NCBI RefSeq assembly: GCF_000336755.1
Contig: NZ_AOLK01000023.1
Span: forward strand, 1-53,068
Direction: 5' to 3'
Length of the DNA: 53,068 bases
From: Haloferax elongans ATCC BAA-1513
GTDB lineage: Archaea > Halobacteriota > Halobacteria > Halobacteriales > Haloferacaceae
Position 1 is the stretch's first letter. Each line of letters starts with the position of its first letter. The notes under the pieces were generated by a model. That model made no database searches, was not told where the DNA came from, and worked only from the letters and a program-made list of their open reading frames with translations. The position numbers and the translations under genes were made by a program. This document shows, piece after piece, positions 1 through 53,068 of this stretch.

Positions 1-2
1 AG

Positions 3-21
3 AGATGTGTATAAGAGACAG
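3..21 (+). other. Tn5/Nextera mosaic-end adapter at left contig end (artefact)
   Basis: The 19 bases AGATGTGTATAAGAGACAG are exactly the transposase mosaic end used in Nextera libraries. They are preceded by AG and followed directly by GC-rich coding sequence. This is sequencing-library DNA, not genome. Translating through it gives the tell-tale residues MCIRDS, so any gene start placed here is false. Confidence 0.97.
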
Positions 22-257
22 TCGTTGCCTACGAGGCGGTTCGGCAGTCGCTGCTGGCCGACTTCGGGTACAGTTCGGCGCTGAATCACACGGAACTCGC
101 CCGCCGGGTGCGTTCGGACGGCGAGGCATCGCAGGCCGACGCGGTCGACGACCTCGTGGGAATCTACGAGCAGGTCGCGTTCGCGCCGTCTGGCGTGACA
201 CACGCGGAGGCGTCTCGGGCGTTGGACCTTGCGCGCGACCTCGTCGAATCGCCCTGA
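22..257 (+). CDS. C-terminal fragment of a DUF4129-type protein (5' truncated by contig end)
   Basis: An open frame runs from the adapter junction to a TGA at 255-257, giving about 78 residues. It begins VVAYEAVRQSLLADFG and ends ALDLARDLVESP. The pattern (tyrosine/alanine helix, then TELARRVRS, then a VDDLVGIYEQVAFAPSGVT segment) resembles the DUF4129 domain found at the C-terminus of haloarchaeal membrane proteins, often with transglutaminase-like domains. That family call is recognition by eye and only the tail is present. The start lies outside the contig. A competing reading frame that starts with ATG inside the adapter is an artefact. The next gene, a DUF1616 protein, follows after 67 bp, a neighbourhood that fits envelope functions. 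Confidence 0.6.
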
Positions 258-292
258 CCCGGTCGTCCGAATCGTCCTGACCGACCGACTCA

Positions 293-299
293 CTTTAGT
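293..299 (+). promoter_or_regulatory. Probable TATA box of the DUF1616 gene
   Basis: TTTAGTA is centred about 29 bp before the ATG at 325. That is the spacing expected for a haloarchaeal leaderless transcript. Seen by eye only. Confidence 0.4.
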
Positions 300-324
300 A
301 CGCCCTCGAATCAGATTCACAACG

Positions 325-1329
325 ATGACACGCGACCCGGATTGGCGCTTGCTCCTCCCCAGACAGGTGCGCGAGCTTCCCGCCGATTTGGCGGCAGTTG
401 TCGCCCTCGTCGGGGTCGTCAACCTTGCAGTCTTCCTTCCGGGCGTGAGCGAGACGCCGCTTCGGGACGTCCTCGGTCTCCCGTTCCTGTTGTTCGTCCC
501 CGGCTACGCGCTGATGGCGGCACTGTTTCCCGAGGCCGGTGGCGACGTCTCGGGTATCGACGGCATCGAGCGCGTCGCTCTCTCGTTCGGCGGGAGTATC
601 TCGCTCACACCTCTCGTGGGACTCCTCCTCAACTTCACCCCGTGGGGGATTCGACTCGCCCCGATTATGGTCGCAATGAGCGGCCTGACACTCGGGTTGG
701 TGGCGCTCGGAGCGCGGCGTCGGAACCAGTTGTCGCCCACCGAGCGCTTCTCGGTGCCGTACGAAACGTGGCTCTCAGACGCGCGTGACGAGCTGTTCGA
801 CCCCGAGACGCAGACCGACGCGGTGCTGAACGTCCTGTTGGTCGTCAGTATCCTCCTCGCAGTCGGCAGCGTGGGCTACGCCGTCGCCGTTCCGAAAGAC
901 GGTGAGGCGTTCACCGAGTTGTACCTTCTCACCGAAGGCGAGGACGGCGAGCTCGTCGCCGACGGCTATCCCGAGGAGTTCGTCGTCGGCGAGTCGAAGC
1001 CGCTCGTCGTCGGCGTCGGGAATCAGGAACACCAGCCGATGAATTACACAGTGGTCGCGGAGTTACAGCGCGTTCGGGTCGAGAACAACAGTACGACCGT
1101 GTTGGAAGAACGCGAATTGACGCGGTTCTCACCGCGCGTCGCGCACAACGAGACGTGGCAGACGACCCACGAGGTGACGCCCACGATGACGGGCGAGCGC
1201 CTGCGACTGGTGTATCTCTTGTACAAAGGCGCGCCTGCGGGAGAGCCGACAGTCGAGTCGGCCTACCGCGAGGTGCATCTGTGGGTGAACGTGAGTCAGT
1301 CGTCGCAGTCGGAGTCGATTCGTCAGTAA
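325..1329 (+). CDS. DUF1616 family membrane protein
   Basis: This is a 334-residue protein. The N-terminal half has four to five hydrophobic segments, including FLLFVPGYALMAALFP, then a conserved region with GIDGIERVALSFGGSIS and a glycine/proline-rich membrane segment (LLLNFTPWGIRLAP). This is the hallmark of DUF1616. After another transmembrane stretch near residues 170-190 the rest is a predicted extracytoplasmic domain (about 195-320) with several N-glycosylation sequons such as NNST, NET and NVS. The frame extends upstream to a possible start at 229, but the ATG at 325 (MTRDPDWRLLLP) matches the family's usual beginning and sits about 29 bp after a TATA-like box. DUF1616 proteins occur beside haloarchaeal glycosylation and surface-protein loci, but their biochemical role is not established. 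Confidence 0.85.
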   Translation: MTRDPDWRLLLPRQVRELPADLAAVVALVGVVNLAVFLPGVSETPLRDVLGLPFLLFVPGYALMAALFPEAGGDVSGIDGIERVALSFGGSISLTPLVGLLLNFTPWGIRLAPIMVAMSGLTLGLVALGARRRNQLSPTERFSVPYETWLSDARDELFDPETQTDAVLNVLLVVSILLAVGSVGYAVAVPKDGEAFTELYLLTEGEDGELVADGYPEEFVVGESKPLVVGVGNQEHQPMNYTVVAELQRVRVENNSTTVLEERELTRFSPRVAHNETWQTTHEVTPTMTGERLRLVYLLYKGAPAGEPTVESAYREVHLWVNVSQSSQSESIRQ

Positions 1330-1384
1330 ACGCATCTCCAGAGAGCCAGACATTCAAGGGTCGGGCCACGAATCAGTCGCCTAC

Positions 1385-1921
1385 GTGTTTCCATTCGGCC
1401 ACCTCGCGTTCGGGTATCTCTCGTACGTGTTCACGCGACTCGCGCGGCGACAGCCGCTTCCGCAGGGCTGGCTGGTGGGCTGTGTCGTCCTCGGGACGCA
1501 ACTTCCAGACCTCGTCGACAAACCGCTGACCTACGCGGGCGTGCTTCCCAGTGGTCGGACGCTGGGTCACTCGCTTTTCTTCGCCGTGCCGTTGCTCGTC
1601 GGCGTGGGATGGTGGGCGCACAACGCAGGATACGACGAACACGCCATCGCGTGGGGTGTGGGCCTCGTCTCCCACTACGTCGGAGACGTGTACTCGCTCG
1701 TCCTCGCCGGTGACTGGTGGACGATGCGGTTCCTGCTGTGGCCGGTGTTCCCGACGGTTCTGTACCCCGACGCCGACGCCATTCCGCCGTGGGTTCGGGT
1801 CGTGAACTCGCTTGGCGACCCGCGATTCCGGGTGCAGAACGCGCTGTTCGCGCTCGCGGGTGTGCTGTGGATAGCGAGTGTGATTCGGCGCAGGTGGGGC
1901 GCGCGACAAAACAAGGAGTAG
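1385..1921 (+). CDS. YdjM/LexA-binding-type integral membrane protein (DUF457-like, putative metal-dependent hydrolase)
   Basis: This 178-residue membrane protein has four to five hydrophobic helices and polar His/Asp residues arranged as in the YdjM/DUF457 family: FGHLAFGYL at the N-terminus, LGTQLPDLVDKP, RTLGHSLFF and VSHYVGDVYS. These His-Asp motifs suggest metal binding in or near the membrane, hence the usual database label of membrane-bound metal-dependent hydrolase; the actual substrate is unknown. The start is a GTG at 1385, 55 bp after the preceding gene and on the same strand, so co-transcription is possible. A second member of the same family is at 32532-33032. Confidence 0.75.
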   Translation: MFPFGHLAFGYLSYVFTRLARRQPLPQGWLVGCVVLGTQLPDLVDKPLTYAGVLPSGRTLGHSLFFAVPLLVGVGWWAHNAGYDEHAIAWGVGLVSHYVGDVYSLVLAGDWWTMRFLLWPVFPTVLYPDADAIPPWVRVVNSLGDPRFRVQNALFALAGVLWIASVIRRRWGARQNKE

Positions 1922-1933
1922 CGTGACCGCCGC

Positions 1934-3163
1934 TCAGCCGTCGAGCAAGTCGGTCACGGGCTGTCGTGCGAGGCTCCACGACCCGGCGAGTGCGCTCGCG
2001 AGGCCGATGACGAGCGCGATAGCGAAACCACCAAGGACGACGCGCTGGTCCACGACGACGACGTTCTCGAAGCCGACGAGGGACTGGATGGCGACGTTGA
2101 GCACGTCCGCGAGGGGGTAGGTCAGCCCCGACGCCAACAGGCCGCCGAGCAGTCCATAAGTGAACGCCTGTGTGCCGACGACGCCGACGAGCGTCCATAC
2201 GGAGAGTCCCTGTGCGCGTAACGCGGCGAACTCGCGGCGTTGCTGGTAGATGAGCGAGAGCACGAGGTTGAGTGTCAGTGCGATGCCCGTGATAATCGAG
2301 AGCGCGACGAGCGCCACGCCCGCGGCGATGAGGACGGCCTGCTGGCGCAGCGTCGCTTCGAGTTGCTCCTGGTTGGTGCGAACGTCGAGGGTCGGATAAG
2401 TCGATTCGAGTTCCGATGCGACCGTGTCGGGGTCCGCGCCGTCCCTGAGTTTGACAGTGACCAGGCTCGCCGTGTCGGTTCCGGTCGTCCCCGAGACTTC
2501 CTGCAGTTCGCTCAGGTGCAACACGACGTTGCTCGACCCGAGGAAGTTCGAGTAGGTGGGCGAAATTCCCGTGATTCGGAACTCGTGTTGTCGCGCCGAG
2601 GCGAGGGTGCTTCCGATGTAGAGCGTGTCGTTGACGCCGACGCCGAAGCGCTCGGCGGCTTCCGGGCTGATGATGACCTCGTGAGTCATCGGGCCGTCGT
2701 AGCTGCCGCCGTTGTAATGCGGGTCGCCGGGGGTGTACTGTGAACCTTCAGTGACCGTCACCGACTGCCCGCCGCTGGGTGCGCCGACGCCGATGATGGT
2801 CTCGAACTCCGAGGTGTTGGGTGAGACGTACACCGTCTGGAAGCCGAGCGCGTAGGCAGTCGCGACGTCGTCTCGGGCCATGATTTCGTCGGCGACGCGG
2901 TGAGAGTTGTCAAGCGAGTTCTGGAAACCACCGGTCTCGGGCGTGAGTTTGACGGGACCGCCCGTCACCCAGAGGTCGCGGCCGGAGGCGTCGAACTTCT
3001 CTTGGCCAGTCTGGACGACGCCCATCCCGAGCGACGTGAGAAGCGTCATCGACAGGACGGCGAGGCAGATGCCGACGATGGCGAGGAGGCTCCGGAGTCG
3101 CTGCGTGCGGATTTGTGCGCCCGCGATGCCGATGACGGCACGGAGTCGTGTGAGGAACCTCAT
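1934..3163 (-). CDS. ABC transporter permease, MacB/FtsX (LolC/E) type
   Basis: This 409-residue protein has one N-terminal transmembrane helix (LLAIVGICLAVLSMTLLTSLG, about residues 26-48), a large periplasm-like domain (about 50-270), and three C-terminal helices (AAGVALVALSIITGIALTLNL and following). This is the MacB_PCD plus FtsX topology. The ATG at 3163 overlaps the stop of the upstream permease by 4 bp (ATGA), which fixes the start and implies translational coupling. It is the last gene of the minus-strand set ATPase, permease, permease. The family moves lipoproteins, peptides or drugs from the membrane outwards; no substrate can be inferred here. It is a paralogue of the adjacent permease, with a shared region around GDPHY-NGxYDGPxT. 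Confidence 0.9.
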   Translation of the reverse strand: MRFLTRLRAVIGIAGAQIRTQRLRSLLAIVGICLAVLSMTLLTSLGMGVVQTGQEKFDASGRDLWVTGGPVKLTPETGGFQNSLDNSHRVADEIMARDDVATAYALGFQTVYVSPNTSEFETIIGVGAPSGGQSVTVTEGSQYTPGDPHYNGGSYDGPMTHEVIISPEAAERFGVGVNDTLYIGSTLASARQHEFRITGISPTYSNFLGSSNVVLHLSELQEVSGTTGTDTASLVTVKLRDGADPDTVASELESTYPTLDVRTNQEQLEATLRQQAVLIAAGVALVALSIITGIALTLNLVLSLIYQQRREFAALRAQGLSVWTLVGVVGTQAFTYGLLGGLLASGLTYPLADVLNVAIQSLVGFENVVVVDQRVVLGGFAIALVIGLASALAGSWSLARQPVTDLLDG

Positions 3164-4398
3164 TGCAGCACCTCCACGGGGTTCGCGCGATGGCTCAGCC
3201 ACACGGGGTAGACCGACGCGAACAGGCCGATGAGCACGGAGACGACGAACGCGGCACCGACGAGAATGGGGTCGAATCGAGCGACCGACGCGATACCGAG
3301 ATAGCGCTCCGTGAGGACGTTCGTGAGTTCGATGCCGCCGATGCCGAGGCCGAGGCCAACGACTGCGCCACTGAGCGTCACGCTGAGGGTCTCGACGACG
3401 AGCAGTAGGCTGCGGGAAGACGAACTGTAGCCGATTGCCGCGAGCGTCGCGAGTGACGCGCGCTCGGAGAGGACTTCGAGACCCATCATCGTCGCGACGA
3501 AGAGCGTGCCAACGACGAAGGCGGTGAGGACCGCGCCGACAGCGATAGCGAGCGGGAGGCTCGACGAGGAGAGTTGCTGTTGAGCGAAGCCGGTTCGCTT
3601 GACGACGTTCGTCTGTGGGTAGAGCCGTTCGATGTCACCCGCAACGGCGGCGTCGTCGGTGCTCACGAGAATCTGGTCGGCCTGGTCGCCGCTCGTCGCA
3701 CCTGAAAGGGCCTGGGCCTCCGAGAGGTGGACGAGAGCGACGGGGACCTCGCCGATTCCGGTCGTGTACTCGCTTTCGGCGACATCAGAGACAGTAAACG
3801 AGCGATTCGTTGCCGACCCCGTCTCTGGGGAGAGAGTCGTCCCCTTTTCGGCGTCGAGAAGTGTCGCAGCGCCCGTGCTGAGCACGGCCTGTCCTGTCCA
3901 CGGGCCGTCGTAGGTGCCATCGGCGTAGTGCGGGTCGCCGGGTTCGAGAGATGCAGTGGGAAGCCCGATAATCGACCGATTGGTCGAGTCGGGGATGACG
4001 CCAGCGACGAGGATATACTCGCTGTTGCCGGTCTGGGGATTCGAAAGTTCGAGTACCCGAATCAATACGGGTGTGGCGTAGTCGATACGGTCGTCGTCCG
4101 CGAGTTGGTCAGTGACTGAGTGGACGCCACCCAAGCGAGGGGCGTCGACAGAGACCGCGATTGCCGAAGCGCTCGCGGCGTCCGGGACGACCCAGTAGTC
4201 CACGTCCTCGCTCTCGATTGCCGACTGGGAGGCGAGGCCGAGCGAGATGCCGCCGACGGTCGTCATGAGCATGACTGCGAAGGCGACGCCGGCGATGCTC
4301 GACCAGAGTTGGCGCGAGTCGCCGCCGAAGAGTCTGCCGGAGAAGCGTGCGAGACCGAGGCGGACGACACCCGCCAGTCGCCGAACTTTACGACTCAT
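3160..4398 (-). CDS. ABC transporter permease, MacB/FtsX (LolC/E) type
   Basis: This 412-residue permease has the same layout as its downstream neighbour: helix 1 near residues 32-55 (SIAGVAFAVMLMTTVGGISLG), an extracytoplasmic MacB_PCD-like domain to about residue 290, then three helices (AIAVGAVLTAFVVGTLFVA, VETLSVTLSGAVVGLGLGIG, GAAFVVSVLIGLFASVYPVW). The frame stays open to 4641, but that extension is out-of-frame shadow of the ATPase. The ATG at 4398 (MSRKVRRLAGVVRLGL) gives a normal N-terminus and overlaps the ATPase gene by 11 bp. With the other permease and ATPase it should form a heterodimeric type VII-like exporter. Confidence 0.9.
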   Translation of the reverse strand: MSRKVRRLAGVVRLGLARFSGRLFGGDSRQLWSSIAGVAFAVMLMTTVGGISLGLASQSAIESEDVDYWVVPDAASASAIAVSVDAPRLGGVHSVTDQLADDDRIDYATPVLIRVLELSNPQTGNSEYILVAGVIPDSTNRSIIGLPTASLEPGDPHYADGTYDGPWTGQAVLSTGAATLLDAEKGTTLSPETGSATNRSFTVSDVAESEYTTGIGEVPVALVHLSEAQALSGATSGDQADQILVSTDDAAVAGDIERLYPQTNVVKRTGFAQQQLSSSSLPLAIAVGAVLTAFVVGTLFVATMMGLEVLSERASLATLAAIGYSSSSRSLLLVVETLSVTLSGAVVGLGLGIGGIELTNVLTERYLGIASVARFDPILVGAAFVVSVLIGLFASVYPVWLSHRANPVEVLQ

Positions 4399-5152
4399 GT
4401 GGAATCTCTCGGTGCATACTGGGGTCCGACTCGGATTGGAGTCGCCCGTCGTGCAGTCGGAGAACGCTGTCCGCCCGGTCGAGAACTGCCTCGTCGTGCG
4501 AGGCGATAATAACTGCGCGGTCGTCGGCGACGTCCGTGAGAAGGTCGAGAATCTGGCGGCCGGTTTCGCTGTCGAGTTCGCCCGTCGGTTCGTCAGCGAC
4601 GAGGAGCGACGGGTCGGTGACGAGCGCGCGGGCGATAGCAACGCGTTGTTGCTCGCCGCCGCTTAGTTCCGCGGGTTTGTGGGTGGCGCGGTCGGCGAGG
4701 CCGACGGCGTCGAGGAGGTCGTTCGCTTTGGCTCGGCGAGTGGACTTGGGGACGCCGCGCTGGACGAGCGGGAGGGCGACGTTCGCACGGGCCGAAAGAG
4801 AGGGCAAGAGATGGAAGTGCTGGAAGACGATGCCGACCTCGTCGAGGCGGAGTTTCGCGCGCTGGCTCTCCGAGAGCGTCGTGGTGTCGGTGCCGTCGAG
4901 GACGACACGTCCTTTGGTAGGCGTGTCGAGCGCGGCGAGAAGATGGAGAAGCGTCGATTTGCCGCTGCCGCTCGGTCCGGCGAGGCCGACGACGTCGCCC
5001 GTGTGGATGGTCGTGGTGACGTCGTCGACGGCGACGACTGTTTGGGTGTCCTGCGGCGACGAAAGCCAGCCGGACCGCCCTCGCGTGAAGCTGCGGGTGA
5101 CGCCGTCGCAGGTGAGAATCGGGTCGGTCGTGTCGCTCTCCGTGGAGACCAT
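4388..5152 (-). CDS. ABC transporter ATP-binding protein, MacB/LolD type
   Basis: A 254-residue ATPase with every canonical motif: Walker A GPSGSGKST at 59-67, Q-loop VFQHFHLLPSLS near 109-120, signature LSGGEQQR at 163-170, Walker B LLVADEPTGELD at 183-194 and switch His in ASHDEAVL. The LDSETG and PSLSARANVALPL segments are typical of the LolD/MacB subfamily that pairs with FtsX-like permeases. It is the first gene of the three-gene minus-strand operon and overlaps the first permease by 11 bp. The gene upstream on the same strand is the secreted subtilase, which ends 83 bp away, so the transporter may have its own promoter. Confidence 0.95.
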   Translation of the reverse strand: MVSTESDTTDPILTCDGVTRSFTRGRSGWLSSPQDTQTVVAVDDVTTTIHTGDVVGLAGPSGSGKSTLLHLLAALDTPTKGRVVLDGTDTTTLSESQRAKLRLDEVGIVFQHFHLLPSLSARANVALPLVQRGVPKSTRRAKANDLLDAVGLADRATHKPAELSGGEQQRVAIARALVTDPSLLVADEPTGELDSETGRQILDLLTDVADDRAVIIASHDEAVLDRADSVLRLHDGRLQSESDPSMHREIPHES

Positions 5153-5235
5153 TTGGAAGAAATGATGGATAGCGATTTGATAGGTGTTGCGCTGTGCGAA
5201 AGCGTCGATTCGACCGGCTCACCAACGTCGTGTCG

Positions 5236-6996
5236 TTACTCGATTTGTCGAACCAGTTCTTGGACGTCCCGCATGTCGAATCCGCCGTCGTCGTTGAAGT
5301 CGAACGCCGTCGCGCCAGCACTGACCGTGCCTTCGAGTGCGAGTTGGTAGAGCAATTCGGCGTCTTTCATATCGACGACGCCGTCGCCGTTGACGTCCTC
5401 GTAGCGGCCGTCGTCGTCGGGGTCGGCCGGGAAGTAGACCTCGCCGTCGACTTCGATGCCACCGGGGAACGGGACCGGCTTGGTCCCCGCTCGCTCGATG
5501 TCGATGTGCCCCGCGCCGCGGAACGTCGCCGAGTCGTAGAGGTCTTCTAACTCGTAGTCGTCGTAATCGTCTTCGTCGGTCTGTTGGTCCGTGAAGTAGT
5601 CGACGTCCGGGTACGTGGTGTCGATGTCTCTCGCCGTGTTTTTGATGTGTGCTTTCACTTGCTCGGGGTCGGCCTCTGGGTTCGCTGCCATGATGACCGC
5701 GGCGAGGCCCGTGACGTGTGGGGCGGCCATGCTCGTCCCGTGGAGCGTGCCGTACATCCCGGAGCCACCGTAGAGGCCTTCGCCACCGCCCGGGCCGATA
5801 CGGATGAAGCCGTACCCGCTGACCTTCGGCGAGAGCGTGCTCAGCACGCCATCGAACAGCGACCCGCCGGAACGCACGTTTCCACCGGGGGCGCTCACAT
5901 CGACCGAGCCGGGGCCGTAGTTCGTGTAGACCGACGGGGTGTGTTCGGGGGCAATCGACCCGAAGTCCGGCTTTCCGTCGCCATCCGAATCTCCCGGGAG
6001 GTCGACGAGGTTCTCCACGTCCGAGCGCGGACCGGTCGCCGACACCGTCAGCCACCCAGGGTGGCTTCCCTTGCCAGTGTTCGTAATCTGCGGCTCGAAC
6101 TCGTCGATGTTCGTGTCGTCGTTGCCGGAGGACTCGACGAGTATCGCGCCGTTGTCGCGGGCGTACTCCCCGACGCGTCGGTAGGATTTGACGCTGAGGT
6201 GCTGGCTGATACTCGGCGACACGGGGCTGCCCGGCCCGAGACTGAGGTTAATCGCGTCCGCACCGTTGTCGACGGCGGTCGTCACGGCGCTCAGAATCGA
6301 GGCGCTGGATTTGAACGGGAACACCTTCATGTCCAAGAGGACGGCGTCAGGTGCGACACCGACGACGTACGGGCCGTCCTCGGAGACGCGGCTTCCGTTC
6401 GCGGCGGCGATACCGGCGCAGTGGGTTCCGTGGCTGCTGTTGTCGCTGGTGCCGATATCGTCGTCGAGCGAGAAGTTGCCGGAGCGCTCCGTGTCGACGA
6501 CGAGGTCCGGGTGGCTCGCGTCGATGCCGGAGTCGACGATGGCAATCGTCGCGCCCTCGCCCGTGACGCCCTGGTCGTGAAGCGATTTGACGTTCTGACT
6601 GTGCTTCGACCACTGATACGGGTGGGGTTCGGGGACCTCGTCGGTGACATCGGCGGCCGTGTCGAACTGCCCGTCTTCGGGGAGCGTGTCCGGAACCGAA
6701 TCGGGTGAGACACCCTCGATTTCCGGCGGTTCGATAGAGAGTTCGACTTCGGGTGCGAAGTCGAGGCCGTGGCCTTCGAGGTCGCGTTCGTCTCCTTTGA
6801 CCGACGCGAAGCCCACAGTGTCGGCTTCGTCGACGATTTCGACAGCCTCGCGCCACGCGTCCGACGATGCCGAGCGCGTGTCGACGAGGAACTGATTCTC
6901 CCGGACGCCAGTCGCAACGACTGGCGACGACGCGACCGACAGCCCACCGACTGCGGCCGCAGCACTCTTGATAAAATTCCGACGTGTGTGGTTCAT
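5236..6996 (-). CDS. Tat-exported subtilisin-like serine protease (S8) with C-terminal dockerin-like module
   Basis: This is a 586-residue halolysin-type secreted protease. It starts with a twin-arginine signal (HTRRNFIKSAAAAVGGLSVA), then a propeptide-like region to about residue 125. The S8 catalytic domain follows with Asp155 (IAIVDSGIDASHPDL), His189 (SSHGTHCAGI), oxyanion Asn near 291 (ESSGND) and Ser421 (GTLHGTSMAAPH). A DSDGDGKPDFG segment inside the domain looks like a Ca-binding insert. The last 65 residues hold two dockerin/EF-hand-like loops, DVNGDGVVDMKDAELLY and DFNDDGGFDMRDVQELV. The ATG at 6996 is preferred over an in-frame TTG four codons upstream because it puts the RR motif near the N-terminus. 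No cohesin gene is obvious in the window. Confidence 0.93.
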   Translation of the reverse strand: MNHTRRNFIKSAAAAVGGLSVASSPVVATGVRENQFLVDTRSASSDAWREAVEIVDEADTVGFASVKGDERDLEGHGLDFAPEVELSIEPPEIEGVSPDSVPDTLPEDGQFDTAADVTDEVPEPHPYQWSKHSQNVKSLHDQGVTGEGATIAIVDSGIDASHPDLVVDTERSGNFSLDDDIGTSDNSSHGTHCAGIAAANGSRVSEDGPYVVGVAPDAVLLDMKVFPFKSSASILSAVTTAVDNGADAINLSLGPGSPVSPSISQHLSVKSYRRVGEYARDNGAILVESSGNDDTNIDEFEPQITNTGKGSHPGWLTVSATGPRSDVENLVDLPGDSDGDGKPDFGSIAPEHTPSVYTNYGPGSVDVSAPGGNVRSGGSLFDGVLSTLSPKVSGYGFIRIGPGGGEGLYGGSGMYGTLHGTSMAAPHVTGLAAVIMAANPEADPEQVKAHIKNTARDIDTTYPDVDYFTDQQTDEDDYDDYELEDLYDSATFRGAGHIDIERAGTKPVPFPGGIEVDGEVYFPADPDDDGRYEDVNGDGVVDMKDAELLYQLALEGTVSAGATAFDFNDDGGFDMRDVQELVRQIE

Positions 6997-7062
6997 GTGA
7001 CGTAGCAAATGCTAAACATATTTATTGTTACCGAAGTTCATGCCAACTACTGACGATATCGA

Positions 7063-7089
7063 CCGCAGTTGCCCGAAAAAATACTGCGG
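7063..7089 (-). terminator. Inverted repeat with T6 in the loop, 3' of the small PGF-CTERM gene
   Basis: Arms CCGCAGT (7063-7069) and ACTGCGG (7083-7089) are a perfect 7-bp match. The 13-nt loop reads as TTTTTT on the minus strand. The structure lies 12 bp past the stop of the minus-strand gene at 7102. Archaeal termination depends on U-tracts, so this is a reasonable terminator, or a palindromic site in the promoter region of the subtilase. Confidence 0.4.
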
Positions 7090-7101
7090 GGGTGACGTGG
7101 G

Positions 7102-7893
7102 TTATTCGGTGCGGAGTGCGAACAGCGCCGCCGCGAGAACGGCAGCGAGTGCGGTTCCGACACCGAATCCAGGAACGCCGGTTCCCGTCGTCGATTCATC
7201 GGCCGTCACCGATTCGTCTGCTGTCGTCTCCGTCGCTGTCGTCGTCTTCTCTGAGGCCGATTCGGTCGTCGACTGTTCCGATTCGCTCGTCGTCGATTCG
7301 GCCGTCGTCGACGATGGGTCTGTGCTGGTGGCCGTCGTTCCCACCGCTGTCGACGTGTTCGTGGTGGCAGTCGTGGTCGTGGATGCAGTGTTTGCACCGC
7401 CGGTGCTCCCACCGCCAGTGCTGCCACTGTTGTCGGCGTCGCCACCGGAGCTACCGCCACCGCCGGAGCCGCCACCAGAGCCACCGCCGGGGTCACTGTC
7501 TCCACCGGACCCACCGCCGTCGCTGTCGCCGAGGGCGAAGTTCACTTCGGTCGACCCCGTCGACTCCCATTCGAACTGTTTGGATTCGCTGCGGACGGTG
7601 ATGGTCACGGTTCGCTCTTCGTTCTGGTCGATTTCCTCTTCGGGAACCTTCAGGTCGAAGTTCCCGTCGTCGCTGGTCGTGTTGGACGCGACGACCGAGC
7701 CCTCGTAGGTCACTTCGACAGTGGCTCCGGCCAGTGGTTCGCCGTCGTCTTCGACGGTTCCGAAGAAGCGATGCGGTGGCGACGGCGGGGATGCGAGTGT
7801 CGTGCCTGCGCCAGCGGTGACGACGAGGAGCGCGACGAGCGCTACCGCTGCCGTAGTCGGCATGCGTCGACTGTTCGTATCTCGTGAGTTCAT
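7102..7893 (-). CDS. PGF-CTERM surface protein with carboxypeptidase-regulatory-like domain
   Basis: A 263-residue exported protein. It has a Sec signal (PTTAAVALVALLVVTAGAGT) and one small beta domain at about 30-110 (FGTVEDDGEPLAGATVEVTY, then SDDGNFDLKVPEEE), which resembles CarboxypepD_reg/CNA-B-like folds. A Gly/Ser-rich linker, a long Thr/Ser/Glu stalk and the tripartite PGF-CTERM signal (TGVPGFG, hydrophobic helix, RTE end) follow. Archaeosortase ArtA is known to remove such signals and attach lipid, anchoring the protein outside the cell. The start at 7893 is chosen over an upstream in-frame GTG; another ATG (7863) would also leave an intact signal. It begins 30 bp after the stop of the 1314-residue surface protein, so the two are probably one transcript. 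Confidence 0.85.
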   Translation of the reverse strand: MNSRDTNSRRMPTTAAVALVALLVVTAGAGTTLASPPSPPHRFFGTVEDDGEPLAGATVEVTYEGSVVASNTTSDDGNFDLKVPEEEIDQNEERTVTITVRSESKQFEWESTGSTEVNFALGDSDGGGSGGDSDPGGGSGGGSGGGGSSGGDADNSGSTGGGSTGGANTASTTTTATTNTSTAVGTTATSTDPSSTTAESTTSESEQSTTESASEKTTTATETTADESVTADESTTGTGVPGFGVGTALAAVLAAALFALRTE

Positions 7894-7923
7894 GTGGATT
7901 GGCACAAAGACGTGGGTGTGAGG

Positions 7924-10900
7924 TTAGTTCTCTGAGGTGTTCTGCGACGCGCCAGTGTAGACCTCGTCGTCACGGACGAAGACCCAGTAGGCTTCGCCGC
8001 GCTCCATCGTCTCGAAGTCGCCGTCGATGTAGGCGTGATAGGCGATTCCCTCGCTCGACTCGTCGTGTGCGAGGAGGTTGTAGACGGAGTCACTATCGAC
8101 CGACGAGAGCGCCGTCGTGACGTTCTGGTCGTACTCCTGGTAGTGGCCGACCAGATTCCACCCTGCGGCGAGTCGCTGTTGTGTCGGTGCGGGCGACACG
8201 TCGTCTTCACCCGCGTCGCTGCCGGGCATGTTGTAGACGTTGACTTCGATGGTCGCGGCACGGTCCATCACGAAGATATAGCCGTCGCCGCCTTCGAGCG
8301 TCGAGAAGTCGTTTATCCACGCATCCGGGTCGAAAGCGTCCCACGACCCGGACTCGGCGTCGTACGAGTAGACGGCGTCAACGCCCGAGAGGTCGAGTTC
8401 GTGAAGCGGAACGTCACCGCTCTCTGCGGGCACGGAGACGAAGTTCCAGCCCTGTTGCAGTTCGAGCGTGTCGGTGTGGATGACCGTCTTGCCGTCGGCC
8501 TTCCCGTTCGTCCCGGCGAAGTCAGCGTAGCTGTCGCCGTCGATAGTCACTGTCGGGCTGTTGCCCGTCTGTATCTTGCCTTCGGTGACGACGGTGACTG
8601 ACCCGAAGACGCCCGCGTCTTGCACCGCGACGACTTCGCCATCGAAGCCTTCGATAGACACGTCACGCGGCGTGATGTCGCTGGCGTCGATTGGCTCGTT
8701 GAACAGCACGCGAAGTTTGGTAATGTTCCGAGTGCCGTCCTGTTGGGCTTCGGCGGTCACGTCGAGCAGGACCGCGTCAGTCGGGTGTGGGGCAGTCGTA
8801 TCGACGACTGTCTGGTCCGACATCGTCTGGCTGTCGACCGAGCCGGAGATTTTGTAGCGCCCGTCTGCGCCGTCGGGACGGGTTGGTACCGAGACGGTCG
8901 CTCGGTACACGTTCGCTTCCGTCTTCGTGAAGTCGGACGCGTTCAGCGTGGTCGTGTAGCGCTCTCCGAGTTCGAACCCTTCGAGCGAGTCGAGTTCTCG
9001 GTTGACTCGGCTGATGGTGTACCCCGTGCTCGTCGCGTCGGTGATATCGCTCAGGGAGACGACCGTGACGACCAGCGTGCCGTCGTCGGCAGTCATGCTG
9101 AGGTCCGGCCTGACACCGATGGACTCGTTCGTCTGTCGAACGGCCTTTCCGACCGAGTCGTAGACGCTGTTGGCTTCGACGCCGACCATATCTTGGTCGA
9201 GGTCTTGGGTCGTGAGCACGCCGTTCGTCTCGAGGACGACCGTCTGCGGACCGGTCTGGGTGACCGACTCGATGGCGGTCACACCGCCCGTGTCCTCGTC
9301 TCTGTACGCGAAGTCGTCGAGGGTGAACGTCTCGTCGTCACCGGGCGTGACGGCCTCGGTGAACGTGAGGACGAGCGCTTCGTCGCCCGGTTCGGCCTCG
9401 ATGCGAGAGAGTCTCGGCGTGCTGCCGTCGACGAGCGTCTGCCCCTGTGTAAGCTTGTTTCCGGCGTGGTCGGTTACGCTTGGAGCCGAGATGGTCACGC
9501 TCTCGTTGCGAATCGCACTCGGCGGCACAGACTCGTTGAGCGTGAGCGTCACGAACGGGCCGATGACTCGCGAGGTGTTGACCGTGTGTGAGAGATTGTT
9601 GACGACGAAGTCCTCTTCGTCGGTGTCTGCGACCGACTCGGAGAGTTTGAGGGCGACCTCTTTCGTTCCCGCGTTCGTCTCCGCGAATTCGAACGTCGGC
9701 GGGACGGTGTCGGTCACGATGTGTCGTGTCACCGTCTGGTCGTTTCCGGCGCGGTCTGCCATCGTCACGTCGAGCGTCGTCGCGCCGTCGGCGAACGCGG
9801 AGGCGTTCACCGAGAGCGTCACGGTGCCTTGCGTCGCGTCCTTCGTGGTGGAGACGGACGCGCCGTTCGGCCCGGTGAGGTTCATCTCGACGTCAGTGGG
9901 TTCGGTTCCCGTCTCCAACGTCAGGCTGTAGTTTTCGATGTTGTGCGTGTTGACGTCGGGGACGGTTTCGAGGGCGATTGTCGGTGGCGTGGTGTCGGCG
10001 AGTGCGCTGGCATCGGTGCCGACAGCACGGGCGTCAGTGTCGTGCGAATCGACGAGTTGCCCGCTGCGGGCGTTCACCCGGTCGCTTCCGAGGTCGCCGA
10101 AGGTGACGTTGGCGTCGAGGCGAAGCACCACCGTATCGCCGCTGTGTGCGACGACGGAGGAAATCGACCCCGGACCAGCACCGTTGCCGTCCTGGTAGGC
10201 GAAGTCGGCGCGGGTGAGCGCGGAGTCGCCGTCTCCGGCGACGACGACTTCAGAGAACTGCACCGTCACCGTGTCGCTGCCGACGGTCGCTTCGACCGAT
10301 TCGAGACGCGGGTTGTCGGCGTTCACGTCGAGCGTGCCAGCCATGCTGGCGTTGCTCTGCATGCCGGTCGCGTCGGTCGCCGTGAGAAACACGCTGTAGT
10401 TCGCGTTGTCCGTGATTTGGTCGGCGAGGTCGACACCGAGCGTTCGGTTTTCGACGACGCCGTGGTCGACCGACTGCTCGTAGGTCGTGTACGACGCGTT
10501 TTCGAGGTCACCGGCCGTGAAGTTCGCAGTGCTCTCGTCGTCGACAACCCACACCGTGACGGTGGTGGCGTTCGGTGCCGACTCGTAGTCGTAGGTGAGG
10601 TTCAGCGTCGCGTTCGGTGCGATATCGGTCGTCGGACTCGCGAGTGAGACGTTTCCGACCGTCGGGTTCTCGTCGTTCACCACGACGACCGGCGAGGCAG
10701 TCCGGGCGGTCTCTGTGTGCCCCGACTCGTTCGCCACGGCCACCTCGACGTTGTACGCACCGTCGGTCAGATTGCCCGCCAGCTTGTCGAGGTCGAGCGG
10801 GACGGTGACAGTCGCACCCGCGACGTAGTCGGTCTTGTCGACCGCGTAGGTGTACGTGTTCTGCCCGTCCGTGAGCGTGAGTTTGGTCGTCGTGATGTTA

Positions 10901-11868
10901 CTCGGCACGTCCTCGACGTAGCCGAACGTCACGTCGAGCAGGTCGTCCGACTCGACGATGGTCTGGTTGGTCGGCGAGACGACCTGCAGGTCCGGCGCGG
11001 CAGACGAGTTGTTGAGCGTCGGCGACGACGACCCGGTGTCTGTCGTGTTGTCCGTGGTCTCGTTTGTCGCCGTGGTCTGTCCCGACTCGGTGGTCGGTTC
11101 TTGTGTGGTTTCGTTGGTCGGCGTGTCTGTAGTTTCGTTGGTTGGCTCGTCTGTGGTCTCGTTGGTTGGCGTGTCTGTGGTCTCGTTCGTCGGTTCGTCC
11201 GTAGTTTCGTTGGTTGGCGTGTCTGTAGTTTCGTCGTCCGGACTCGCAGTCTCGGTCGACTCGTTCGCAGACTCGGTCGTCTCGTTTTCAGTCTGGTCGG
11301 TCGCGGCGAGCGTCTCGGTCACGCCGTCGGCGACAGCGTCCGTCTGGCCGGAGCTACCGTTTTCCGTCCAGTCGGCGCTCGTTTCGAGTCCCAGTTCCGC
11401 GGACTCGGAGACGTTGGACGCGACGGTGATAGAGACCTTGAGCGTCGTACTCCCGTCGTCGGGGACCGTGATATCGGAGACGGTGAACGTCTGGCCCGAC
11501 CCGAAGAGACTGTCTGTGGGGGACGCACTGGCGACTTCGTCGCCGTCGGCGTCGAGGATGCGAACTGTCGAGAGGTCACTCGCGGACGCGGTGTTGTTGC
11601 TGCTGCCTGCGACCGTCACCGCGGTCACGTCGAGCGCGCTCGACTCGTTTTTGTCCGCGTCGGTTATCTCGATGGTCTGTACGACTGCCGTGTCACCGGC
11701 TTGGAGTTCCCCAGCGTCCGTCCCCTGGTCGGTGAACGCTCCGGGACCCGTTGCCTGTGCAGCGGCGGTCGCCCCCGTAACGGCGATGGAGCTTCCGAGG
11801 ACCGAAAGCACCAGCAACGCCGAGAGGGCGAGTGCACGTAGTCGATGTCTGTCGGTATCGTCTGTCAT
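7924..11868 (-). CDS. Large secreted surface glycoprotein (1314 aa), Ig-like domains, Thr-rich repeat stalk
   Basis: It has a signal peptide (residues 10-38, ALALSALLVLSVLGSSIAV), then an N-terminal domain to about 185. A Thr/Pro/Glu stalk with six 8-residue repeats (PTNETTDT/E) spans about 215-262. A series of Ig-like or cadherin-like beta domains (about 285-1080) follows, including two SwmB-like segments (VTVQFSEVVVAGD, LVLTFTEAVTPGD). The C-terminal region has two GWNFVSVP / GWNLVGHY motifs and an AYWVFVRDDEVYTG end, a module common in haloarchaeal surface proteins. Many N-X-S/T sequons are present. Unlike its neighbours there is no PGF-CTERM or other C-terminal anchor; it ends SQNTSEN. 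Anchoring may come from partner proteins or S-layer assembly. A TATA-like TTTAGT lies at 11886-11894. Confidence 0.85.
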   Translation of the reverse strand: MTDDTDRHRLRALALSALLVLSVLGSSIAVTGATAAAQATGPGAFTDQGTDAGELQAGDTAVVQTIEITDADKNESSALDVTAVTVAGSSNNTASASDLSTVRILDADGDEVASASPTDSLFGSGQTFTVSDITVPDDGSTTLKVSITVASNVSESAELGLETSADWTENGSSGQTDAVADGVTETLAATDQTENETTESANESTETASPDDETTDTPTNETTDEPTNETTDTPTNETTDEPTNETTDTPTNETTQEPTTESGQTTATNETTDNTTDTGSSSPTLNNSSAAPDLQVVSPTNQTIVESDDLLDVTFGYVEDVPSNITTTKLTLTDGQNTYTYAVDKTDYVAGATVTVPLDLDKLAGNLTDGAYNVEVAVANESGHTETARTASPVVVVNDENPTVGNVSLASPTTDIAPNATLNLTYDYESAPNATTVTVWVVDDESTANFTAGDLENASYTTYEQSVDHGVVENRTLGVDLADQITDNANYSVFLTATDATGMQSNASMAGTLDVNADNPRLESVEATVGSDTVTVQFSEVVVAGDGDSALTRADFAYQDGNGAGPGSISSVVAHSGDTVVLRLDANVTFGDLGSDRVNARSGQLVDSHDTDARAVGTDASALADTTPPTIALETVPDVNTHNIENYSLTLETGTEPTDVEMNLTGPNGASVSTTKDATQGTVTLSVNASAFADGATTLDVTMADRAGNDQTVTRHIVTDTVPPTFEFAETNAGTKEVALKLSESVADTDEEDFVVNNLSHTVNTSRVIGPFVTLTLNESVPPSAIRNESVTISAPSVTDHAGNKLTQGQTLVDGSTPRLSRIEAEPGDEALVLTFTEAVTPGDDETFTLDDFAYRDEDTGGVTAIESVTQTGPQTVVLETNGVLTTQDLDQDMVGVEANSVYDSVGKAVRQTNESIGVRPDLSMTADDGTLVVTVVSLSDITDATSTGYTISRVNRELDSLEGFELGERYTTTLNASDFTKTEANVYRATVSVPTRPDGADGRYKISGSVDSQTMSDQTVVDTTAPHPTDAVLLDVTAEAQQDGTRNITKLRVLFNEPIDASDITPRDVSIEGFDGEVVAVQDAGVFGSVTVVTEGKIQTGNSPTVTIDGDSYADFAGTNGKADGKTVIHTDTLELQQGWNFVSVPAESGDVPLHELDLSGVDAVYSYDAESGSWDAFDPDAWINDFSTLEGGDGYIFVMDRAATIEVNVYNMPGSDAGEDDVSPAPTQQRLAAGWNLVGHYQEYDQNVTTALSSVDSDSVYNLLAHDESSEGIAYHAYIDGDFETMERGEAYWVFVRDDEVYTGASQNTSEN
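11083..11226 (-). repeat. 24-bp tandem repeat, six units, coding for TNETTDxP stalk
   Basis: Six 24-bp units encode residues 215-262 of the large surface protein. The pattern alternates TDTPTNET and TDEPTNET and ends with TQEPTTES. Each unit carries an NET sequon, so the stalk can bear both N- and O-linked sugars. Such low-complexity repeats often vary in copy number between strains. Confidence 0.85.
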
Positions 11869-11928
11869 GTTGTGAGATGAGTTACACTAAATGTCGGGGA
11901 GGGACCACTGGGACCAAGATTGTGTGAT

Positions 11929-11940
11929 ATGCCCCACTGT
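11929..11940 (+). repeat. Left arm of a 12-bp inverted repeat (ATGCCCCACTGT)
   Basis: ATGCCCCACTGT here is the exact reverse complement of ACAGTGGGGCAT at 12583-12594, enclosing 666 bp. A third, 10-bp copy (ATGCCCCACT) is at 22472-22481. No target-site duplication is visible next to the arms. Confidence 0.7.
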
Positions 11941-12040
11941 CGCGTGGTATAGGTGCCCACCACCCGCATTCATCTCAAACGTATACCAAATACAATTGAA
12001 AACTGTTTTGAATTGTCACGGACGTTCCTGTGGCTTCGTC

Positions 12041-12106
12041 GGGTGGTGATTGGGTGGGTGGTAGTGGTGATGTTTGGTGGAATTGTCTCTTGGGTGGGAG
12101 TTCGGG
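12041..12106 (+). other. G-run cluster, possible quadruplex-forming stretch
   Basis: Six GGG runs fall within 66 nt (12041, 12052, 12056, 12092, 12096, 12104) inside a strongly G/T-biased plus strand. No gene explains the bias. Confidence 0.4.
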
Positions 12107-12510
12107 AGTTGGTTCTTCGAGCGAATTCGAAGCGTAGAGTCGTCGAGCTTCGGTGGTTGCGTCGTATAGTCGTCGTGTGGTCGTCGTGTGGTCGTCACGG
12201 TACAGCGTCTCCCGAGCGATATGTGGGGGATATCGTTTTTGGAAGTGTTACTGGTGGCGTACTCCAGTTCCTACTGAATGCCCCGAGAGAACCGATGGGT
12301 GCTACTCGGTTGACTCTGATGACATGTAGCGGAGAACAATTCACCGTATTGTCTGCTTTTTCAGCGACAGCAGACACAGCAGTACGTGGAAATAGTTTCT
12401 CAAAGCACACTATTCTTCACTGCCTCCAGGGCCGGTTTTAGTGATGTATCAGAAGAAAACTCTTTATTGATGTGTTATAGTGTTAATGATAGATAATCGA
12501 AGGTTCAAGG

Positions 12511-12530
12511 AGATAGGACAGTACCTATCT
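12511..12530. promoter_or_regulatory. 7-bp inverted repeat upstream of the glycan operon
   Basis: AGATAGG and CCTATCT are separated by ACAGTA. The site is about 55 bp before the first possible start of the GT2 gene and downstream of the AT-rich promoter candidate, so it could be an operator or a 5' UTR hairpin. Confidence 0.35.
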
Positions 12531-12582
12531 TGGAGGCCTCAGCCAGTCGAGAGACTATGGTACGAACAATCAACTGCAATCA

Positions 12583-12594
12583 ACAGTGGGGCAT
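12583..12594 (-). repeat. Right arm of the 12-bp inverted repeat (ACAGTGGGGCAT)
   Basis: Exact reverse complement of 11929-11940. It is preceded by two direct CAATCAAC copies (12567-12574, 12577-12584). It overlaps the earliest possible GTG start of the GT2 gene (12586), which makes that start doubtful. Confidence 0.7.
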
Positions 12595-13617
12595 AGAGTA
12601 GTGCAGTCAACTAATGCCGGGGGGAGAAGCAGTTCAGACAGCGTCGCCAGTCATGCCAGTGTCAATGGCCAGACGAGTGACGTGGAGACTGGACCTGCTA
12701 CAGAGACCCACGATGACACGACAATCGTCGGAATTCCAGCCTACAACGAAGAGGTTGGAATCGGAAGTACAGTGCTAGCGGCCCAACAATACGCTGACGA
12801 GGTTGTCGTCGTCGACGACGGAAGTACGGACAACACAGTTCCAATCGCAAGGGGGTCAGGAGCGACTGTCATCGTCCACGAGGAAAACCAAGGAAAAGGC
12901 GGCGCTGTACAGACACTGTTGGAGCACGTTCGGCGGACGGACTGTGATGCATTCGTAATCCTCGATGGGGATGGACAGCACCATCCAGAGGACATTCCAC
13001 AAGTCGTCTCACCTGTGTTAGATGGTGAGACGGACTTAGTAATCGGAAGTCGGTACTTAGAGTCAACGGAAGACGACGAAACGCCGCTGTATCGACGCTT
13101 TGGACAGCGTGTCCTTGACATCTTGACCGTCGGGTCGAGCGGGGAGAATCTCACAGACACCCAAAGTGGGTTCCGAGCGTTTTCACCGACAGCAATCGAG
13201 AAGCTATCGGTCAAAACGAGTGGGATGGGTGTCGAAAGCGAGATGATCGGCGACGCCGTCGACAAAGGACTCGAAATCAAAGAAGCACCCATCGATGTTC
13301 GGTACGAGGGTGTCGACGGACAGACGTACGGCCCACTCCGTCATGGGTTGACTGTTGCAACGTTCATTTTACAGTTGATTCGTGACCGCCATCCATTGAT
13401 TTTCTTCGGTGGGCCTGGGCTCGTGTTTACCCTTGCTGGGTCATTGTACGGTTTGGACGCGATATTGATCTACCAAAACTCGGGTGTTTTCTACCCCGCC
13501 AAAGTGTTAGTGGCGGGTTTCACGACGATTCTGGGCGTGTTAGGCATCTTTGTTGGACTTCTGCTGAACCGAATTTCGAATATGATCAACGAACTCAAGC
13601 ACGATTTTCACCAATGA
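12586..13617 (+). CDS. Family 2 glycosyltransferase, dolichol-phosphate mannosyltransferase-like, membrane-anchored (AglJ-like)
   Basis: Up to 343 residues. The GT2 catalytic domain (about 45-255) has the nucleotide-sugar site VVDDGSTDNT, the DxD-type ILDGDGQHHPED and a GSRYLE acceptor-loop motif. Two C-terminal transmembrane helices follow (about 270-292 and 300-325). DPM1-like enzymes of this shape, such as AglJ of Haloferax, transfer the first sugar from a nucleotide sugar to dolichol phosphate in archaeal N-glycosylation; that role here is inference. The first 40 residues are low-complexity. The GTG at 12586 is the earliest start, and the GTG at 12601 or a later codon may be the real one. 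It is the first gene of the forward operon and overlaps wecB by 4 bp. Confidence 0.88.
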   Translation: MGHRVVQSTNAGGRSSSDSVASHASVNGQTSDVETGPATETHDDTTIVGIPAYNEEVGIGSTVLAAQQYADEVVVVDDGSTDNTVPIARGSGATVIVHEENQGKGGAVQTLLEHVRRTDCDAFVILDGDGQHHPEDIPQVVSPVLDGETDLVIGSRYLESTEDDETPLYRRFGQRVLDILTVGSSGENLTDTQSGFRAFSPTAIEKLSVKTSGMGVESEMIGDAVDKGLEIKEAPIDVRYEGVDGQTYGPLRHGLTVATFILQLIRDRHPLIFFGGPGLVFTLAGSLYGLDAILIYQNSGVFYPAKVLVAGFTTILGVLGIFVGLLLNRISNMINELKHDFHQ

Positions 13618-14726
13618 ACGACGAACAAAACCACATCACCATCGTCCTGGGGACTCGACCGGAGATTATCAAACTCGCACCAGTCATCCGAGCCTGTGAA
13701 GAATATGACCAGCCCTACAGTGTAATCCACACTGGACAGCACTACTCAGAAAACCTAAACAAAGTATTCTTCGATCAGTTAGAACTCCCGAAGCCAGATT
13801 ATAATCTGGGAGTCGGGTCTGCCAGCCATGGTAAGCAAACAGGAGAGATGATTATCGGTATCGAAGAAATCCTGCTCGAAGAAAACACAGATGTTGTTCT
13901 CGTACAGGGCGATACGAACTCAGTACTTGCCGGAACAATTGCGGCAACCAAACTCGACTGTGAAGTTGGCCACGTCGAGGCAGGCCTTCGTAGCTTTGAC
14001 CGTGAGATGCCGGAGGAGAAGAACCGGGTCATCGCTGATCACACCGCAGACTATCTCTTCGCACCGACCGAGCAGTCGGAAAAGTTCCTTCTGGAAGAAG
14101 GACTTCCAGAAGAGCGCATCTACGTGACTGGGAATACAGTCGTCGATGCGGTCCAGCAAAACCGTGAACTGGCGGCGCAAAAGAGCGCTGCGTTGAGCGA
14201 ACTCAACCTGGAAGACGGTGGATACGGTCTACTGACGGCTCACAGAGCAGAGAATGTCGACAATAAAGAGCCGTTTTCGAACCTACTCGCAGGTGTTGCA
14301 CAAGTTGGTAAGAGGTACGGTCTTGAATTCCTGTACCCGATTCACCCTCGAGCTCGCAGTCGTCTCAAAGAGTTCGACTTGGAACTTCCTGAGTGTGTAC
14401 GGATGATTCCTCCACAGGATTATCTCGACTTCCTGCAGTTACAAAGCAGTGCAGGGCTCATTCTCACAGATTCTGGTGGCGTTCAAGAAGAAGCGTGTAT
14501 TCTAGGCGTTCCCTGTGTCACCCTCAGAGATAGTACAGAGCGCCCCGAAACTCTCGACGTTGGGGCAAACCGACTCGCAGGAACTGAACCACACGAAATC
14601 GAAGAAAGCGCCCGATTGATGTTAGAAAAATCTCATGACTGGGAGAACCCATTCGGAGATGGAACGTCAGCAATAAAGGTCATAGATAAAGTCACGACAA
14701 GACGCACAGAATCGGTCTCGCAATAG
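13614..14726 (+). CDS. wecB: UDP-N-acetylglucosamine 2-epimerase, non-hydrolysing
   Basis: A 370-residue enzyme interconverting UDP-GlcNAc and UDP-ManNAc. Family motifs in order: GTRPEIIKLAPVI at 10-22, HTGQHYSENL, VQGDTNSVLAG, the long conserved GHVEAGLRSFDREMPEE segment, GNTVVDAV, TAHRAENVD, YPIHPRAR, and the UDP-binding LTDSGGVQEEACILGVPC with RDSTERPET near 290-315. Length matches WecB/MnaA. The ATG overlaps the GT2 stop as ATGA, which implies translational coupling. With wecC two genes later it supplies UDP-ManNAcA for the glycan. Cytoplasmic. Confidence 0.95.
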   Translation: MNDEQNHITIVLGTRPEIIKLAPVIRACEEYDQPYSVIHTGQHYSENLNKVFFDQLELPKPDYNLGVGSASHGKQTGEMIIGIEEILLEENTDVVLVQGDTNSVLAGTIAATKLDCEVGHVEAGLRSFDREMPEEKNRVIADHTADYLFAPTEQSEKFLLEEGLPEERIYVTGNTVVDAVQQNRELAAQKSAALSELNLEDGGYGLLTAHRAENVDNKEPFSNLLAGVAQVGKRYGLEFLYPIHPRARSRLKEFDLELPECVRMIPPQDYLDFLQLQSSAGLILTDSGGVQEEACILGVPCVTLRDSTERPETLDVGANRLAGTEPHEIEESARLMLEKSHDWENPFGDGTSAIKVIDKVTTRRTESVSQ

Positions 14727-14784
14727 AGTACTGCTTAGTCACGGACCACAAACTAAATATCAAACTCCAATAAAATATCAGCCA

Positions 14785-15741
14785 ATGGTGAAGATTCTAA
14801 TCACTGGCGGACTCGGAGCGATTGGTGCACCACTCACAGAGGAACTTGAAGAAAGAGGACATGACGTGTGGGTTGCAGACCTGCCGTGGAGTGAACGAGA
14901 GAAATATTTCCGCTGTGACGTGAGCGAATACCGACAAATCAGCAAAGTATTCGAACAACATGAGTTCGACTACGTCTATCACCTCGCTGCCGAGTTCGGC
15001 CGCAAAAACGGAGAGGACTTCTACGACACGATGTGGAAATCAAATGCAATCGGGACGAAGAATATGATTCGTCTTCAGCGAGAACACGGCTTCAAAATGG
15101 TTTTCTCATCGAGCAGTGAGGTCTACGGAGACTACGACGATGAGATGGAAGAACGTGTTCCGCTTGAAGAAGGCCCACGCCAACTGAACGACTATGCAAT
15201 CTCAAAGTGGGTCAATGAACAGCAGATCCTGAACGCAACAGACCGATACGATACCGACACGGTCCGTGTGCGCTTCTTCAACACCTACGGCCCTGGTGAG
15301 AAGTTCAGTGAGTACCGAAGTGTCGTGTGCAAGTTCTGTTACCACGCGCTCCACGACAACCCATATCACGTCTATGAGAATCACCATCGATCATTCACGT
15401 ATATTGGAGACGTCGTTCGAACCCTTGCAAATATCGTGGATAATTTCGAGCCTGGAGAAGTTTATAACATTGCTGGCGAAGAGTACTACGACATCAAGGA
15501 GCTCTCTGACATGATTCTCGGCTACCTCGGGAAAGATGATGATAAAGTCGAGTACAGAGGACGTGAAGAACATAATACACTCAATAAACGAGCAAGCGTC
15601 GAGAAAGCTAAGCAGGACCTCAACCACGAGGCACGTGTTTCACTTGAAGAGGGGATTCCTAAAACAATTGAGTGGATGAAGGACTACTACGGTATTGACA
15701 AAGAAGCAAGAGAGTCTGTGTTCCAGTTCACCAGCAACTAA
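14785..15741 (+). CDS. NAD-dependent nucleotide-sugar epimerase/dehydratase (extended SDR)
   Basis: A 318-residue extended short-chain dehydrogenase. The Rossmann glycine motif is TGGLGAIGAPL at about 8-18, then HLAAEFG, the catalytic serine stretch FSSSSEVYG near 112-120, and YAISK (Tyr/Lys) near 145-150, followed by RFFNTYGPGE and RSFTYIGDVV. This is the fold of UDP-glucose 4-epimerases, UDP-glucuronate decarboxylases and GDP-mannose dehydratases. The exact sugar cannot be read from the sequence. It lies between wecB and wecC, so it probably modifies a nucleotide sugar for the same glycan. A 58-bp gap precedes it; wecC starts 11 bp after it. Confidence 0.9.
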   Translation: MVKILITGGLGAIGAPLTEELEERGHDVWVADLPWSEREKYFRCDVSEYRQISKVFEQHEFDYVYHLAAEFGRKNGEDFYDTMWKSNAIGTKNMIRLQREHGFKMVFSSSSEVYGDYDDEMEERVPLEEGPRQLNDYAISKWVNEQQILNATDRYDTDTVRVRFFNTYGPGEKFSEYRSVVCKFCYHALHDNPYHVYENHHRSFTYIGDVVRTLANIVDNFEPGEVYNIAGEEYYDIKELSDMILGYLGKDDDKVEYRGREEHNTLNKRASVEKAKQDLNHEARVSLEEGIPKTIEWMKDYYGIDKEARESVFQFTSN

Positions 15742-15752
15742 CCTGAGTACAA

Positions 15753-17006
15753 ATGCAAACGTCTCAATTCGAAGAGGCCGTTGAGCCGATTGAACAGGTG
15801 GTAGTCGTTGGGACCGGTTTCGTTGGGCTACCATTAGCACTGCAGCTTGCAAAGGCTGGAAAGTCAGTGATTGGCGTCGATATTGACGAACAGCTCGTTG
15901 CAGCTATCAACGACCAATCGCTCAACCTCGACGAAGATAAACTCCAAAACCTACTAGAAAGCGACGAAGTAGAAGAGAACCTCCAGGCTCGGACATCACC
16001 CACTTCTGGTGATGCCTTCGTCGTTTCAGTTCCGACTCCACTAACCCGGCCTCAAAAGTCGCCTGACCTCTCGATGATTAAGGCGGCAGTAGAATCCATA
16101 ATACCTCATCTTGAGGAGGGAGATCTCGTCAACATCGAATCGACGATACCGCCACTTACTTGTGAAGAAGTCGTGGTCCCAATGCTCACGGAGGCAGGAT
16201 TCACTCCTGGAGAAGAGATTCAACTCGCGCACTCGCCAGAACGAATTCTTCCGGGTGATGTATTCGAAGAGATTGTACACAACGACCGTGTGATTGGGGG
16301 AATCAACGAAGAAAGTGCACACCGAGCAGCCAAGGTATACGAACCATTCCTTAAGGGAGAGACGTATTTCACGGATTTGATCTCCGCAGAGTTGTGCAAG
16401 CTAATGGAGAATACCTTCCGTGACGTGAATATAGCTCTCGCAAATGAGTTTGCACTGATTGGAGATTCACTTAACCTCGATATTACAGAGGTTATTGAAC
16501 TTGCAAATCGTCATCCACGAGTCGACATCTTAAACCCCGGAATCGGAGTTGGTGGCCACTGTTTGCCGATTGACCCCTGGTTCCTCAATGAGGTGAATCC
16601 AGAGCATACAAATCTCATCACGACAGCCCGACGAATTAACGATAAGATGCCACAGGCATCAGCCCGAAAGATTCGTCACGCGCTCAGTGAATTTGACAAT
16701 CCCACTGTGCTCGCACTTGGTTCGACTTACAAGCCGAACACCCAAGACGAGCGTCTGAGTCCAGCAAATGAGATTGTGGACGAATTGCGACGAGATGGAT
16801 ACGAAATCGAGCACTTCGACCGGCTCGTCGACGAGAAACAGTACGACAACCTGAAAATGCTCATTGAAAAAATCCAGCCAGATGCAATCGTTCACTTAGT
16901 CGGTCATAGTGAGACTATTAGTCAGCTGGAAGAACTTAAACCGTGGATAGCTGATCAGGAGATTAAACTAATCCAGACTGAGAACGGAAACCCACTTCGA
17001 CTGTAA
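15753..17006 (+). CDS. wecC: UDP-N-acetyl-D-mannosamine dehydrogenase (UDP-ManNAcA forming)
   Basis: A 417-residue UDP-sugar 6-dehydrogenase: N-terminal NAD-binding motif VVGTGFVGLPLALQLAKAGK, VSVPTPL, SPERILPGD, a central helix domain with ELCKLMENTFRDVNIALANE, and the catalytic cysteine in NPGIGVGGHCLPIDPWFL. The GGHCxPIDPWF form with a downstream SYKPN-like STYKPNTQDERLSP is typical of the WecC branch, not the UDP-glucose dehydrogenase branch (GGSCFPKD). It uses two NAD+ to oxidise UDP-ManNAc to UDP-ManNAcA, the product expected after WecB. It is separated from the next gene by 2 bp. Confidence 0.93.
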   Translation: MQTSQFEEAVEPIEQVVVVGTGFVGLPLALQLAKAGKSVIGVDIDEQLVAAINDQSLNLDEDKLQNLLESDEVEENLQARTSPTSGDAFVVSVPTPLTRPQKSPDLSMIKAAVESIIPHLEEGDLVNIESTIPPLTCEEVVVPMLTEAGFTPGEEIQLAHSPERILPGDVFEEIVHNDRVIGGINEESAHRAAKVYEPFLKGETYFTDLISAELCKLMENTFRDVNIALANEFALIGDSLNLDITEVIELANRHPRVDILNPGIGVGGHCLPIDPWFLNEVNPEHTNLITTARRINDKMPQASARKIRHALSEFDNPTVLALGSTYKPNTQDERLSPANEIVDELRRDGYEIEHFDRLVDEKQYDNLKMLIEKIQPDAIVHLVGHSETISQLEELKPWIADQEIKLIQTENGNPLRL

Positions 17007-17008
17007 CG

Positions 17009-18235
17009 ATGTCCACCTTCCAGTCCGACGACGGGTCAGTACGTTTGCTTGTCATCTCCCAGTTTTTTCCGCCAGAATCAATGGGGGGTGCGCATCGATG
17101 GGAAAAACTCTCCAAGAACCTTTCAGAAAACGTAGAAGCACGAGTACTGTGTCCACCACCGACGTTTCCATACGGTGAATTCGACCGTGACTGGACACCC
17201 TACGCACAAGACGAAATAAACGATATTCCAGTCACGCGGTTGTGGACATGGCAGCCAAAGGATGACGACCGGATAGTAGGTCGCGTCCTCAATTACGGTG
17301 TCTTTGCTGTCCTAGCTACGCTATATGTCCTCCTGAACTGGTGGCGATTCGACGTTGTAGTGACAATGTCGGCACCTCACACAACATATCTTCCAGGTGT
17401 CGTTTCTAAACTAATGGGACGGAGGTGGGTCGTCGATATTTTTGATTTGTGGCTTGACAACGCTGCTGACTTAGGCTACGTTGATGAAGATTCACTCCAG
17501 TACCGATTTGTTAATATGCTAGAATATTCATCAATGCACATTTCAGATAAGATATTTGTCATAACGGAGACTATGTGCGAATTCTATCTAGAAAAATATC
17601 CAGAGGTCCATGAAGAAAAAATAGAAATCATTCCGTTTGGAGTCAATACTGAATTATTCTCGCCAGACACGAACACCACTAATAATGGTTCAGATATTAT
17701 ATATACTGGGAACCTTGGAACTGGACAAGCGTTTATCCCATTCCTCGAAGCATTTGCAGAATTGGACTTGAATTTGACCCTTTCGATAGTTGGAGATGGT
17801 GAACGGCGAGAAGAACTTGAAAAGTTAGTTGAATCACTTGATATTGAAGACCGTGTTACGTTTGTTGGACTCGTGCCACGCGAAGAGATACCCGAGCGAT
17901 TGTCATCAGCCAAAGTAAGTCTAGTTCCTTTAAAAACAGAACATAGTCTCGATTACGCACGACCGAACAAAATGCTCGAGGCAATGGCCGTCGGAACATC
18001 ATATATTGCAAGCTCAGTTAAAGAAATCACAAAAATAAGTGAGCAAAGAAACACGGGTGTAGCGACGTGCAATGAGAGATTAACCATAAAGGACGCCATG
18101 GAAACCCTAATTCAGAACCCAGAGCTACGTGAAGAGATGGGTGAGAATGGTATTAAGGTTATAAACGAAGAGCATGATTGGGAGGTAATTGGCCAGAGAG
18201 CCACGAACAGTATCAGCAAATTGGTGAGAGAATGA
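17009..18235 (+). CDS. Family 4 glycosyltransferase (WbuB-like)
   Basis: A 408-residue GT-B enzyme. N-terminal half: ISQFFPPESMGGAHRWEKLSKNL (acceptor side) and a hydrophobic patch near 95-115. C-terminal half: the linker IIPFGVNTELFSP, IYTGNLGTGQAF, LSIVGDGERREEL, VTFVGLVPREEIPE and RPNKMLEAMAVGTSYIAS. The usual E-x7-E is replaced by a RPNKMLE form, as in WbuB-type GT4s. It likely adds one sugar to the lipid-linked glycan on the cytoplasmic face. It follows wecC by 2 bp and overlaps the next GT4 by 4 bp (ATGA). From here the sequence is more AT-rich than the flanks. Confidence 0.88.
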   Translation: MSTFQSDDGSVRLLVISQFFPPESMGGAHRWEKLSKNLSENVEARVLCPPPTFPYGEFDRDWTPYAQDEINDIPVTRLWTWQPKDDDRIVGRVLNYGVFAVLATLYVLLNWWRFDVVVTMSAPHTTYLPGVVSKLMGRRWVVDIFDLWLDNAADLGYVDEDSLQYRFVNMLEYSSMHISDKIFVITETMCEFYLEKYPEVHEEKIEIIPFGVNTELFSPDTNTTNNGSDIIYTGNLGTGQAFIPFLEAFAELDLNLTLSIVGDGERREELEKLVESLDIEDRVTFVGLVPREEIPERLSSAKVSLVPLKTEHSLDYARPNKMLEAMAVGTSYIASSVKEITKISEQRNTGVATCNERLTIKDAMETLIQNPELREEMGENGIKVINEEHDWEVIGQRATNSISKLVRE

Positions 18236-19398
18236 AAATATTACATGTATGCGGGAGCTTCCCCCCAGCATATGCCTACGGAGGCCCACCTCGCTCAATT
18301 CAGCATCTTACAGCAGCACTAGCTGATCTGGGTCATGAGGTTACCGTAGTCACTACTGACGCAAAAGATGAGGCTAGCCGAGTAGAAATTAATAACAACC
18401 CGACATGGTCAGATGGTGTTGAAGTATACCGGTTTCGGAATTTAAGTAATAAGCTATCATGGAAGAATATTCAGATCCCTCCAAAAATGATGCTGTATCT
18501 CCTCCGAAATTGTTCAGATTATGATGTAGTTCATTCGCATGAATTTCGGTCGCCTCCAAGTGTCTTCGCCCACTTCGCAAGTACAGTTGCTGGAATTCCT
18601 CACGTTCACCAACCCCGAGGATCTATGCCTAGATACGAATTGAGCCACCTGAAGCTAGCCTTTGACCGGGTGATTGGGGAACAAATGATTACTGCGGTCG
18701 ATCAGTTAGTTGCATCGTCTGAAAGTGAGGGGTCGCTGTATGACGACATCTTCCCTAGTATCAATACAGACAAAGTTGCTAAAGTTCCAAATGGGATCTC
18801 TACAGAGGTATATCAAGACCTGCCAGAGCAAGGGAGATTTAAACATTCCAATAATATTGATTCCCGAGAAAAAGTAATTCTATTTTTGAGCCGTCTACAC
18901 CCGAGAAAAGGAGGAGACCTCCTTATAGATGCAGTCAGTCAGTTAGAGAGGGAAAATATCAGACTTGTTTTTGTAGGTCCTGATGAGGGTGCTCAAAGCC
19001 AATGGAAGTCTTACGCAGAAAGAAAAGGAATTCAAGCTCAAACCAAATTTATAGGGCCGCTTTATGACACAGACAAGCTAGAGGCCTATGTTGATGCCGA
19101 CCTATTTGTTCTACCTTCAAAGGATAGATACGAATCATTTGGAAATGTAGTTATCGAAGCAATGGCATGCGGTACACCAGTAATTGCAACAAATGTCTGT
19201 GGAGTGTCAGAATGGCTTAATCACCCAGGATGTCAGGTATCTAAGCCAGACGTGAATGACTTGTGTCAAAGTATTAGAAATCATCTCGATGGGAAGAGCC
19301 CAGATGAATCTTCAGTAAAACAGTATATCCAAGAGAACTTTTCTTGGTCGTCTGTCGCAAAAGAGACTGAGAAAATATATGAGAAACTGATACAATGA
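18232..19398 (+). CDS. Family 4 glycosyltransferase
   Basis: A 388-residue GT4. It begins MKILHVCGSFPPAYAYGGPPRSI, a standard GT4 N-terminus with the GGxxR acceptor loop. The C-terminal domain carries VPNGISTEVY, ILFLSRLHPRKGGDLLIDA, LVFVGPDEG, and the E-x7-E motif ESFGNVVIEAMACGTPVIAT. The start at 18232 shares ATGA with the preceding stop; a longer frame upstream is not needed. It overlaps the next GT4 in the same way. Role: sugar transfer in the glycan pathway. Donor and acceptor are not readable. Confidence 0.9.
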   Translation: MKILHVCGSFPPAYAYGGPPRSIQHLTAALADLGHEVTVVTTDAKDEASRVEINNNPTWSDGVEVYRFRNLSNKLSWKNIQIPPKMMLYLLRNCSDYDVVHSHEFRSPPSVFAHFASTVAGIPHVHQPRGSMPRYELSHLKLAFDRVIGEQMITAVDQLVASSESEGSLYDDIFPSINTDKVAKVPNGISTEVYQDLPEQGRFKHSNNIDSREKVILFLSRLHPRKGGDLLIDAVSQLERENIRLVFVGPDEGAQSQWKSYAERKGIQAQTKFIGPLYDTDKLEAYVDADLFVLPSKDRYESFGNVVIEAMACGTPVIATNVCGVSEWLNHPGCQVSKPDVNDLCQSIRNHLDGKSPDESSVKQYIQENFSWSSVAKETEKIYEKLIQ

Positions 19399-20519
19399 AA
19401 GTTACCTTCTTAACATACATATACCCATATCCAGAGCGCGGGTTCAACCCAGGTATTGAACGAGTTATACAAGAATTTGCTAGAAACCTGGTGGATAAAG
19501 GTCATGAGGTCCATGTGCTGACGACTTACCGAAATGGAGGGTCTGAAAAACATGGAGAAGACCAAGGGGTTCGAATCCATCGAGTTTCAGATACGCGAAG
19601 ATATTTAGGTAGAGTTGGTAGTCTCCTTTCACTCGATCTACTGTCTTTAAATATATCATTCAAGTCGTACTCAGAGCTTCTGGAGACATCGGATGTCGTC
19701 CACGCCTTCACACCAATTATTCACAAATTCTTTTCTACGAAACTCGTTTCTCACTATCACCACTGGGATGATCCATCCCAACCATTAGAATATCTATACT
19801 TGCCATCTAGCCACCTATTGTGGAAACAGTGTTATGAGATCTCAGACAAGGTTGTTGCTGTATCTGAATATTCCGCGACCGACCTCTCTGAGAGAGGAGT
19901 TGATGACGAGAAGTTAGTAGTTGTGCCAAATGGAGTTGATACAGGAAAATACAATCCAGGACCATCAGACATAGAATTTAACGAATGGGAAACTGTGTTG
20001 TTGTACGTTGGCCCGCTAATGGATAGAAAAGGGATAGAATACCTGATACAGTCGCTCCCCACTATTCTAGACAAATATCCCAAAACTGGACTTGTGATAG
20101 TCGGAGGAGGGGAATCAGATACGTACGAGGAGTTGGCAGATAGCCTTGGTGTTAAAGATAATATCCGTTTTGAGGGGTTTGTGCCTGACGAGAAATTGCC
20201 GGAGTACTACCGTGGAGCAGATATTTTTGCTTTCCCTTCGCTTCTGGAGGGATTTGGGATGGTCCTCATAGAAGCTATGGCATCTGGGTTACCAGTTGTG
20301 AGTACAACATCAAGTGCAATTCCTGAAGTGGTAGGGGATGCTGGCTTACTCTGTGAACCCGCTTCTGTGAGTCCAATCGCTAAACAAGTGTGTGACCTCA
20401 TAGAAAATCCAGAATTACAACACGAACTGAGTGAATCTGGCTTAACCCGAGTAGAATCAAAATTCACCTGGAATGCTGCTACTGAGCAACTTATCGAGCA
20501 TTACCGACAGACCACATGA
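19395..20519 (+). CDS. Family 4 glycosyltransferase
   Basis: A 374-residue GT4 with IYPYPERGFNPGIERVIQE at the N-terminus and VVPNGVDTGKYNPG, LLYVGPLMDRKGIEYLIQS, LVIVGGGES and EGFGMVLIEAMASGLPVVST (E-x7-E) in the nucleotide-sugar domain. It is the last gene of the forward operon and its ATG overlaps the previous stop by 4 bp. Third of three consecutive GT4s. Downstream sequence is A/T-rich (TTTAAATTATATTTAATTAA) and may serve as a U-tract terminator. Confidence 0.9.
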   Translation: MKVTFLTYIYPYPERGFNPGIERVIQEFARNLVDKGHEVHVLTTYRNGGSEKHGEDQGVRIHRVSDTRRYLGRVGSLLSLDLLSLNISFKSYSELLETSDVVHAFTPIIHKFFSTKLVSHYHHWDDPSQPLEYLYLPSSHLLWKQCYEISDKVVAVSEYSATDLSERGVDDEKLVVVPNGVDTGKYNPGPSDIEFNEWETVLLYVGPLMDRKGIEYLIQSLPTILDKYPKTGLVIVGGGESDTYEELADSLGVKDNIRFEGFVPDEKLPEYYRGADIFAFPSLLEGFGMVLIEAMASGLPVVSTTSSAIPEVVGDAGLLCEPASVSPIAKQVCDLIENPELQHELSESGLTRVESKFTWNAATEQLIEHYRQTT

Positions 20520-20855
20520 TTTAAATTATATTTAATTAAATAGTATATTTACTGGTTGAACGTTTATCGGTATGTGATAATCGAATGAGTTGAGAGGCTT
20601 GATTTTCTTAACAGCACATAGATCCTCAAACTATACCTAATCATAATCATAGAATACAGTTAGCATCACCTCAACGCGTACGCCCGTGAGTAACCAACGT
20701 AATCACAAGAGTATAGTTGCACCTCTGACTGCCGCCCCATTTGGGTATAGCCATTCCCTTACAGCATGACCTGGGCAGCGAACGGCCTCAAATGTCTTTG
20801 AAATTCGATTCAGTGAACTCAGTATCTTAACGACTCGCTCGCATCTCGAATGGGG
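20520..20855. other. 336-bp gap between the convergent glycan operons
   Basis: No gene recognised. The first 40 bp are very A/T-rich, consistent with termination. On the minus strand the frame of the GT-C-like gene stays open for about 50 codons after its TAA, reading through FEAVRCPGHAVREWLYPNG. This may be a decayed coding remnant or chance. No terminal repeats or target duplications were seen. Confidence 0.5.
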
Positions 20856-22391
20856 TTAACTAGATAGTACTGTCATATTACATTTGACAGAAGTTCGGCC
20901 ATTTGTGTAAACTTGAGGTAATAACGGCAAGCTTCGACGTTCAGAATCAACAACGTAGTAATCTTGATTACTAGCTCGATGAATGAATCGAACGTCTGAG
21001 ATCTTCAGGTTTCCATAATACAAAACACCCATACGTGTAGTTAGTGTCACTGCAGCTTTATCTGAAACAGCATATTTCTGAAGCCATTGTCCACCAGTTT
21101 TCTCTTGTTCCATTGTCATTGGAGTAACATCGCTAAACCCATCTGCTCGCACATCACTGCTCGGATCAACAAGGCTCGGAACAGTTGCAGTCATCACACT
21201 CATCATAACCAGTGCGACAGAAAGGACGACAGTCAATTTCTGAGCATGATTGCTAGAGAAACGCTCATGGACAGTCCAAAATGCAAGGAGTGCAAGTGGG
21301 ATATATGAAAAGAGTATAAGCCTAACAAGCATATCGTAGTCTACTACTGCTGTTATAATACCAAGGAGACCAACAGCACCCAGAAGTGTAACAAGGAACC
21401 TTGTTGTATCATCGCAATCTGTGACAAAACTATAGACAATAGTCGGAAGAGCAAGGATACCAAGTACAGCTTTGATTACTGAGCTGAGATAATCCAGAAC
21501 GGTTGGAGTTTGTGTAGTGAACGTAGAAGGCCCAGAGTAGAACCCAAGTTCTGCACCGCGGACAAGCAGTGTTGCACGGGTGAGAACCATGTTGACGACC
21601 CCAACATGAACTAGAGTATGAACTGAGAGAAGGGCGAGAAGAGTCAATAGGATATAAGTTAGGTAGTTGAAAGACCTACTCGTCTTAGACCGGGTCCGTC
21701 CAATCATCCTGTAAACGAGTGTTCCAGCAACAAGTAGGGGAAGTACCCCGAGAATTGCCAATGTTGAGAACCGGTGTGAAATTGCAAATGAAAATACCAC
21801 TACTGCATATAGAATCATACCTCGTTTTCGATCTCGTGTTTGAATGATATGAATCGTTATGAACACAATGAGGGAGAACAATGCCAGAGCAAACCCTTGA
21901 GCGTGATACTGGGTTTGATAAGATATGAAAGTATCCAGTTGAGAGATAGTATATCCGACAACAATTCCATAGTGGGTGCCAAACAATTTTGATGCAATCC
22001 CAACAAGAAGAGCGAGCGTAGCAACCGAAAATAGTGCTGGAGTGACTGCACGAAGCAAAGTTGGATCAGTGATACCAGTCACTTCAGCGATAGTCGCTGT
22101 GACATAATGCATTGCCGGGTAGTTTAGCAGATGTTCTACACCGGGGTACCAAGTTTGGACTTGTGGTGCAACTGCCTTGTTATTTCGAATGATGCTTTCG
22201 AATGCTGTTGAATAAAAATAACTATCGTGCCATGGCTTCCGATACTGACTTACAGAGGGAAGAAAACGTGTGATAAAAACTGAAGTGGATGCAATAATAC
22301 CTGAAGCAAGTTTACTTCGACCATCGAAAGTCCATAATATTAGAATGAGGGACAAGAGAAAGATTAGTCCGTAAAAAATGAGTATGTCCAT
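20856..22391 (-). CDS. Polytopic membrane protein, GT-C glycosyltransferase-like
   Basis: A 511-residue protein with at least 11 hydrophobic helices and a polar C-terminal tail. The first extracytoplasmic loop has WHDSYFYSTAFESIIRNN, and after it PGVEHLLNYPAMHYVTATIAEVTG, an arrangement like GT-C enzymes where an acidic residue after helix 1 is catalytic. The tail has GGQWLQKYAVSDKAAVTL and MGVLYYGNLK, as in many archaeal GT-C-like proteins. It could be a dolichol-phosphate-sugar-dependent transferase or a glycan polymerase. It is too short for AglB and no WWDYG motif is seen. It is the last gene of the reverse operon, 150 bp after the flippase start side, and is AT-rich. Confidence 0.65.
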   Translation of the reverse strand: MDILIFYGLIFLLSLILILWTFDGRSKLASGIIASTSVFITRFLPSVSQYRKPWHDSYFYSTAFESIIRNNKAVAPQVQTWYPGVEHLLNYPAMHYVTATIAEVTGITDPTLLRAVTPALFSVATLALLVGIASKLFGTHYGIVVGYTISQLDTFISYQTQYHAQGFALALFSLIVFITIHIIQTRDRKRGMILYAVVVFSFAISHRFSTLAILGVLPLLVAGTLVYRMIGRTRSKTSRSFNYLTYILLTLLALLSVHTLVHVGVVNMVLTRATLLVRGAELGFYSGPSTFTTQTPTVLDYLSSVIKAVLGILALPTIVYSFVTDCDDTTRFLVTLLGAVGLLGIITAVVDYDMLVRLILFSYIPLALLAFWTVHERFSSNHAQKLTVVLSVALVMMSVMTATVPSLVDPSSDVRADGFSDVTPMTMEQEKTGGQWLQKYAVSDKAAVTLTTRMGVLYYGNLKISDVRFIHRASNQDYYVVDSERRSLPLLPQVYTNGRTSVKCNMTVLSS

Positions 22392-22471
22392 ATGATTGGG
22401 TCTGTAGGCAAATACATAAGTTTTGATAGAGTATTCGGACGGTTAGACGAGGCCACAGATTAGACCAACCG

Positions 22472-22481
22472 ATGCCCCACT
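22472..22481 (+). repeat. Third copy (10 bp) of the ATGCCCCACT motif
   Basis: ATGCCCCACT matches the first 10 bases of the repeat at 11929 and is inverted relative to the copy at 12583. It lies in the gap between the flippase and GT-C-like genes, so the pair 12583/22472 brackets the forward operon and the GT-C gene. Confidence 0.5.
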
Positions 22482-22541
22482 TTTCTATATTAGTAGGCTA
22501 AAGAATTAGTAATAATTCTTAGTTGAATTATCATAGCCAAG

Positions 22542-24044
22542 TTAATTCAATTTGCTTATGCCCAAGATATTCTTCACTTGATTGATCGAGGACTGGGTGA
22601 TCATGCCTAGGGAGACACCCAATAACACAAATATAATAAACCCGATAATAGGCAGGACAAGTAGCTCAAGTAGATCTGGTAAAAAGACCAATTCCTTAGC
22701 TAATCTAAAGGTGAAGAAGAAAGAGATAGTGAGGGCGATGTTCCGAATCCAATTAAAGTCAGAAATTACATTATATCCTGCATATTGAAGAATCAGTCCA
22801 TACTGAATGATTTTCACAAAGTACGATATAGACGTCGCCATAGCAGCTCCTTTGAGTCCAAATTCAGGAATCAGTAAAATATTCAACACTACATTAGTTA
22901 TGAGAACTAAGAAGGATACAAGAGTGTTGTGTCGGATATAACCAGATACTTCGATTATTGGTGAGAGAACCCGAGCAATTCCAAATACAAATGTCCCAAT
23001 CATCAAGATCTTAAATGGAGCCACCGAGCTAATATAGTCATTCCCAAAGTAAACCACGAAGAATGAATCAGATAGCACATAGATTCCGACACCGAACAGG
23101 GTTAGAATTAAAAATATATTGTCAAGCCATTTGGAGGTATGATGAATTATCTCCTTAGGCTTATCCTCTTGGTATAAGCTAGAAATATTATGGAACAGAA
23201 TTGATTGAACACCTCTCGGAAAAAGCCACAACAGCTGTGATATTGTTAAGGCAGCGGTGTATATCCCTGTCTGTTTACCACCTAGCAAGGTTCGGACTAG
23301 TATTATGTCTGCATTATATATCAATGATGAAATAGCTAATGAGATCGCCGACCACCCTCCGAACGAAATCAAGTCAAAACCGAATTCATCCCACCCACGA
23401 TATATACTATTGACACTAATATTGAGTTCCCCCCGTATGAAATAAATACCAATGGCCGACGAAAGAACGGAGCTTACTACAAACGTGAAAAGTATAGATC
23501 GAATATCAAGTCCCAAGTAGGAAACAAAGATTGCGGGCCCAAAGTACAAGAATTTCTTAAATATTTTAATTATTTCTGCTTTTGCTTCTTCAGATTTTGA
23601 ATACAATACTGATCTGGAATACTCAATGCAGTTATTGAAAATAGTCGCAAAGAAAACAATCAATAAAGGTTCAAGCAGAACAGATTCAATAAAGTTGAAC
23701 CCATCCATGATGAAGATGACCAACCAAGACGATACTGTGGTTGCGATACCGATTGAAATCAGAAATACGAACGAAAATGTGGTTAATTGGCTCTCTAAAC
23801 CAGACTCATTGGCAATAGGGTAGTGTTTTCTAATTGAATTAAACATGCCAACTGTAGCAAGTGGCCCAACTATAGAGTGAACTGAAAGGACTGTTGAGAG
23901 GTTTCCGTATTGTTCAGTGGATATGAGCCGAACTAAAACGGGAGTAAAAATCATCGTCCCGAATAATATTAGTATAGATGACGAGTAATTTGATAATACA
24001 CCGTACAGAATATTTTGTTCCCTTTTAGACGTTTCTTTGTTCAT
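22542..24044 (-). CDS. Wzx/AglR-type lipid-linked oligosaccharide flippase (MOP superfamily)
   Basis: A 500-residue protein with about 12-14 transmembrane helices. It starts with a polar tail followed by YGVLSNYSSSILILFGTMIFTPVLVRLISTEQYGNLSTV, the signature N-terminus of polysaccharide biosynthesis (PST/RfbX) exporters. The mid-protein LLGGKQTGIYTAALTISQLLWLFP and the late GLKGAAMATSISYFVKIIQY are typical of the family. It would move the finished lipid-linked glycan across the membrane, the job of AglR in Haloferax. It is co-directional with two upstream GT4 genes (24-bp gap) and one downstream GT-C-like gene. It is markedly AT-rich and uses many Lys/Ile codons unlike the flanking core genome, which suggests horizontal acquisition. 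Confidence 0.9.
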   Translation of the reverse strand: MNKETSKREQNILYGVLSNYSSSILILFGTMIFTPVLVRLISTEQYGNLSTVLSVHSIVGPLATVGMFNSIRKHYPIANESGLESQLTTFSFVFLISIGIATTVSSWLVIFIMDGFNFIESVLLEPLLIVFFATIFNNCIEYSRSVLYSKSEEAKAEIIKIFKKFLYFGPAIFVSYLGLDIRSILFTFVVSSVLSSAIGIYFIRGELNISVNSIYRGWDEFGFDLISFGGWSAISLAISSLIYNADIILVRTLLGGKQTGIYTAALTISQLLWLFPRGVQSILFHNISSLYQEDKPKEIIHHTSKWLDNIFLILTLFGVGIYVLSDSFFVVYFGNDYISSVAPFKILMIGTFVFGIARVLSPIIEVSGYIRHNTLVSFLVLITNVVLNILLIPEFGLKGAAMATSISYFVKIIQYGLILQYAGYNVISDFNWIRNIALTISFFFTFRLAKELVFLPDLLELLVLPIIGFIIFVLLGVSLGMITQSSINQVKNILGISKLN

Positions 24045-24068
24045 AGGATAAGTCAGGTTGATATTGGA

Positions 24069-25193
24069 TTAGTATGGTAGCTTTTCGTCGACCATCTTTT
24101 CCCAAGAGTTGTTTTCTGCCCTCTGTTTCGCATTTCTCTGATACTCATCATACTGATTACTTTTTAGTAACTTATCGACGGCAGACGCTATCTCATCTGG
24201 TTGGGCTGGATCAACTAACAGCCCCTCTCGGCCATTCTCGATGATTTGGGTTAGACCACCAACATTAGTTGCTACTACCGGTGTTCCGGATGCCATTGAT
24301 TCAAGAGCTGCAATGCTAGTGGCTTCTTTCAAGGACGGAAAAACAGAAACATCTGCTGAAGAATAGAGCTCAGGCATCTCTTCATAATCTACCTCTCCAC
24401 GGAAGTTTGCATTTCTCATCTGATTATCGGCTTCAATAGTCCTTACAATTTCTTCTCTTTCCGGACCACTACCGGCAAAAACGACTTCAAAAGAATCCAA
24501 GTATTGGTCGAGGAATTTCATTGACTTGGCCAAGTGGATTACACCATTTTTCGGATACAACCGTCTTGGGCAAAGTATCGTATATTGGTCTGTAGAGACT
24601 CCAGAGGTATCTGTGAAAAACTGTGCTGGAACCCCATTAGAGATGTAAGATAGAGAGTTAATACGGTCCGTGTTAATTAATTCACGAACTTCTGACTTGA
24701 TTTCATTACTCGGAGCGATTACATGACAGGATTGTTCCAGCATGTTTTTAAATAGGTAGTCCTTCCAAGTCCCACGGTTGTTTAAGAAGTACGAAGAATG
24801 AACAGTAGTCACAATGTCAACGCGATCAGAGGACATATTATTCATGTAGTTCACAAATGGAATTAGCTCAAAAGGCAAATCGTGGACATGAACAACGTCA
24901 ATATTGAACTTATTAACAATCCGTTTTAGACTGTAAGATACAGGTATGCTGTTGACAGTATGATTTACGATATGCTCGGTAGATGCGATCCGATCGGAGC
25001 TACTTATTAAGTGGCCAGTGACAGGGTAATCTGCCTTTTTCTCAATTAATTCCCCATCACCAAGTGTTGCAATATGAACAGACTGTACGTTTGAGGAAGC
25101 TGCCTGTGCTTTACTCAATTCATGAACGTGTGTCTGTATTCCACCGGCAGCAGGCCAATACTTCTTGACAAAGTGTAATATGTTTTTACTCAT
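24069..25193 (-). CDS. Family 4 glycosyltransferase
   Basis: A 374-residue GT4. N-terminus: ILHFVKKYWPAAGGIQTHVHELSK. Middle: DVVHVHDLPFELIPF. C-terminal domain: ISNGVPAQFF, ILCPRRLYPKNGVIHLAKS, VVFAGSGPEREEI, FRGEVDYEEMPELYSSADVSVFPS and E-x7-E in KEATSIAALESMASGTPVVAT. The ATG at 25193 overlaps the stop of the upstream GT4 (25190) by 4 bp. The neighbouring flippase fits a role in building the same lipid-linked oligosaccharide. Linkage and donor are unknown. Confidence 0.9.
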   Translation of the reverse strand: MSKNILHFVKKYWPAAGGIQTHVHELSKAQAASSNVQSVHIATLGDGELIEKKADYPVTGHLISSSDRIASTEHIVNHTVNSIPVSYSLKRIVNKFNIDVVHVHDLPFELIPFVNYMNNMSSDRVDIVTTVHSSYFLNNRGTWKDYLFKNMLEQSCHVIAPSNEIKSEVRELINTDRINSLSYISNGVPAQFFTDTSGVSTDQYTILCPRRLYPKNGVIHLAKSMKFLDQYLDSFEVVFAGSGPEREEIVRTIEADNQMRNANFRGEVDYEEMPELYSSADVSVFPSLKEATSIAALESMASGTPVVATNVGGLTQIIENGREGLLVDPAQPDEIASAVDKLLKSNQYDEYQRNAKQRAENNSWEKMVDEKLPY

Positions 25194-26428
25194 TGATTTA
25201 GCTCCACGTATAATTTCTCATGCTTGTCTGCCGCGATTAAATGTGAGTAAACAGACTCTTTAGATAATTTTTTCGGGGCGTGATCAGAATCTAGCACTTG
25301 GAGAATTTCTTGTGAGAACTGCTCATTATCAGTTGGATCTGCAATTCTGCTAGATGGCCAGTCATCTAGTACTTCAGGAATTGCACCAAATTTAGATCCG
25401 ACTATTGGTGTTCCACTTGCCATTGCTTCAATAGATACGCGACCAAAGGGCTCTGGCCAAACAGAGGGGTATAAAACAACAGAGGCTTGACTATACAACT
25501 GTAATATAGTATCTCTGTCAACATGTCCAACAAACCTTACTCGCCTACTAAGGCTAAATTCGGCTACGAGATCCTCAGCATCGGACCTTAATCTTCCATC
25601 ACCGGCAACTATTAGTTCATACTCCTGAATTCGGTCAGAAATTAGACTGAACGATTTGATTGCTTCAAGAATACCTTTTTGTGGCTTAAGTGAACCCACA
25701 AATAGAAGTTCATTATTAGTATTTGACTGCGGTTCAGGATAAGAGTCCAAGAGTACAGAATTATAGATGGTAGTGACGTCGGTTGTGCTAAGTGAAGTGT
25801 TCGACACCAGGATATTTTTTATCAATTTACTTATCGAAATTACATGGTCAATATCAGAAAGTCCATTTTTTATCCTTTGTTGTATGCTTTGTCGGTATGC
25901 TGTTCTAACTAACCGGATTGGCATGAAATAACGACCGCGATTGGACAGTCTTGATGAGCATCGGGTTTCAGCGATAAGACTATCACAGCAATCGAGATCT
26001 GTACAGGAATTAAAGTCATTTCCCGTTGTGTGGCACATTGCATCACCTTCGCACAACCATTTATAGTCTCTTACCGTCCCTACTTTTGTAACATCTTGAT
26101 TCTCAAGTTTTCCGACCGCAATATGTCCTGCAGAGTTGTGAGAGTGAATAACATCATAAGAGGACAAGTTGTGATTCTGTAACCAACTTAATAGGTCTCG
26201 TGCCGATTGGGACAACTCGAATTCACTATGGATCGAGTCTGATTTCACAGAATGTGCGGTGATAGATTGTCCTTCAATTTTCCAAGAATCAGTTCTTGTT
26301 TCGTCACCACAGTATAAACACTCGACTTGATGACCAATCTTAGATAGGCCAACTGCGACGTTTATTGCACTTCTCTCAGCGCCACTTGGGTTATTGAATG
26401 GTTTTTGATTCACAAATAGAATTTTCAT
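25190..26428 (-). CDS. Family 4 glycosyltransferase with cysteine-rich insert
   Basis: A 412-residue GT4. It starts MKILFVNQKPFNNPSGAERS; the ATG at 26428 is chosen over an in-frame GTG five codons upstream. Between the two Rossmann domains (about residues 125-165) is a cysteine cluster with CEGDAMC, SCTDLDCC and ETRC, a variable insert seen in some GT4 enzymes that may bind zinc. C-terminal motifs: LLFVGSLKPQKGILEAIKS, LIVAGDGRLRS, VRFVGHVDRDTI and E-x7-E in PEPFGRVSIEAMASGTPIVGS. It is the first gene of the reverse operon, divergent from the AglF-type gene with a 154-bp shared promoter region. Confidence 0.9.
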   Translation of the reverse strand: MKILFVNQKPFNNPSGAERSAINVAVGLSKIGHQVECLYCGDETRTDSWKIEGQSITAHSVKSDSIHSEFELSQSARDLLSWLQNHNLSSYDVIHSHNSAGHIAVGKLENQDVTKVGTVRDYKWLCEGDAMCHTTGNDFNSCTDLDCCDSLIAETRCSSRLSNRGRYFMPIRLVRTAYRQSIQQRIKNGLSDIDHVISISKLIKNILVSNTSLSTTDVTTIYNSVLLDSYPEPQSNTNNELLFVGSLKPQKGILEAIKSFSLISDRIQEYELIVAGDGRLRSDAEDLVAEFSLSRRVRFVGHVDRDTILQLYSQASVVLYPSVWPEPFGRVSIEAMASGTPIVGSKFGAIPEVLDDWPSSRIADPTDNEQFSQEILQVLDSDHAPKKLSKESVYSHLIAADKHEKLYVELNQ

Positions 26429-26582
26429 CGATGTGTGTACCAAACACCAATTCCCTCAAACAAAAAGATGACTTATCCTAGAAGTGCAGAGCTATGATTA
26501 TTAACTACGTGTCGTATGAATAATCGCGATTCATATACAATCATGCACAACACACATACAGGAAGGCGACACATCAAGGAGT

Positions 26583-27308
26583 ATGAAAGCAGTCGTCCTA
26601 GCCGGTGGGAAAGGTACCCGTCTCCGACCACTGACCGATAACAAACCAAAGGGAATGGTCGAAGTCAACGACAAACCAATCCTCACACACTGCTTCGAGC
26701 AACTCGCTGACCTCGGTGCCGACGAACTCGTCGTCGTCGTCGGCTACCTCAAAGAGAAGATCATCGAGTACTACGGCGACGAATTCCAAGGGGTACCGAT
26801 CACGTACGCCCACCAGCGTGAACAAAAGGGACTCGCCCATGCACTCATCACCGTCGAAGAGCACATCGATGACGACTTCATGCTCATGCTCGGCGACAAC
26901 ATCTTCAACGCTAATCTCGCTGACGTCGTCAATCGACAGCAGGAACAGCGTGCCGATGCTGCCTTCCTCGTCGAAGAGGTACCATGGGATGAAGCGGGTC
27001 GCTACGGAGTCTGTGATACGAACAAATACGGTGAGATAACAGACGTTATCGAGAAGCCTGAGGAACCGCCGTCCAACCTCGTGATGACTGGATTCTACAC
27101 CTTCACTCCCGAGATTTTCCACGCGTGTCATCTCGTTCAACCGTCGAACCGTGGTGAATACGAAATTAGCGAGGCTATCGACTTGCTCATTCGCTCGGGG
27201 CGTACCATTGACGCCATCAAGATAGATGGCTGGCGGATGGACATCGGGTATCCAGAAGACCGTGACGAAGCCGAAGAGCGACTCACCCAAGCCGCTGAGG
27301 TACAGTAA
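26583..27308 (+). CDS. aglF: Glucose-1-phosphate uridylyl/thymidylyltransferase-type enzyme (AglF-like)
   Basis: A 241-residue single-domain nucleotidyltransferase. It has the signature LAGGKGTRLRPLTDNKPKGMVEVNDKPI at the N-terminus, the catalytic aspartate in LMLGDNIF near 98-105, the lysine in VIEKPEEPPSN and a final GWRMDIGYPEDRDEA. Size and motifs match haloarchaeal AglF, which makes UDP-glucose from glucose-1-P and UTP for N-glycosylation; specificity for glucose here is inference. An AAGGAG stretch ends one base before TATG, too close to act as a normal ribosome-binding site, so leaderless initiation is likely. Codon use returns to the GC-rich style of the core genome. Confidence 0.82.
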   Translation: MKAVVLAGGKGTRLRPLTDNKPKGMVEVNDKPILTHCFEQLADLGADELVVVVGYLKEKIIEYYGDEFQGVPITYAHQREQKGLAHALITVEEHIDDDFMLMLGDNIFNANLADVVNRQQEQRADAAFLVEEVPWDEAGRYGVCDTNKYGEITDVIEKPEEPPSNLVMTGFYTFTPEIFHACHLVQPSNRGEYEISEAIDLLIRSGRTIDAIKIDGWRMDIGYPEDRDEAEERLTQAAEVQ

Positions 27309-27380
27309 GGTTCCTACGGTTAGCTTCCGAATTTTATATCAGAATATACAACTAAATCGTTCCACAGGTATTCAGTAGGT

Positions 27381-28544
27381 ATGAACGCCATCATATTGGC
27401 TGCAGGCACAGGCACCCGCCTGCAACCACTCACGGACACACGCCCCAAAGCCATGCTCCCAATCGGCGACAAGCCGCTCTTGGAGCACATCGTCGACGCA
27501 CTCCACAGCGCCGGAATCAACCAAATCACCCTCGTCGTCGGCCACAAACGCGAACGCATCCAGAGTCACTTCCAAAACGGCTCCGACTGGGACGTCGACA
27601 TCCAGTACGCCGTCCAAGACAACCCCAGAGGAACAGGCGACGCGCTCCTCACAGCCGAACACGAGGTCAGCGAGTCGTGCATCGTCATCAACGGCGACCG
27701 AATCGTCGAACCGGAACTCATCGAGCGACTCATCCAGAAACACGAGGCCACGGGTGACGCCTGCCTCGCAGTCACCGAAGTCGAAGACCCACTGCAGTAC
27801 GGCGCGGTCGAAATCGAAGCGGGCCAAATCACCGCCATCAAGGAGAAACCCGAACCACACGAAGTCACCTCGAACCTCGTCAACGCGGGCGTCTACGCCT
27901 TCGGTCCCGAAATCTTCGCTGCAATCCGGCAGACGGACCACTACGGCGAACTCCAACTGACCGACACGCTCAATCAGTACCTCGAATCGCACCCGGTACA
28001 CGCGGTCCACTACGATGGGATGTGGCTCGAACTCTCCCGGCCGTGGGACCTCCTCTCGGTGAACAGCGGCATTCTCGCGAGAGACGACTCGACGGTCTCT
28101 GCCAGCGCCCACGTCGACGACGACGCGACACTCGGCGACCCCGTGGTCGTCGGCGACCACTCGCGTATCCAACCCGGCGCGCGAATCCTCCGAAACACCG
28201 TCATCGGCGAGAACGTGACCATCGGCGCGAATGCGGTGATAACGAACTCGGTCATCCTCGAAGACGCCGTCGTCGGACCGGGGACTGTCGTCAGCGACTC
28301 GATTATCGGCGCGGGCTCCGAAATCGGCCCACTGAACGCACTGGAAGGTGGCACGTCCAATATCGAAGTAAACGGCGAGCTACACACGGACGTCCGGTTC
28401 GGTGGCCTCGTCGGTGACGGCGTGACTACCGGAAGCAACGTTACAATCACCCCGGGCACAATCGTCGGCAACGAGGCCACAATCGAAAGCGGAAGCACGC
28501 TCTCAGAGCGAGTCCCTGGCGATGCGCACGTGTTCCGTGGCTAG
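27381..28544 (+). CDS. glmU: Bifunctional sugar-1-phosphate nucleotidyltransferase/acetyltransferase (GlmU-like)
   Basis: A 387-residue two-domain protein. Residues 1-230 are a nucleotidyltransferase with LAAGTGTRLQPLTDTRPKAML, VINGDRIVE and IKEKPEPHEVTSNLVNAGVY. Residues 235-385 are a left-handed beta-helix of hexapeptide repeats (IGENVTIGANAVITNSVI, VVGPGTVVSDSIIGAGS). In archaea this layout acetylates GlcN-1-P and transfers UMP to give UDP-GlcNAc. The glmS gene follows, which supports that assignment. The alternative is glucose-1-P thymidylyltransferase of RmlA-long type. It is 72 bp after the AglF-like gene on the same strand. Confidence 0.8.
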   Translation: MNAIILAAGTGTRLQPLTDTRPKAMLPIGDKPLLEHIVDALHSAGINQITLVVGHKRERIQSHFQNGSDWDVDIQYAVQDNPRGTGDALLTAEHEVSESCIVINGDRIVEPELIERLIQKHEATGDACLAVTEVEDPLQYGAVEIEAGQITAIKEKPEPHEVTSNLVNAGVYAFGPEIFAAIRQTDHYGELQLTDTLNQYLESHPVHAVHYDGMWLELSRPWDLLSVNSGILARDDSTVSASAHVDDDATLGDPVVVGDHSRIQPGARILRNTVIGENVTIGANAVITNSVILEDAVVGPGTVVSDSIIGAGSEIGPLNALEGGTSNIEVNGELHTDVRFGGLVGDGVTTGSNVTITPGTIVGNEATIESGSTLSERVPGDAHVFRG

Positions 28545-28776
28545 CTGATAGTCGATTTCTCGAACGTCACTTCATCACGTCCCCGAACAACAACGTCTCA
28601 CCTCCCGACTGCCACTCTTCACGCTCCGACCGCCACACTCTCCACACCCCGAAACACCACGTCCTCAGGAAATGACTAGTCGTTCCAGCAACACTAAATA
28701 GCCACGAGAGAGATGCCATATACTGTCAACATATCCCGACCATCAGGTGGGTAGTCGGGGCTACAGGGAGACATAC

Positions 28777-30576
28777 ATGTGTGGAATCATCGGTTACATC
28801 GGTTCGAACGAAAGTTCGTCAGTCCTCGTGTCGGGACTGAAGAACTTGGAGTACAGAGGATACGACTCGGCGGGGGTTGCACTCGTCAACGGCGACGTGG
28901 ACGTCCACAAACAGGAGGGGACGATTGACGGTCTCACCGTCCCGTCCGACCCGGAGACGACCCACGGAATCGGTCACACACGCTGGAGTACCCACGGCGA
29001 GCCGACGGATGAGAACGCCCATCCGCACACCGACTGCAGTGGTGACGTCGCCGTCGTCCACAACGGTATCATCTCGAACTACCAGGAGCTGAAAGCCGAA
29101 CTCAGTGGGCACATCTTCGAGAGCGACACCGACACCGAAGTCATCCCACACCTGCTCGAAGAGGAACTCGCACGGGGGGCAGACCTCCGGGCTGCCGTCA
29201 CGCGCGTGCTCGACCGTCTCGAAGGGAGCTTCGCAATCGCGGCGACCCATGCCGACCACGAGGGAATCGTCGTCGCCCGTCACGACAGCCCGCTCGTCAT
29301 CGGCCACGGCGACGAGGGGATGTACCTCGGCAGCGACGTGACGGCGTTCGTCGAGTACACCCGGCAGGTCTCGTACCTCGAAGACGGCGACATCGCTCAC
29401 CTCTCCGCAGACGGCATCGAGATTTTCAACGACGGCGAGCGCGTCGAACGCGAGATTCAGACGGTCGACTGGGACGCCGACGCCGCAGGGAAGGCTGGCC
29501 ACGACCACTACATGCACAAGGAGATTCACGAGCAACCCCACGCCCTCCGCCAGACCATCTCGGGGCGGGTCGACGAACTCGGCGGAAACGCCGACCTCGA
29601 TATCGACCTCGACGACGACTTCCTCCGAACTCTCGACGAGATTCACGTCGTCGCCTGCGGCACCTCGCATTACGCCGGGCTGTACATGAAGGAACTCCTC
29701 GAATCGCTCGTCGACGTGACCGTTCGCGTGGACCTCGCAAGCGAGTACGAGGTTTACGACGGCCACGACGCAAGCCAGACGCTCGTCGTCGCCGTCACCC
29801 AAAGCGGCGAGACGGCAGACACCCTCTCTGCGATTCGCCGTGCCAAGGCCTCCGGGATGACCTCGTTCGCGGTGACGAACACCGTCGGCAGTACCATCAC
29901 CCGCGAGGTCGACGATTCGCTGTTCATCAAGGCCGGTCCAGAAATCGGTGTCGCCGCCTCCAAGACGTTCGTCTCGCAGGTGACGACCCTCGCGTTGTTC
30001 ACCACCTATCTAGGTCGCCTTCGTGGCACGCTCTCGGCCGAGGACGGTGCGGACCTCGTCGAACACATTCGTCAGCTTCCGAACGCCGTGCAATCGGTCC
30101 TCGACGCCGAACCGAAGATTCAGCGCCTCGCCGAGCAGTACGTCGACAGCGACGCGTTCTTCTTCATCGGTCGCGGCCTCGCCTATCCCGTCGCACTCGA
30201 AAGCGCGCTCAAACTCAAAGAAATCTCGTACGTCCACGCCGAGGGCTTCGCTGCTGGCGAACTGAAACACGGCCCCCTCGCACTCGTCACCGAGAACACG
30301 CCCGTATTGGCGTTCCTCAACGACGCCGCTGCAGCCGACGACACCGTGAACAACGTCAAGGAAGTCGAGTCTCGCGGCGCACCCGTCATCGGTCTCTCGA
30401 CGCCCGACGAAACCAACTCCTTCTGTGAACACTCCATCGACGTCCCGGAACTCGGTCGACTCGAACCTCTCGTCGCGAACGTCGCGCTCCAACTGTTCGC
30501 CTACCACGTCGCCGACGAGATGGGCCGTCCCATCGACAAGCCACGGAATCTCGCGAAATCCGTGACTGTCGAGTGA
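28777..30576 (+). CDS. glmS: Glutamine-fructose-6-phosphate aminotransferase (isomerising)
   Basis: A 599-residue GlmS that converts fructose-6-P and glutamine to glucosamine-6-P. The glutaminase domain starts with the nucleophile Cys2 (MCGIIGYIG) and holds GHTRWSTHGEPTDENAHPH and VVHNGIISN. Two SIS isomerase domains follow, with VACGTSHYAG, VTQSGETADT and AEGFAAGELKHGPLAL, and the C-terminus NLAKSVTVE is the classic end. The start at 28777 is fixed by the need for N-terminal cysteine; the frame runs 10 codons further upstream to a non-native start. GGAG at 28766-28769 could be a ribosome-binding site. It feeds the GlmU-like, WecB and WecC steps in this island. Confidence 0.97.
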   Translation: MCGIIGYIGSNESSSVLVSGLKNLEYRGYDSAGVALVNGDVDVHKQEGTIDGLTVPSDPETTHGIGHTRWSTHGEPTDENAHPHTDCSGDVAVVHNGIISNYQELKAELSGHIFESDTDTEVIPHLLEEELARGADLRAAVTRVLDRLEGSFAIAATHADHEGIVVARHDSPLVIGHGDEGMYLGSDVTAFVEYTRQVSYLEDGDIAHLSADGIEIFNDGERVEREIQTVDWDADAAGKAGHDHYMHKEIHEQPHALRQTISGRVDELGGNADLDIDLDDDFLRTLDEIHVVACGTSHYAGLYMKELLESLVDVTVRVDLASEYEVYDGHDASQTLVVAVTQSGETADTLSAIRRAKASGMTSFAVTNTVGSTITREVDDSLFIKAGPEIGVAASKTFVSQVTTLALFTTYLGRLRGTLSAEDGADLVEHIRQLPNAVQSVLDAEPKIQRLAEQYVDSDAFFFIGRGLAYPVALESALKLKEISYVHAEGFAAGELKHGPLALVTENTPVLAFLNDAAAADDTVNNVKEVESRGAPVIGLSTPDETNSFCEHSIDVPELGRLEPLVANVALQLFAYHVADEMGRPIDKPRNLAKSVTVE

Positions 30577-30764
30577 GTCTCCCCACAGCGACAACCTGAT
30601 ACACGGTCGAGACGCGGCACTAAGATTCAAACCCCGACCCACAGACACGAACGAGGGCATACAACGGGGTTTACACTCGAAGGCCTACCCCCTCTGTACG
30701 CTCCGACGCCACTTCACGCAGGCGACCAGAAGATTCAGACGCCACTATATCATAGCCAAGAGAC

Positions 30765-31826
30765 ATGAAGGTATTCTGTTTTGGCGTCGGGGAATGTGGG
30801 AGTGAATTAGTTGACGCACTCACCAAATTCGAGCAAGACGGCCGCGCAGACTTCATCGTCGATGGGGTCGCCTGCAGCACGACAAGAACCGACTTCCAGT
30901 CGCTCGACACCATCCCGCAGTCGAAGCAACTCGTGTTCGGCGCTGGCGACACCGTCACCGACGCAGCACGAGCAGCCGAACTCGCAGAAGAGGACCACCG
31001 CCAATTACTCCGCGGGACCGACGATGCGCCCGTCTCACGGGCGGATGCCTTCATCATCTGTGCGGGGCTGGGCGAGGTGACGAGTGGCGCTGCACCAGTG
31101 CTCGCAAAGCGTCTCACACGCGTCCACGACCAACCCGTCTACGGTATCGGCGTCCTCCCCGAAATTGAGGAGACACACCGTGTCGAAACCGCCCTCCGCA
31201 CGCTTCGGAAGTTCGTCGCTGCTACCGACCACGTCATCGGTGCCGACGCGGAGACCGCCGGGTCGACCGACGAAGCAGTCTCAGCGGTTACACGTCGCTT
31301 TGGAACGCTCTGTGCCGCCGGTGAGGGAGGCGACGGCATCGCCGAAAGCGTCGTCGACGCATCCGAGATTATCAATACGCTCCGCGGTGGTGGTGTCGCA
31401 ACACTCGGCTACGCGACGAGCGAACTCCCAGAGAGTGACGCTGGCGGACTCACACAGACAGTCAAGCGACTCATCGGAGCCGACGAACCCGAACAAGTCG
31501 ACGACCTCGACGCCCAGAACCGAATCACGACACACACGCGGGAGGCCCTCCTCGGCCAGCTTACGTTCCCGTGTGCGGTGGACACGACCTCGCGTGGGCT
31601 CGTCGTCGTGGGCGGGCCACCAGCGTGGCTCAACCGAAGTGCAATCGAGCAGAGTCGAAGCTGGGTCGAAGACGAGACGGAGTGCCTGGAAATTCGCGGT
31701 GGCGACTATCCACGGCCGTCTGCAAACCAACTCGGCGTGTTGGTGCTTCTCGCTGGCGTCTCTCCCGCCGAGCGAATCGAGGCGTTACGGGCCGCCGCCG
31801 GGGGTGACGAACAGACGACCGAGTAG
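30765..31826 (+). CDS. Divergent tubulin/FtsZ-superfamily protein (CetZ-like) with degenerate GTP-binding loop
   Basis: A 353-residue protein. Its N-terminus MKVFCFGVGECGSELVDALT matches the first glycine loop of FtsZ/CetZ (GVGxxG at 7-12). At residues 100-113, AGLGEVTSGAAPVLA aligns with the tubulin signature region, where canonical proteins have GGGTGTG followed by GAAP; here the core reads GEVTSG. The central region (EIEETHRVETALRTLRKF) also fits. The loss of the GGGTGTG core argues against normal GTP hydrolysis or polymerisation, so it may be a regulatory non-canonical paralogue of the kind known in haloarchaea. It stands alone downstream of glmS with a 188-bp gap. The function is unknown. 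Confidence 0.65.
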   Translation: MKVFCFGVGECGSELVDALTKFEQDGRADFIVDGVACSTTRTDFQSLDTIPQSKQLVFGAGDTVTDAARAAELAEEDHRQLLRGTDDAPVSRADAFIICAGLGEVTSGAAPVLAKRLTRVHDQPVYGIGVLPEIEETHRVETALRTLRKFVAATDHVIGADAETAGSTDEAVSAVTRRFGTLCAAGEGGDGIAESVVDASEIINTLRGGGVATLGYATSELPESDAGGLTQTVKRLIGADEPEQVDDLDAQNRITTHTREALLGQLTFPCAVDTTSRGLVVVGGPPAWLNRSAIEQSRSWVEDETECLEIRGGDYPRPSANQLGVLVLLAGVSPAERIEALRAAAGGDEQTTE

Positions 31827-31984
31827 CCACAGTCACCACGAGAGAACTGTCTCACGAACTGCTGACGAAGACACCTCAAGTAACCCTAACACAGGCGTCA
31901 CCACGCAAGTCCACAGCGCGCTGGGCGCTCTCGTTTGCTCCCGACAGAAGGTTTCTTCTTCTCCCCACCGAGTACTCCTCTCCA

Positions 31985-32539
31985 ATGAAAGACACACCGA
32001 TGCGGCGGCTCGCGGGACTCCTCGCCCTACTGGGCTGTCTCTTCGCACTCACGGTCGCATTCGGTGCGCTCTCGCCTAACCCCGCAGTCGGTTCCTACCC
32101 AAATGGCCACCACCTCGGTGGCGACTACGACGCGTGGGTCGGCGAGAAAGCAGAAGTTTGGGGAACGGTCGTCCAAACTGACCCACTCGTCATCGAAGAC
32201 GAGTACGGGACTGGTGAGTCGATTCACCTCGAACTCACGGACACGAACCTCGACCCCCAACTCGGCGAACGCGTCGCCGTCTTCGGCGTCGTCCAACCGG
32301 GCCACACCCTCCGGGTCGTAAACGCGTTCACCATCCCGGCGACGAACTTCACGTACATGTACCTCGTGTCGTTCGGGGCCGGTCTGTGGGTTCTCACGAG
32401 ACTCGTTCGAACGTGGCGCGTCGACAGACGCACGTGGTCGCTCGAACCCCGGCCAACGCCACTTTCGTGGAGACGCCTACTCGGCGTCGACAACTCGGCA
32501 GAGCGTCGGACCTACCAGTCGGAGGGCGACGATGCCTGA
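31985..32539 (+). CDS. Small membrane protein with predicted OB-like extracytoplasmic domain, unknown function
   Basis: A 184-residue protein. It has an N-terminal hydrophobic helix (LAGLLALLGCLFALTVAFGAL), a beta-rich middle (WVGEKAEVWGTVVQTDPLVI, GERVAVFGVVQPGHTLRV) that looks like a small OB or NfeD-like barrel, a second helix (MYLVSFGAGLWVLTRLV, about 127-145) and a basic cytoplasmic tail. I do not recognise the family. Its stop overlaps the start of the next gene by 8 bp, so the two are co-transcribed. An internal ATG at 32000 is an alternative start. Confidence 0.75.
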   Translation: MKDTPMRRLAGLLALLGCLFALTVAFGALSPNPAVGSYPNGHHLGGDYDAWVGEKAEVWGTVVQTDPLVIEDEYGTGESIHLELTDTNLDPQLGERVAVFGVVQPGHTLRVVNAFTIPATNFTYMYLVSFGAGLWVLTRLVRTWRVDRRTWSLEPRPTPLSWRRLLGVDNSAERRTYQSEGDDA

Positions 32540-33032
32540 CTTACTGGCACACGTCTTCATCGCGTACAGTCTCGCCACAGTTGCATCGTGGCGCTACGAG
32601 TGGTTCACCAGCCCCTACGTGACAGTCGTCATGGCCGGCGCGTTCATCCCGGACTTGGCGAAGGGCCACTTGGTCCTTCCAGACGCTCGCGTCGAGCAAC
32701 TCCTCGGTCTCCCATTCGACTGGTTCGGACTCCACACGCTTGGCGCAGTCATCTGTTCGGTGCTCGTTGGCGTCCTCGTCGTCCACGCGAGCGAACGACG
32801 GCGGGTCTTCTTCCTTCTCTCACTCGGGGCAGCCTCGCATCTCGTCGCCGACGGACTCCTGACGAAACCGTCGGGCGTCTCCCACCCGATGCTGTGGCCA
32901 TTCACGCGCCTTCACCCCCCGACGCCGGGGCTGTACCTCAGTACCGACGTCGAGCCAGCGGTCTTGTTAGGCGCAGTTGCACTCCTCGTCGCAGTCGTCA
33001 CGAAGTACCGCCAATCGACAGCCGAATCCTGA
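32532..33032 (+). CDS. YdjM/DUF457-type integral membrane protein (putative metal-dependent hydrolase)
   Basis: A 166-residue protein with four to five helices and conserved His/Asp motifs: PDLLAHVFIAYS at the N-terminus, AGAFIPDLAKGHLVLP, GLHTLGAVI and ASHLVADGLLTKP. The family is often annotated as membrane-bound metal-dependent hydrolase without known substrate. It overlaps the upstream small membrane protein by 8 bp. Same family as 1385-1921, but the two are only distantly similar. Confidence 0.8.
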   Translation: MPDLLAHVFIAYSLATVASWRYEWFTSPYVTVVMAGAFIPDLAKGHLVLPDARVEQLLGLPFDWFGLHTLGAVICSVLVGVLVVHASERRRVFFLLSLGAASHLVADGLLTKPSGVSHPMLWPFTRLHPPTPGLYLSTDVEPAVLLGAVALLVAVVTKYRQSTAES

Positions 33033-33088
33033 CGACTATAGAATAGTATATAGTTGACATATCAGAGCATATTTGACCACGTCCGAGA

Positions 33089-33307
33089 ATGATTGGAGTA
33101 ATGGCAAGCGAGATCGAGGTCCCCCCGCACGTGGTTTCAGAGGGGTCGACGATTCGGCACGCGACGCTCTGTGAGGAACACGTCGTGACGGAGTTGACTG
33201 AGGAGATCGTCCGAACAGAGCGAGCAGACGGAACGACGTTCGTCTATCCCCGGTCAGAAATTGCCCTCGCCCTCTCGATGGGTCGATTCGAAATTGTCTC
33301 GTCCTAA
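33089..33307 (+). CDS. Small hypothetical protein (72 aa)
   Basis: A short acidic protein without membrane segments. It contains STIRHATLCEEHVVTELTEEIVRTERADGTTFVYP, which alternates like a small beta barrel or swapped hairpin. No family recognised. A second ATG at 33101 (MASEIEVPPHV) is the better start if CATATTTG at 33068-33075 is the TATA box, as this would give a leaderless transcript. Confidence 0.55.
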   Translation: MIGVMASEIEVPPHVVSEGSTIRHATLCEEHVVTELTEEIVRTERADGTTFVYPRSEIALALSMGRFEIVSS

Positions 33308-33401
33308 CAGCAGTGGTGGCTACGAATCGTCTTCGGCATCAACCCTCCCACCCAGCGACGCCTCTCGCCGCGCTTCGACAGACGGTGAGTCCAGTACACC
33401 G

Positions 33402-33716
33402 ATGCTAATTCCGTCACACCTCAAACGGACGCTTGCCGCGAGCCTGTCGGGTGGGCTGGTCCTCTACAGTTTCATCGCCCTCGAAGAGCCTGCAGTGGGC
33501 CTCCCAGGCGTCGCTGGTATCGTCACGGCCTACACCACGTGGCGAAACGACGAAGCCTCACAGGCGGCTGTGCTCGTCGCATTCTGGGTCGTTCTCGGAG
33601 TTCTCCTCTGGTCGCCGAACCAAGTCCGCATCGTCTCGTCTGTGGCCGCAGTCAGCGTCGCGTACTTCGGCTGGTATGGTCTCCGAGGGCGAACGAACAG
33701 CATTGAAGACGGATAG
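33402..33716 (+). CDS. Small integral membrane protein (104 aa), unknown
   Basis: Four hydrophobic segments fill almost the whole protein: TLAASLSGGLVLYSFIALEE, VGLPGVAGIVTAYTTW, AAVLVAFWVVLGVLLW and IVSSVAAVSVAYFGWYGLRG. The frame is open further upstream, but only the ATG at 33402 (MLIPSHLKRTLAAS) gives a natural N-terminus. No family recognised. Confidence 0.6.
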   Translation: MLIPSHLKRTLAASLSGGLVLYSFIALEEPAVGLPGVAGIVTAYTTWRNDEASQAAVLVAFWVVLGVLLWSPNQVRIVSSVAAVSVAYFGWYGLRGRTNSIEDG

Positions 33717-34122
33717 TAAAACAGCAGTACGCTTGTTATACCCTGACCTCTCAATCGAGAGATCGTCGTTGCCATCGTTGTCTCGTTGGGTGGTAGTATT
33801 CCACATTTACAGCACTACTAGAAGACAGTATGAAATCGAATAGAGAACATAACACGCCTTGAAAACCAATAATATAGCATTTACGCACAAATGCCATAGA
33901 TTGCTGTAGAGGTGCCAAATGAGGGTTAAAATTGATTTCTACAAGTTGGAAAATACCTAAAATCCCTACATTATACTACAAACAAACTCTAGACCTAGAT
34001 ATTAGACCACATCTCATTCATTATGGAGTCTAGAAACGAAATAGGTAATATTGTACTGCATAGGCAATATACATCCAACAAATCACATCTTCCACGAACC
34101 AGAATCCCCACAGCAGAGAGCG
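33717..34122. other. 406-bp AT-rich intergenic region
   Basis: No gene seen. It separates the forward genes from the minus-strand regulator block. It contains a small inverted repeat CTCTC/GAGAG with a 4-nt loop (about 33749-33761), which could end the forward transcript, and long A/T stretches. Confidence 0.5.
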
Positions 34123-34515
34123 CTATCGCTTCCCGAATCGGATTCCGTCTTCGACCAGCCGTAAGTTTCGCTCGCGGTCGATGTGGGGGGCCAACCAGTC
34201 GTACTCCTGTAGTTGCAAAATCAGGTCGCCCTGCAGATTTCGCCAGGCAATCGCGTAAATCGGCGACTGTCCCCACGCTCGGAGTTCGGGAACGAACTCG
34301 TCGTATTTTTCGTAGTGGTCCTCCAGTCGCTCGATGGCGTCGACGACGTACGCGGCAGCCTCGGACTCGGTGTCGGCTTCGTCAATCGCTCGGTTGAGTC
34401 GCGTTTCGAGACCTCGTACCGCCTGCTGCATGTCCTGTGCGGCATCGCCATCCGGGTCTGGAAGCGAGTCGAGAATCGGCTTCGGGACACCAAGTGACAG
34501 CTCTTCTACGTCCAT
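34123..34515 (-). CDS. Hypothetical protein (130 aa) downstream of winged-helix regulator
   Basis: A soluble, mostly helical protein. Segments such as VRGLETRLNRAIDEADTES and AYVVDAIERLEDHYEKYDEF predict long amphipathic helices, followed by LRAWGQSPIYAIAW and a basic end RLVEDGIRFGKR. The ATG at 34515 (MDVEELSLG) is preferred over a start nine codons upstream. It begins 68 bp after the winged-helix gene on the same strand, so it may be co-expressed with it. No family recognised. Confidence 0.6.
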   Translation of the reverse strand: MDVEELSLGVPKPILDSLPDPDGDAAQDMQQAVRGLETRLNRAIDEADTESEAAAYVVDAIERLEDHYEKYDEFVPELRAWGQSPIYAIAWRNLQGDLILQLQEYDWLAPHIDRERNLRLVEDGIRFGKR

Positions 34516-34583
34516 GGATTGCGGTGCGTGAGCAGATGCCAAAAAGGCGACGCCGCAATCGTGCTGTCGACTCCCGTACTCGC

Positions 34584-34898
34584 TTAAACCCGGTCGTACG
34601 AGGACTCGTCGTCAGACTGCGCTGCCGACGAAACCAACGCTTCGAAGTCTACGTCAGGGTCGTGTTGGCGGTCGCGGTTGTCGAGCGCTGCATGTCCTTT
34701 TGCCGTAATTTCGTACAGGCCAGAGTTCTCTGCGGGGCCGACGCGACGCACACAGCCGAAGTCGTCGAGTACACGAAGACGCGTGTTCATGTACGCACGC
34801 TTCTGGCCGAGTGCGACGCCGATGTTGACGGCGTTGTTTCGACCGTGCGAGGCGAGGTACTCGAGGATGGCGAAATCAGTGGGTTCGACGAGTTTCAT
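34584..34898 (-). CDS. Winged-helix transcriptional regulator, phiH1-repressor-like
   Basis: A 104-residue wHTH protein: PTDFAILEYLASHGRNNAVNI (helices 1-2), ALGQKRAYMNTRLRVLDDFG (recognition helix region), and the wing CVRRVGPAENSGLYEITAKG. This pattern is widespread in haloarchaeal phiH1-type repressors. It shares about half its residues with the regulator at 44710-45021, including MKL.PTDF.ILE, NTRL..L.D.G and RVGPA.NSGLYEIT.KG. A perfect palindrome ACCTATAGGT lies 35 bp upstream of its ATG. It sits immediately downstream of the giant surface-protein gene on the same strand. Confidence 0.85.
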   Translation of the reverse strand: MKLVEPTDFAILEYLASHGRNNAVNIGVALGQKRAYMNTRLRVLDDFGCVRRVGPAENSGLYEITAKGHAALDNRDRQHDPDVDFEALVSSAAQSDDESSYDRV

Positions 34899-34932
34899 AG
34901 TGCAGTGGGAAATGCGCGATTACTGAACAATC

Positions 34933-34942
34933 ACCTATAGGT
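34933..34942. promoter_or_regulatory. Palindrome ACCTATAGGT, candidate operator of the winged-helix gene
   Basis: A perfect 10-bp palindrome centred about 39 bp upstream of the ATG at 34898, where BRE/TATA elements would be. A related CCATATAGG is at 45057-45065 upstream of the paralogous regulator, which supports autoregulation. Confidence 0.45.
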
Positions 34943-34973
34943 ACATACCACCAGTAGAAAAGTGTGGCTTCTT

Positions 34974-34985
34974 TCGCACGTGCGA
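34974..34985. promoter_or_regulatory. Perfect 12-bp palindrome TCGCACGTGCGA
   Basis: An exact 12-bp palindrome in the gap between the regulator and the giant gene. It could be a binding site for a dimeric regulator; no second copy was found in the window. Confidence 0.3.
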
Positions 34986-35120
34986 CAGCCGTGTCGAACG
35001 CGAGCGCCGCGGCGGAGTCACTCGGTTTCGAAATATGCCCGCCACGTCACGTCGAAATACAGGCGGGAATCTACCGTATCATGTCGAAAGAAGGAAAGTA
35101 CCGAAGCGCTGATGTCGCCG

Positions 35121-44402
<9,282 letters not shown>

Positions 44403-44709
44403 TTACGCCAGAAAGCTTATATTGTCAAAACATAAGTGTTGTTGAAAATGTAATTCGTGAAACACTGATTGTCTATTTGTCAAGTGTTCATTTCAGGACG
44501 AACGAGGGGTTGGCGAGCGTAATAGATAGAGAGTCCGCCGCAGTATCGACCAATAATAATATTATATTGACATTATTGGCCTGCCGCCAGCACGACATCG
44601 ACCACTAGTCACGAATGTGCGTCTGTCATACTCGGAAAAAGAGAAGTGAGACGCGCCGGGGTGCCTCCGAAGGCCGTTCCAGCCTCCGGTAAGGCGCGTG
44701 GTTGGGAGT
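44403..44709. other. 307-bp intergenic region upstream of the giant gene
   Basis: No gene. It has promoter-like TA-rich sequence for the giant gene on its left (GCTTATATTG and CATAAG between 44415 and 44436), a long AT-rich middle, and a terminator-like structure for the regulator on its right. Confidence 0.6.
44636..44699 (-). terminator. Terminator-like stem-loop and T-tract after the second winged-helix gene
   Basis: Arms ACGCGCC (44651-44657) and GGCGCGT (44693-44699) bracket a 35-nt GC-rich loop. On the minus strand the stem is followed by TCTCACTTCTC and T5 (44636-44640). It starts 11 bp after the stop at 44710 and separates the regulator from the giant gene. Confidence 0.5.
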
Positions 44710-45021
44710 CTATTCGTCGGTGGTTCCGTTCGACCGTGCCCGGAGTTTAGATTCGACGAGGTCGTCGAAATCGACACCCTCCGTTCGGTACTGGTCGCGG
44801 TGCCCGGCCACGACCCGTCCTTTCTCGGTTATTTCGTACAGCCCGGAGTTCGGCGCGGGACCGACTCGGTCTAACAGTCCATAGTCTGCGAGTATCGGCA
44901 GTCTAGTGTTGATGTACGAACGGTTCCTGTCCAAGATATACGAGAGATTGACGGCGGTGTTCCGCCTCCCATCGGAGAGTGCCTCCAGTATATCGAAGTC
45001 GGTTGGAACGGCCAACTTCAT
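44710..45021 (-). CDS. Winged-helix transcriptional regulator, phiH1-repressor-like (paralogue)
   Basis: A 103-residue wHTH protein, paralogous to 34584-34898: PTDFDILEALSDGRRNTAVNL, ILDRNRSYINTRLPILADYG and the wing LDRVGPAPNSGLYEITEKG. It lies just upstream of the giant surface gene, same strand, separated by a terminator-like hairpin. TTATTTAA at about 45041-45049 is a TATA box at leaderless spacing, and an inverted repeat CGAAGG/CCTTCG (45025-45043) covers the start region, suiting autorepression. It likely controls its own gene and perhaps the giant surface gene. Confidence 0.85.
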   Translation of the reverse strand: MKLAVPTDFDILEALSDGRRNTAVNLSYILDRNRSYINTRLPILADYGLLDRVGPAPNSGLYEITEKGRVVAGHRDQYRTEGVDFDDLVESKLRARSNGTTDE

Positions 45022-45024
45022 GGG

Positions 45025-45043
45025 CGAAGGTCAGCATCCTTCG
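45025..45043. promoter_or_regulatory. Inverted repeat CGAAGG/CCTTCG at the regulator start
   Basis: Arms 45025-45030 and 45038-45043, loop TCAGCAT, between the TATA box and the ATG at 45021. Candidate operator. Confidence 0.4.
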
Positions 45044-45162
45044 TTAAATAAGCAACCCATATAGGAATCCTACAAGAGCGAATCTATCAGTAAGAGTCCC
45101 GTTAGGGCGGTGGTTTACGGGAAAGAGCAATGAGCCCGTTCCCACCTAGACGGTGCGACGCG

Positions 45163-45432
45163 TCACTTTCGTTCGTCGAGCGCGTCCCGTGCGAGTCGGA
45201 GGTCTTCGAGGATGCGCTCGTGCTTCGAAATCGCCGCGTCGAGATACTGCTGGGTTGCCGCCGTGGAGATGGTATCGTCACCGTAGTAGTGTGTCTGCAT
45301 CAGATGCGACTCCAACGCACTCGACGTGGAGTCGCTCGCCGAAAGCAACGACCGAATAATCGTCCAGTCGATTGCACCGTCGTCCGGTAGTTCGTCTATC
45401 AGTCCCTCGTGCCCCTCTGTTCCGCCTGACAT
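45163..45432 (-). CDS. Small hypothetical protein (89 aa)
   Basis: A small acidic helical protein: GLIDELPDDGAIDWTIIRSLLSASDSTSSALESHL, then AATQQYLDAAISKHERILEDL. The ATG at 45432 (MSGGTEGHEG) sits 30 bp after a perfect TATTTAAATA palindrome, a good leaderless promoter. It is the gene upstream of the second winged-helix regulator on the same strand (141-bp gap). No family recognised. Confidence 0.6.
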   Translation of the reverse strand: MSGGTEGHEGLIDELPDDGAIDWTIIRSLLSASDSTSSALESHLMQTHYYGDDTISTAATQQYLDAAISKHERILEDLRLARDALDERK

Positions 45433-45457
45433 CACACAAGGTGTTGCCCCGCTATGG

Positions 45458-45467
45458 TATTTAAATA
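45458..45467 (-). promoter_or_regulatory. TATA box TATTTAAATA of the 89-aa gene
   Basis: A strong A/T palindrome centred about 30 bp upstream of the ATG at 45432, the best TATA candidate in this part of the window. Confidence 0.6.
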
Positions 45468-45695
45468 TTGGATATTTTGATAATAACGAAGCAACCGGCA
45501 GCTCACAGAACCCCAGTAAACGACCCATTTAGACGTGTTATACAGCCATTTAGCCGATTCTCACTTCACCACTACAAATTATCTTATTTGATAATAGATG
45601 CGAAGGTGACAGACGAATAGTGGTCGGTAGCTGAGACGAAAGACAAGGAAAAACAATCGGCGAGCGCGCGGAGAACATTCAGTTTCGCGACCACC

Positions 45696-45710
45696 ACCCC
45701 GGAGTGGGGT
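45696..45710 (-). terminator. Short hairpin 3' of arcS
   Basis: ACCCC and GGGGT pair with a 5-nt loop, about 20 bp past the arcS stop. TAAAAA at the stop itself gives no T-run, so support is weak. Confidence 0.25.
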
Positions 45711-45729
45711 CAGACGGACAACCGCGTTT

Positions 45730-47487
45730 TTACCGCTCTTCGACGTGCCGAATTTCGACGCCGATACCCCGAGTCGACGACACCATCTCGGGACCGCTCA
45801 TCTCCGCGCGGCCGACGGCGAACGCGCGCGGCCCCTCGACAACCACTTCGTCGCCCGGCCGGATATCCGAATCCGCATCGACGACACCAGGGGCGAGGAC
45901 TGACCCGTGGGGCACGAACCCGTCGATTTCGACCGTCTTGGTCGGTGCGTCGCTGTCGCGCCACACCTTCGCACCTTCGAGCGTAAAGGAGAGCACACCG
46001 TACTGCGGGACCATCGTCGCCAACTGCTCGCCCGCGTCGTTCCAGACCTGCAGTTTGGGATAGCGACTCGTCATCTCTAATTCGACGTCAGAGAAGAGTT
46101 CGTCACCAGCACCAGCACCGAGTTGGTAGTCGGCGAGCGCCTTCACGACGTTGTGCTCGCGCTCTGTGCGCGAGAACTTCGGCTCACCATCGAGCGTCCG
46201 CATGAGGTTGCCGATGGATTCTGTCGTCGTCGGGTGTTCGGAGACGGTGTACTCCACGTCGAGGCCGAGGTCCGACTCGACACGCTCGACGATTTCGGTG
46301 TACGCACCCGGGGGCACGTGCGCGATGATGCGCGAGTAGTCGTTGCGCTTCAGATACCGCCGCAGGACCTCGGCGACGAACGTCTTTTCATCTTCGGACC
46401 AGTCACCGGTCACGACCGAGTCGTAGTGCTGAGCCGGGTACGTCAACTCCAATTCCTGCGGGACGACACCGATAGGCGACGTCATCGACACCATGTGGGC
46501 CCGGTACTGGACCGCCTCGTGGAACTGTCGGTGGCTCTGTGACTCGCTGTAGGGCTTCTTCGCCGAACACGGAAGCAACACGAGCGGGTTGTCGAAGCGG
46601 CTTTTGTACCGGGTCGTCACGCGGTCGGCGAACCGCTGAATCTCCACGCGGTCGATAGACTCCTCGGACGCGGCGGCGAGTTCCGAATCCCGGACCACGG
46701 GCGTCCGTTCTTCCATGTAGGAGTACTGCTGGTCGAACCGCCGGAACGCGGCGGTCAGCCACTGCTCGTGGCGCGCCTGCCCCTCAACGTAGTCACGGAG
46801 TCGCCCATCGCGAATGCGACGGCGAACTCTCGCAAGCTCCGCTCGAAGCGCGTTGACGTTGTGGTCGGCGGCGTCTCCTCGGGTGAACTCCGAGGCAGGC
46901 TTCTGACACGCCGCACAGGCACACGGCAACTCGTCGAGGTCTTCGAGGAAGTACTCGCCGTCGGTCGTGAGATAGAAGCCTTCGAGACCGCGGGACCGCG
47001 CGAGCGTCTCGTCGAACAGGTCCACACCGGCGTACGCGAGGACCGCGACGTTTCGCGGCGTAGCGACACCCGAGAGCATGAGCGCCGTGTCGGCTGGAAG
47101 GTTCGACTTCGCTTCGACGATTGTATCTCGAAAGGCGCGCGCGTGGCCGACGAACCCCTGTGCATCGGAGAGGATGTACGCATCCGCGCCGTAGTCGCTG
47201 GCCGTGTCGGCGGTGACAGTCGCCGCCGACGGGAAGTCGACGTCCGGGTAGTCGACGGAGAACGACTCTTTAATCTCGTCTGCGCTTCCCGCGGGAAGCG
47301 ACCGGTGCGGCAATACGGTCAGCACGTCGTCGGACCCCTCGGGCATGTCGCGCTCGGCGGCCCAGAGGCTACCGGCGTCCGAGAGAACGTCGTCCACGAG
47401 CGCCGGCGTCGTCACCGGGTCAGAGAGCCGAAGCTCCCCGACTCGGGCAGCGCCGTCGCGCGCGTGAACCTCGAAGTAATCGGTCAT
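45730..47487 (-). CDS. arcS: Archaeosine synthase subunit alpha (ArcS)
   Basis: A 585-residue tRNA-modifying enzyme that acts on preQ0 at position 15 of tRNAs to form archaeosine. N-terminal TGT-like domain with DAYILSDAQGFVGHARAFRD and LSGVATPRNVAVLAYAGVDLFD, a cysteine cluster CACAACQKP (zinc site remnant, near 195), the ArcS-specific motif LPCSAKKPYSESQSHRQFHE near 302-320, and a C-terminal PUA domain (about 508-585, DEVVVEGPRAFAVGRAEMSG). The frame stays open upstream, but the ATG at 47487 gives MTDYFEVHARDGAARVGEL, the normal family start. It is divergent from the PQQ gene with an 89-bp gap. Confidence 0.95.
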   Translation of the reverse strand: MTDYFEVHARDGAARVGELRLSDPVTTPALVDDVLSDAGSLWAAERDMPEGSDDVLTVLPHRSLPAGSADEIKESFSVDYPDVDFPSAATVTADTASDYGADAYILSDAQGFVGHARAFRDTIVEAKSNLPADTALMLSGVATPRNVAVLAYAGVDLFDETLARSRGLEGFYLTTDGEYFLEDLDELPCACAACQKPASEFTRGDAADHNVNALRAELARVRRRIRDGRLRDYVEGQARHEQWLTAAFRRFDQQYSYMEERTPVVRDSELAAASEESIDRVEIQRFADRVTTRYKSRFDNPLVLLPCSAKKPYSESQSHRQFHEAVQYRAHMVSMTSPIGVVPQELELTYPAQHYDSVVTGDWSEDEKTFVAEVLRRYLKRNDYSRIIAHVPPGAYTEIVERVESDLGLDVEYTVSEHPTTTESIGNLMRTLDGEPKFSRTEREHNVVKALADYQLGAGAGDELFSDVELEMTSRYPKLQVWNDAGEQLATMVPQYGVLSFTLEGAKVWRDSDAPTKTVEIDGFVPHGSVLAPGVVDADSDIRPGDEVVVEGPRAFAVGRAEMSGPEMVSSTRGIGVEIRHVEER

Positions 47488-47576
47488 ACCCGCTTTCGGC
47501 CCCGGATGGGCAATTAACTTGCCTTCCGCGGGCGCGAACCACAGGACATTCATGTCACTGTTGCTATGGATTATCG

Positions 47577-48845
47577 ATGTCAGAGCCCTCCACACTCTCA
47601 CGTCGACGCGCACTCTCGCTTTTGGGAGGCGGCCTCGCTATCGGTTCTCTCGGCGGCTACGTCGTCGGCGACGATTCCGAACGCGCTGAAACGGCTTCGT
47701 CACCAGTTATCGCGCCAACTGACTGGAGTCATCCGAATTACGACGCGACGAATAACCGACACCCACCAGTTCAGAACGCTCTCCGCGACCCCACCTCGCT
47801 CGATACCGTCTGGAAGGCACCGATGTCGCTCGACGGGACGTTTGTTCCCGACAATCCGGTTCCGGTCGTGGCGAACGGGTTGGTCATCGGAGGGAAGTAC
47901 TCAACCGCCCGGTCACGAACTACTTTCGAACTCTTCACGACCCACGGTGGCGAGTCGTATGGGTCGTTCAGTAGGCCGGGGACGAAGCACACGCCAGTTG
48001 CCGCGGGCGACTACCTGTTCTCTCATTACGAGACAACCGATGGAATGCAACTCGACGCGTCGGGTTTCAGAAGCGGCGAGCGACTGTGGTCGTGGGAAGA
48101 ACAGACTACGAGCCTCCCGCCCTTACAACCAGTCGTCGCGGGCGGCCTCATTCATATGGCGACTGCTAGAGGTGGCACTTCGGCCTCCGCGTTCACGCCA
48201 CGTGGAGAAACCAAATGGAAGACCCGCTTTGGTGGGAGGACGCACAATCTCGTTCCACCGGCCGCGACGCCCCGCACGCTCGTTCACCCGACAATGGACG
48301 GGTTTGCCGTCTTCGATACGCAGACCGGTGAATTCCGGTGGGAAGTCACCAGTTGGGAAGGGGGGTCGAAGGCGATGGCAACCGCGCCGGTTCTCCACGA
48401 CGGGGCACTCTACATGGCGAGGCACGACGGACGGGTGCTGTGCTACGACCTCGAAGATGATTCCGGGCCACAGTGGGTTCGGAGGCGACAGGGCCTCGCC
48501 CGCATCGCCGCCGTCGATAGTGGGCGCGTGTTCCTCACGCAGTCAAGAGATGCGCTCACCGCCCTCGCTACCACCGACGGGAGCGACGAGTGGTCACTCA
48601 ACCGCCTCGACATCCATCCCGACGCAAGCAATCTGACGGCGGCGACGCTGTGTGACGGCATCCTCTACGTCGGCGTCGTTGTCGAAAACGACGATAAGTA
48701 TCAGCATCGACTCGCTGTCATCGATGCCGACTCCGGCACTGTTTCCCACCAGACGACGCTTCCGGGCGCACCGCGTTTCGGCCCGATGATTTCGAACGGA
48801 ACGGTCATCGTACAGACGCGGGACGGCTTCGTCGGACTTCGCTAA
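47577..48845 (+). CDS. Tat-exported PQQ-like beta-propeller protein
   Basis: A 422-residue protein. N-terminal twin-arginine signal SRRRALSLLGGGLAIGSLGG, then about seven propeller blades with the PQQ-repeat signature (short VV-NGLVIGGK-type strands and DTQTGEFRW, DLEDDSGPQW, DADSGTVSHQ turns). Haloarchaea have many such outer-binding-protein-like propellers, most of unknown role; BamB-like scaffolding or dehydrogenase function are both possible, and no PQQ ligand residues can be assigned. The next gene starts 63 bp downstream on the same strand. Confidence 0.88.
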   Translation: MSEPSTLSRRRALSLLGGGLAIGSLGGYVVGDDSERAETASSPVIAPTDWSHPNYDATNNRHPPVQNALRDPTSLDTVWKAPMSLDGTFVPDNPVPVVANGLVIGGKYSTARSRTTFELFTTHGGESYGSFSRPGTKHTPVAAGDYLFSHYETTDGMQLDASGFRSGERLWSWEEQTTSLPPLQPVVAGGLIHMATARGGTSASAFTPRGETKWKTRFGGRTHNLVPPAATPRTLVHPTMDGFAVFDTQTGEFRWEVTSWEGGSKAMATAPVLHDGALYMARHDGRVLCYDLEDDSGPQWVRRRQGLARIAAVDSGRVFLTQSRDALTALATTDGSDEWSLNRLDIHPDASNLTAATLCDGILYVGVVVENDDKYQHRLAVIDADSGTVSHQTTLPGAPRFGPMISNGTVIVQTRDGFVGLR

Positions 48846-48908
48846 GGCCCAACTATCGCAGCCTCCGAGAGCCACTACCGCTTACCTGCTGGCCTACCAA
48901 GGATACCT

Positions 48909-49358
48909 ATGGTCTCCCTCGAACCTTCTGGCCCGTGGTCGCGCGAGCGCGCCGACGAGTTCCTCACGCAGACGACGATTCCGCTCCGGCTCTCGTGTCG
49001 AACCCCCGCAGGCGACCCCTGGATGCTGTCGCTGTGGTACGAGTGGGATATCGAAAACACCGAACTCCGGTGTGCCACGTCGGCCGATGCCGACGTAGTG
49101 AGATTCCTTCGCGCACACGACGATGTCGCCTTCGAGGTGTCGACGAACGACCCACCGTACCGCGGTGTGCGGGGTCGCGGGACCGCCAGCGTCGAACCCG
49201 ACGCAGAAAAGACGGTGCTTCGACGACTCATCGGCCGTTATCTCGGCGACGACGAAACACCGCTGACGAAGCGCCTGCTCTCGCCCGACCGCGACGAGGT
49301 GTCGATTCGGATTCGACCCACGAAGTTGCATACGTGGGACTACACGAGTCGGATGTAG
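48909..49358 (+). CDS. Pyridoxamine 5'-phosphate oxidase-family protein (FMN-binding split barrel)
   Basis: A 149-residue single-domain split-barrel protein. TTIPLRLSCRTPAGDPWMLSLWYEWD, ELRCATSADADVVRFLRAHDDVAFEVSTNDPPYRGVRGRGTA and RIRPTKLHTWDYTSRM follow the order of strands in PPOX-like F420/FMN reductases of archaea. Likely a small flavin- or F420-dependent oxidoreductase in the cytoplasm; the substrate is unknown. The start ATG is 63 bp after the propeller gene. Confidence 0.85.
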   Translation: MVSLEPSGPWSRERADEFLTQTTIPLRLSCRTPAGDPWMLSLWYEWDIENTELRCATSADADVVRFLRAHDDVAFEVSTNDPPYRGVRGRGTASVEPDAEKTVLRRLIGRYLGDDETPLTKRLLSPDRDEVSIRIRPTKLHTWDYTSRM

Positions 49359-49388
49359 TTGTCGGAGATGCCGAGACACTGAATATTC

Positions 49389-49417
49389 CTCTTCGGCTGG
49401 GCAGGATAGCTGAAGAG
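49389..49417 (+). terminator. 10-bp hairpin after the PPOX-family gene
   Basis: CTCTTCGGCT pairs with AGCTGAAGAG (one G-T pair) across a 9-nt loop, 30 bp past the stop codon. No T-run follows; a transcript-end or RNA-stability role is possible. Confidence 0.35.
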
Positions 49418-49456
49418 AGACATCGTCAAGAGACCCTCTGAAACATCGTTCACGAG

Positions 49457-49511
49457 GTGAAGCTGGCTTCTGAAAACCCGTTCACAGAACAGTCGTTCAG
49501 ATAACACTTTT
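49457..49511 (+). promoter_or_regulatory. 55-bp promoter/operator copy A, upstream of the CPBP protease
   Basis: Matches 49 of 55 positions of the minus-strand sequence at 50764-50710. It holds a GAAGCTGGCTTC palindrome (49459-49470), a direct GTTCA repeat and a T-run box (ACTTTTT) centred about 27 bp before the ATG at 49537. Exactly 25 bp separate the element from the ATG, the same as in copy B. Confidence 0.8.
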
Positions 49512-49536
49512 TGAGAGACACGGTCCAGTTCTCGTG

Positions 49537-50322
49537 ATGGCAAATACGTCAGCAGTGCCAAGCGCAACTGAGGAGAGGAGACCAAGTGCAATAGCGAAGC
49601 GTATCGGGGTTTCGATAGCCCTCGTCACGGGTAGTGTCGTTTTGGGCCTCGCCTTCGCCGTCGCTCTCGGGTTCGGTGTCGCGGCAGCCACCGGTGGCCT
49701 GCCAGCCGACTTCGTCAGCGTGCTCGACCTCGTAACCACACAGTCGGGGTTCGCCATCGTCGCGCTGGGGTTTCTCGGCGGTGTCACGGGGTGGCAGTTC
49801 GTCGAGATTCGCAGACCGACGCGTAGTGAACTTCGACTCGTCGCTCCTTCGCTCGCCACAGTCCTAACCATCGAAGCGCTCCGACAGCTCGCAGTCCGTC
49901 AGGGATACGTCGGTGTCGCTGGCACGCTCTCGACGCCCGGAGAGATGAGTGCGACGGCGGTCGCCATTCTGTTGGGGGCAACTGTACTCCTCGCCCCACC
50001 CGTGGAGGAGCTCTTCTTCCGTGGCGTCGTACAACAGTACGTCGCGGATGTTGCGAGTCCAGCGGTCGGCATCGCCGTCGCGACGATACTCTTCGTCCCG
50101 GTCCACGGTTTCGGTATCCTCCTCACGGCTAGCAGTCTGATGGCAGCGGTTGTCGTTGTTCTCGTACTCGCGGTGCTCTCCACCGTCCTCGGTATGGCGT
50201 ACGCTCGAACCCAAAACCTAGCAATCCCGATAGCGATTCACGCAGGATACAATCTCCTCGCCGTCTTCGTCGCTATCGGTGTCCAACAGGTCTCACTCAC
50301 CGCGGAATTTCCCGTGTTCTGA
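49537..50322 (+). CDS. CPBP-family intramembrane glutamic endopeptidase (CAAX/bacteriocin-processing type)
   Basis: A 261-residue membrane protease with about seven helices. Catalytic motifs of the family: EELFFRG (Glu157, Glu158, Arg162), FVPVHGF with His190, and HAGYN with His235 and Asn239. Family members process prenylated proteins or act in self-immunity to peptide bacteriocins, so a halocin-immunity or membrane-stress role is possible, but nothing here proves it. The ATG at 49537 is preferred over the overlapping GTG at 49534 because its distance to the upstream element equals that at the gene at 50684. It is convergent with the small membrane protein. Confidence 0.92.
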   Translation: MANTSAVPSATEERRPSAIAKRIGVSIALVTGSVVLGLAFAVALGFGVAAATGGLPADFVSVLDLVTTQSGFAIVALGFLGGVTGWQFVEIRRPTRSELRLVAPSLATVLTIEALRQLAVRQGYVGVAGTLSTPGEMSATAVAILLGATVLLAPPVEELFFRGVVQQYVADVASPAVGIAVATILFVPVHGFGILLTASSLMAAVVVVLVLAVLSTVLGMAYARTQNLAIPIAIHAGYNLLAVFVAIGVQQVSLTAEFPVF

Positions 50323-50471
50323 CCCTCTACTCGGAAGCCAATGTCTAAGCTGAGTGTCTGGCAGACATCCTCGTCGCTGCCGCTGAATGGTAACTCGACG
50401 AAGCCCACCGCGACAACACCCGCCACGGGAGGGCGAAATCGGTTAGGAGGCGCTTCCTCTCGTGGCGAAGC

Positions 50472-50684
50472 TTACTCGTCTCCCTTCAAGAACCCGACCA
50501 TAATTCCGCTCGACATCCCCAGCATCATACCGGCACCAACCCCGAGAGCTGGCATGTCGATGGCCAACCCGGCGGCTAATCCGAGTGCTGAACCGAGGAA
50601 CATCCCGATTCCCATGAATGCGGGATTTAATCGGTTCTGCTCCTCAGTTTCGGCGGAGCCGTCATCTGAAATAGTACTTGACAT
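50472..50684 (-). CDS. Small glycine-zipper membrane protein (70 aa)
   Basis: A polar head (SSTISDDGSAETEEQNRLNP) is followed by a hydrophobic segment with regular small residues and three acidic or proline breaks (FMGIGMFLGSALGLAAGLAI, MPALGVGAGMMLGMSSGIMV) and a short FLKGDE tail. This gives two tightly packed helices. The ATG at 50684 is preferred over the GTG two codons upstream (50690) since it lies exactly 25 bp after a 55-bp promoter element identical in layout to that of the CPBP protease. It is probably co-regulated with it. No family recognised. Confidence 0.75.
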   Translation of the reverse strand: MSSTISDDGSAETEEQNRLNPAFMGIGMFLGSALGLAAGLAIDMPALGVGAGMMLGMSSGIMVGFLKGDE

Positions 50685-50709
50685 ACACACAGATACCGTG
50701 GATAACCTG

Positions 50710-50764
50710 AAAAGTGCTATCTGAATGAGTATTCTGTGAACGGATTTTCAGAAGCGAGCTTCAC
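50710..50764 (-). promoter_or_regulatory. 55-bp promoter/operator copy B, upstream of the small membrane protein
   Basis: Inverted copy of 49457-49511 with six mismatches. It reads on the minus strand GTGAAGCTCGCTTCTGAAAA, then CCGTTCACAGAA, TTCAGATAGCACTTTT, and ends 25 bp before the ATG at 50684. The palindrome GAAGCTCGCTTC is kept. Confidence 0.8.
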
Positions 50765-50834
50765 AAACACGAGATTGCAGTCCGAGACGAGTCGTTTCGA
50801 GACAAAAAGCCACTCGCCGAGGAGGTGAGAAGAG

Positions 50835-51764
50835 TTACTCGACAGACCGGGTCGAACTGACGACTTGGTGGTCGCTATCGAACGTCAGGTCTATCGTCTC
50901 GCCTTTCACAGCGAACGTGATTTCGACCCGAAGCGGGTCTGTTTGCACTACAGTCACCGATTCGTCGGCCGCGACCGTCACGTCGTGCCACTCTCGAACG
51001 AGCGGTGGCTCGAGTCCACCATCGATCAAGAACTGCCGTACCTCGTCCGTCGTCAGGGCAACAGAAGACAGGTCCGAGTAGTAGTAGTTATTGCAGACAG
51101 TACATCTCAGACTACTGATTACGCCACCGACAGACAGTGAATCGAGCCGGTCGTTCAGGTCGTCGACGAGTTTGGTCTCCACAGGACCGTCACAGGCCGG
51201 GCAGATGCCCTGTCTCGCGAGTCGTAGCTCGCTATAGAACGACCGAAAGGCTGCCTGGAGAGCGTCATCGTCGGTTCGATTGGTAAACCCGCGTGGAGAG
51301 AACGGAATCACCGCATATCCCGTTGTGCAAGCGTCACAGGAGAATACCAAAGCGTTGTCGGCGCGATACGTTGCCCGTACCGTTCCGCCACACGAGGGGC
51401 AGTCGTCGACATCAATGTCCGTGCGTATCTCCCGCTCTGTGAACGTCCCTGAGACGATTAGCCGGTATAATTGCATTCCGGGGTTGGGAAGCCAGTAGCC
51501 GTCGTCCGACTTGGCAACGAACGAGCCAACCAGTTTGTCGAGGTGGTAGTTGAACTGTCCGCTGTCGGTCAAGCCGACCGCCTCCATCAGTTCCGAGAAG
51601 CGTAGTTTCTGTTGTTGATGACGGCTCTCATCCCAGGCCTTTCCGAGTTCGACGAGTATCTCCATCCGGGTTTGTTCGCCGAGAATCGAGGTGGCCTCCT
51701 CAATGGAGATTGATTCGAACCCACCGATGTGATCGAGCATTTCGGAGCGATGTTCCTCGGCCAT
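50835..51764 (-). CDS. ArsR-type HTH transcriptional regulator with zinc-ribbon domains
   Basis: A 309-residue protein. The N-terminal winged helix spans about 20-100: EEATSILGEQTRMEILVELGKAW, LRFSELMEAVGLTDSGQFNYHLDKLV. Two cysteine knuckles follow, VDDCPSCGGTVRATYRADNALVFSCDAC (about 120-150) and GICPACDGPVE (about 185-195) with LRCTVCNNYYY (about 218-228), then a beta-rich C-terminal domain. The ATG at 51764 (MAEEHRSEMLDH) is chosen over the TTG four codons upstream. This architecture is common in haloarchaea as ArsR-like regulators of unknown signal. It is the nearest regulator to the paired promoters at 49457 and 50710 and a candidate to control them, by position only. Confidence 0.85.
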   Translation of the reverse strand: MAEEHRSEMLDHIGGFESISIEEATSILGEQTRMEILVELGKAWDESRHQQQKLRFSELMEAVGLTDSGQFNYHLDKLVGSFVAKSDDGYWLPNPGMQLYRLIVSGTFTEREIRTDIDVDDCPSCGGTVRATYRADNALVFSCDACTTGYAVIPFSPRGFTNRTDDDALQAAFRSFYSELRLARQGICPACDGPVETKLVDDLNDRLDSLSVGGVISSLRCTVCNNYYYSDLSSVALTTDEVRQFLIDGGLEPPLVREWHDVTVAADESVTVVQTDPLRVEITFAVKGETIDLTFDSDHQVVSSTRSVE

Positions 51765-51892
51765 TGCCCGTCTCAAAGGGAGTCCAGAACATAAACATCC
51801 TGTAGCAATGTATCGCTGGGTGTACAGCGGTCTCTCGGGGAATCTAGTCGAGACCTCTGAGTCCCTGCAATCGCTACTCGTTTCAACAGGTC

Positions 51893-51913
51893 AAAAAAGC
51901 CCCAAACGGGGCT
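51893..51913 (-). terminator. Intrinsic-type terminator of the DUF7282 gene
   Basis: On the minus strand AGCCCC, loop GTTT, GGGGCT is followed by a run of T (51893-51898 read as A6 on the plus strand). The hairpin is at 51898-51913. It lies about 175 bp downstream of the stop at 52089. Confidence 0.6.
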
Positions 51914-51940
51914 GGTGCCGCACGGGGAGGGGCGTTGGCT

Positions 51941-51962
51941 CTCGGGGAGGGGAGTCCCCGAG
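51941..51962. other. Strong GC hairpin, 8-bp arms
   Basis: CTCGGGGA (51941-51948) pairs perfectly with TCCCCGAG (51955-51962) around loop GGGGAG. It sits in the 3' region of the DUF7282 gene; could be RNA structure or a protein site. Confidence 0.45.
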
Positions 51963-52088
51963 GTTGGAAGGGCCTGCTGCCCGGACTGGAAGGGGAGCGC
52001 CGTCCGAATTGGGCGTGGGTGGTGGCGGGTGGCCGCCCGCGCGGCGTACGAAAAATCGGGCGACGGGGAGTTAGTTTCGTCAGCGGGG

Positions 52089-53040
52089 TTAGCGACGACG
52101 TGCCAAGAGCGCCGCGGCGACGAGCGCCACGAGCGCGACGGCGATACCGAAGCCGGGCACGTTGGTGTTGGACTCGTCTGTCATCTCCGAATCGTCCATC
52201 GATTCGGTCGTCGAGTCGTCCGCCATGGTCTCCGTGGTCATCTCCTCGTCGGAGTCCATCTCCTCGTCGGAGTCCATCTCGGTCTCCATGCCCTCGACCG
52301 TGTAGGCGGCCGTATCGACGACTGCACTCCCGGCAGCCACGTACGGACCGTCGTCTGCGCCCTCACTGGCCGGGAAGTCGTAGGTCTCGTCACCGTCGGT
52401 GTCGCGGTGGGCCATCGGGACGAGCGTGCCAGACTCTTCGAGCGGTTCGTCGAGGGTGATTTCGACGTTTTCGTGCGTCCCGGGACCGAGGTATTCGGAG
52501 GTTCCGCGGATACTCTCGAAGACCTCACCGTCGGTCACGGTCGCGTCGTGAATCGTCACGAAGCCGCCATCGTGGAGCGTGACGGAATCGACCATCACGG
52601 TCGTACCGTCGCCGGACTGGTCAGCCGCAGTCACCACCGCATTCACCGTGGTGTCCGCGCTGGCGACGACTGCGCCGCCGTCGGCGGTGTACGGGCCGTC
52701 AGCTTCGCCTTCGGATTCGTCGAAGGTGTACATCTCGTCGCCGTCAGTGTCCTTGTGCGCCATGGGCGTGAGGACCTGCGAGGAGCGCATCGGTTCGTCG
52801 AGCGTCACCGTCACGTCCTCGTGGACGCCAGCGGGGAGGTACTCGGAGGCTCCGATGACGCTGTCGAAGACTGCGCCGCCGGAGAGTGCGGGGTCGTGGA
52901 TGACGACGAAGCCGCCCTCAGAGAGTTCGACGCGGTCGACAGTGACGGTCATGCCGTCGGAGGATTTGGGACTGTACGAGACGCTTGCGGAGACAGTCGC
53001 GTTGCCGCTGTCGATGACTGCGCTCCCGTCAGCGGTGTAG
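52089..53040 (-). CDS. PGF-CTERM surface protein with DUF7282 repeats (5' truncated by contig end)
   Basis: About 317 codons remain; the true start is off the contig and the residues MCIRDS before YTADGSAV are adapter. Two copies of a DUF7282-type domain are complete: VTVDRVELSEGGFVVIHDPA with SEYLPAGVHEDVTVTLDEP and AHKDTDGDEMYTF, then the equivalents MVDSVTLHDGGFVTIHDATV, TSEYLGPGTHENVEI and AHRDTDGDETYDF. Each copy is followed by DGPY.A.G.A(V). A Glu/Asp/Met/Thr stalk with an 18-bp tandem repeat (MDSDEE twice) and a PGF-CTERM (NVPGFG, helix, ARRR) end the protein. Exported and lipid-anchored by the archaeosortase system; the domain's role is not known. Confidence 0.88.
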
Positions 53041-53068
53041 CTGTCTCTTATACACATCTCTGATGGCG
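53041..53068 (-). other. Tn5/Nextera mosaic-end adapter and outer adapter tail at right contig end (artefact)
   Basis: 53041-53059 reads CTGTCTCTTATACACATCT, the reverse complement of the mosaic end. The following CTGATGGCG matches, from memory, the reverse complement of the inner end of the older 454-compatible Nextera adapter. Non-genomic. Confidence 0.96.

Follow-up and report, generated by a model that had tools for sequence, protein, structure and literature searches.

Why should two unrelated genes that face each other in a haloarchaeal genome be preceded by almost the same 55 nucleotides? We considered this question for a locus in a 53,068-nt stretch of DNA from Haloferax elongans ATCC BAA-1513 (contig NZ_AOLK01000023.1, positions 1–53,068, forward strand), which we call the window. 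A preliminary description had reported a near-identical 55-bp repeat, in inverted orientation, before two convergent genes. We reproduced this: a repeat search returned two 55-nt arms that are 89% complementary, with 1198 nt between them; direct comparison of the two copies gave 49/55 identities; and an ATG lies 25 nt past the end of each copy (at 49537 on the forward strand and 50684 on the reverse strand).

No other inverted repeat in the 53 kb comes close to it in strength, and it is the sole one of such quality. With an ungapped score (+1/-2), it reached 37, compared to a maximum of 24 in 40 dinucleotide shuffles and of 18 in 14 other 3.5-kb windows. The sequence GAAGCnnGCTTC occurs at two sites in the window, both within the repeat copies (0.07 expected), and BLAST against the 3.95-Mb genome found two full copies of the element, both at this locus. 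The repeat is real and far above chance.

The two genes encode a CPBP intramembrane protease and a 70-aa protein that we call M70 (Table 1). As the preliminary description had it, the proteins are unrelated: the protease contains PF02517, and searches of Pfam and NCBIfam placed M70 in no family. Next to M70 is a gene for a regulator with both a DUF7347 and a DUF7351 domain. Orthologs of this regulator (83–86% identical) are found beside the element in the two relatives described below. We saw no obvious box array in the regulator's own upstream region, no solved structure is similar to it by sequence, PADLOC identified no defense families, and a literature search turned up no paper that names DUF7347 or DUF7351.

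Table 1. Features of the locus, in window coordinates.
Feature	Position	Strand	Evidence
Accessory block (regulator, M70, CPBP), absent from this junction in congeners	~49368..51871		Comparison with congeners
Segment whose orientation to the regulator is reversed on plasmid pHl5678-1 of H. larsenii	49457..50764		Alignment, re-inversion
Copy 1: putative three-box operator and T-rich box before the CPBP gene	49457..49511	+	Repeat search, alignment
Box 1, copy 1: GAAGCTGGCTTC	49459..49470	+	Window count, box score, pattern scan
Box 2, copy 1: GAAAACCCGTTC (weaker in relatives)	49472..49483	+	Alignment, box score
Box 3, copy 1: GAACAGTCGTTC	49487..49498	+	Alignment, box score, pattern scan
T-rich box, copy 1: TTTTT, putative TATA element, ~27 nt before the ATG	49508..49512	+	Alignment; TTWT motif (PMC4983044)
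CPBP (Rce1-like) intramembrane protease gene, 261 aa	49537..50322	+	PF02517, E = 4.3e-16
M70 gene, 70-aa Gly-rich putative membrane protein	50472..50684	-	ORF; orthologs 61–64% identical
Copy 2: inverted orientation, before M70	50710..50764	-	Repeat search, alignment
T-rich box, copy 2	50710..50713	-	Alignment
Box 3, copy 2: GAATACTCATTC	50723..50734	-	Box score, pattern scan
Box 2, copy 2: GAAAATCCGTTC	50738..50749	-	Alignment, box score
Box 1, copy 2: GAAGCTCGCTTC	50751..50762	-	Window count, box score, pattern scan
Regulator gene, 309 aa: DUF7347 (helix-turn-helix) and DUF7351 (zinc-ribbon-like), putative box binder	50835..51764	-	PF24038, E = 2.2e-24; PF24042, E = 1.8e-37

Each copy of the element is made up of three tandem boxes of the form GAA-N6-TTC (columns 3–14, 16–27, and 31–42), followed by TTTT at columns 52–55. 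Box 1 and box 3 are 28 bp apart, and box 3 starts 21 nt before the T box. The palindrome that had been singled out in the preliminary description is box 1, and instead of one palindrome, the putative operator has three tandem boxes. The centers of the boxes are not all shared between the two copies: the 6-bp center of box 3 is CAGTCG in one and TACTCA in the other, the center of box 1 differs as well, and the longest identical run is about 12 bp.

Of the protein-coding transcripts of Haloferax volcanii, 72% have no leader, and haloarchaeal TATA elements follow the motif TTWT (PMC4983044). If transcription of our two genes is also leaderless, then the boxes would span about -78 to -39 relative to the ATG, with the T box at -29 to -26, in agreement with both of these features. 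All five known copies of the element (see below) have the TTTT box and 25 nt from there to the ATG, as expected for a leaderless haloarchaeal promoter. A scan for sigma-70 promoters and intrinsic terminators gave nothing useful. Overall, the conserved arms, the T box, and the spacing support the interpretation of the element as a putative operator plus core promoter, so that part of the earlier proposal stands.

The operator had been proposed on the understanding that it should be dropped if relatives lacked the element upstream of the orthologous genes. Instead, we found the element in two places beyond the H. elongans genome. In G034, which belongs to another genus of the same family, a regulator (83% identical) is followed by the element and then by an ortholog of M70 (64% identical); no CPBP gene adjoins this locus and there is no second copy of the element. 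Plasmid pHl5678-1 of Haloferax larsenii NCIM 5678 has the regulator (86% identical), CPBP, M70, and both copies of the element, one upstream of each gene.

Across these five copies, the columns that never vary are G.GAAGC..GCTTCTGAAAA..CG.T.ACAGAA...TC.TTC.GA.A....TTTT. Every copy has an intact box 1 and box 3, while box 2 is eroded upstream of M70 in H. larsenii and G034. Within the palindrome, the arms (GAAGC/GCTTC) are fixed and the two central bases vary, and the flanks and spacers drift; this is the pattern that the preliminary description expected of an operator. The spacers between the element and the ATG (25 positions) agree at 15–17 positions for orthologous genes and at 5–9 positions for non-orthologous genes. 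Because 5/5 copies keep the T box, its 25-nt distance from the ATG, and the arms of both outer boxes, the evidence supports the suggestion that the promoter was copied and is held by selection.

The exact element is rare: a scan of the GTDB r220 contigs with a strict pattern (GAAGCNNGCTTCTGAAAANNCG) hit unrelated organisms only, and a scan of viral contigs found none with CPBP, M70, or regulator genes. A phage search gave no match. A scan across the order that allowed 3 mismatches gave mostly noise, similar to the reversed control. We also considered other genomic sites that match GAAGCNNGCTTC (on contigs C13, C15, and C22), but these are at chance level for the pattern and lack the CPBP, M70, and regulator genes, so we disregarded them.

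To ask what might bind the boxes, we examined the regulator's paralogs, which are present in every genome of the genus that we examined. The pattern of the two outer boxes, GAA-N6-TTC-N16-GAA-N6-TTC, occurs at 7 sites in 15 congeneric genomes (~56 Mb), and the reversed pattern does not occur. Six of the seven sites fit: two are the copies in the window, two are at cupin loci, and two are at MFS loci. The seventh is in G006, where we saw no such context, and is probably due to chance. At the cupin loci (in G000 and G006), a paralog of the regulator is followed by GAAGAGCCTTTC-N16-GAAATGTCATTC and then by the cupin gene. The two MFS sites (in G009 and G013) are orthologous and lie upstream of an MFS gene that adjoins a CPBP gene. 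The order there is CPBP and then MFS (L162/L173 in G013 and L172 in G009), with two boxes 28 bp apart in the MFS promoter. Since no DUF7347-DUF7351 regulator is encoded within 1.5 kb of either MFS site, the sites need not adjoin a regulator, or else a further factor shares them. The MFS gene is a candidate for an unlinked member of the regulon, conserved in two species.

A looser version of the array was found at 13 loci, where three boxes in steps of 14 bp come after one paralog of the regulator (for instance, CATAAGCGCGCTACGGTAAGCCCGCTTACAGAAATGTAATTCAGATTACTATTTTGG). These loci are largely orthologs and count as about one independent case. They retain the distances of 28 bp from box 1 to box 3 and of 21 nt from box 3 to the T box. 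Where we read the downstream gene, it encodes a membrane protein of 118–133 amino acids with two transmembrane helices. We considered whether this protein is a homolog of M70, but similarity was not detectable.

We also scored flanks of regulator genes for tandem NAA-N6-TTN boxes with a T box 20–22 nt from box 3. A score of at least 15/19 was reached at 15/25 paralog loci and at 0/58 control flanks (none above 13). The five copies of the element score 17–19/19, and no other tile of the window exceeds 14. This score was written after some of the paralog loci had been seen, so the scan with the two outer boxes is the cleaner test. A related pattern gave 13 matches in 167 genomes of the family and 1 match in the control. 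Some groups of paralogs (such as L133, L143, and L155) lack a box array. In the upstream flanks of L153 and L154, another paralog has just one box, GAAGAAACCTTC, which lies 20 nt upstream of the TTTA box of a divergent gene of more than 200 amino acids.

Because the same operator design recurs beside paralogous regulators, the DUF7347-DUF7351 family most likely binds these boxes. This strengthens the link to the adjacent zinc-ribbon regulator that the preliminary description had drawn, with the regulator as the putative binder. On the other hand, its prediction of a two-gene regulon was too narrow, as the design also precedes the genes for cupin, MFS, and small two-helix membrane proteins.

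Alternatively, the element could be a constitutive promoter that was duplicated by chance along with a gene, with boxes that do not serve the regulator, or that are bound by an unrelated global factor. The MFS loci, which have the same boxes without an adjacent regulator of the family, are compatible with this, and the regulation of CPBP and M70 is itself deduced from sequence. However, the conserved sequence reaches 50 nt further upstream than the TATA region, which is more than a core promoter needs, and the same box spacing is found beside three separate groups of DUF7347-DUF7351 regulators. We consider this alternative rather unlikely.

The locus in H. larsenii differs in gene order. Reading from the regulator, the window has element-M70 and then CPBP-element, whereas H. 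larsenii has element-CPBP and then M70-element. The sequence just outside the repeat follows position (27/30 identical on the regulator side and 17/30 on the distal side, but 6–7/30 across), while the spacers just inside the repeat follow the gene (17/25 and 16/25). Column 21 of the repeat follows the flank, which puts the breakpoint between this column and the inner end of the repeat. When we re-inverted the H. larsenii segment in silico, a single alignment of 2381 bp at 83% identity to the window replaced three pieces. As judged from these alignments, H. larsenii carries the entire segment between the repeats in the opposite orientation relative to the regulator, and the breakpoint falls within the repeat. 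This is a new finding that the preliminary description had missed; as just two complete loci with both CPBP and M70 are known, the evidence for the inversion comes from a single pair. In either orientation, both genes retain the box array and the T box.

Could the segment be a mobile cassette of 1308 bp, with the repeats as its terminal inverted repeats? In the best BLAST piece, homology to the H. larsenii plasmid ends exactly at the ends of the repeat, and the block is absent from this junction in congeners. The inversion explains where that homology stops: on the opposite strand it runs on into the regulator, and upon re-inversion it forms an unbroken block of 2.38 kb that includes the regulator. 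Also, we found no transposase, the genome has one pair of repeats rather than the multiple copies or target duplications of a transposable element, and G034 has a single copy that serves as a promoter. A mobile cassette is very improbable; the mobile unit, if any, would be regulator+M70+CPBP.

Another potential explanation is an invertible switch, in which a recombinase flips the segment to place either CPBP or M70 after the regulator, giving two types of cells. Indeed, the segment occurs naturally in both orientations and the breakpoint falls within the repeat; tyrosine recombinases are encoded elsewhere in the genome (the nearest is on C23, ~16 kb away); and in H. larsenii an integrase gene lies ~6 kb away. 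But the two orientations are seen between species only, and both copies of the repeat carry a full promoter, so a flip leaves each gene with its promoter and cannot be a simple on/off switch. We found no invertase gene among the window neighbors that we examined, no match to the integrase family PF00589 in the window, and no PF00239 resolvase in the genome. The differing centers of boxes 1 and 3 and the short identical runs also argue against a switch, as does the conservation of the element in G034, where it is present in a single copy. A recombinase-driven switch seems improbable to us.

We give similarly little weight to a broader version, in which the duplicated operator is itself the recombination site and the locus flips reversibly within populations. 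If this were true, a flip would change which membrane gene adjoins the regulator (with effects via read-through, supercoiling, or dosage), and it would be a phase-variation design with the operator itself as the inverted repeat. Given that both promoters are kept, that identical runs are at most ~12 bp, that the box centers differ, and that neither a PF00239 resolvase in the genome nor a PF00589 match in the window was found, we prefer a passive, rare, and historical recombination over a phase switch.

Altogether, we think that the locus is probably explained by regulator-controlled promoters with three boxes, along with a segment flip that was tolerated. Each 55-bp copy would be the upstream operator and core promoter of a leaderless transcript, with the T box at -29 to -26 as its TATA element. 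Dimers of the adjacent winged-helix regulator would bind the three 12-bp boxes and thereby co-control the CPBP protease and the small Gly-rich membrane protein M70. Because the boxes are upstream of the TATA/BRE region, activation seems more likely than repression. The ancestral order was probably regulator, promoter, and M70, as in G034. A second copy of the promoter would then have come to precede the CPBP gene, which faced M70, and this created the inverted repeat. In the lineage of either H. larsenii or the window, recombination between the two copies, presumably by a homologous route, would have flipped the whole segment. Because each copy of the repeat carries the same promoter, both genes would have kept theirs and the flip would have been tolerated: the duplicated promoter would be the breakpoint of a gene-order inversion that left both promoters intact. 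This account also provides a candidate operator (tandem GAA-N6-TTC boxes, the third starting 28 bp after the first and 21 nt before the TATA box) for a family of haloarchaeal regulators with several copies per genome, and would tie the DUF7347-DUF7351 family to CPBP proteases, small membrane proteins, a cupin, and an MFS transporter.

ArsR-like winged-helix regulators have inverted-repeat operators. The arrangement here is similar in that a helix-turn-helix regulator gene lies beside putative GAA-N6-TTC inverted-repeat sites upstream of the target, but the regulator has a C-terminal DUF7351 zinc-ribbon-like domain and there are three tandem boxes. The class I intergenic repeats of halovirus HF2 are 58 bp and have promoter activity (PMC8707807). 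In both cases, a near-identical promoter repeat of ~55–58 bp precedes several haloarchaeal (or viral) genes; the HF2 repeats are viral, whereas ours precede two cellular genes, contain tandem GAA-N6-TTC boxes, and have a regulator gene nearby. The invertible tail-fiber locus of PhiCh1 (ORF34/35/36) encodes its own recombinase and exchanges the 3' ends of coding sequences (PMC4284463). Both loci are haloarchaeal in setting and have convergent genes on a segment that inverts, but here there is no recombinase, the repeats are promoters, and the inversion is between species only.

Finally, we considered the genomic context. The block has been added between a PNPOx-like gene (whose Pfam score is below the curated cut-off) and a gene for a DUF7282 surface protein, at a junction that is syntenic. 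In several congeners, only ~75 nt separate these two neighbors. In the closest relative (L104 300–1500, G009:C17), the junction holds other DNA, with small unrelated ORFs and a tandem duplication that is interrupted by an N. This junction may be an insertion hotspot.

Exact copies of the Nextera mosaic-end adaptor are present at both ends of the window (3–21 and 53041–53059). At the second of these, inside contig C23 (L132 42–90, C23:53041–53089), a short stretch that includes an N lies between two copies that face each other. The facing copies suggest that the window is an original contig that was joined to its neighbor through the adaptor, which cuts a DUF7282 gene.

In G462, a relative of M70 is found directly after a short CPBP ORF on the same strand (L099 1477–2218), without a regulator nearby. 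This CPBP ORF is 131 amino acids and is apparently truncated. The pairing of CPBP with M70 may be older than the inverted repeat.
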